This document shows, piece by piece, positions 1-40,210 of a stretch of DNA of 40,210 bases (positions within the stretch are counted from its first letter, which is position 1; each line of letters starts with the position of its first letter). A model generated the notes under the pieces. It saw only the letters and a list, made by a program, of their open reading frames with translations. It had not been told where the DNA came from and did no database searches. The position numbers were made by a program, and so were the translations under genes. This DNA is from an uncultured Bacteroidota bacterium (GTDB lineage Bacteria; Bacteroidota; Bacteroidia; AKYH767-A; 2013-40CM-41-45): assembly GCA_937871435.1 (NCBI GenBank), contig CALMQM010000003.1, positions 1-40,210 of the forward strand, given 5' to 3'.

Positions 1-1
1 T

Positions 2-1330
2 CTTACTGCCGGTTCTTATACTTACAACGTAACTGATGCTAACGGATGTACAGCTTCTTGTTCAGTGACAATCACTGAGCCTGCTGCATTGGTTGCTACA
101 TGTTCAGTTGTATCTCATGTTTCTTGTAATGGTGGAACTGACGGATCAGCTTCAGTAAGCGCTTCCGGTGGTACTGCTCCATACACTGGAACAGGTACCT
201 TCACAGGGCTTGCTGCCGGTTCTTATTCTTACAATGTAACTGATGCAAACGGTTGCACAGCTTCTTGTAATGTAGATATCAACGAGCCAGCTGCTCTTGT
301 AGCTTCTGCTACATCTACTCCTGCTTCTTGCCCAACTTGTTCTGACGGTACAGTTTCTATCGCTTCAGTTACAGGTGGTACACCAGCATATTCTTACACT
401 AACCTCACTGGTCTTCTGCCAGGCACTTATTGCATCACAGTAACTGATGCGAATGGTTGCTCAACTCAGGCTTGTGCTACTGTTGGTGCAACTGCTTGCA
501 GCCTTGTAGCTACATGTTCAGTTAACTCTAACGTTTCTTGTAACGGTGGATCTGATGGATCTGTAACTGTTAGCGCTTCTGGTGGTACTGCTCCATTCAC
601 AGGAACAGGTACTTTCTCAGGTCTTGCTGCCGGTTCTTATACTTATGTTGTAACTGATGCAAATAGCTGTTCATCTTCTTGCACAGTAACAATCACTGAG
701 CCTGCAGTTCTTGTAGCTACATGTTCAGTTGTATCTAACGTTTCTTGCAACGGCGGAAATGATGGTTCAGCATCTGTAAGTGCTTCAGGCGGTACTGCTC
801 CTTATAGCGGAACAGGTACATTCACCGGTCTTGCTGCAGGTTCTTATACTTACAACGTGTCTGACGCGAACGGATGTACTGCTTCTTGTTCAGTGACTAT
901 CACTGAGCCGGCTGCATTGTCTGCTTCAGCGAATGCAGGTTCAATTGCTTGTTTCGGTGGTTCAGCTTCAGTTGTAATCAGCGCTACAGGTGGTACTGCT
1001 CCATATTCAGGAACAGGAACATTTAACCAGTTTGCCGGTACTGTTACATATACTGTAACTGATGCTAACGGTTGTTCAGCTACAACTGATGTAACTCTCA
1101 CTGAGCCTACAAAAGTTGAAGGAACAACATCTACAGTTGCTGCTAACTGCGGATTTAATGATGGTTCTGCTACCGTAACTGCTTCAGGTGGTACTGGTTC
1201 TTATACTTACTCATGGGCACCGGGTGGTCAAACTACAGCTACAGCAACTAACCTTGCTGGCGGAACTTATGTAGTTACTATCACTGATGCAAATGGATGT
1301 ACTGGTTCTGCAACTGCTGTTGTAGGTGGA
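2..1330 (+). repeat. 207-bp tandem repeat array encoding SprB-type domains
   Basis: The repeat is visible at DNA level. The segment reading TCTTGCTGC (GLAAGSY codons) occurs at 1 (as TCTTACTGC), 622 and 829, and GGAACAGGTAC occurs at 188, 602 and 809. These spacings are exact multiples of 207 bp (69 codons). A more divergent unit fills the register between 188 and 602. The next unit, with GGAACAGG at 1010, is two codons shorter, and the units after it are more diverged. Such arrays are prone to recombination and to assembly collapse. Confidence 0.88.
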
Positions 1331-2932
1331 GTAGGTTCTGGTCCGGATCCAGCTGGTCCGATTTCTGGTCCTGCAGGCGCTTGCCGTAACAGTTCAGGAA
1401 TTGTTTACTCAATTGCTCCGGTTGCTGGTGCCAGTTCATACATCTGGTCATTGCCAGGTGGTGTAACAGGTTCTTCTACTACAAACAGTATTACTGTTGC
1501 CTTCGGTCCGGCTTCTGGTCCAGGAGCATTCAACGGTGGTTTCATTTGTGTAACTCCTGTAAATGCTTGTGGTAACGGTACTGCGGCTTGCTTGAACATT
1601 CCGGTTCTTACAGTTAAACCAGGTTTACCAAGTCTGATTTCAGGTACATTCCCTTCATGCGGACCTGCTACCTACACTTATTCTGTTTCTCCGATCGCTA
1701 ACGCTACAAACTATGTTTGGACTGTTACCGGTGCTGGTGTTTCTATCGTAAGTGGTCAGGGTACTAACAGTATCCAGGTATTCATCCCGGCTGGTATGGG
1801 TCAAGGTACTATCTCAGTGTATGGTCAAAACTGTGTAGGAAATGGTTCTGCACGTTCTACTTACCTGACTGGTGTACCAACTCACTCTAATGCTCTTGTT
1901 GGTCCTGGATTCGTATGTGCAGGTACAACTGGTGTAGCTTACTCTATGGGCCCTGTAAACGGTGCTACAAGCTATATCTGGTCTATCACAGGAAATGCTT
2001 CTATCGCAACTTCCAGTGGTCCTTCTTGTACAGTTGATTTCTCTCCAACATGGACAACAGGTGTACTTTCTGTAACAACTTCTAACTCTTGCGGTTCGTT
2101 CACAAGAACTTACACTCTGCAGTCTACTCCAGCTCAACCTGGAAGTATTTCTGGTCCTGGAAGCAACCTTTGCGGACAGTCTGGTGTAACGTATTCAATT
2201 GCTGCCGTAGCAGGTGCAACCGGATATACATGGACAGTTCCTGCAGGTGTTACTCCAACAACTCCGTTGACTGGAACATCCATCACTGTTAACTTCACAG
2301 CTGGTTTCACAAACACAGGTAATATCTGTGTATCTGCAACTAACTCATGTGGAACAGGAACAGCTCGTTGTTACTCTGTAACTGCCCGTCCGGCTGCTGC
2401 TGGAACAATCACTGGTCCTTCACCAGTATGTAAAACTTCAACTCAGGTTTACAGCATTTCTCCTGTTGCCGGTGCTGCAAGTTATACATGGTCTGTGACA
2501 GGTGGTGCTTCAATCATCCCTGGCGGAACTTCTGCTACTATCAACTTCAATACTGCATTGTCAAGTTCTGCAACTGTGAAAGTAAACGCGAACAACGCTT
2601 GTGGCGCTGGTCAACCAGGTCAGAAGATTGTTTCTGTTAACCTCGGTTGCCGTACAGCTCAGGAAGAACTGTCTGCTGTTCCAGCACTCAGCGCTTACCC
2701 GAACCCAACAAGCGGTATCTTCACATTGAACTTCAATGCTGATGTTAAGGCTAAATACACTGTGAAAGTGGTTGACCTCATCGGTAATGTAGTAATCAGT
2801 GATGTTGTTAGTGCTGTTGAAGGTGTTAACATGAAGGATCTTGATCTCAGCAAAGCTGCTAAAGGAATGTACTTACTGTCTCTCGAAAACGAAAGCGGTA
2901 ACGTACAAACTCTGCGCATCGTAGTTGAGTAA
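2..2932 (+). CDS. Giant SprB-repeat / PKD-like adhesin with T9SS type A sorting domain (5' end outside window)
   Basis: This is the C-terminal part of a large cell-surface or secreted repeat protein. The frame is open to the window's left edge and already reads repeat sequence there, so the true start lies upstream. From about 2 to 1330 it consists of SprB-type repeats of about 69 residues, with recurring motifs such as SCNGGxDGS, GTGTFTGLAAGSY, VTDANGC and VTITEP. From about 1345 to 2650 there are about five PKD-like repeats of roughly 85-90 residues, each with motifs like GPxxVC, YSIxPVxGAxxYxW and NxCGxG. The last 80 residues, beginning YPNPTSGIF, are a type A T9SS sorting domain ending TLRIVVE. 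SprB-family adhesins move along the surface in gliding Bacteroidota, but similar repeats also occur in non-gliders. Codon use is strongly biased (GCT, TCT, ACT, CGT, AAC), suggesting high expression. A perfect terminator follows the stop codon. Confidence 0.93.
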   Translation, partial: LTAGSYTYNVTDANGCTASCSVTITEPAALVATCSVVSHVSCNGGTDGSASVSASGGTAPYTGTGTFTGLAAGSYSYNVTDANGCTASCNVDINEPAALVASATSTPASCPTCSDGTVSIASVTGGTPAYSYTNLTGLLPGTYCITVTDANGCSTQACATVGATACSLVATCSVNSNVSCNGGSDGSVTVSASGGTAPFTGTGTFSGLAAGSYTYVVTDANSCSSSCTVTITEPAVLVATCSVVSNVSCNGGNDGSASVSASGGTAPYSGTGTFTGLAAGSYTYNVSDANGCTASCSVTITEPAALSASANAGSIACFGGSASVVISATGGTAPYSGTGTFNQFAGTVTYTVTDANGCSATTDVTLTEPTKVEGTTSTVAANCGFNDGSATVTASGGTGSYTYSWAPGGQTTATATNLAGGTYVVTITDANGCTGSATAVVGGVGSGPDPAGPISGPAGACRNSSGIVYSIAPVAGASSYIWSLPGGVTGSSTTNSITVAFGPASGPGAFNGGFICVTPVNACGNGTAACLNIPVLTVKPGLPSLISGTFPSCGPATYTYSVSPIANATNYVWTVTGAGVSIVSGQGTNSIQVFIPAGMGQGTISVYGQNCVGNGSARSTYLTGVPTHSNALVGPGFVCAGTTGVAYSMGPVNGATSYIWSITGNASIATSSGPSCTVDFSPTWTTGVLSVTTSNSCGSFTRTYTLQSTPAQPGSISGPGSNLCGQSGVTYSIAAVAGATGYTWTVPAGVTPTTPLTGTSITVNFTAGFTNTGNICVSATNSCGTGTARCYSVTARPAAAGTITGPSPVCKTSTQVYSISPVAGAASYTWSVTGGASIIPGGTSATINFNTALSSSATVKVNANNACGAGQPGQKIVSVNLGCRTAQEELSAVPALSAYPNPTSGIFTLNFNADVKAKYTVKVVDLIGNVVISDVVSAVEGVNMKDLDLSKAAKGMYLLSLENESGNVQTLRIVVE

Positions 2933-2946
2933 TCGATTCTCAGAAT

Positions 2947-2989
2947 AAAAAAAGAAGTCCTTCCCATTGGGAAGGACTTCTTTTTTTTT
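2947..2989 (+). terminator. Strong intrinsic terminator after the SprB-repeat gene
   Basis: A perfect inverted repeat (2947-2965 pairing with 2969-2987, three-base loop ATT) is followed by a run of T. The G+C-containing core is GAAGTCCTTCCC against GGGAAGGACTTC. It begins 15 bases after the TAA stop. The A-run on its left side means it could also act on the minus strand, but no gene ends there on that strand. Confidence 0.9.
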
Positions 2990-3464
2990 ATTTGGGTAAC
3001 ATGAAAAAGAGTAATTAAATTTTTTTCGTCATGAATCTTAAGTCTGTTCAACTTTTTATTTCATTTATCAATTTGTTTAATCTGTCTTGAAATTAGAGGG
3101 GCTGTTAGTTTTTTTCTCTTGAGTGCATCATCCATTCTCATTTGAGGTTATTTCAATTCGTGTATTGGTAAATATATGTTCGGTAAAATGTTACAAGAGA
3201 ATTCTATTTGATGCCTTCACTCAATTTCTTGTTTACAAAATAAAATGTTTATTGATTTTTTAATTGATATGAGGATGAGCCCGGCTTTTTTGTTTTGATT
3301 TCTTTTTCATTTACCAACTAAAATATACCGTCCGCCAAAAGCTGAATCCAATAAAGGGATTTATGTTGTATATTGAAATAGAAACCGGCATATCATTTTT
3401 TTGCATGATAGATTTGGGAAATGAGTTTTGTTGCCGGGTTTAATAACCAATCAATGCTTGCAGA
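2990..3464. other. AT-rich intergenic region without a recognised gene
   Basis: These 475 bases separate the adhesin terminator from the next exoprotein gene. I see no credible ORF, tRNA or long inverted repeat. A TAGATTTG at 3409-3416 fits the Bacteroidota -7 consensus TAnnTTTG, but no TTG lies at the expected distance upstream, so a promoter there is only possible. The region may hold a long 5' leader. Confidence 0.5.
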
Positions 3465-6400
3465 ATGAGATTTCATGAGAATTACGGAATCAGCATTATA
3501 AACAAAAAGAGTTTAGTAAAATTCTTTGTGCTTATTATTTGCGTTCTCTCATTTGAGAAGATGGATGCACAGACAGTGACTCTGCTTTCTCCGACAGGCG
3601 CCGGAGGATTTGAGTCGGGCACAACATTTTCAGCGAACGGTTGGACGGAAATCCAACCTGCAGGGGATAATCGCAAATGGCAGGTCGGAACAGCCGCCGG
3701 CTCGCAAGGTGGTACACGGGCAGCTTATGTTGGTTCATCAAGCAACAACAATGGTATTAATGCGGCAAAAGTGGATCACTTTTACAGGGATCTGGTAGTG
3801 CCTGCTAATGCCGTGAATGTTCAACTGAACTTTTATATAAAGCAAACAACAACTGATGATACCTATGATTATTTGTATGTGTTTACTACAAGTACTTCTA
3901 ATACTCCGGTAGCAGGAACGGTTCCCGGTGGAGGATATACACAAAGGTTTGTAAACACATCAACTTCTTATTCCGCTTTTACTGCAGTACCAACCATTAA
4001 CCTTTCTTCTGTTGCAGGCACAACAGTGAGGCTTGTCTTCACATTTGTTTCGGATGGAGTGAGTCCTCATGCTAATCCGGCAATCGATAATATATCATTT
4101 ACTTATGTGAATCCACAGGCTTGCACAGGAACGCCAGGTCCGGGGAACACGATTGCATCAATTGCCAATCCTGTTTGCACCGGCACATCTGTCGTACTAT
4201 CCTTGCAAAACCAGTCCTTTGATACAGGACTGAGTTATCAGTGGGAGTCTTCTTCCAATGGTACAAGCTGGAATATTATTCCAGCAGCCCAATCATCGAC
4301 TTATACAACTACAGCTCTCAGTACAACTTATTACAGAAATAAAGTGACCTGCAATAACTCCGGTCAGAATACTTATTCAACCGCGGTGCAGGTTCAATCC
4401 ATCGATTGTGTTTCCATGCAAAACGGAAGTATTACCAGTTGTTCCGCCAAATTCTATGATAGTGGAGGATCCGGTGGGTCGTATACAACGTATGAGGATT
4501 ATACATACACTTTTTATCCTACTCCTGGTAATAAGATTCGTGTTGTGTTCAATGCCTTCGATACGGAAAGTGGCTATGATTTCCTCACCATCCATGATGG
4601 AAATTCTGTTGGAGCTACACAACTTTTTTCCGGTTCGGGTTCCACACTACCGGGAACATTTACTTCATCCGCCGCGGACGGGAGTCTCACATTTCATTTT
4701 GTAAGTGATGGTTCTATCAGTTATACCGGATGGGATGCAACAATTTCCTGCCTGCCAATTCCGGCCTGTACAGGAAGTCCGGCTGCCGGAACCGTCACCG
4801 GTACAAGTACATTGTGCGCGGGGACTTCAACTGTACTCACAGCTTCCGGTGTAAGCACAGGATTTTCAGGTTTGCAATACCAATGGCAGGAATCAGATGA
4901 CAATGGTGTAACAGATAACTGGGCTGCAGTGGTAAGTGGGAGCGGGGCAACCGGCACTTCTTATACCAGTCCGGTTATGGTGAATTCAATTTATTACAGG
5001 ATGCTTGTGACCTGTTCCAACAGTAGTCAGTCATCCGCTTCACCCGGTGCATTGATCACTGTGAATCCATTGCCCGTTGTGAATCTGGCTGCGTCTTCAA
5101 CTATGATTTGTGGAACTGGGAGTGTGAATTTGAATGGCTTTGGAGCAAACTCTTATTCCTGGTCACCGGCTACAGGCTTGAATGTCACTACAGGTCCCAG
5201 TGTTATCGCCAGTCCTTCGGCTTCAACAACCTATACTGTTACAGGTACAACGAATTCTTGCAATGGAACTGCGTCAGTAACAATTAGTGTGTATCAAGCT
5301 GTGGGTAGTGTTAGTACTTCAGCTGACACAACTCAGGGGTGCGATCCCCTCACTACAGTTTTACATGCGAGTGCATGTTTGAACACCACTCCTACATTTA
5401 CAATTGATTCTTCTTCGACAAATTATTCGCCGTCCGGAGCTACCGGATTTCTTACCATGTCGAGTGCTGACGATGGATTCGCAAGTATTAATCTGCCTTT
5501 TAGTTTTAATTATTTTGGAAACACGTATACATCAGCATATGTTTCCACAAATGGTTTTCTCTCGTTCGGAACGAGTTCAACGACTCTTACAGCACAGTTG
5601 ATTCCCAATTCAACAACACCAAATAATATCGTTGCACTATGCTGGAATGATTTGCTTCATTCCGGAACTTCCACCGGTGTCGATACATTTACGGTCGGAA
5701 GTGTGGGAAGCAGAAAATTTGTGATTCGTTTCAATGCAGGTGCAGTTGCATTTTATAACATCGGTTCACAGACCGGTTCATTCGGTGGAAAAATAATTCT
5801 GCACGAAGGGACTAATAAGATTGAATTGAGAATTGATGTCATGAATATGGGAGTAATTACCGGAAGATTGAAAACACTCGGTGTGGAAAATTCGGATGGA
5901 ACCATAGGTATTGCCATGGCGGATAAAAATTATACTGACTGGAGTGTTTCCGGTCCTGTTACCTATGGATTTACTCCAGGCTTCAATTGTTCAGGTTCCG
6001 CGGGGATGAGTTATGCCTGGTTGCCTGCAACACAATTGACGAATGCGAATACTGCCAATCCGAATGTAACCTCATTAACTGCAAATACAACTTATACAGT
6101 TACTGCAACAAGCAGTTCAGGATGTAGCGCCACAAAAACTATTTCGCTGACGGTTTTTCCGCAACCTGCGGCTCCAACAATTTCAGCAAACGGCCCTTTG
6201 TCCTTCTGCCCGGGAGGAAATGTGATACTTACTTCTTCATCTCCGTCCAACAATCATTGGAGCACAGGTGAAACAAGTGTCTCGATCAATGTAAATTCTT
6301 CACAAGCCATTACCTTGTATACAACTGCCGGATTGTGTGCATCACAAATTAGTTCTTCTACAATTGTTCGGTATGATACAATTCAGCCACTGATCACAAT

Positions 6401-7685
6401 TTTAGGTGGAGGAGCATCTTTGTGCGGTGGAACCCGCGATTTGATTGCGGATGGCTCGCCACAGTATGTAAGCTGGAACTGGAGTACGAATGAAACGACA
6501 CAAGGAATCAATGTTAATTCAGCGGGCACTTATTCAGTGGTCACAACAGATTTAAATGGTTGTATTGAGCATAACGCTTTTGTTCTCTATCCAGGTACTG
6601 CGCCTGTAGCACCAATCATTTCCACATCCAGTGCATTGCAGGTATGTAACAATGATCTCGTTACGATACAATCGGATTTAAGCGACAACATAGTATGGTC
6701 CCCAACTTTTGATAATTCAGCTTCGATTACTTATAATTTATCTCCTCCCGGAAGTTATGATTTCTTTGTTACCAGAGATTCATTGGGATGTTATTCGGAA
6801 TCGAATCATCTCACTTTTACGGTAAATCCGGTTCCTGAAATTTATTCATTCCTTCCCGCAGATTCCGCTTGTCCGGGCGATATTGTAACTCTGTCCGGAT
6901 CCGGATTTTCAGGCGTGACCGGAATTTCTTTTAACGGTGTTAATGTTGTTGCATTTAATGTCATGGACGATTATACCATTGAGGCTACAATTCCGGACGG
7001 CGCCAGTTCAGGACCTGTAATATTAACGGATAATGTAACAGGTTGTATTGGAGTAGGACCGGTGTTCAATATTAAGAGCAGTTGCGTTTCTACTGTTACA
7101 CTGCAGTTGAAATTATATCTGCAGGGATATTATTTATCCGGAGGTTCCATGAATGCCGCATTATACAATGCAGGAGTGAGCTTGTCTTCCCTGGATTGTG
7201 ATACCATTCATGTTTGTCTGATGGATGCGAATACTTTTGCAACGGTGGAATGTTCGGAGGTAATTTTATCTGTCGATGGAATCGCGTCGTGTGAATTTTC
7301 GCCCTTGACAAACAATCAGGATTATTTCATCCGTGTAACTCATCGGAGTGCATTGGAAACATGGTCTTCGGCCTTGGTAAAAATGCAATCACTCACAAAT
7401 TATGATTTTAGTGCTGATGCTACGAACGCGTATGCCTCTAATGAAGTTGAAGTGGAACCCGGTGTTTGGGCTTTCTGGAACGGAGATGTTTCTGATGGTA
7501 ACACCACCGGCTTTCAGGATGGATTTGTCGAATCCAGCGATTACAGTGCGATAGAAAACGGATCACAATCATTCCTGTTTGGATATGAAGTGCAGGATAT
7601 CACGGGTGATGGATTGGTTGAATCTTCCGACTATGGAATGATTGAAAACAATAGTCAGCTCTTTATTATTTCTGCTCATCCATAA
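3465..7685 (+). CDS. Multidomain secreted protein with CUB domain, Ig/PKD-like domains and a dockerin-like C-terminal module
   Basis: A 1406-residue exported protein. An N-terminal hydrophobic signal (about residues 15-36, ending MDAQ) follows a rather long polar start. Residues of about 45-217 look like a MAM or jelly-roll type domain. An Ig-like segment follows, then a CUB-like domain (about 315-429, with YDFLTIHDG and SDGSxxYTGWDA). Further Ig/PKD-like segments (SYSWSPATGL, TTYTVTATSS) surround a module near 650-850 containing FNYFGNTYTSAYVSTNGF and LHEGTNKIELRI, which resembles extracellular beta-rich domains common in Bacteroidota. An IPT/TIG-like segment (SFLPADSACPGDIVTLSGSG) precedes residues 1211-1406, a module shared with the partial gene at the right edge of the window. 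That module has two Asp-rich loops (starting at residues 1341 and 1378, the latter DITGDGLVESSDY). No type A PNP motif is present, so the shared module may replace the usual sorting domain. Substrate and partner are unknown. Confidence 0.88.
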   Translation: MRFHENYGISIINKKSLVKFFVLIICVLSFEKMDAQTVTLLSPTGAGGFESGTTFSANGWTEIQPAGDNRKWQVGTAAGSQGGTRAAYVGSSSNNNGINAAKVDHFYRDLVVPANAVNVQLNFYIKQTTTDDTYDYLYVFTTSTSNTPVAGTVPGGGYTQRFVNTSTSYSAFTAVPTINLSSVAGTTVRLVFTFVSDGVSPHANPAIDNISFTYVNPQACTGTPGPGNTIASIANPVCTGTSVVLSLQNQSFDTGLSYQWESSSNGTSWNIIPAAQSSTYTTTALSTTYYRNKVTCNNSGQNTYSTAVQVQSIDCVSMQNGSITSCSAKFYDSGGSGGSYTTYEDYTYTFYPTPGNKIRVVFNAFDTESGYDFLTIHDGNSVGATQLFSGSGSTLPGTFTSSAADGSLTFHFVSDGSISYTGWDATISCLPIPACTGSPAAGTVTGTSTLCAGTSTVLTASGVSTGFSGLQYQWQESDDNGVTDNWAAVVSGSGATGTSYTSPVMVNSIYYRMLVTCSNSSQSSASPGALITVNPLPVVNLAASSTMICGTGSVNLNGFGANSYSWSPATGLNVTTGPSVIASPSASTTYTVTGTTNSCNGTASVTISVYQAVGSVSTSADTTQGCDPLTTVLHASACLNTTPTFTIDSSSTNYSPSGATGFLTMSSADDGFASINLPFSFNYFGNTYTSAYVSTNGFLSFGTSSTTLTAQLIPNSTTPNNIVALCWNDLLHSGTSTGVDTFTVGSVGSRKFVIRFNAGAVAFYNIGSQTGSFGGKIILHEGTNKIELRIDVMNMGVITGRLKTLGVENSDGTIGIAMADKNYTDWSVSGPVTYGFTPGFNCSGSAGMSYAWLPATQLTNANTANPNVTSLTANTTYTVTATSSSGCSATKTISLTVFPQPAAPTISANGPLSFCPGGNVILTSSSPSNNHWSTGETSVSINVNSSQAITLYTTAGLCASQISSSTIVRYDTIQPLITILGGGASLCGGTRDLIADGSPQYVSWNWSTNETTQGINVNSAGTYSVVTTDLNGCIEHNAFVLYPGTAPVAPIISTSSALQVCNNDLVTIQSDLSDNIVWSPTFDNSASITYNLSPPGSYDFFVTRDSLGCYSESNHLTFTVNPVPEIYSFLPADSACPGDIVTLSGSGFSGVTGISFNGVNVVAFNVMDDYTIEATIPDGASSGPVILTDNVTGCIGVGPVFNIKSSCVSTVTLQLKLYLQGYYLSGGSMNAALYNAGVSLSSLDCDTIHVCLMDANTFATVECSEVILSVDGIASCEFSPLTNNQDYFIRVTHRSALETWSSALVKMQSLTNYDFSADATNAYASNEVEVEPGVWAFWNGDVSDGNTTGFQDGFVESSDYSAIENGSQSFLFGYEVQDITGDGLVESSDYGMIENNSQLFIISAHP

Positions 7686-7756
7686 TGCTTTTACAAGGCA
7701 GGAACCTTACCCGGATTTTGTCGGATTGAAATTATTTGAGCTGGCCGTTGAAAAAT

Positions 7757-8383
7757 TCAATCACGGATGATTTTGTATGTTTCAATTCCGGTTTTGTTTT
7801 CAAGTACAACCAAATATATTCCTGTTGGAAATTTTTCCAGAGATAATACATTCTGAAAATCTTCGAATGGTTTTTCTAGTAGCAACAGACCTTTGAAATC
7901 GTAAATTTTTATCAATGTATTTTCATTTACTTTTTCATCAGAATAAAAATAAGAAATACCATTTAGCGCCGGATTTTGAAATCGAAGGGAATTGGATTGA
8001 TCCGTTAAGGTGTGAATATCAGTGGTGGATAGTTTGGTCCAGGAATAATTTAACAATGTGTTTCTCCGGGCAGCACAGAGATCTGAGATCAACAGAAAAT
8101 ACAAATTGTTCCCGGAAATGGTAAAAGTATAGACAGCGGTATCTGTACAAAAAGAAGCGCCGGGAATATCAAAAATGTAGATCTGGTTGGACAATGTGGT
8201 GTATAGGCTTAAAGGTTGAAAGCCGGATCCGGTTGTTGAATAAAATATAGTATCTGTTCCGTATTGAAAAAACAGATTAATACTTGGTGGATTTGTGCCG
8301 AGCCAGGTGGTGTTTTGTAAACTCTGTGTTTTTCCATTTATAACGAACAGATAAAAGAGACAGGAGATAATAATCTTTTTCAT
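7757..8383 (-). CDS. Small exported protein with T9SS type A-like C-terminal domain
   Basis: A 208-residue protein. The start is set at the ATG at 8383, which opens a clear signal peptide (MKKIIISCLFYLFVINGKTQ); the open frame extends further upstream into smc but reads as non-coding there. The mature part (about 20-125) begins TTWLG and ends near YSWTKL, loosely recalling lipocalin-like META or DUF families, but I cannot assign it. The last 80 residues (NENTLIKIYDFKGLLLLEK, FPTGIYLVVLENKTG, YKIIRD) match a type A sorting domain, although the usual YPNP is replaced by FQNPALNG. It lies downstream of smc on the same strand but is separated by the smc terminator, so it is probably transcribed on its own. 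It converges with the large exoprotein gene across 71 bases. Confidence 0.82.
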   Translation of the reverse strand: MKKIIISCLFYLFVINGKTQSLQNTTWLGTNPPSINLFFQYGTDTIFYSTTGSGFQPLSLYTTLSNQIYIFDIPGASFCTDTAVYTFTISGNNLYFLLISDLCAARRNTLLNYSWTKLSTTDIHTLTDQSNSLRFQNPALNGISYFYSDEKVNENTLIKIYDFKGLLLLEKPFEDFQNVLSLEKFPTGIYLVVLENKTGIETYKIIRD

Positions 8384-8455
8384 CTCAATTATTTTATTTC
8401 GAAAATAATATGGATATGAAAAGTTAATAAGGGCATACGTCATGTAAGCCACAAA

Positions 8456-8481
8456 AAAAAGCCTCCGACTGGAGGCTTTTT
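8456..8481 (-). terminator. Intrinsic terminator of smc
   Basis: The stem AAAAAGCCTCC / GGAGGCTTTTT with loop GACT lies 18 bases past the smc stop codon. Read on the minus strand it is followed by a run of eight T. The near-symmetric A and T tracts would permit activity in both directions. Confidence 0.85.
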
Positions 8482-8498
8482 CAATAAAGTGAATAGGA

Positions 8499-11400
8499 TT
8501 ATTCCGCCATCTCGGCAAGATCCACAGGAACAACCTGAGTGACGCCCTGTTCCACCATGGTAATTCCATACATGATGTCAGTTGCGGCCATTGTACGTTT
8601 GTTGTGCGTAATGATGATGAATTGTGAATCCTTGGAAAACTTCCGAATGATATTGTTGAATTTATCAATGTTCATGTCATCCAATGGAGCATCTACCTCA
8701 TCAAAGATACAGAAAGGCGCAGGCTTCAGGAGGTAAATACTAAAGAGAAGAGCTGTTGCTGTAAGTGTTTTTTCACCTCCGCTCAATTGTGAAATTGATA
8801 AGGGACGTTTGCCTTTTGGCTTCGCGATAATTTGCACTTCACTTTCTGTCGGATTTTCCGGATTCAGCAATACCAGATCGCAATCGTCATCTTCTGTGAA
8901 GAGTGAGCGGAAGACCCGAATAAAGTTCTGACGTATATCCGTAAATGCCTTCATGAAATTCTCCCGGGCAGTAACTTCAATTTCTTCAATTGTTTTCAGT
9001 AGAGATTCTTTGGCTTTTGCCAAATCATCCTTTTGAGTATTGATGAATGTATGCCTTTCGCTGATTTCAGTATATGCTTCCACAGCCATCGGATTGATTG
9101 GGCCGTAATTGTCGAGCTGGTTTTTCTGTTTGGTAACCTTTTCTCTGAGTTCATCCTCTGTCCAGTCAGGTGAAGGTTCTTTTTCAAGCATCTCGTTGAG
9201 ATCAAGATTGAATTCTACCGACAGACGTTCTTTGAGTGAATTGAGTTGCATTTTCAACTCCATCGTTTTGTCCTTGATGGCAAGACCGATTTGCTCACTT
9301 TGCTCACGCTGATGACGCACCTGACGGATACGTGTTTCCAACTCATCAATTGAACCGCGTGCTTTGAAGTAGTCTGCCTCCACAAGTGCTACGGATTGTT
9401 CCATGCTGTCCTTTTCAGCATAGAGACTTAACAACTGTGTATCAAAATCGGTAGAGGATTCAAGCAATTCACGGATTTGATTTTGTACATGCTCAAGTTC
9501 CTGAGAATTGTTGCTGATATTTTTATTCAGTGTTTCCAGTAAGTTTACCTTATAGGCGTGATCGCGGATAATCGTCGCGATTTTATTTTGTTGCTGGATG
9601 CATTGAATGTTGTGCTGGTTATAACCCTGGCTCTGGTTATTCATTACTTCAGTAAGAGCATTGAACTCCTGCTGAAGTGTATTAAGTTGTCCGCTTACCG
9701 ATTCGTATTGAGTACGAAGTTGCTCAAGGTGTTCGTGAAAACTGAGGTTGTTCTGACTCAGTGTTTCGTCGATGGAAGTCAGTTGTTCATGCAAGCCATC
9801 AAGGATTCGTTTGTTGTTCTCGATACTTGAATGGAGGTGTTCCGCTTTGTTTTTAAGAGAGGAGTGTTCGTGAACAGCTTTGTTTGCTTCCTGTTGAAGA
9901 CGATTTTTATCAGCAGTCAGTTTTTCCTTGTTGCGTTTGTTCTCCTGCAATTGTTGTTGAACCTCGTCACGCTGAGTTTTCAGTCGTTCAAGACCTGTGG
10001 AAAGTGTTTCGATTTCTTTGCTGAGGTTCTCGAGGTGTTTTGCGCGTCCGATTCTTTTCCCGTCAAACAAACCGATGGAACCACCGGAAAGTGAGTGGCG
10101 TGTACGGCAATATTTTCCATTTTTGGAAATGAAAACCAAGGCTTTGTTGTCTTCCTGCAGGAACGGAGTGTTTTCCTGATTTTCGGTGACAACGTAAACG
10201 TTTCTCAGCAAATGATTGCAGAGTGGACGGTATTTTTCAGCAATGTCAATGATGGTAATAGCCGGGATGCAATCTGCAACCTGGTCGAAAGAAGGAGAAG
10301 GGGAGTCTTCAAAATTTTTGAGGATGAAAAAATTCGCCCGTCCTTTGGCAGCTTCACTCAATACATTGACTGCACGGCTTGCTTCTTCGATCTGATCAAT
10401 CACGAAATAATTCATGAATGGATCTAGGTAATTTTCAATGGCTGATTTGTATTCAGCCGGACAGTTCAGGATCTCAGAGAATAAAGGAGCAGAACTGGTG
10501 CCAGGTGAATTTTTACGTAAATATCTCAGAGATTCCGGATAGCCTTCCAGGTTTTCTACTAAGCTTTTGGTGAGGTTGTATTCATTTTGACGGGCATCCA
10601 GTTTTCGTCCTTCTGCGATTACTTCTTCAGTGAGCTTTTTCAGTTCTTCATCGCCACGAATAATTTCATGAGCGAGATGTTCTTCATTGCTCAACAACTG
10701 ATGATGCAATTGCTCCTTTTCTTCTTTTAAAAGTCTGCTTTGTTCAGCTTTCGTGTGCAAATCGTCATGTTCCAATTGCTTGTTCATTGAGTCGTCAGAC
10801 AATCGCTGGATTTCCTTTTGGATAGAATCCTTGCGGGCCTGGGTTACTGCAAGACTTTTCTCTGACTCGTGCATCGAAGTCTGGATGGCGCGGGCTTCAG
10901 AAGAAAAACGATTGATATCGCTCTTCATCTGATCATGATTACCGCGGGTTTCATCGAGAGCAGATTTTAATTCCTGCAATTGCTGTTGCAATTGTTCAAG
11001 TAAAATTTCTTCGTTGAATTTATCCTCTTCCGATTTTGCAATCTGATCCTGCGTGGAAATAAGAGAAGTCTTATCAGAAGAAAGCTGTTGTGACAAATTT
11101 GTTTCTTTGTCCTGGAGATACTTCAGTTTTTCATTGCTGATTTTCTTGTCGTTTTCGTTCTGACGAATGAACGCGATTTTATCATTCAGTAATTTCTGAG
11201 CTTCAGAAAGTTCTTTTTCCTTATCCAGAGAACGAAGTTTGTCGTCTTGTAATTCAGCTTCAGAAGAATCCAGAGTTGTATCCAGAGTGATCTTTTCTTC
11301 CTGTTGTTTTTCTTCCTGCTGTTGTAATTCTTCAAACGTTTTTTTACTTCCTGCAAGAGTAAACAAAGCAAGTTCAGAACTGAGTTCTTTATATTGTTCT

Positions 11401-12056
11401 TTCAGCTTATAGTAACGTTCTGTTTTGCGGGCTTGGGATTCAAGCGTCTTCATGTTACGCTCAATCTCAAACAGAAGATCATTTACGCGACTCAGATCCT
11501 TGTCTGTATCTTCCAGTTTAGATAAAGTCTGTTTTTTTCTTGTCTTATACTTGGAGATACCGGCAGCTTCTTCCAGCAGGTTTTTAATCGCGTTGTTTTT
11601 ATCATTCAGGATTTCATCCACCATTTTCAATTCAATGATGGCATAAGAATCGGATCCGATTCCGGTATCCATGAACAATTCGGTGATATCCTTAAGCCGG
11701 CAGGGTACATTATTGAGGAGATAATCACTTTCTCCGGTACGATACAATCGTCGGGTGATGGTAACTGTTGAATATTCAGTTGGAAGAATGTTCTTGGTAT
11801 TTTCAAAAGTCAGGGAGACTTCGGCAAGATTGGCAGGCTTTCTGGTTTTGGTACCGTTAAAGATGATATTTTCCATCTTTTCGGAGCGTAGCATCCGGGT
11901 TTTTTGTTCTCCGAGTACCCAGCGCATAGCATCCACAACATTGGATTTTCCGCTCCCATTCGGGCCAACGATCGAGGTCACGCCCTTATCGAAGTGAATG
12001 GTTACTTTTTCGCCAAAACTCTTGAATCCTTTAATTTCTAAAGTGGTTAACCGCAT
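8499..12056 (-). CDS. smc: Chromosome segregation protein SMC
   Basis: A 1185-residue SMC ATPase, the usual bacterial length. Its head domains and long antiparallel coiled coils form the condensin ring with ScpA and ScpB, which compacts and segregates the chromosome. The Walker A motif GPNGSGKS is at residues 31-38. Coiled coil runs to about 515, a hinge spans roughly 515-675, and a second coiled coil follows. The ABC signature LSGGEK is at about 1091-1096 and the Walker B region FCIFDEVDAPLDD has its catalytic Asp-Glu near 1119-1120. The start is set at the ATG at 12056 (MRLTTLEIKGFKSFG), which matches where the family begins. A further upstream in-frame ATG (12089) would add 11 residues of no family character. 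Neither scpA nor scpB is in the window. A terminator follows. Confidence 0.97.
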   Translation of the reverse strand: MRLTTLEIKGFKSFGEKVTIHFDKGVTSIVGPNGSGKSNVVDAMRWVLGEQKTRMLRSEKMENIIFNGTKTRKPANLAEVSLTFENTKNILPTEYSTVTITRRLYRTGESDYLLNNVPCRLKDITELFMDTGIGSDSYAIIELKMVDEILNDKNNAIKNLLEEAAGISKYKTRKKQTLSKLEDTDKDLSRVNDLLFEIERNMKTLESQARKTERYYKLKEQYKELSSELALFTLAGSKKTFEELQQQEEKQQEEKITLDTTLDSSEAELQDDKLRSLDKEKELSEAQKLLNDKIAFIRQNENDKKISNEKLKYLQDKETNLSQQLSSDKTSLISTQDQIAKSEEDKFNEEILLEQLQQQLQELKSALDETRGNHDQMKSDINRFSSEARAIQTSMHESEKSLAVTQARKDSIQKEIQRLSDDSMNKQLEHDDLHTKAEQSRLLKEEKEQLHHQLLSNEEHLAHEIIRGDEELKKLTEEVIAEGRKLDARQNEYNLTKSLVENLEGYPESLRYLRKNSPGTSSAPLFSEILNCPAEYKSAIENYLDPFMNYFVIDQIEEASRAVNVLSEAAKGRANFFILKNFEDSPSPSFDQVADCIPAITIIDIAEKYRPLCNHLLRNVYVVTENQENTPFLQEDNKALVFISKNGKYCRTRHSLSGGSIGLFDGKRIGRAKHLENLSKEIETLSTGLERLKTQRDEVQQQLQENKRNKEKLTADKNRLQQEANKAVHEHSSLKNKAEHLHSSIENNKRILDGLHEQLTSIDETLSQNNLSFHEHLEQLRTQYESVSGQLNTLQQEFNALTEVMNNQSQGYNQHNIQCIQQQNKIATIIRDHAYKVNLLETLNKNISNNSQELEHVQNQIRELLESSTDFDTQLLSLYAEKDSMEQSVALVEADYFKARGSIDELETRIRQVRHQREQSEQIGLAIKDKTMELKMQLNSLKERLSVEFNLDLNEMLEKEPSPDWTEDELREKVTKQKNQLDNYGPINPMAVEAYTEISERHTFINTQKDDLAKAKESLLKTIEEIEVTARENFMKAFTDIRQNFIRVFRSLFTEDDDCDLVLLNPENPTESEVQIIAKPKGKRPLSISQLSGGEKTLTATALLFSIYLLKPAPFCIFDEVDAPLDDMNIDKFNNIIRKFSKDSQFIIITHNKRTMAATDIMYGITMVEQGVTQVVPVDLAEMAE

Positions 12057-12086
12057 ATAAAATTTGTGTGTTTCAGGGAATACCGG

Positions 12087-12094
12087 CAAAAATA
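12087..12094 (-). promoter_or_regulatory. Possible -7 element of the smc promoter
   Basis: On the minus strand this reads TATTTTTG, a full match to the Bacteroidota TAnnTTTG element, 30 bases before the smc start codon. I find no TTG at the standard 19-20 base distance upstream, so only the -7 half is supported. If it is the promoter, it also excludes the upstream ATG at 12089 as the start. Confidence 0.35.
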
Positions 12095-12541
12095 ACTTTT
12101 TAAGTTCAGAAGCACTATTTTGTTAATAACTCGATTTCTGTTAATAATTGAAATGCATCCTGATTTCTGGCAATTTCCCAATCTTTTGAGACGGCCTGCT
12201 GATTTGACAAGGATAATGTTGTTCAGTAGGAAGGTCTGGATTTAAAACTCCTTTAAATTCATCCGGCGAACCTGAATTGACCCATCTCTGACATTTGTAC
12301 AAATTAGAATTTTCATCTTTCGACCGGCAATTCACATTCTCGTTAAATTGATTTAGGAAAAAATAATCTGATATTCAGTAATTAAGTAACTGAATCAAGC
12401 ATGTTGATTTGATGATAATTGATAAGATAAATTATTCAATTTCATTGAAGACCGGCGTCGAAAATTTGTTTTGCTTTTAATTTTTCAATTTATACTTTTA
12501 CCACCCGCATTAACTTAACTTAACAATAATATATACTTGAT
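12095..12541. other. Divergent intergenic region between smc and the TonB receptor operon
   Basis: About 450 AT-rich bases carry the upstream regions of two divergent transcription units. A 64-codon minus-strand frame at 12141-12335 has no domain character or plausible context, and I do not call it. Apart from the promoter near 12471-12500 I see no repeat, RNA gene or operator. Confidence 0.5.
12471..12500 (+). promoter_or_regulatory. Candidate Bacteroidota-type promoter for the TonB receptor operon
   Basis: TTG at 12471-12473, a 19-base spacer, then TACTTTTA at 12493-12500. This matches TTG-N19-TAnnTTTG except at the last base. It sits 41 bases before the ATG at 12542, leaving a leader of about 35 bases. 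The same 19-base spacing is seen upstream of greA and of the DUF58 gene. Confidence 0.45.
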
Positions 12542-15500
12542 ATGGGACGAAAGTTTTACCTACCACTCATCGCAATGATTTTTCTCGGGTTTGGCGCAAT
12601 GGCACAGTCCGGTGAAATCCGCGGTAAGGTCACAGAAAAAGGAGGCAAGGATGGTGTTCCTTTTGCCAGTGTCGCAGCTTTGCTGAATGGAACTCAGGTT
12701 CAGGCAGCGGTGACTGATTTTGATGGGAACTATTCCATCAAGCCTCTGAATCCCGGAGTCTATAATATCAAGGCGACTTGTGTGGGTTACAACCCTCAGG
12801 AAGTGAACAAAGTATTGGTTACTGCGGACAAAATCTCCTTTGTTAACTTAGAACTTGGAAAAGGAGTTGATCTTGGTGTCGTAGACATTGTGGATTACAC
12901 AGTGCCACTGATCGACAAAGGAAGTCCCGCTACTCAAAAGACTACTACATACGAAGAAATTCAGGCAGCTCCTACACGGGATGTGGCTTCTATCGCCTCA
13001 CAAAGCGCGGGTGTATATCAGAAAGATGATGGGGGTGGAGATTTGAACATTCGTGGATCACGTTCAGATGCTACTTCTTATTATGTTGATGGAATTAAAG
13101 TTCGCGGAGGTGTTGGTCTTCCGCAAAAAGGTACTGAACAAATTACAGTTATTACCGGTGGTGTTCCTGCGCAATATGGAGATGCAACCGGTGGTATCAT
13201 TTCTATCACTACAAGAGGTCCGTCTAAAATTTATACCGGCGGTGTTGAGTTTGTTTCTTCTGAATTGTTTGATGATTATGGTTACAACCTCGCGTCTTTT
13301 GATTTATCAGGACCAATTTTCACAAAGAGAGATTCTGCCGGTTTAAAATCCGGACAGCCTGTAGCGGGATTCTTTATCGCAGGGGAATATCAGTACGACA
13401 AAGACCCGAGTCCGTCTGCTGCTCCTTTTTATGTAGTGAAAGATGACATTCTTGATGACGTGCGTAAAAATCCTTTGCGTCAATCACCGAACGGTCTGAA
13501 CTACATTCACCGTTCACATTTCTTCACCATGGACAGTCTTGAAAAAGTAAAGGCGCGTCCGAATGTTGCAGCCAATGCTGCCCGCATTAGTGGAAAATTG
13601 GATATCCGTCCTGTTAAGAATGTCAACCTTACATTGGGTGGGTCATTTGAGAGAACCGAGAGTCGTGATTACATCGATATTTATTCATTGATGAATTATG
13701 ATAATAATCCTCAAACGATCGGTACGAACTGGAGAGCATTTGCAAAGATCACCCAACGTTTCACTTCTGAGACAGCTGAAAAGTCAAGCTCAACAATCAA
13801 GAATGCATTCTATTCAATCCAGGTTGATTATGCACACAATCATGAAGTGGATCAGAATGCTACACATAAAGACAAGATTTTTGATTACGGTTATGTAGGT
13901 AAATTCACAACCTACAGCACGCCGGGTTATCAGGCGACTACTTTAAAAGATGTGAACGACAATGACAGTATCATCTTTAATCAGGTAGGAGCTTTTGATA
14001 CTCTGGTTACTTACGAAGCAGGTACACAGAATCCGAATACTTCTAATTATACAACACAGTATTATAACCTTACTAATGGTTTAGGAACTTTTGGATATCA
14101 GGATAACCTCTTTGATCTGATCAACCGCGGAGCGTTGATTAATAATGACAACCGATTGCAGTTAAATACTTATGGTTTATGGGCAACTCCGGGTCGTACT
14201 CGTAGTTTTTATGGCGTGACTGATCAGAATCAGTTCCGGATCAGTGCTTCAGGATCCGCTGACTTGAAGAACCATAACATCGTAATTGGAATTGAATACG
14301 AACAACGCACTGACCGCGCATGGTCGGTAAATCCAAATAATCTTTGGGGATTGATGAGACAGTTGGCGAACAGCCGTATTACCGGTCCGGATCCGAATTC
14401 AGCTCATATTACATATGGTTCGTTTGGCGGAAGCACAATTACTCAGGTGGATTATTCAGAAGCATTGTATGCTCCGTCAACAAATATTGATGGAGATAAA
14501 GCTCCCGGATTTTATGAGAAAGTGCGTCAACAGTTGAATGTTGCAATGAATGATACAATTCAGGTGGACGCGATCAACCCATCCAGTTATTCTTTGTCGA
14601 TGTTTACTCCTGATGAATTATTAAGCAATGGCTTAATCGGATATTATGGATATGATTATGTAGGAAAGATGCAGGATAAGAGTTCATCACTCGAATCATT
14701 TTACAAGGATAAGAATAGCGAAAACAATTACATCAGACCGATTGATGCTTTCCGTCCTAACTACATCGCGGGTTACATTCAGGATAAATTTACTTTCAAT
14801 GATCTGATCTTTAACATCGGTGTACGTATTGATCGATTTGATGCAAACCAAAGTGTATTAAAAGATAAATACCTGTTATTCCAAACACACACTGCAGGAG
14901 ATCAGGAGGCGAAGGACCTTGGAAACATCCCGGATAATATAGGTAGTGATTATTATGTGTATGTGAACAATTCGCAAAACCCAAGTCGTATCACAGGATT
15001 CCGTAAGGATGAGAAGTGGTATGATGCGCAGGGAAATCAAATTACGGATTTGACTCCGTTAACTGACAATGGCGGATCTTCAGGTGGTATTCAGCCATAT
15101 GTATACAATTACGATGATGTTCAAAAGAGCCGTATTCGTCCTGAAATTTTTAAGGATTATTCTCCTCAGGTGAATGTAATGCCACGTATTGCATTTTCGT
15201 TCCCGATTTCAGATGAAGCTTACTTCGCAGCTCACTATGACATCTTAACTCAGCGTCCACAGGATTTGAATCTGGTTCGATTCAATCCGGTGTCTTATCT
15301 GAATCTTGCACAAGGTTTAGGTGGTACCATCAGCAACCCGGATTTGAAACCGGAGCGTACAACAGATTATGAAATAGTATTCCAACAAAAAATCAGTCGT
15401 AGTTCCGCATTCTCTTTGTCTGCATTTTACAAAGAGTTGCGTGATATGATTCAGTATACGACAGTTCAGTATGCATATCCGATTACGTATTCAACTTATG

Positions 15501-16258
15501 GTAATCTTGACTTTGGTACTGTGAAAGGATTGACTTTCGCATACGACCTTCGTCGTACAGGAAATATCCGAATGAACATCAGCTATACTTTACAGTTTGC
15601 TGATGGTACTGGTTCAGATGCGAATGCGAGTGCGGGAATCCTTGCTCAGCAAGGACAAACAAATCTGCGTGAAACACTTCCATTAAGTTTCGACCAACGC
15701 CACACTTTTGTTACTTCATTTGATTACCACTATTCTGATGGTAAGAATTATGATGGTCCTGTTTGGTGGGGCAAGCAGGTGTTTGCCAATGCGGGAGCAA
15801 ACATCGTGTTGCGTGCCGGTTCTGGTACTCCATACACCAGAAAAGGAAACATTACTCCTGAAGCAGACTTTACTACTGCAGCAAATGGTCGTTCAACCAT
15901 CAATGGTACTTTGAATGGATCACGTTTGCCATGGCAGTTTAAAATTGATGCAAAGGTTGACAAGGATTTTGAAATTAAGTTGGGTAAAAAGCAAGATGGA
16001 ACTCAACGCCGTTCAGTTTATGCAAATGTGTATGTTCAGGTGTTGAATGTACTTGACGCCAAGAATATCATCGGTGTATACCGTGCAACCGGAAGTCCGA
16101 GTGATGATGGTTACCTTGCATCTGCAGGAGCGCAAACCAGCATTGCTTCTCAGGTTGATCCACAGGCTTATATTGATTTATATACGATTGCTGAAAACAA
16201 TCCAACCAACTACAGTTTGCCAAGACGTATACGTTTGGGAGTGCAGTTGAATTTCTAA
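12542..16258 (+). CDS. TonB-dependent outer-membrane receptor with carboxypeptidase-regulatory-like N-terminal domain
   Basis: A 1238-residue outer-membrane receptor predicted to move a ligand across the outer membrane using TonB energy. A signal peptide (about 1-21, ending GAMA) is followed by a CarboxypepD_reg-like beta-sandwich (about 24-110; GKVTEKGGKDGVPFASV, TDFDGNYSI, CVGYNPQEV). The plug domain follows at about 130-240 (DLNIRGSRSDATSYYVDGIK, ITGGVPAQYGDATGGIISI). The rest is a long beta-barrel ending in the classic aromatic C-terminus RLGVQLNF. The barrel is large, with long predicted loops, as in SusC-like receptors. No SusD lipoprotein follows. Instead an exoprotein gene begins 32 bases downstream and a PorV-like gene after that, so this is probably not a glycan-uptake pair of the SusCD type. 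The ligand cannot be read from the sequence. Confidence 0.93.
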   Translation: MGRKFYLPLIAMIFLGFGAMAQSGEIRGKVTEKGGKDGVPFASVAALLNGTQVQAAVTDFDGNYSIKPLNPGVYNIKATCVGYNPQEVNKVLVTADKISFVNLELGKGVDLGVVDIVDYTVPLIDKGSPATQKTTTYEEIQAAPTRDVASIASQSAGVYQKDDGGGDLNIRGSRSDATSYYVDGIKVRGGVGLPQKGTEQITVITGGVPAQYGDATGGIISITTRGPSKIYTGGVEFVSSELFDDYGYNLASFDLSGPIFTKRDSAGLKSGQPVAGFFIAGEYQYDKDPSPSAAPFYVVKDDILDDVRKNPLRQSPNGLNYIHRSHFFTMDSLEKVKARPNVAANAARISGKLDIRPVKNVNLTLGGSFERTESRDYIDIYSLMNYDNNPQTIGTNWRAFAKITQRFTSETAEKSSSTIKNAFYSIQVDYAHNHEVDQNATHKDKIFDYGYVGKFTTYSTPGYQATTLKDVNDNDSIIFNQVGAFDTLVTYEAGTQNPNTSNYTTQYYNLTNGLGTFGYQDNLFDLINRGALINNDNRLQLNTYGLWATPGRTRSFYGVTDQNQFRISASGSADLKNHNIVIGIEYEQRTDRAWSVNPNNLWGLMRQLANSRITGPDPNSAHITYGSFGGSTITQVDYSEALYAPSTNIDGDKAPGFYEKVRQQLNVAMNDTIQVDAINPSSYSLSMFTPDELLSNGLIGYYGYDYVGKMQDKSSSLESFYKDKNSENNYIRPIDAFRPNYIAGYIQDKFTFNDLIFNIGVRIDRFDANQSVLKDKYLLFQTHTAGDQEAKDLGNIPDNIGSDYYVYVNNSQNPSRITGFRKDEKWYDAQGNQITDLTPLTDNGGSSGGIQPYVYNYDDVQKSRIRPEIFKDYSPQVNVMPRIAFSFPISDEAYFAAHYDILTQRPQDLNLVRFNPVSYLNLAQGLGGTISNPDLKPERTTDYEIVFQQKISRSSAFSLSAFYKELRDMIQYTTVQYAYPITYSTYGNLDFGTVKGLTFAYDLRRTGNIRMNISYTLQFADGTGSDANASAGILAQQGQTNLRETLPLSFDQRHTFVTSFDYHYSDGKNYDGPVWWGKQVFANAGANIVLRAGSGTPYTRKGNITPEADFTTAANGRSTINGTLNGSRLPWQFKIDAKVDKDFEIKLGKKQDGTQRRSVYANVYVQVLNVLDAKNIIGVYRATGSPSDDGYLASAGAQTSIASQVDPQAYIDLYTIAENNPTNYSLPRRIRLGVQLNF

Positions 16259-16290
16259 GTTTCTGTTTAATCGTTCTAATCGCGCAAATA

Positions 16291-19200
16291 ATGACTCGTT
16301 ATAACATGATAAAATTCGCCAAAGCAATGTTCTTATTCCTTGTGCTATCTTCTGTTAGCCAGGGAAAAGAAAACATCGGACAGCACAGACTAGCAGCACC
16401 GGATCCGTCCAACCACAAAATATTTGCAGGTTGTACTCCTTCGAAAGGTAGAGCTGATTTGGACATCAACAACGTACGTACTCCCATCTATATCAATGGT
16501 GATATGTGGTGGGATCTTGTAGGTAATGCGGAGTATGAGGTTCCATATGGTTCAGGAAAGCATTCTCTTTTCTCAGGTGCAATTTGGGTAGGTGGATTTG
16601 ATAATCAGGGTAACCTGAAAATGGCTGCTCAGACCTATCGTCAGTCAGGAAGCGACTTCTGGCCGGGACCACTTGATAAAACAAATGCAACAATCTCTAA
16701 CGATGTATGTCAGAAATACGATAAGCACTGGAAAATCACAAAAGCGGAGGTTGCTGATTTTGTGAATTACTACAATGCGCATCAGGGAGATTTGGGTGGA
16801 TATGATGTTCCGGAAGTAATTAAAACATGGCCGGGTAATGGCGATTTAAGTTTGAATCAGGATAAATTTTTAGCTCCTTTTGAAGATATTGATTCAAATG
16901 GAGTTTATGATTATCAAACAGGAGACTATCCAAGATTTAATCTTTCATCTACTTCACAACAGTGTGGTGAATATCTCTTGGGAGATCAAACTATCTGGTG
17001 GGTATTCAATGATGCGGGAAATACGCACTCTGAAACCGGTAGTCGTTACAATATCGGAGTAGAAATTCAGGCTCAGGCATTTGGATTCAATACAAATGAC
17101 GAGATCAACAACATGACTTTTTATAAATACAAAATCATTAACAGAGCCGCGACAACTTTGTATCAGACTTATTTTGGTGCCTGGGTAGATCCGGATCTTG
17201 GAAATGCATTTGATGATTATGTGGGTTGTGATGTGAAGAGAGGTTTTGGTTATTGCTACAATGGAGATGCGGACGATGATGGAGCAACAGGTTATGGCTT
17301 CAATCCTCCTGCGATCGGAATGGACTTCTTTGAAGGGCCAATTGCTGATGACAGTGACCATGTGGATAATGACCGGGATTCAATTGTTGACGAACCGGGT
17401 GAACAGATCATCATGTCGAAGTTTGTATATTACAACAATGACTTTTCTAATATTGGAAATCCAAGTACTGATTTGCATTACTACAATTACCTGCGTGGTA
17501 TATGGAAAGATGGATCTAAATTGTTGTATGGAGGAAATGGATACCAATCCGGCGGTGATAGCTGTGATTTTATGTTCCCGGGAGATACAGATCCTTTGGG
17601 ATGGGGTACTCATGGAGTTACAGGATTGTTTGAATGGTCGGAGAATTTCCCGAAACCTGGAGATCCGCCGAACACACCTGATGACAGACGATTCCTGCAA
17701 TCAGCGGGAAGTTTTACTCTGCAACCAGGTGCTGTGAACTTTATTACTACCGGAGCAGTTTGGGCCAGAACATCGTCAGGAGGTCCGCTTGCATCTGTGA
17801 AACTATTACGTCTGGCGGATGATAAGGCTCAGATTCTTTTTGATAACTGTTTCAAAATTGTGGATGGTCCGGATGCTCCGAAGATGACTATTCGTGAGTT
17901 GAATAAGGAGCTCATCATTTCTTTGACTAACCTTCCAACTTCAAATAACTACAAAGAGCTTTATCAGGAAAAAGATCCTGCTGTTACTACTACACTTTCT
18001 TATTTCAAATTTGAAGGTTACAAAGTGTATCAAGTAGCGTCACCTGATGTTGCTGCGACAGATTTGAAAAATGCAGACAAAGCGAGATTGATTTTCCAGT
18101 GTGATATCAAGAACGGTGTTGCTCAAATTGTAAATCAATATTTTCAACCTGATTTGAATGCGTTCTCACCAGTTGAGGAAGTGAATGGTGAAGACAATGG
18201 TTTGCGTCACACATTTAAAGTAACGACAGATGCTTTTTCAACAGGAGATCCTGCGTTGGTTAATCATAAGACGTATTACTTCATGGCAATTGCTTATGCG
18301 TACAACCCGGATGAAGCAACCTTTGATCCTTACCAGGAAGGATTGAGTGCACCTTACCTTGCAGGTCGTCGGGGAGCTACAGGAACAGGTATCGATGTGT
18401 ATACTGCTATCCCACACATTTCTTCGCCAGAAGATCAGGGATTGGTGTTGAGCTCATTCTATGGTGATGGTCCAGAAATTACCCGTATAACAGGATTGGG
18501 TAATGGCTACAATATTGGCACAGAAAGAAACACTCTTGATTTGAAACAAGAGCAGATTAATGATATCATTTTCAATCAGGGAAAAAATAAAATTGATTTC
18601 CCTACTTACCAGGCAGCTCGCGGACCGGTTGATATTCGTATCTACGATCCATTGAAAGTGGTTCCTGGTGACTTTGAATTGTGGCTCACTGATACTGCTA
18701 CTTCAACCGGTGAATGGAGACTTAAGAACATGAATACCGGTCAGACAGACAATTCAATTAAAACACTTGAATTCCCATATGACCAACTGTTTGAAAATTA
18801 TGGATTCTATGTAAGCATTAATCAGGTGAAATCACCGGGTGAATATCCGGCTGGTGGAAATGGATTTATTGAAGCTTCTGTTACTTATTCTGATCCAAAC
18901 AGTCGTTGGCTTGGTGGATTGGGAGATATAGATGGTGTTGAAAAGTTCAACTGGATTCGTTCAGGTTCTTGTGATGCTTCACCGTGTCCTGATTGGGATG
19001 GTATAGACGATCCTGAAGTTTTTGAAAGGATCCTGGGAGGTACATGGGCTCCATTCCGCGTAGTGAACAAAGATGGAAGTGGTGATAAACTTGCACCTGG
19101 TCCGAATGTGTTGGATGCAACAACCGGATTTTATCCTCAAACTTTGGATTCATTGCGTTACGTGGATGGAATTGATATCGTTTTGACAAACGACAAGAGC

Positions 19201-20277
19201 AAATGGAGCCGTTGTGTTGTGTTTGAAGCGAACTACCGTTATCAGGATGCTGAAAACAGAGCATGGAAAAATATGATTCGTCGTCATCCTTCAATGAATC
19301 TGGATGGCTCTTACAGTTCAACTGATTCAGGTTACAGCTATTTCCCGGGCTATGCGATGGATGTTGAAACAGGCGAAAGATTAAACATTGCTTTCAGTGA
19401 AGATTCCTATCTGACACCTGCAAATGGTTTTGTTGGTGAAACAGGAGGTGATATGAAATTTAATCCGACATCAACCATCTTCTATCCTACGGATACGGCA
19501 TCTGATCCTCGGATTATTGCCGGTGGTAAGCATTTCATCTATGTATTTGGCAGAAAGAATGCGCACGGTGTAAACAATCCAACGGATACTTCTTTCTGGG
19601 GACCTGCCTATGATGGTTGTCGTCATATTCATTCCAGACTTTGGGGAATACCAAGTCAGACAGCCACCACTCTTAATTCCGCCCAAAAGAAAACAGTTGT
19701 TGAAGTGTGGAAAGATTGTATGTGGGTTGGACTTCCAATAGCAGTACCTGCTCAAACCTGGTTGTCAAATGATGCGAAAGTGCGTATACGTATGACTCAC
19801 CCTTACCGTATATTCACCAATGACTCTTCAGCAACTGCGCACAATTACAAACCTTACTACAAATTTAATCTGGATTCAAAGGTTGCAAAAGTTCAGCAAG
19901 CTGAAGTCGCGAAGAGTGCTATGGATCTGATCAACATAGTACCGAATCCATACTATGCATATTCCGGTTACGAGCAAAATCAATTGGACAACCGGGTGAA
20001 GATTGTGAATCTGCCATCGAAATGCACAGTTCGTATTTATTCACCTGCAGGTGCATTGGTTCGCACATTCAGAAGAGATGCTCCATTGGACAATTCTTCC
20101 GGTGCAGTATTCCCTGAAACAAATTCGAATACATCGATCGATTGGGATTTGAAAAATTCTGCAGGTGTTCCTGTTGCAAGTGGAATGTATATCATTCATG
20201 TAGATGCACCGGGAGTAGGAGAACGTACCCTTAAATGGTTTGGTGTAATGCGTCCTATTGACCTTGACACTTTCTAA
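16291..20277 (+). CDS. Large secreted protein of the receptor/PorV operon, FlgD-like / type A-like C-terminus
   Basis: A 1328-residue exported protein in the middle of a three-gene operon. A hydrophobic signal lies at about residues 6-25; the ATG at 16306 (MIKFAKAMF) is an alternative start. The early mature region has many Trp and Gly motifs (NGDMWWDLVGNAEYEVP, SGAIWVGGFDNQGNLKMA, GSDFWPGPL) that I recognise from T9SS-linked exoproteins of Bacteroidota but cannot attach to a named enzyme. Residues of about 325-372 are Asp-rich (DADDDGATGYG, DDSDHVDNDRDSIVDEPGE), like calcium-binding thrombospondin type 3 or EF-hand loops. The final 110 residues (IVPNPYYAYSGYE, VRIYSPAGALVRTF, WDLKNSAGVPVASGMYIIHV) are a FlgD-like fold related to type A sorting domains. 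Spacing of 32 and 41 bases to its neighbours suggests co-transcription. It probably works with the receptor and porin at the cell surface; no catalytic motif is visible. Confidence 0.88.
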   Translation: MTRYNMIKFAKAMFLFLVLSSVSQGKENIGQHRLAAPDPSNHKIFAGCTPSKGRADLDINNVRTPIYINGDMWWDLVGNAEYEVPYGSGKHSLFSGAIWVGGFDNQGNLKMAAQTYRQSGSDFWPGPLDKTNATISNDVCQKYDKHWKITKAEVADFVNYYNAHQGDLGGYDVPEVIKTWPGNGDLSLNQDKFLAPFEDIDSNGVYDYQTGDYPRFNLSSTSQQCGEYLLGDQTIWWVFNDAGNTHSETGSRYNIGVEIQAQAFGFNTNDEINNMTFYKYKIINRAATTLYQTYFGAWVDPDLGNAFDDYVGCDVKRGFGYCYNGDADDDGATGYGFNPPAIGMDFFEGPIADDSDHVDNDRDSIVDEPGEQIIMSKFVYYNNDFSNIGNPSTDLHYYNYLRGIWKDGSKLLYGGNGYQSGGDSCDFMFPGDTDPLGWGTHGVTGLFEWSENFPKPGDPPNTPDDRRFLQSAGSFTLQPGAVNFITTGAVWARTSSGGPLASVKLLRLADDKAQILFDNCFKIVDGPDAPKMTIRELNKELIISLTNLPTSNNYKELYQEKDPAVTTTLSYFKFEGYKVYQVASPDVAATDLKNADKARLIFQCDIKNGVAQIVNQYFQPDLNAFSPVEEVNGEDNGLRHTFKVTTDAFSTGDPALVNHKTYYFMAIAYAYNPDEATFDPYQEGLSAPYLAGRRGATGTGIDVYTAIPHISSPEDQGLVLSSFYGDGPEITRITGLGNGYNIGTERNTLDLKQEQINDIIFNQGKNKIDFPTYQAARGPVDIRIYDPLKVVPGDFELWLTDTATSTGEWRLKNMNTGQTDNSIKTLEFPYDQLFENYGFYVSINQVKSPGEYPAGGNGFIEASVTYSDPNSRWLGGLGDIDGVEKFNWIRSGSCDASPCPDWDGIDDPEVFERILGGTWAPFRVVNKDGSGDKLAPGPNVLDATTGFYPQTLDSLRYVDGIDIVLTNDKSKWSRCVVFEANYRYQDAENRAWKNMIRRHPSMNLDGSYSSTDSGYSYFPGYAMDVETGERLNIAFSEDSYLTPANGFVGETGGDMKFNPTSTIFYPTDTASDPRIIAGGKHFIYVFGRKNAHGVNNPTDTSFWGPAYDGCRHIHSRLWGIPSQTATTLNSAQKKTVVEVWKDCMWVGLPIAVPAQTWLSNDAKVRIRMTHPYRIFTNDSSATAHNYKPYYKFNLDSKVAKVQQAEVAKSAMDLINIVPNPYYAYSGYEQNQLDNRVKIVNLPSKCTVRIYSPAGALVRTFRRDAPLDNSSGAVFPETNSNTSIDWDLKNSAGVPVASGMYIIHVDAPGVGERTLKWFGVMRPIDLDTF

Positions 20278-20318
20278 GCTCCCAACCTGATTCTTAACAC
20301 GCACGAAAAATCATTGAT

Positions 20319-21380
20319 ATGAAAAATATATTGAAAGGCAAAAAGTTCCTGGCAGGTGTGCTGACGGTGTTGATGCCTGTTATTTCCTATGCAGGTAATC
20401 CGGACCGTGCCGGTCAGGCAGGAGCTTCAGAGCTTCTGATTAATCCCTGGGCCAGATCAACCGGATGGGGTGGAGCTAACAGCGGTTCTGTTCATGGTCT
20501 TGAAGCTTCATTCCTGAATGTTGCAGGTATCGCCTTCACCAAGAAAACAGAAGTTTTGTTTAGCCACACGATGTACCTCAAAGGAAGCGGCATCACCATG
20601 AATACTTTTGGGTTGAGCCAAAAAGTCGGCGAAGCAGGTGTACTTGGACTTTCAGTGATGTCTATGGATTTCGGAGATATTCAAGTCACAACCTTTGATG
20701 CTCCGGAAGGTGGGTTGGGAAATTATTCTCCTCAGTACATTAACCTCGGACTTTCTTACGCGAAGATTTTTTCCAACTCAATTTATGGTGGACTTACACT
20801 GAAAGTGATCAACGAGAATATCTCTAACGTCTCCGCAAAAGGAATTGCCATTGATGCGGGTATTCAATACGTAACAGGAAATAATGAGGATAAAGACAAT
20901 ATCAAATTTGGTATTGCTTTGAAAAATGTTGGTACCCCATTGAAATTCGGAGGTGACGGTTTGTCTACCCGCGCTCCGATTTCTTCCGGAGTTTATCAGC
21001 TTACCGTTGAACAACGCTCGCAGGGATTTGAAATTCCTTCATTGATTAATATCGGGGCCGCGTATGATATCAGTCTTGCGAAAGAACACCGTCTGACTGT
21101 TGCAGCAACATTTACTTCCAACTCATTTACTAACGACCAGTATATAGGCGGTCTTGAATATGCTTTCAAGGAAATGTTTATGCTTCGTGGAGGATACACC
21201 TACGAAACGGATCTTTTTGATGATAACCTGCGGACAACTGTGTATTCAGGTCCATCAGCTGGTCTGACCATTGAAGTACCAATGGGCAAAACCGGAAAGA
21301 AATTTGGTATTGATTATTCCTTCCGTGCGACCGATCCTTACGATGGCGTACACTCTTTTGGTGTAAAATTCACCTTGTAA
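20319..21380 (+). CDS. PorV/PorQ-family outer-membrane protein
   Basis: A 353-residue outer-membrane beta-barrel with a signal peptide (about 1-25, ending ISYA). The mature start (RAGQAGASELLINPWARSTGWGGANSG, then GLEASFLNVAGIAF) matches the PorV/PorQ group, related to the FadL-type barrels. The alternating hydrophobic and glycine-rich strands run to the C-terminus HSFGVKFTL. PorV (LptO) in Porphyromonas acts in T9SS as a shuttle that takes cargo from the translocon to the attachment complex. Whether this copy is the general PorV or a dedicated paralogue for the exoprotein upstream cannot be decided here. It is the last gene of the operon, 41 bases after the exoprotein. Its final codons contain the TTG of the candidate greA promoter. 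Confidence 0.85.
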   Translation: MKNILKGKKFLAGVLTVLMPVISYAGNPDRAGQAGASELLINPWARSTGWGGANSGSVHGLEASFLNVAGIAFTKKTEVLFSHTMYLKGSGITMNTFGLSQKVGEAGVLGLSVMSMDFGDIQVTTFDAPEGGLGNYSPQYINLGLSYAKIFSNSIYGGLTLKVINENISNVSAKGIAIDAGIQYVTGNNEDKDNIKFGIALKNVGTPLKFGGDGLSTRAPISSGVYQLTVEQRSQGFEIPSLINIGAAYDISLAKEHRLTVAATFTSNSFTNDQYIGGLEYAFKEMFMLRGGYTYETDLFDDNLRTTVYSGPSAGLTIEVPMGKTGKKFGIDYSFRATDPYDGVHSFGVKFTL

Positions 21381-21404
21381 ACAAAAAAAATAAAAGTATA
21401 TTTG
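21375..21404 (+). promoter_or_regulatory. Strong match to the Bacteroidota promoter consensus, upstream of greA
   Basis: TTG at 21375-21377 (inside the last sense codon of the PorV-like gene), a 19-base spacer, then TATATTTG at 21397-21404. Both elements and the spacing fit the consensus exactly. The predicted transcription start, near 21410, falls at the beginning of the 17-bp hairpin, so the greA message would begin with that hairpin. Confidence 0.6.
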
Positions 21405-21407
21405 TAT

Positions 21408-21447
21408 AAGCAAAGCAAGACCCCGGAGACGGGGTCTTGCTTTGCTT
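21408..21447 (+). terminator. 17-bp perfect hairpin between the PorV-like gene and greA
   Basis: Bases 21408-21424 pair fully with 21431-21447 around a six-base loop (GGAGAC), with a CCCC/GGGG core. The bases after it (TATTCGTTTTT) are only moderately T-rich. It lies 28 bases after the stop codon of the PorV-like gene, so the simplest reading is the terminator of the three-gene operon. Because the best promoter lies before it, it could also act as a protective 5' hairpin on the greA transcript. Confidence 0.7.
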
Positions 21448-21472
21448 TATTCGTTTTTCAAAATGTAAACCT

Positions 21473-21943
21473 ATGTCAGTACAATATTTTACAGTAGAAG
21501 GATTAAAGCGTCTGCAGGATGAACTCAATCAACTGAGAACTGTTGAACGTCCGAAAATTTCACAACAAATCGCCGAAGCAAGAGATAAAGGCGACTTATC
21601 TGAAAATGCTGAATACGATGCAGCAAAAGATGCTCAAGGATTGCTAGAACTGAAAATTTCTAAACTCGAAGAGATTGTTGCCAGTGCACGTCTTGTTGAT
21701 GAAAGCAAATTGGACACAAGTAAAGCACTTGTTCTGTCTAAAGTGAAAATCAAAAACAAAACCAACGGGCAAGTGATGACCTATATTCTCGTAGCAGAAA
21801 ATGAGGCAGATCTAAAATTGGGTAAGATATCTGTAACTTCTCCTATCGGTAAAGGTTTACTTGGTAAGAGTGTAGGTGATACAGCAGAGATCGCTGTTCC
21901 TTCCGGAAAAATTGAATTCGAAATCATCGAAATATCCCGTTAA
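21473..21943 (+). CDS. greA: Transcription elongation factor GreA
   Basis: A 156-residue Gre factor, close to the usual 158. It enters the secondary channel of stalled, backtracked RNA polymerase and triggers cleavage of the transcript 3' end. The N-terminal coiled-coil hairpin (about 5-75) carries the tip motif DLSENAEYDAAK with the two acidic residues at D41 and E44, the positions known to matter in GreA. The C-terminal globular domain ends in IGKGLLGKSVGDTAEI and IEFEIIEISR. The ATG at 21473 (MSVQYFTVEGLKRL) is chosen. An upstream in-frame TTG at 21437 would lie inside the hairpin. A HIT-family gene follows after three bases, so the two are surely co-transcribed. Confidence 0.96.
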   Translation: MSVQYFTVEGLKRLQDELNQLRTVERPKISQQIAEARDKGDLSENAEYDAAKDAQGLLELKISKLEEIVASARLVDESKLDTSKALVLSKVKIKNKTNGQVMTYILVAENEADLKLGKISVTSPIGKGLLGKSVGDTAEIAVPSGKIEFEIIEISR

Positions 21944-21946
21944 TAC

Positions 21947-22342
21947 ATGTCTTCCGTTTTTTCAAAAATTATCAAGGGAGAAATTCCAGCTTATAAAATA
22001 GCGGAGGACGAGCACTTCTTCGCTTTTCTGGATATCAGTCCGCTCGCAAAAGGACACACCCTGGTTGTTCCCAAACAGGAAACGGATTACATTTTTGATA
22101 TAGAGGATGAGCAACACAAAGCTCTTTGGAACTTTGCCAAAAAAGTTGCCGGAGCCCTGAAAAAGGCAGTCCCTTGTAAGCGTATTGGAATCGCTGTAAT
22201 TGGTCTGGAAGTACCACATGCACATATTCACCTGATCCCGATGAATAAGGTCAGCGATATGAATTTTGCCAGCCCTAAGCTCTCATTTCCGGCCTCTGAA
22301 ATGGAAGAGGTTGCCCAAAAAATCCGGGCAGAATTGCGGTAA
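21947..22342 (+). CDS. HIT-family nucleotide hydrolase
   Basis: A 131-residue histidine-triad protein of the HinT branch, which hydrolyses purine nucleoside phosphoramidates and related adenylates in the cytoplasm. The triad HAHIHLIP at residues 91-98 supplies H91, H93 and H95. The N-terminal half has the typical IIKGEIPAYKIAEDEHFFAFLDISPLAKGH. The GHTLVVPK strand is also as expected. It begins three bases after the greA stop and probably shares its message. It converges with ruvC across six bases, leaving no room for a dedicated terminator. Confidence 0.94.
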   Translation: MSSVFSKIIKGEIPAYKIAEDEHFFAFLDISPLAKGHTLVVPKQETDYIFDIEDEQHKALWNFAKKVAGALKKAVPCKRIGIAVIGLEVPHAHIHLIPMNKVSDMNFASPKLSFPASEMEEVAQKIRAELR

Positions 22343-22348
22343 TTCGGT

Positions 22349-22909
22349 TCAGGCTATTCTGTCAGGATTGGATGCAAGGAATGTTTTCCAGCCCCCTTGT
22401 TTTACCGACTTGCCAGATGCCGGACTATTTTGGAAATAATGGCAAATAGCGGCCGCCAGAGCATCCGTGGCATCCAGATACTCCGGAGCCTCCCTGAAAT
22501 GCAAAAGTGTCTGTACCATCACGGAAACCTGTTCTTTTGATGCATTTCCATTTCCTGTAATGCTTTGCTTGATCTTACGGGGTGAATATTCAAAAATCGG
22601 GATGGTTCGGTAAAGGCCCGCCGCCATGGCCACTCCCTGAGCTCTACCCAGTTTCAGCATCGACTGGACATTTTTCCCAAAGAAAGGTGCTTCAATTGCC
22701 AGATCATCCGGATGGTATTCGTCGATCAGGGCCAATGTTTTTTCAAAGATCTTTTTCAATTTCAATGCATGTCCATCCAGCTTTTCCAGATGCAGCACTC
22801 CCAATGCGACAACTTCCATTTTGGATCCCATGATACGGATGATCCCGTAGCCCATGATATTGGTTCCGGGATCTATTCCGAGTATAATACGTTCCGAATT
22901 TGATGGCAT
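22349..22909 (-). CDS. ruvC: Crossover junction endodeoxyribonuclease RuvC
   Basis: A 186-residue Holliday-junction resolvase with a short N-terminal extension and a tail of about 25 residues past the core. It cuts four-way DNA junctions symmetrically after branch migration by RuvAB. The four acidic active-site residues can be placed: D13 in GIDPG, E73 in AIEAPFF, and D146 and D149 in LDATDALA. Other family motifs are GRAQGVAM and [21 protein letters not shown]. The ATG at 22909 gives [15 protein letters not shown]. It is divergent from the membrane protein gene that begins at 22962; the two share a 52-base intergenic region. Confidence 0.96.
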
Positions 22910-22961
22910 GAGAGAATATATGTGCTCCGCTTAATTTTATGTAAACTTGTTGCGAACCTGT

Positions 22962-23948
22962 ATGGAACAAAGTAAGAGAAATAATTCCAAAAAGAGCTGG
23001 CTGTTGGTGAAATTCCTGATTGCAGGAGCATCCTTGTGGTTCATCTATCAGACTCTTCTTGGAAAGGCTTCCCTGAAGGAATGGCTAGAAGTAATTCGTG
23101 TTGCTGTAAAAACGGATAATCATCCGCAACTGTTTGCGTTGGTGATGCTGATGATGCTGATCAACTGGAGTCTGGAAGCAGTCAAATGGAGAATGATGAT
23201 CAGCAAAATCGAAACTCTTGGATTTTTTCGTTCTCTCGAAGCTGTATTCTCCGGATTAACAGTCAGTTTTTTTACCCCCAACAGAGTTGGAGAATTTGCG
23301 GGAAGGGTTTTTCATCTCGGTAAAGCCGATAGAATTGAAGCAACACTCATTACTGTTGTGGAAAATTTAAGTCAGCTCATCATCACCTTAGTTGCCGGAA
23401 GTATTTTTTCCATTGTGTACATACACCACTTTGTATCAATACCTGATTTTATCCGAATCGCTTTGAGTATCTTGCTTTTCTTATTTGCTCTATCGTGTGT
23501 ATTACTTTATTTGAATGTAAGTATTCTTCAAAGAATTTCAGGGAATTCAAAACGTGTGAAAAGCTGGCATCATTATTTGCGGGTCTTTTCATTGTATAGT
23601 TCGCGTGAATTGTTTGTTGTACTTTTTCTTGCCGCGATAAGATATCTTGTTTTCTCTACCCAGTTTTATCTTCTTCTTATTTTGTTTGGGATACAGATTA
23701 ATTTCTGGCTTTCACTGGTATTGATCTCCATGACTTATTTTGCCATGACAATAGTACCTACAATTGCCTGGCTTGAACTTGGAATCAGAGGCACGGTAGC
23801 CGCATATTTTTTCTCGGCTGTTGTTCTGGATATTTCAGGTGTGGTGAATGCAAGTATAACTCTGTGGATAATCAATGTAGTTGTTCCCGCGTTGATTGGA
23901 TCTTTGTTTGTGTTTGGTTTTAAGCTCGGAAAAAGGAGGGAGCAATGA
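22962..23948 (+). CDS. Flippase-like integral membrane protein (lysylphosphatidylglycerol synthase TM-region / UPF0104 family)
   Basis: A 328-residue inner-membrane protein with about seven to eight hydrophobic segments (beginning WLLVKFLIAGASLWFIYQ). The motifs LEAVKWRMM, FFTPNRVGEFAGRVFHLG and AWLELGIRGTVAAYFF are typical of the family found fused to MprF or standing alone, often called flippase-like. There is no cytosolic aminoacyltransferase domain. The ATG at 22962 is chosen over an in-frame TTG at 22947. Its stop overlaps the start of the following glycosyltransferase gene (ATGA at 23945-23948), showing translational coupling. That pairing suggests the two act on the same lipid-linked sugar or glycolipid, but the substrate is unknown. 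Confidence 0.85.
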   Translation: MEQSKRNNSKKSWLLVKFLIAGASLWFIYQTLLGKASLKEWLEVIRVAVKTDNHPQLFALVMLMMLINWSLEAVKWRMMISKIETLGFFRSLEAVFSGLTVSFFTPNRVGEFAGRVFHLGKADRIEATLITVVENLSQLIITLVAGSIFSIVYIHHFVSIPDFIRIALSILLFLFALSCVLLYLNVSILQRISGNSKRVKSWHHYLRVFSLYSSRELFVVLFLAAIRYLVFSTQFYLLLILFGIQINFWLSLVLISMTYFAMTIVPTIAWLELGIRGTVAAYFFSAVVLDISGVVNASITLWIINVVVPALIGSLFVFGFKLGKRREQ

Positions 23949-25078
23949 ATCTTTTTGTCGCTCTCTTACTAATTTTTATTGTGCTCTATTCCGCATTCAT
24001 TCTGTGGTGCACTATTCAGTGGAAAGCGATTAAACCCGTAAGTTCAGATGGCAATTTCATTCTTCCTGCGGTCACTGTTATCATTCCGGTGCGCAATGAA
24101 GAGCAAAATGTCGTGAACTGTCTGAATGCCGTAACAACGCAGCAATATCCGTCTGATAAAATTGAAATTCTGGTTGTTGATGATCATAGTGAAGATAGGA
24201 CAACACAAGAAGTAGAAAATTTTATTATTCAGCATCCGAAAAACATAATTCGTTTGTTGAAACTGAACACATCAAAAGGTGGATCCAAAAAAGAAGCCAT
24301 TACTTATGCTGTTCAACATGCGGGCAATGAAATTCTGCTCACAACGGATGGAGATTGCATTGTTCCGGATTCATGGATCCGCACTTTTGTAAATGCACAT
24401 AGTTTGCAAGATGTCGCCTTTGTAGCCGGACCAGTTTCTTTTCTGTCAGGTGGCGGTATATTCGGGTCACTTCAGGCGCTTGAAATGATGGGTCTTGTTG
24501 GAATTGCAGGGGCCGGGATACAAAGCGGGAAGCCAATGATGTGCAATGGTGCAAATATTTCCTACACCAAATCAGCTTTTCTCAAAGTAGATGGTTTCTC
24601 TTCGGGCTATCAGCTTGCGTCAGGTGATGATACTCAGTTGCTCATTAAAATATCAGGACTGAAAAATGGGAAAATGGTTTTTGTGAAAAATAGTTCTGCC
24701 CTTGTTCTTGGTACTTCTGTCAATTCTCTTTCCCGGCTTTGGCAGCAACGCAAAAGATGGGCTTCCAAGATACCTGTCGCGCTGACTCCATTTACCGTTA
24801 GCGTGGCAGTCGTCGCATGGTTTGCGCATGCTCTTCTGCTAGCCTCTTTGATAGTAAGTTGTATTCAACCTGCCGGCCTGCCATTTTTTTTTGTCGCCCT
24901 GGTGTGTAAGCTGGGCTCTGAGTTTTTTTTATTGTACAGCGTATGCAATCAATTTAACAATCGGCGATTGTTGCTTTTGTTTTTACCTGCTCAGCCTTTG
25001 TATTGGCTATATGTTACGATCATCGGGATTCTGGCGCCATTTGGTACCTATAACTGGAAGGGACGAAATACCAAATAA
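23945..25078 (+). CDS. Family 2 glycosyltransferase, membrane-bound
   Basis: A 377-residue processive-type GT2 enzyme. A hydrophobic N-terminal anchor (about 3-22) precedes the GT-A domain: VTVIIPVRNEEQNV, the nucleotide-sugar-binding VVDDHSEDRT, TTDGDCIVPDSW with the metal-binding DGD, GDDTQLL and QQRKRWASK (the QxxRW-like acceptor motif). Two to three membrane segments follow at the C-terminus. The set of motifs recalls cellulose-synthase-like or ceramide/diacylglycerol glycosyltransferases. It overlaps the upstream flippase-like gene by four bases. A role in building a membrane glycolipid or surface polysaccharide is likely; the sugar and acceptor cannot be told. Confidence 0.9.
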   Translation: MNLFVALLLIFIVLYSAFILWCTIQWKAIKPVSSDGNFILPAVTVIIPVRNEEQNVVNCLNAVTTQQYPSDKIEILVVDDHSEDRTTQEVENFIIQHPKNIIRLLKLNTSKGGSKKEAITYAVQHAGNEILLTTDGDCIVPDSWIRTFVNAHSLQDVAFVAGPVSFLSGGGIFGSLQALEMMGLVGIAGAGIQSGKPMMCNGANISYTKSAFLKVDGFSSGYQLASGDDTQLLIKISGLKNGKMVFVKNSSALVLGTSVNSLSRLWQQRKRWASKIPVALTPFTVSVAVVAWFAHALLLASLIVSCIQPAGLPFFFVALVCKLGSEFFLLYSVCNQFNNRRLLLLFLPAQPLYWLYVTIIGILAPFGTYNWKGRNTK

Positions 25079-25262
25079 GCGATTTTCAGACAAATTCTCT
25101 TAAAGTAATCTACTGATTTCAGCTATGAACAAGTGTTCGTAAGTTTCACCTTCTCATCCCCAAAAACTTAGCAGGATTGTCGGGGAAGACTACGCCGGAA
25201 CGGGCATCTTTCTTAACTTTACAGTCCTTTATTCGAATCAAATTCCAATCAATCATCCAAAC

Positions 25263-28200
25263 ATGTCTCAGTTTTCTCACCTGCACGTGCACACACAATT
25301 TTCTTTGCTCGATGGAGCTGCGGGTATTTCTGATCTGTACAAAAAGGCAGTAAAAGACAATATGCCGGCGATTGCCATTACAGATCATGGCAACATGTTC
25401 GGAGTTTTTAAATTTGTTGCAGAAGCTTCCAAACACAATACAAAAGACAATCCGAATACGATCAAACCGATTGTAGGATGTGAGTTTTATCTTGTGGAGA
25501 ACAGGCATAAAAAACAATTTACCAAGGAAGATAAAGATCAGCGCTTCCATCAACTTTTTCTTGCAAAAAATTCTGAGGGATATAAAAATCTGGTAAAGCT
25601 TTGTTCACTTGGTTACATGGAAGGTTTGTATGGAAAATATCCACGGATCGACAAAGAGCTTGTGCTCAAGTATCACAAAGGTTTAATTGCTACCACATGC
25701 TGTCTTGGAGCTTCTGTTCCAAGGACAATTCTTCGCAAAGGTGAAGTTGAAGGTGAAAAGGAATTTAAATGGTGGCTCGATCTGTTTGGAGAAGATTATT
25801 ATATTGAATTACAGCGCCATGATATTCCTGAACAAAATCAGGTGAATGAAATCTTGTTGAAATGGGCAATCAAATACAATGTGAAGGTAATTGCTTCTAA
25901 CGATTCACATTATGTCAATCAGGAAGATTACAACGCGCATGATATTTTATTATGTATTAATACCGGAGAAAAACAGAGTACTCCCATCCTGAAAGATTTC
26001 GACGACGATGTTTCTATGAAAGGCAAACGTTTTGCTTTTTATAATGATCAGTTTTATTTCAAGAAAACGGATGAGATGTCGAATCTCTTTCATGATGTTC
26101 CACAGGCTATTGATAACACCAATGAGATTGTTGGAAAAATAGAGCCATTGAAATTGAAGCAGGATATTTTGCTTCCTCATTTTAAAATTCCTGCCGGTTT
26201 CGATACACAGGATGATTATTTACGTCACATCACTTTTGAAGGTGCAAAAGCGCGATACAAAGAGATCACACCGGAAATAGAAGAACGATTGAATTTTGAA
26301 TTGTTCACCGTGAAGACAATGGGCTTCGCGGGATATTTTCTCATCGTTGCGGATTTTATTAAAGCCGGTCGTGATCTTGGTGTATTTGTTGGTCCGGGTC
26401 GTGGCTCTGCGGCAGGATCCGCTGTGGCTTACTGCATCGGCATCACCAATATTGATCCGATCAAATACAATTTGCTGTTTGAGCGATTCCTGAATCCTGA
26501 CCGTAAGAGTATGCCCGATATCGATACCGACTTTGATGACGTCGGTCGGCAAAAGGTAATCGATTACGTAGTTGATAAGTACGGAAAAAATCAAGTGGCG
26601 CAAATTGTTACCTATGGTACAATGGCGGCGAAGATGAGTATCAAAGATGTCGCTCGTGTACTTGATCTGCCATTGCCTGAATCGAACATGCTCGCCAAGC
26701 ATGTTCCGGAGCGTCCCGGTATCGAATTGAAACGATTGCTGGAAGCTCCACTGGATGGCAGCAATAGTTTGAAGGAGAAAGAAAACCTGAACAGCGATGA
26801 ATTGGCTGAGGTAAAAAAACTCAGAGATATTCACAAAGGAAAAGATTTGCAGGCTCGTGTGCTGCAGGAAGCAGTGGTACTCGAAGGTTCAGTACGAAAT
26901 ACAGGTATCCATGCCGCAGGAATCATCATCGCGCCGATGGATCTCACAGAACTAATTCCTGTTTCTACTTCCAAGGAATCCAATTTGCTGATCACACAGT
27001 ACGACGGGAAGGTTATCGAAGATGCCGGGGTAATCAAGATGGACTTCCTCGGATTGAAAACGCTCACCATTATTCGTGATGCTCTGCGATTGATAGAACA
27101 AAATCACGGAATAAAAATTGACATCGATGCGATTCCTCTTGATGATGTCAAGACGCTTGAGCTTTATCAGCGCGGAGAGACAAACGGAACATTTCAGTTT
27201 GAGTCAGCAGGAATGCAAAAATATCTGAAGGAGTTGCGCCCGGATAAATTTGAAGACCTCATCGCGATGAATGCATTGTATCGTCCGGGCCCACTTGAAT
27301 ACATCCCAAATTTTATTGCGCGTAAGAACGGGAGGGAAGCTGTAAAATATGACTTGCCGGATATGGCGGAGTTTCTGGAAGAATCCTACGGTATCACTGT
27401 GTATCAGGAACAGGTAATGTTGCTGAGTCAGAAGCTGGCTAATTTTACCAAGGGAGATGCGGATACCCTGCGAAAAGCAATGGGTAAAAAGCAGAAGGAT
27501 GTATTGGATAAAATGAAATCCAAGTTCGTGGAGGGATGCAAAGCCAATGGTCATGATCCGAAAGTATGCGAGAAAATCTGGACAGACTGGGAATCTTTTG
27601 CGAGCTATGCATTCAATAAATCACACTCTACTTGCTATGCTTTTGTCGCATTTCAGACAGCCTATTTAAAAGCACATTATTCTGCCGAGTACATGGCAGC
27701 AGTGTTGACGCACAACCTTGCCAATATCGACAAGATTACTTTCTTCATGGAAGAATGTCGCAGGATGGGAATACCGGTACTTGGTCCGGATGTGAATGAA
27801 AGTTTGTACGATTTCGCCGTCAATAACAAAGGAGAAATTCGTTTTGGATTGGGCGCGATTAAAGGAGTTGGGGAAAATGCTGTACAAGCCATTATCGATG
27901 ACAGAAAAATCAACGGCAGTTACAAAGATATTTTTGATCTGACAAAGCGAGTAACGAGCAAAGCCGCTAACAAAAAGTGCCTTGAAAGTCTTGCGCAGTC
28001 GGGTGCCTTTGATTGCTTTGAAGGAATTCATCGTGCGCAATATTTTGCTTCAGACTCCAGGGATCCATTGCAGGGAATTGAACGCGCAGCACGTTTCGGG
28101 AACGCGATGTCAGCGCAACAATCTTCCATGCAAAATACATTGTTTGGCGATGATCATCATGATAATGTTGCCACGCCAACTCTCGCGAATTGTGAGCCAT

Positions 28201-28850
28201 GGAATTCTCTCGAGAAATTGAAAAGAGAAAAAGAAGTCATCGGATTTTACATCTCAGGACATCCGCTGGATGAGTACAGATTTGAAATCGCGAATTTTTG
28301 TTCGCATAAAATTGATCAGCTGAATGATCTTGAAAAGTTAAAAAACAAAGACATCACCATTGCAGGAATACTTTCTGAAGTGAATCACAGGATGAGTAAA
28401 ATGGGAAAACCCTTTGGTACATTTACCGTTGAGGATTATACCGGTTCGGTGCAAATGGCTTTGTTTGGTGAGGACTATGGCAAGATGCGTGAATTCCTTG
28501 TACAGGAATCATTCGTTTACATCAAGGCGCGTGTACAATCCAAGTACAATTCTCCGGATCAGTTCGAAGCCAAGCCTGTAAGCATTCAATATTTGTCAGA
28601 CATCTCTGATAAATTGGCAAGGTCGATCACCCTAAAAGTCCCGATTCATGCTGTTTCTGACAGCTTTCTGAATGATTTAAATCAGACCCTGAACAATTCC
28701 CCGGGGAATTGTGTTGTAAAATTCAATATCCTGGATCCGGAGCAACAAATAAACCTTGAATTACCTTCAAAAAGAGTGAAAATCAAGGTTAACAGAGACC
28801 TGATTTCCAGCCTGGACAAATTTAAATACCTTGAATATAAATTGAACTGA
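25263..28850 (+). CDS. dnaE: DNA polymerase III alpha subunit, DnaE type, with intact PHP site
   Basis: The 1195-residue replicative polymerase. An N-terminal PHP domain (about 4-220) has HLHVH (H8, H10), D17, TDHG (H42), GCEFY (E74), FHQLF (H96), TTCC (C146/C147) and NDSH (D214, H216), the metal ligands of active PHP domains. The Pol3 palm carries PDIDTDFDD (D419 to D425). The fingers follow, with GPGRGSAAGS just upstream of the palm motif and YEQVML-like YQEQVMLLSQKLANF. A helix-hairpin-helix region (LGAIKGVGENAV) and a C-terminal OB domain (about 1020-1100, TIAGILSEVNHR) complete it. A short tail of about 90 residues ends in KYLEYKLN. The ATG at 25263 is unambiguous. No dnaQ lies in the window. 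Confidence 0.97.
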   Translation: MSQFSHLHVHTQFSLLDGAAGISDLYKKAVKDNMPAIAITDHGNMFGVFKFVAEASKHNTKDNPNTIKPIVGCEFYLVENRHKKQFTKEDKDQRFHQLFLAKNSEGYKNLVKLCSLGYMEGLYGKYPRIDKELVLKYHKGLIATTCCLGASVPRTILRKGEVEGEKEFKWWLDLFGEDYYIELQRHDIPEQNQVNEILLKWAIKYNVKVIASNDSHYVNQEDYNAHDILLCINTGEKQSTPILKDFDDDVSMKGKRFAFYNDQFYFKKTDEMSNLFHDVPQAIDNTNEIVGKIEPLKLKQDILLPHFKIPAGFDTQDDYLRHITFEGAKARYKEITPEIEERLNFELFTVKTMGFAGYFLIVADFIKAGRDLGVFVGPGRGSAAGSAVAYCIGITNIDPIKYNLLFERFLNPDRKSMPDIDTDFDDVGRQKVIDYVVDKYGKNQVAQIVTYGTMAAKMSIKDVARVLDLPLPESNMLAKHVPERPGIELKRLLEAPLDGSNSLKEKENLNSDELAEVKKLRDIHKGKDLQARVLQEAVVLEGSVRNTGIHAAGIIIAPMDLTELIPVSTSKESNLLITQYDGKVIEDAGVIKMDFLGLKTLTIIRDALRLIEQNHGIKIDIDAIPLDDVKTLELYQRGETNGTFQFESAGMQKYLKELRPDKFEDLIAMNALYRPGPLEYIPNFIARKNGREAVKYDLPDMAEFLEESYGITVYQEQVMLLSQKLANFTKGDADTLRKAMGKKQKDVLDKMKSKFVEGCKANGHDPKVCEKIWTDWESFASYAFNKSHSTCYAFVAFQTAYLKAHYSAEYMAAVLTHNLANIDKITFFMEECRRMGIPVLGPDVNESLYDFAVNNKGEIRFGLGAIKGVGENAVQAIIDDRKINGSYKDIFDLTKRVTSKAANKKCLESLAQSGAFDCFEGIHRAQYFASDSRDPLQGIERAARFGNAMSAQQSSMQNTLFGDDHHDNVATPTLANCEPWNSLEKLKREKEVIGFYISGHPLDEYRFEIANFCSHKIDQLNDLEKLKNKDITIAGILSEVNHRMSKMGKPFGTFTVEDYTGSVQMALFGEDYGKMREFLVQESFVYIKARVQSKYNSPDQFEAKPVSIQYLSDISDKLARSITLKVPIHAVSDSFLNDLNQTLNNSPGNCVVKFNILDPEQQINLELPSKRVKIKVNRDLISSLDKFKYLEYKLN

Positions 28851-28888
28851 CCTGCAGTTTTGGCAGGGCTACATCCAAGGCTCACTAA

Positions 28889-28919
28889 TTGTAAGTACCT
28901 TCGAATTCAAATAAATTTT
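28889..28919 (+). promoter_or_regulatory. Possible promoter of trxA
   Basis: TTG at 28889-28891, a 20-base spacer, and TAAATTTT at 28912-28919, one mismatch from TAnnTTTG. It ends 23 bases before the trxA ATG. The whole dnaE-trxA gap is only 92 bases and has no convincing terminator, so read-through from dnaE is also possible. Confidence 0.33.
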
Positions 28920-28942
28920 AACAAAAAAGAAGAAATTAAATT

Positions 28943-29263
28943 ATGGCACTAGAAATTAATGATGCGAACTTTGAAGAACTGGTAATGAAATCTGACAAAC
29001 CGGTTTTAGTTGACTTTTGGGCTGAGTGGTGTGGACCATGCAGAATGGTAGGTCCAATCGTTGAGGAACTTTCTAAGGAATATGATGGCAAAGCAGTAAT
29101 CGGCAAAGTGAATGTTGATCACAATCCAAATATCTCGATGAACTTCGGTATCCGTAATATCCCGACTTTGTTGATCTTTAAAAATGGACAAGTTGTGGAT
29201 AAACAAGTTGGCGCCGTTCCGAAATCAATTCTTGCCGGAAAATTAAATGCACAATTGTCCTGA
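28943..29263 (+). CDS. trxA: Thioredoxin
   Basis: A 106-residue cytoplasmic thioredoxin, full length for the family. It reduces protein disulfides, for instance in ribonucleotide reductase, and is itself recycled by thioredoxin reductase. The active site WCGPC is at residues 29-33 (C30 and C33), in the context [15 protein letters not shown]. The conserved cis-proline follows in [13 protein letters not shown]. There is no signal peptide, which separates it from exported thiol-disulfide proteins. It lies 92 bases after dnaE and is followed by a good terminator. Confidence 0.96.
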
Positions 29264-29303
29264 TAATTCTGAATCTTCGTATTGCTGAGTCAGAAAGTCT
29301 TAT

Positions 29304-29349
29304 AAAATCGTTGATTGTTTAGCTGCGTCTGAGCGATCAACGATTTTTA
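29304..29349 (+). terminator. Intrinsic terminator after trxA
   Basis: A 12-bp perfect stem (29304-29315, AAAATCGTTGAT, with 29336-29347) encloses a 20-base loop and runs into TTTTTATTTT. The loop could pair further through GCT/AGC. It begins 40 bases after the trxA stop. Confidence 0.72.
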
Positions 29350-29461
29350 TTTTGAATCAATTCCGTTTTATAACTTTCCTTATGAGCTTCAAGGAATGTG
29401 ATTTTTTACAATAAAAATCAGTCTATTTCGTATTCTAATTCTGAATCACGGGTGAAGAGGA

Positions 29462-29491
29462 TTGAACATTCAGTTGTTTTATCTAACTTTA
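29462..29491 (+). promoter_or_regulatory. Candidate promoter of the DUF58 gene
   Basis: TTG at 29462-29464, a 19-base spacer, and TAACTTTA at 29484-29491, one mismatch from TAnnTTTG. It ends 34 bases before the ATG. Together with the trxA terminator upstream, it suggests an independent transcript. Confidence 0.45.
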
Positions 29492-29525
29492 AACCATTCA
29501 TTCAGTTTAATCGTTTCTCATAAAT

Positions 29526-30452
29526 ATGCCAATCAACCAGCATGAAGTTCAGCTTCTGGGTCACCTGGAATTACTTGCCAGACAAGTAGTGGAAGGATTT
29601 ATCACCGGTCTGCACAAAAGTCCTTTCCATGGTTTTTCGGTGGAGTTCGCGGAACACAGATTGTATAACACTGCTGAATCGACCAAGCATATTGATTGGA
29701 AATTGTTTGGAAGATCTGACAAGCTTTTTGTCAAACGTTACGAGGAGGAAACAAATCTTCGTTGTCAGCTTATTCTCGACAATTCTTCTTCCATGCATTT
29801 TCCGGAGGAAGGAAAGAGTGGAGTTGGATTAAACAAAATCAATTTTTCTGTGCATTGTGCTGCTGCAATAGCATACATGCTGAGGTTGCAAAGAGATGCT
29901 GTTGGCTTGAGTATTTTTTCTGATAAAATTGAATTGAACACTCCTGCCAGATCCAGTTCTGTTCATCATAAAATGATGTTCACTGAGATGGAAAAACTTA
30001 TTGCAGATCCAAAGATTCAAACCGGGAAGAAAACTGCTGCCGCTGCTGCTCTTCATGAAATCGCCGAAACGATTCATAAACGCTCGCTGGTCATTATTTT
30101 CAGTGATATGATGGAATCCGGAGAGGGAGCGGATGAGCTTTTTTCAGCCTTGCAACATCTGAAACACAACAAGCATGAAGTTGTGCTGTTTCACGTTACT
30201 GACAAAAAGAAGGAAGAAGATTTTAATTTTGAGAACAGGCCTTATCTCTTTGTCGATGTAGAATCAGGTGAACAGGTAAAGGTTCATTCCAATGAAATCC
30301 GTGACACTTATATTGAAGCGATGGCGAATTATAAAAAAGAGCTCAAGCTTCGTTGCGGGCAATACCGTATTGATTTTGTGGAAGCGGATATCAATGAAAG
30401 CTATAGAAATGTCTTGCTCCCATATCTCATTAAGAGGGAAAGAATGAGTTGA
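29526..30452 (+). CDS. DUF58 family protein (von Willebrand A-like)
   Basis: A 308-residue cytoplasmic protein without a signal peptide or membrane segment. The DUF58 core is KSPFHGFSVEFAEHRLYNTAES, then HIDWKLFGRSDKLFVKRYEEE. A vWA fold follows, with the metal-site motif DNSSS at residues 85-89 and the later strand LVIIFSDMMES. DUF58 proteins usually pair with a MoxR-type AAA ATPase and often with vWA/TPR membrane proteins in Bat-like operons. Here no moxR is adjacent; the gene stands between trxA and an opposite-strand transferase gene, with its own candidate promoter. Its biochemical role is not established, though MoxR-DUF58 pairs are thought to act in chaperone-like or metal-insertion processes. 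Confidence 0.88.
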   Translation: MPINQHEVQLLGHLELLARQVVEGFITGLHKSPFHGFSVEFAEHRLYNTAESTKHIDWKLFGRSDKLFVKRYEEETNLRCQLILDNSSSMHFPEEGKSGVGLNKINFSVHCAAAIAYMLRLQRDAVGLSIFSDKIELNTPARSSSVHHKMMFTEMEKLIADPKIQTGKKTAAAAALHEIAETIHKRSLVIIFSDMMESGEGADELFSALQHLKHNKHEVVLFHVTDKKKEEDFNFENRPYLFVDVESGEQVKVHSNEIRDTYIEAMANYKKELKLRCGQYRIDFVEADINESYRNVLLPYLIKRERMS

Positions 30453-30500
30453 TTTAAGTAAACGAACAGGTAGATTTTCTGTTTCTCTTTTCCAGTCAGT

Positions 30501-32189
30501 TTATTTTTGCAGTACCCTGATGTAGGCCTCATCCACTTCCATACCCAGCTCTTTTGCTTTAAGTGCATCCTGCAATGCCAGAGGATATTGTTTGAGCAAA
30601 TAATAATTTCCGGACCTGTTGAAATATGCACGTGCAAGGTTAGGTTTATAACGAATGGCGGAGCTATTATCATCTATACTCAGCTGATAATACTGTTGTG
30701 CTTCCGGCAATCGACCATTGTCATGTAATTGCTTGCCTAAATAATAATAAGACAACCCGCGGTTGTAATACACATCGGCATAGTCGTTTTTCAATTCCAG
30801 TGCTTTATTAAAATCTTTGATTGCCTCGGTATATTGTTGCCTGTCGTTGTATCCCTGACCTCGACCTGCATAAGCTTTCACAACATTTGGATTGGCATTC
30901 AATACATCATCCCAAATACTAATTGTGTCTTTCCAGACTTTGCACCTTTCATGTGAAATATAACTCAGTGCTATTACACAGATGGCGAAAGGGATGTATA
31001 CCAATACAGGATTTGTGCTAAAAGCTTTAGCGGATTTTCGATTCAGCAGGAAATAAATTCCTTCACCAATCATGTAAAAGATTCCGATATAAGGAATATA
31101 AGAATATCTCTCCGCGAGAATTGCTCCGCCAACCGGTAATAACTGAAGTACTAAAGCCACACTGAAAGTGAAGAAGAAAAATCCAAAAAAGATTATTTTC
31201 GTTTTTTTCAAAGTAAAAAATACAGCTGTTAACAAAATTGCACTTAGTAGAACATAAAGAAAATACCAGGAGTAAGTTCCAGGCAATGGATAATCATAAA
31301 AGCAATTTAAGTTAATTGGAAAGATCGATTTCCAGATGTAGGTAATAAAACTGTAGTCTGCGAACAAGATTCGGTCCGACATTGGGTGTAAGTCTGAGGC
31401 AATGGATTCAAATTCTTTTTGAGCTGCCACGGCAACCAATCCAAAAAATATTCCGGTTAATAGAAAAGGGATTTTCTCCAGAATGACTTTTCTGCTCCTT
31501 AGATTTCTGTTGAAATAAAAATCGAGGAGAGGTAAGATTCCTACCATCGCTACTGCCATAGCCTTGCTTAACAAAGCCATTAGAAAGAAGACAAAACAAA
31601 ATATGTAATACTTGTTTTTCCCGCTGCGGACAAACAGGATATACGCGGAAAGAGAAGCTAATTCAAAGAAACAATAAAGCAAATCCTTGCGCTCCGCTAT
31701 CCATGCAACGCTTTCTACATGCATTGGGTGAAGAAGAAATAATGCACTGGAGATGAGTGCGACCAATTCCCGTTTGCATATTAACCAAACAAACAGAAAT
31801 ACAAGCAAGCCATTCAGTAAATGAAGAATGAGATTGGTCCGATGAAATGTTTCTGGTTTTAATTTACTGAATTTGTATTCAAGAGCATAAGATAACATCG
31901 TGATGGGATGGTAATTGCCCATGACAAATCCTGTGTGAAAAGCAAAACTTTTGTGAAAGAAATCCGCATCCAGATGTTGTATGACTTTATTTTCTACAAT
32001 GTAATCTTTGTCATCCCATCCGGTAATTCCATTTTTAAGTGCAGGAGAATAGACAACATAAGTTATCGCCAAAAGTAATGCAAGACCCCAAAACCATCCT
32101 GAATGGAATTTGTATTTTGTTGTTTGCTCCTTTTTGACTTTGCCGGTGTTGCCGGAAGTTTGTCTGTTTTTTTTGGATGATGTTGACAT
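30501..32189 (-). CDS. TMTC-like polytopic membrane protein with C-terminal TPRs (putative O-glycosyltransferase)
   Basis: A 562-residue protein. After a Lys/Ser/Thr-rich cytosolic tail (about 1-35) come about ten hydrophobic segments. Conserved motifs are GITGWDDKDYI in the first loop, GNYHPITMLSYALEY, HRTNLILHLLNGLLV, LLHPMHVESVAWIAERKDLL and LLSKAMAVAMV. These match the GT-C type family that includes animal TMTC O-mannosyltransferases. The acidic WDD of the first loop is the place where GT-C enzymes hold a catalytic Asp. Residues of about 435-560 are three TPRs (AYAGRGQGYNDRQQYTEAI, YYNRGLSYYYLGK, AYFNRSGNYYLLKQYPLAL). The ATG at 32189 is used; an in-frame TTG at 32207 is less likely. It would use a lipid-linked sugar at the periplasmic face; acceptor and sugar are unknown. 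It converges with the DUF58 gene across 48 bases. Confidence 0.83.
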   Translation of the reverse strand: MSTSSKKNRQTSGNTGKVKKEQTTKYKFHSGWFWGLALLLAITYVVYSPALKNGITGWDDKDYIVENKVIQHLDADFFHKSFAFHTGFVMGNYHPITMLSYALEYKFSKLKPETFHRTNLILHLLNGLLVFLFVWLICKRELVALISSALFLLHPMHVESVAWIAERKDLLYCFFELASLSAYILFVRSGKNKYYIFCFVFFLMALLSKAMAVAMVGILPLLDFYFNRNLRSRKVILEKIPFLLTGIFFGLVAVAAQKEFESIASDLHPMSDRILFADYSFITYIWKSIFPINLNCFYDYPLPGTYSWYFLYVLLSAILLTAVFFTLKKTKIIFFGFFFFTFSVALVLQLLPVGGAILAERYSYIPYIGIFYMIGEGIYFLLNRKSAKAFSTNPVLVYIPFAICVIALSYISHERCKVWKDTISIWDDVLNANPNVVKAYAGRGQGYNDRQQYTEAIKDFNKALELKNDYADVYYNRGLSYYYLGKQLHDNGRLPEAQQYYQLSIDDNSSAIRYKPNLARAYFNRSGNYYLLKQYPLALQDALKAKELGMEVDEAYIRVLQK

Positions 32190-32236
32190 TGTGGATGTAT
32201 TCTTCAACTTTTGATGGAAGCTGACTTTCCTGTCAA

Positions 32237-33022
32237 TTATTCTTTGATCAGAAACCCGCTCATTTTTCCTGACTTATAAAAATATACGCCTTTGCTTAGT
32301 TTATCAGTCCGGATAGTCCCTTCACTGGTAATATTTTCATGAAGAATCTTTCTTGAACACATATCATATAGGTTGAATTCAACCGGATCAGATCCAATTG
32401 TGTTCACATGTATTTCACCGGAAAAAGGATTTGGATAAACCTGATTTTCGATATTTGAAAAATTGCCTTCTATTCCTGTTGTCACTTCATATTCGAAGCT
32501 GATGAATGGAACAAAAATGTTCATGTTGTCAGGGTAAATATCGTTCAGGTTTTGTCTTGCAAAATTGACTTTTACCATTCCAGTCATATCATTGTATGGA
32601 AATGTGGGTTGATACATCAGAGCTGAATTATCGGAATTTGAACCACTGCAATAAAATCCAATGCGATAAACATGTCCGGATAGCAATGTAGCTGAAGCCG
32701 GGATTCTTAGCGTTGCATCGAAAAAGTTGAACACCGTTGTGTCATGTGAATAGATAAGGCCCATTGTGGCGACATCATAAATCCGCGCTCCGATAATGGC
32801 ATTGCCATCAGCTCCTGACCAGAAATGCCTAAGCGACATTGAAGTTAGTTGTAGGTTGTCATGAGAAAGTATTGTAATGTCCGCAGCACGAGTTTCATTG
32901 TAACTTTGACTTACACCTGTCGTGGTTCCATTTCCTCCGGTAGTCAGGTCGATTTGTGCTTTCAGGATTGTACTGTTTTGAAATAAAATTAGCAGGAGAA
33001 TCGGGTAGAATTTGCTTTTCAT
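32237..33022 (-). CDS. Exported protein with T9SS type A sorting domain
   Basis: A 261-residue secreted protein. The signal peptide (about 1-22, ending LKAQ) precedes a beta-rich domain of about 150 residues (ARIYDVATMGLIYSHDT, LRIPASATLLSGHVYRIGFYC) that faintly recalls DUF4082-type domains; I do not assign a function. From about residue 190 the type A sorting domain reads VYPNPFSGEIHVN, FNLYDMCSRKIL, LSKGVYFYKSGKMSGFLIKE. It lies 47 bases upstream of the TMTC-like gene on the same strand, so the two may share a transcript. T9SS would export it and attach or release it at the surface. Confidence 0.86.
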   Translation of the reverse strand: MKSKFYPILLLILFQNSTILKAQIDLTTGGNGTTTGVSQSYNETRAADITILSHDNLQLTSMSLRHFWSGADGNAIIGARIYDVATMGLIYSHDTTVFNFFDATLRIPASATLLSGHVYRIGFYCSGSNSDNSALMYQPTFPYNDMTGMVKVNFARQNLNDIYPDNMNIFVPFISFEYEVTTGIEGNFSNIENQVYPNPFSGEIHVNTIGSDPVEFNLYDMCSRKILHENITSEGTIRTDKLSKGVYFYKSGKMSGFLIKE

Positions 33023-33090
33023 GGGACGGGGGAGTTGTTGGTCGGGTATGTTTTTATTTTAGTTCAAAAAATGAATGTGCGGACAATGTA

Positions 33091-33678
33091 TTAAAGTACT
33101 TCAATTTTAGTAATAGGATGGATTTCCCAGCAAGTTTTTCTCCAGACATTAGTACAAGAGCCGCAGGTAGTTGCAGCATTCGCTTCGTGAAGATAATCGT
33201 AAACCAGATACCCTGTAATTCTCACTTTTGATTTTTCAACCAGATATTTCTGATAATCCGGATGTAATTTTTTGAAAGAGGGAGTGATTTCTACAATCAT
33301 GCAATTGCTTTTTTTTGACTTGGATGAAAGAGCAAGAGCTATGTGTACGTCCCCGGTTTTTTTTGATTTACTTCCTTTATTGCAATTACAGGATTCCGGA
33401 CCTTCTTCGGCAAAATCCAGTATGAATCCTTCTACTGTCACATAAGCGCCTTCCTTAAATTTCGATGAATCAGGTTTGTGAGAACGCGTGATGAACAAAT
33501 TTAGCGGAAGTACCTGTGATTGTTTCACAGGGATTCTTGCACTGTGGTTTTTCAAAATATTCAAATGTTTTTCTTTTGCGGTTTTGCCATTTCCTGAGGG
33601 CGGACAACGCTGTGATAGTGCAGTTGTAATAAAAAGTCCAAGAACAGAAAGGGTCAATAAGAATTTGCGTGTGTACAT
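33091..33678 (-). CDS. Exported Cys-containing protein with OB-fold-like domain
   Basis: A 195-residue protein with a signal peptide (about 1-22, ending ALSQ). The mature part has seven cysteines, in RCPPS, SCNCNKG, NCMIVE, TCGSC and TCWEIHP, which could form disulfides in the periplasm or outside the cell. The pattern YVTVEGFILDF, then GDVHIAL, IVEITPSF, VRITGYLVYDYLH and WEIHPITKIEVL resembles a small OB-fold family of exported bacterial proteins with no agreed function. No sorting domain is present, so it is likely periplasmic. It begins a run of minus-strand genes but is 68 bases from the next; an operon is possible. Confidence 0.75.
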   Translation of the reverse strand: MYTRKFLLTLSVLGLFITTALSQRCPPSGNGKTAKEKHLNILKNHSARIPVKQSQVLPLNLFITRSHKPDSSKFKEGAYVTVEGFILDFAEEGPESCNCNKGSKSKKTGDVHIALALSSKSKKSNCMIVEITPSFKKLHPDYQKYLVEKSKVRITGYLVYDYLHEANAATTCGSCTNVWRKTCWEIHPITKIEVL

Positions 33679-33758
33679 TGTCTGGAAAAAATTTGTGTAA
33701 AAGTTTGAATGAAAATTTTAGTAAAATGAATACGGCAGTAGTGTTTCGTTCAATTTCG

Positions 33759-34247
33759 TTACCGGTGTTGTGTAGAATCTATGGGAGTTGAGATTGATGT
33801 GCTGTCAGATGCGTTCATCGGGCGTGTCGGGCGGGGAGGGAAAAGGGAAAACTGATAAATGAGGAACAGTAATACCAAATAAACAATAATCCGAAGGGTA
33901 TTCACCCTGTTGAATTTGCTAAGAAGGATTACGAACAAATTGACAGCGAGAGCCATCCCGCCCAACAAGAGGTACATATTGCTTCCGGGCCAATGTTGAA
34001 TTCTGAATAATAATCCGATGGTAGCAATGCTACATGCAATAAAACTGATTGAAAGAACAAATCTTTCTTTTGGATTGGAAATTGAAAGAGGTAGTACACC
34101 AGCTCTGAAAAAATAAAGTATTGCAAGAAAACAAGAGGATGTGATTAGCATTATTCCGGCAAAAGGATAGTGCATGATTTTAAAAAGAAGACCTATGATT
34201 GCTAAAATAATCAGGCTTAATTCGAGTAAAGCTATTTTGGATTTCAT
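33759..34247 (-). CDS. GldL-like membrane protein with duplicated transmembrane unit
   Basis: A 162-residue membrane protein with four to five hydrophobic segments. Two similar units are seen: AIIGLLFKIMHYPFAG (about residues 16-31) and ATIGLLFRIQHWPGSN (about 76-91). Each is a helix end, the G-L-L-F-K/R-I-x-H-aromatic-P motif and then another helix. This motif marks the N-terminal membrane part of GldL, the inner-membrane ring of the T9SS/gliding motor. The protein lacks GldL's cytoplasmic C-terminal domain and ends in a Pro/Ser/Thr-rich polar tail, so it is a relative and not GldL itself. Many Bacteroidota carry such stand-alone proteins of unknown role. Confidence 0.7.
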   Translation of the reverse strand: MKSKIALLELSLIILAIIGLLFKIMHYPFAGIMLITSSCFLAILYFFRAGVLPLSISNPKERFVLSISFIACSIATIGLLFRIQHWPGSNMYLLLGGMALAVNLFVILLSKFNRVNTLRIIVYLVLLFLIYQFSLFPPRPTRPMNASDSTSISTPIDSTQHR

Positions 34248-34484
34248 AAAAATGAGGTTAGAAAATTCTTGTCTAAAATTTATGCTAAGTTTTAAAGATG
34301 TATATTCTCAGCTTCTCGGTTAGTTTACGAAAGATATTTTATTAATCGAATATATAAAAATCATTGATTCTTTCTGCAAAACCTTCAGCATTATAATCAG
34401 CCGAAATGAAAAATTAATTGAAAGCAAAGAAGGAAATTGAATCTGCTATACGGAAAAAGGATGTCTTATTAATCAGAGAAAAAT

Positions 34485-35918
34485 TCAAAAATACATTTTG
34501 CATACTACAATTCCTGTAAGCACACACACCAGATCCACAAGAAGCATGACCCCTAATGTATAGCGGGTTTCTTTGATGCTGACAGAGCCAAAATACAAGG
34601 CAATCACATAGAAAGTAGTTTCTGCAGCTCCCTGGAACAAGCACGATAGTTGTCCGGTTAAACTGTCCGGTCCGAATGTTTTCATCGCGTCCAGCATAAA
34701 ACCTCTCGACCCACCTGCGCTGAAAGGCCTCATGAGCGAGACAGGAATGGCATTGGTGATTTGCGGATCTACATTAAATAAATTCATCAGGGACCTTATT
34801 CCTTGCATGATGATGTCCATCAATCCTGAGTTTCGGAAAATGCTTAAAGCAACCAGCATGGCGATCATATAAGGCAATACGCGTACTCCGGTTGTAAATC
34901 CATCCTTTGCTCCCGTTACAAATGAATCAAAAATATTGGTCTGGTTAATTTTAAAATATTTCTCATTGATTAAACTGTATACAACAATAGCAAGGATGAT
35001 GAAGAGCAGAACTGCATTACTCAGGTTGCCCGTAAAGTGAATTTTTTCAATGCCTCCCAATCTGGTGATGTAAAACATCAGCAAACCGATAATTGCACTG
35101 ATTGTTGTGATGACTCCGATCACCACCAGGTTGAGAAGATTGATACGTTGTTTTATGCTTACAAATACCAGGGCCGCCAGTGTACCAACGAATGAAGTGA
35201 TGATACAGGGCAACATAATATCAGCCGGATTGGACGCGTTTTGTGCAGCTCTGTAACCAATGATTGAAGTTGGAATCAGGGTCAGTCCGGCTGCGTGCAA
35301 ACAGAGAAACATTATCTGGCTGTTGGAAGCCCTGTTTTTTTCTGTATTGACTTCCTGCATGCTTTCCATCGCTTTCAATCCAAATGGAGTGGCAGCATTG
35401 TCAAGGCCAAGAAAGTTGGCGGCAAAATTCATAGTCATAAAACCATATGCCGGGTGACCAGCAGGCAGTTCCGGAAAAATTTTTACAAATAATGGAGTCA
35501 GTAATTTTGCCAGTTTAGTCATGGCATTGGAATCATTCAACAAATGAAGGAGTCCGCAAAAGAAAGTCAGGTAGCCGATCAATGGTAGCCATAGATCCAG
35601 AATAGTATTTTTACATGTAATGAAAATTCCATCCGCTGCCTGATGACCCTGGGTGATTTGAACAATTCCGTTATCGGTAAGCGTATATTGATTCTCACCT
35701 TGCTGATAGGCGCCTGGTTTGGCAGTCTGAATTAAAGAAAACATGGCAGAATCCTTTTCCTGAAATCCGGAAGCTGAATATTCGGCAACCACGAGAGCAT
35801 CGTTCTGTTTTCCGTTTACAATATTTCCAATTGTATACAAACGACCGCTTGCAAGCAGGATCAGTATATACAAAATACTTCCTGCTATGATGAATGACCA
35901 GAATCTGCTGAGTACCAT
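34485..35918 (-). CDS. Fused SpmA-SpmB type nucleoside-recognition membrane protein
   Basis: A 477-residue polytopic protein in which the SpmA-like half (up to about residue 275) is joined to the SpmB-like half (from about 320). The motifs NFAANFLGLDNAATPFGLKAM and LPTSIIGYRAAQ are typical of SpmA, and GAKDGFTTGVRVLPYMIAMLVAL, MRPFSAGGSRGFM and GAAETTFYVIALYFG of SpmB. Both halves contain Gate (nucleoside recognition) domains. After the first membrane segment there is a soluble insert of about 75 residues (about 25-100) that would lie outside the membrane. In Bacillus SpmA and SpmB help spore-core dehydration, but fused versions are common in non-sporulating Bacteroidota, where the transported molecule is unknown. 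It is divergent from the phosphatase gene. Confidence 0.87.
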   Translation of the reverse strand: MVLSRFWSFIIAGSILYILILLASGRLYTIGNIVNGKQNDALVVAEYSASGFQEKDSAMFSLIQTAKPGAYQQGENQYTLTDNGIVQITQGHQAADGIFITCKNTILDLWLPLIGYLTFFCGLLHLLNDSNAMTKLAKLLTPLFVKIFPELPAGHPAYGFMTMNFAANFLGLDNAATPFGLKAMESMQEVNTEKNRASNSQIMFLCLHAAGLTLIPTSIIGYRAAQNASNPADIMLPCIITSFVGTLAALVFVSIKQRINLLNLVVIGVITTISAIIGLLMFYITRLGGIEKIHFTGNLSNAVLLFIILAIVVYSLINEKYFKINQTNIFDSFVTGAKDGFTTGVRVLPYMIAMLVALSIFRNSGLMDIIMQGIRSLMNLFNVDPQITNAIPVSLMRPFSAGGSRGFMLDAMKTFGPDSLTGQLSCLFQGAAETTFYVIALYFGSVSIKETRYTLGVMLLVDLVCVLTGIVVCKMYF

Positions 35919-36013
35919 AAGATCAGGTGCAAGAAAATAATAAATTTCAAAAAGAGCGGATATTAAAAGAGCTTACTGCGAGAACATTTCAACATGCAAT
36001 GGTGAAAGAAAAG

Positions 36014-36057
36014 AGGTCATTTAGGTGAAATTGCAGGGTGACCTGATATTGCAATTT
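36014..36057. repeat. Two interleaved inverted repeats upstream of the phosphatase gene
   Basis: AGGTCA at 36014-36019 is inverted as TGACCT at 36039-36044. AAATTGCA at 36028-36035 is inverted as TGCAATTT at 36050-36057. The two pairs overlap, so the hairpins could form a pseudoknot or exclude each other; as DNA they could also be two operator dyads. They lie in the 259-base divergent region between the SpmAB-like and phosphatase genes. The arms are short and may be chance. Confidence 0.3.
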
Positions 36058-36177
36058 GGAACATGGAGTTGTGAAAAAACTTGTTCTATAATGGCATAAG
36101 GTCTCTCCAGGTTGAAAGTTAGGAATGCATTAAATTTCATTTTATATTCGCTTTCATAATTTCTTTTCAAGTCAAAT

Positions 36178-37527
36178 ATGTCTACCCCCAATCAGATTGT
36201 AATTAAACGAAAAAAGAGGATGACTTTTTTCATCCTTGTTTTTTGTGGGTTCATGGCATACAATTTTGGTGAAAACATTGTAGATGATATCCACGACAGC
36301 AAGTCTTTTTCCTGGAGTTTATTGTCAGGATCAGTAATCAATACAGTTTTCCTTGCTGCTTCTCTTGCATTGGGTTTTGTTGCCACCAAAAGACTTTTGG
36401 ATAAAGGTGACGGACTGATCATTAACAATATGGGAGTAATGGATAATTCAGGATTGGTTTCAGCGGGAATGGTGTTCTGGACTGACGTAGTTGAAATCAA
36501 TATGAGCCGGATCTTTTTCACGGAATGTGTAATCATGAAAGTGAAAAATCCGCAACGTTACATTGGTGGAAGGAATAATTTTTTCAAAAGAATGTGGCTG
36601 GGGATGGAGCACAGAAGAACGGGTTCACCTGTAAACATCTCTGCGAACGGATTGAATATTAAGTATTCTGAATTGTTTCGATTACTCCAGGATCGTTATC
36701 TGAGTAGTCATGTCGAGACACGAACTTATGAATTGAAGAGAGAAAAAGATACCATTTTACGAGAGAAAAGTGAATTGCTGGACTCTATCAATTATGCGAA
36801 ACGGATTCAAACAGCGTTGCTTCCTTCTCCTTCCGCTATAAAGCAAAGAATAGGAGAGAACTTTATTTTATATCTGCCTAAGAATATTGTTTCCGGTGAT
36901 TTTTATTGGATAGAAACAGAAGGTGACTGGGTATTTTTTGCAGTGTGTGATTGCACAGGACATGGGGTTCCCGGAGCATTTATAAATATACTTTGTACAA
37001 ATGCGTTGAATCGGGCTGTTCGTGAATTCGGTTTGCAGGAGCCTGGAAAAATTCTCGACAAGGTTTCCGATTTGATTGTATCGAGTATCAGTCAGGATGG
37101 AGTGGTGACTGACGGAATGGATGCATGTTTTTGTTCCTTCAATACGAAAACACGTGAACTCTTTTGGGCAGGAGCGAATATTCCTTTACTTATTGCGCGC
37201 AGTGGCCTCGTGTATGAGTTGTTGGAATTTAAACCTGACAAACGAGGAATCGGATACTCTGAAATCAGAATGCCTTACACAACTCATAAAATCAATATTC
37301 AGAAAGATGATATCCTGTATATGTCCAGCGATGGATATGCGGATCAGTTTGGCGGTGGTGATGGAAAGAAATTAACCAGGAAAAAATTTAAGGAACTGAT
37401 TCTTTTGCAAAAAGGTGTTGCGCTTGATCAGCAAAGAGAAAACCTGCTCCGTTTTCATAATGAATACAAACGAAACGGAGATCAGATTGATGACATTCTG
37501 GTGATGGGAATAAAAATTGAAAGCTGA
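36178..37527 (+). CDS. Membrane-bound PP2C/SpoIIE-type Ser/Thr phosphatase with STM3941-like N-terminal domain
   Basis: A 449-residue signalling protein. Two membrane helices (about 15-33 and 45-70) are followed by a segment to about 170 (GLIINNMGVMDNSG, VFWTDVVEI, SPVNISANGLNI) that resembles the STM3941 family of small membrane proteins. A short coiled coil (about 172-205) links to the RsbU/SpoIIE-type PP2C domain, starting YAKRIQTALLPS. Likely metal-binding Asp residues are D241 in SGDFYW, D258 in VCDCTGHGVPGAF, D385 in SSDGYADQF and D439 in QIDDILVMGI. Such phosphatases dephosphorylate Ser/Thr on anti-sigma-factor antagonists or other regulators. No antagonist or kinase gene is adjacent. 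Its stop codon abuts that of the next, convergent gene with no spacer (TGATCA). Confidence 0.9.
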   Translation: MSTPNQIVIKRKKRMTFFILVFCGFMAYNFGENIVDDIHDSKSFSWSLLSGSVINTVFLAASLALGFVATKRLLDKGDGLIINNMGVMDNSGLVSAGMVFWTDVVEINMSRIFFTECVIMKVKNPQRYIGGRNNFFKRMWLGMEHRRTGSPVNISANGLNIKYSELFRLLQDRYLSSHVETRTYELKREKDTILREKSELLDSINYAKRIQTALLPSPSAIKQRIGENFILYLPKNIVSGDFYWIETEGDWVFFAVCDCTGHGVPGAFINILCTNALNRAVREFGLQEPGKILDKVSDLIVSSISQDGVVTDGMDACFCSFNTKTRELFWAGANIPLLIARSGLVYELLEFKPDKRGIGYSEIRMPYTTHKINIQKDDILYMSSDGYADQFGGGDGKKLTRKKFKELILLQKGVALDQQRENLLRFHNEYKRNGDQIDDILVMGIKIES

Positions 37528-38103
37528 TCAGTTGATTATCTGTATTTCACCTTTTTCATATAATTCAGTTCCTGTTTGAATTTTCCAGAAATAAAAACCG
37601 GATTTTTTTCCTTTAATAGATATGTAATTCTCTTGCTGTGTTGAATTTAGATTTTCTTCCAGAATAATTTTTCCCTGAATATCTGTCATTGAAAATAGCG
37701 CGTTGGAGGGAATCGTTCCATTGATACGTATATATTCATTGGCAGGATTGGGGTAGACATTTACCTCAGAGTGGATCAGTTTAATTTCTTGTGTTCCGTT
37801 GAGGAATCCGATGGTGCACATCATACAAATATTCCCGGAATCATTGGCGGCTTCAAATTCGCAGGGGATGGAACATAAGTTGAAAAACATGGTATCGCCG
37901 CTAATCGCACCGAACGTGAGACAACCGGCTGGATTTATAAGAAATGGCGGTGTTCCACAATTTTGCCACTCCACCGCCCACACTCCGTTACAACCTGCTG
38001 TTGGTAGAGTAACAAAATAGGTATTCGCGGTAAAGGTAAGTTGTCCGTGTGTTATATTAAAACAGAAAAAAAACGCAATAAGGAACAGGTATTGCTTTTT
38101 CAT
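37528..38103 (-). CDS. Exported protein with T9SS type A sorting domain
   Basis: A 191-residue secreted protein. The start is the ATG at 38103 (MKKQYLFLIAFFFCFNITHGQ, signal peptide of about 20 residues); an upstream in-frame ATG at 38124 would add seven residues without signal character. The mature part of about 90 residues has seven or more cysteines (AGCNGVWAVEWQNCGTPPF, NLCSIPCEFEA, NICMMCTIGF), which suggests disulfide bonds. The C-terminal 75 residues (VNVYPNPANEYIRIN, FSMTDIQGKIIL, KSGFYFWKIQTG, EIQIIN) form a type A sorting domain. I recognise no functional domain in the mature part. Confidence 0.85.
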   Translation of the reverse strand: MKKQYLFLIAFFFCFNITHGQLTFTANTYFVTLPTAGCNGVWAVEWQNCGTPPFLINPAGCLTFGAISGDTMFFNLCSIPCEFEAANDSGNICMMCTIGFLNGTQEIKLIHSEVNVYPNPANEYIRINGTIPSNALFSMTDIQGKIILEENLNSTQQENYISIKGKKSGFYFWKIQTGTELYEKGEIQIIN

Positions 38104-38360
38104 AAGATGAATATTTGTTTGCAATTCAAATATACTTTATTCCCAAAGAAAAGATTTTTGATTTATTTCTTCTTCAGCTTCTATTTATGAACAGACAATT
38201 ATTAAAGCAGGATTGTTTTAAAATTCAATATTTGGTACGAATCTCTCTTCAGAAATTACTTTTCTTCTGATTATTGGATAAAGCGAATTAAAACTGGCAG
38301 AAGGTCGAAATTATCTTTTTCGTAAATTGCTTTTATACAATGATAATGTCACCGTTCAGT

Positions 38361-40210
38361 TTATGGATGCAGCGAGAACAGGAATAACACAATATTGTTT
38401 TCAACCAGACTGTAATCAGAAGATTCCACGAGACCATCACCTGTGATGTCATTTACATCATATCCGAAAATAAATGTATTCGCGGCATTTTCGAGTTGAG
38501 AATAATCGCCTGATTCAATGATGCCATCCTGTACACCACTTGTAAAGCCATCACTGATATCGCCGCTCCAGAATGCCCAAACACCTGGCTCTACCTCGGT
38601 CATGTTGTATGCATAAGCTTGAGTATTACTTTGAGTGAAATCATAACCAGTTGCTCCAAGGAGAGTGACCGGCGAAGCGCTCCATGTCTCAAGTGCATTT
38701 CGATGTTTCACCTGGATATAATAATCAGAACCGCCAAGAGTCGACGGGAACGTGCAAGTTAAATTTCCATTGATTGAAACAATACCCTGGAAACAAGCAA
38801 CAGGAGAAATAGTGTTCGGATCAATCAGGCAAACGGTGAGCGTATCACAATCATCCGGATTAGTACTGAGTCCTGAATTGAACAAAGGAGAATTCATGGT
38901 TCCGGATCCGATGTAATAACCCTGGAAGAAAACTTTCAATGCCAAAGTATCATAGAGCGGTTCAACAGTCACTATCTGGTTACACGTTGTAGAATTGCCA
39001 TGTACGTCAGTCGCAGTCCATACCACAGTTGTGATTCCAATCGGGAATACTGCCGGTGCGTTATTGACAATATTCAGGATTCCGCAATTATCATTTGCGA
39101 TTGGAGTGCCGAGCGCGGGTATAGTATCGTAAGTAGTAAAATCAGCAGGACAAGATAAAGTAGGGAATTCACTGTCGCTGACATTTATGGTAAGCAGACA
39201 ACTCGATGTGTTTCCGCTGTTGTCTGTTGCAGTCCATGTTACTAACGTCGTGCCTACAGGATATGGCCCGGGAGGGGAATACGTAATTGAAGTGATTGTG
39301 CAATTGTCAGTTGCTGTTGCCGGATCAAGCGCTGCTGAATATTCACATGCACCGGCATCAGCGGTTACATTAAGTGTATTTTGACATTGAACTATTGGGA
39401 CGATGGTATCAATCACCTGTACAGTAAAGCTGCAAGAATCAATACCGCATAGATTGCTTGCTCGAATGGTAACAAGTGTGGTACCCAATTCGAATACAGA
39501 ACCATTTCCACTACCTGAACCACTGCCTGTTGTACTGCCGGAGAAAGTGTAGCTTAAATCCGGTGAAGTGCCGTCTACAACGGGTTCGGGATAAAATACC
39601 TGAGTTGAACAGGAATTTGACGGACTGTATTCAATGACATTCGGGCTGCAGGAAATTGTTGGCACAAAACAAGAAGCAATGAATGTTGCATGAATGGTAG
39701 AGTTTGCTGAGAGGTTGTTGAACGTGTAACTAGAAACCGCTCCTACGCTCACTCCATTTACCAATACATCCAGAATCAGGTAGGATGAATCAGGTGTGAT
39801 TGTATACAATTGAGTACTTCCGCAAGGAAGTGTAAGTGATCCCGAAGGTGAAATAGAGCCATTGACTCCGGCACTTGCGACGATTGTATAGTTGATCAAA
39901 ACGAAACTTGCACTGATAGAATGTGAGGAAGTGACACCAGAAAAAGTGTAGGAGTTGATTGCTCCCTGCGAAACTCCATCGACAATAACATCTTCAATCG
40001 CAAAACATGGATCAGGAGTGATGGAATAGCTTTGATCATTTCCACATAAAACAGTTGAAGTTCCGAGCGGAGTAATGCTTCCGTTCGAACCTGCTGAGGA
40101 AGTGATGCTATAACTCAGCTGAACGAATGTCGCGCTGATCGTATGCGAAGCGGAAGTGTTCGTGAATGTATAAGAAGTAATTGCTCCCTGTGAAACACCG
40201 TCTACCAAAA
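38361..40210 (-). CDS. Surface repeat protein with HYR domains and dockerin-like C-terminal module (5' end outside window)
   Basis: The last 616 residues of a large exported protein whose start lies beyond the right edge; the frame is open there and is already in repeat sequence. From 40210 down to about 39660 there are two and a half repeats of 74 residues (SITSSAGSNGSITPLG, YSITPDPCFAIEDVIVDGVSQGAI), of the InlB-B/bacterial-repeat type. From about 39655 to 38955 come three HYR-like domains (LGTTLVTIRASNLCG, YPVGTTLVTWTATDNSGNTSSC, FPIGITTVVWTATDVHGNSTTC). The final 196 residues (38364 to about 38951) match the C-terminus of the exoprotein at 3465-7685, with HRNALETWSA, EVEPGVWAFWSGDISDG and the loop DITGDGLVESSDY, ending LFSLHP. 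No type A or type B sorting domain follows. Confidence 0.88.
   Translation of the reverse strand, partial: LVDGVSQGAITSYTFTNTSASHTISATFVQLSYSITSSAGSNGSITPLGTSTVLCGNDQSYSITPDPCFAIEDVIVDGVSQGAINSYTFSGVTSSHSISASFVLINYTIVASAGVNGSISPSGSLTLPCGSTQLYTITPDSSYLILDVLVNGVSVGAVSSYTFNNLSANSTIHATFIASCFVPTISCSPNVIEYSPSNSCSTQVFYPEPVVDGTSPDLSYTFSGSTTGSGSGSGNGSVFELGTTLVTIRASNLCGIDSCSFTVQVIDTIVPIVQCQNTLNVTADAGACEYSAALDPATATDNCTITSITYSPPGPYPVGTTLVTWTATDNSGNTSSCLLTINVSDSEFPTLSCPADFTTYDTIPALGTPIANDNCGILNIVNNAPAVFPIGITTVVWTATDVHGNSTTCNQIVTVEPLYDTLALKVFFQGYYIGSGTMNSPLFNSGLSTNPDDCDTLTVCLIDPNTISPVACFQGIVSINGNLTCTFPSTLGGSDYYIQVKHRNALETWSASPVTLLGATGYDFTQSNTQAYAYNMTEVEPGVWAFWSGDISDGFTSGVQDGIIESGDYSQLENAANTFIFGYDVNDITGDGLVESSDYSLVENNIVLFLFSLHP
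39739..40210 (-). repeat. 222-bp tandem repeat encoding the 74-residue domains
   Basis: The codons for DGVSQGAI and its variant NGVSVGAV (plus strand GCTCCCTG or GCTCCTAC) occur at 39739, 39961 and 40183, exactly 222 bases apart. The two units nearest the window edge are more alike at DNA level than the innermost one. The array probably continues beyond the edge. Confidence 0.75.

Follow-up and report, generated by a model that had tools for sequence, protein, structure and literature searches.

Several described systems resemble the one considered here. Type II X-dockerins (XDoc), known from the clostridial scaffoldins CipA/CipB of C. thermocellum and ScaA of Acetivibrio (PDB entries 2b59, 4u3s, 4wi0 and 5m0y), consist of an X-module followed by a dockerin, and in clostridia XDoc plays a role in cell-surface attachment (PMC12484212). 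In the dockerins of cellulosomes the recognition residues occupy about positions 11-12 and 18-19 of the loop, one repeat mirroring the other, while Tyr-5 and Pro-66 are the clasp residues of the C. thermocellum dockerin (PMC4728124). As for the type IX secretion system (T9SS), its C-terminal tails of types A, B and C (TIGR04183, TIGR04131, cl41395) have been reviewed (PMC10202324). Finally, for 'Ca. Stygibacter' of the Cloacimonadota a complex of dockerin-ended enzymes with a cohesin scaffold was proposed from annotation, the scaffold having a C-terminal domain of the T9SS type (PMC8542988).

The module described below shares with type II X-dockerins the order of its two parts, the fold over the full length and the terminal place. 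However, its sequence identity to clostridial XDoc is 10-17%, its cargo is exoproteins instead of scaffoldins, and its putative receptor bears a T9SS tail, not Gram-positive wall anchoring, and no Pfam cohesin. The type I dockerins of C. thermocellum enzymes have the same loop register (D1-x-N3-x-D5-G-x-x-x-x-x-D12), a recognition surface present twice, which recalls their dual binding mode, and an aromatic/Pro clasp like that predicted for the module (PMC4728124), whereas the module scores below the Dockerin_1 cut-off, uses other loop words and is here always accompanied by the X-module. With the T9SS domains of types A, B and C, among which it was not listed in the review cited above, it has in common the C-terminal slot and the kinds of exoproteins, but it differs from them in fold, lacks a sequence match to them, and the type A domain is found on its partner instead. 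The 'Ca. Stygibacter' complex also combines dockerin-ended proteins with a T9SS-tailed cohesin scaffold for surface attachment, although its dockerin and cohesin domains are recognisable as such and its cohesins stand in tandem with CBMs; the passage devoted to it reports no evidence of adjacency, loop words or an X-module (PMC8542988). Considering the data given below, we estimate at about 0.74 the probability that the module and its neighbour dock to each other at the cell surface as a cohesin/X-dockerin pair, the receptor being sorted by way of the T9SS.

The terminal module of two exoproteins

The window (the whole stretch of DNA analysed, 40,210 nucleotides) encodes on its forward strand, at 3465..7685, an exoprotein of 1406 aa with a signal-peptide-like N-terminus ending in AQ, CUB and Ig-like domains (Pfam CUB, 4.6e-8, and Ig_7, 5.7e-9) and a C-terminal X-dockerin-like module of 196 residues. 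The second module-bearing exoprotein gene of the window (38361..40208, reverse strand, 615 aa, HYR domains) is cut at its 5' end by the contig edge, and its module occupies 38364-38948 of the same strand. The earlier note had claimed a full-length module common to both genes, starting near residue 1211 of the first protein; this start agrees with the conserved module boundary, and the likeness is borne out by 105 identities over 193 aligned residues and by a Smith-Waterman score of 601, compared with at most 55 in 500 shuffles. The identity of the last 78 residues, judged there to be about two-thirds, is 53/78 (68%), and both copies indeed hold two Asp loops of the pattern D-x-T-x-D-G-x-V-E-S-S-D-Y and end in HP. 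A chance likeness of this pair can be dismissed, because the home genome contains 11 copies of the module (E 4e-30 or better) and relatives are present in other genomes.

In ten of these 11 copies the module runs exactly up to the stop codon and closes with [HRKQT]P. The remaining copy is internal: it lies near the N-terminus of a 2869-aa protein whose own end is a typical T9SS tail of type A, and the ES-x-DYS-x-IEN words of the other copies are missing from its loops. SprA and at least 150 type A tails mark the home genome as strongly T9SS-positive. Nine of its full-length module proteins were scanned, and a known T9SS tail was seen in none of them, which accords with the proposal that a dockerin-like module occupies the slot of the sorting domain. 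No match to TIGR04183, TIGR04131 or the other NCBIfam sorting-domain models was obtained, at E up to 1, for the complete 3465..7685 protein or for the module alone. None of the terminal copies examined is followed by a type A or B domain; the internal home copy is followed by a type A tail. Since the module proteins scanned are devoid of known T9SS tails, two main routes of export come into question: the exoprotein may be carried out bound to a receptor, or the T9SS may recognise the module directly.

The AlphaFold2 model of the module, built from an alignment of 72 relatives, has pLDDT 97.1 and pTM 0.92. Its first half (7095..7475, forward strand; residues 1-127 of the module sequence P0002) is an X-module-like beta-sandwich, supported by the model (pLDDT 97), by conserved columns and by the match to X-dockerins, and carries the conserved motif HR(N/S)(S/A)(L/I)ETWS. 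The second half (7476..7682, forward strand), supported by the same kinds of evidence and by matches of the family's A2 sequence profile to PDB dockerins (best E 1.7e-6), is dockerin-like, with two calcium-type loop-helix motifs at about 7485-7566 and 7596-7662 of the forward strand; in the model DSSP places helices 147-158 and 177-187 after the Asp loops. The eight best PDB matches in the VIA comparison are all chains with a type II X-dockerin, either by itself or as part of a scaffoldin construct; they align over residues 1-196 with Z 10.8-12.4, and the next best match has Z 6.1. Ranks 1-7 of Foldseek are likewise type II X-dockerins, and with both programs those matched come from C. thermocellum and Acetivibrio, nothing else reaching that level. 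The dockerin-like layout of duplicated loops, noticed earlier in the sequence, is therefore part of a larger whole: as modelled, the module has along its entire length an X-dockerin fold, with the beta-sandwich X-module directly before the dockerin.

As to sequence, no Pfam or NCBIfam family model matched the module above its cut-off; with Dockerin_1 (PF00404) the two window modules score 14.6 and 15.5 bits, the cut-off being 22.9. By its sequence, the module is a divergent dockerin branch outside the members called by Pfam. The terminal Pro196 is present in 72 of the 72 relatives and residue 128 is Y, F or W in 68 of them; judging from their positions, which correspond to those of Pro-66 and Tyr-5 in the C. 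thermocellum dockerin, these two residues would form the dockerin clasp.

Distribution of the module and its loop words

A scan of 84,980 species genomes yielded at least 545 candidate stretches encoding relatives of the module, and 79 loci were kept, all from Bacteroidota records, including one of Ignavibacteria. Pro is the final residue of 65 of the 78 complete frames; it is followed by one residue in 11 others and by two residues in one, while the last frame looks frameshifted; the strictly C-terminal position was therefore confirmed in 77 of 78 complete homologues, with one internal copy in the home genome. The more distant members have HRNHLA in the sandwich and end mostly in VP plus 0-3 residues. 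When 395 Bacteroidota genomes were sampled across the phylum, the module was found in 46, i.e., in about one in nine. All of these 46 contain SprA, and the module is present in 0/91 of the SprA-less genomes (p 3e-6 by genome), as expected for a module confined to T9SS genomes; however, the co-occurrence is weak evidence of T9SS dependence, since the genomes without SprA represent only 5 of 171 genera.

The 14 loop positions of the dockerin half, hereafter the loop word, proved to be specific to the genome. The words of loops 1 and 2 are identical at a fraction of 0.58 of the positions within a module, 0.49 between different modules of a genome and 0.22 across genomes (permutation maximum 0.29). 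At equal sandwich identity (35-50%) the words are 0.50-0.59 alike in the same genome vs 0.27-0.29 otherwise. Recent gene conversion as the source of shared words was ruled out: at shared residues of ten home copies the codon identity is 0.467, near the 0.440 expected from codon usage. Since the codons differ nearly as codon usage predicts, the agreement of loop words is kept by selection and not by recent copying. A single receptor face reading both loops would be expected to give such a pattern.

These data bear on the second route, according to which the module would be one more kind of T9SS sorting domain in addition to A, B and C, recognised by the T9SS or by a dedicated shuttle, the cohesin-like neighbour being accessory or coincidental. 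The strictly terminal position with a fixed last Pro speaks for it, as do the nine home proteins scanned without a known sorting tail, the location of the sole internal home copy in a type A-tailed protein, cargo domains that belong to T9SS substrates (PF23759 GBD_T9SS_assoc, SprB repeats) and the presence of SprA in 46 of 46 positive genomes. However, the fold is that of an X-dockerin, unlike a T9SS tail (the C-terminal domain of mirolase matches the module model with Z of only 4.8), the loop words, being genome-specific, suggest a variable partner and not the conserved translocon, and an adjacent gene encodes a partner that itself bears a type A tail. We consider this explanation unlikely.

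A neighbouring protein with a predicted cohesin-like domain

Genes adjacent to the module genes of the 79 loci were clustered without prior assumption. The most recurrent family, usually located 3' of the module gene on the same strand, comprises proteins with an N-terminal domain of about 175 residues, more repeats and a T9SS type A tail; TIGR04183 was matched with 30.8-51.2 bits (cut-off 23) in seven of eight receptors, the eighth being cut by the locus end. The AlphaFold model of the N-terminal domain is moderate (pLDDT 67, pTM 0.70). Each of its top 18 VIA rows is a cohesin (Z 8.1-9.1), after which come more cohesins and the related CBM3 folds, the latter with Z up to 8.1, while Foldseek returned no match with E below 0.001. 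By sequence, Pfam cohesin (PF00963) was not detected in seven such domains at E up to 1, profile-profile comparison with cohesin (hhalign) was not significant, and the cohesin-like profile retrieved from the PDB sequences only a CBM3 (E 0.083). Because sequence methods indicate no cohesin homology, it is the predicted fold, taken with the adjacent dockerin fold, that leads us to regard the domain as a probable cohesin. A standard Pfam cohesin was considered as the partner and rejected: it is absent from the home genome, though present in 40 of the 80 genomes searched.

With a profile of 30 sequences, the best eight candidates per genome being scored, the receptor domain was found in 24 of the 395 genomes, namely in 19 of the 46 module-positive and 5 of the 349 module-negative ones (p 1e-15 by genome, p 4e-5 by family); among the best eight candidates of each of the remaining 27 module-positive genomes none was found, a point against the docking pair. 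In 17 of the 19 genomes, which belong to 10 families and include the home genome, the receptor is the next gene 3' of a module gene on the same strand, and 11 of these 17 had given no sequence to the profile. Of the five receptor genomes without a called module, two (G341 and G059) have a diverged module just upstream; in G389 a weak module match (E 0.03) lies just upstream of the receptor. Counted by genes, the receptor is directly downstream of 16 of 80 testable module genes (genome-contig loci). The neighbour at locus L027, aligned with the cohesin-like set and missed by the final profile, was left out of these counts. With the sandwich controlled for, the loop words vary in step with the receptor domains (partial r 0.54, p 6e-4, n=11). 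It might be supposed that the module is a calcium-stabilised C-terminal cap protecting exoproteins without any dedicated partner, as EF-hand-like loops and the predicted clasp would stabilise the protein end, but this leaves both the genome-specific loop words and the conserved neighbour unexplained and seems to us highly improbable.

Six module proteins themselves contain cohesin-like domains, and in three of them a pair of these domains precedes the C-terminal module, an arrangement like that of adaptor scaffoldins. This architecture would suit a secreted, scaffoldin-like network of many proteins, built by the same pairing, in place of anchoring to the surface of the producer. Most of the adjacent receptors, however, have a single domain of the cohesin-like kind, and their C-terminus is a type A tail, although the latter argument is not decisive, since type A substrates can be anchored or released. 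On balance, a secreted network appears quite improbable.

In the home genome the only clear receptor match lies in contig C14, starting 119 nt after the stop codon of a 4101-aa module gene; its frame enters SprB-like repeats and leaves the contig end. The window, in turn, begins inside such repeats: the gene at 2..2932 of the forward strand, whose start is beyond the contig edge, encodes SprB-like tandem repeats, ends in a type A tail (TIGR04183, 39.8 bits) and is the probable C-terminal part of a receptor gene. Repeat units at least 90% identical to the query unit occur only in the frames at the end of C14 and at the start of C3, the contig of the window. Judging from these sequences, the two frames are probably halves of one receptor gene broken in assembly; the link stays inferential because no exact overlap between C14 and the window start was found, and the contigs were left unjoined. 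The resulting gene order would probably be module gene, receptor and the module gene at 3465-7685. A terminator-like hairpin (2947..2987, forward strand) follows the putative receptor part, and we counted it, as regards co-transcription, against the surface-docking pair; a strong hairpin between the module and receptor genes of C14 was counted against it as well.

The proposed surface docking and its significance

The surface-docking pair would work as follows. Large exoproteins exported by the Sec system would carry the X-dockerin module at their very C-terminus and dock, by means of it, on the cohesin-like receptor encoded beside at least one dockerin gene. The receptor would reach the cell surface and stay there owing to its own type A tail, so that docking would take place on the outer surface and presumably depend on calcium. 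A single receptor may serve several exoproteins: one loop word per genome, common to both loops and to the paralogues, means that several of them can share it. Of the three jobs that the earlier note had suggested for the module (export signal, surface anchor and cohesin-like docking), it was docking that gained most support, from the X-dockerin fold and from the neighbour with its predicted cohesin fold. As to the passage of the outer membrane, we regard as possible, though on the doubtful side, a piggy-back mechanism, in which the exoprotein folds in the periplasm and binds the receptor there, and the pair exits through the T9SS on the type A signal of the receptor.

Our search of openly licensed PMC papers on dockerins and T9SS (type IX) secretion retrieved no earlier account of this pair. 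Among the published ideas found, that of the 'Ca. Stygibacter' complex comes closest (PMC8542988). The pair probably represents a mode of protein attachment to the cell exterior that has not been described before, which by analogy would work like cellulosomal X-dockerin anchoring, while by sequence it lies outside the Pfam families.

Predictions of T9SS secretomes count tails of types A, B and C, and the module would add to them a class of surface proteins missed by current models in 46 of 395 Bacteroidota genomes. Cohesin-dockerin docking would be extended to the Gram-negative surface, with a concrete receptor-ligand pair, and the genome-specific loop words may offer a natural set of orthogonal plug-socket pairs. 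The passage of exoproteins without a signal of their own across the outer membrane becomes a testable question: if the piggy-back mechanism is true, the T9SS exports proteins that lack a T9SS signal and are picked by a genome-specific plug-and-socket code.

Internal copy and partial matches of the module

The home genome holds a single internal copy of the X-dockerin-like module, on the minus strand of locus L021 (G000:C121:40200-50200), in a 2869-aa protein that itself carries a type A tail. Its loop words read ND-C-D-EP and DV-F-D, and this copy is possibly a dockerin of another specificity. In frames of approximately 2000-2400 aa from genomes G160, G109, G314, G168, G212, G279, G287, and G178, the match covers just the profile's dockerin half; the same frame also contains a cohesin-like match in G160 and a PF00963 cohesin match in G279.

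Scaffoldin-like proteins and gene surroundings

Three loci (L056:4851-6572, L062, and L072) encode scaffoldin-like proteins in which two cohesin-like domains are combined with an X-dockerin-like module at the C-terminus. Between the gene of the 4101-aa module protein and the receptor gene of the home genome lies a strong hairpin (L013:12570-12691; -23.9 kcal/mol, z -6.0), followed by a short pyrimidine-rich stretch.

The window also encodes a PorV/PorQ-family outer-membrane protein (20319-21380; NF033709, E 4.8e-45), which scores under the cut-offs for PorV and PorQ proper. Its gene adjoins those of a 1328-aa protein and a TonB-dependent-receptor-like protein.

Lineage spread

The module is present in records named Sphingobacterium thalpophilum (L078) and Ignavibacteria (L090), and is therefore not confined to one class.
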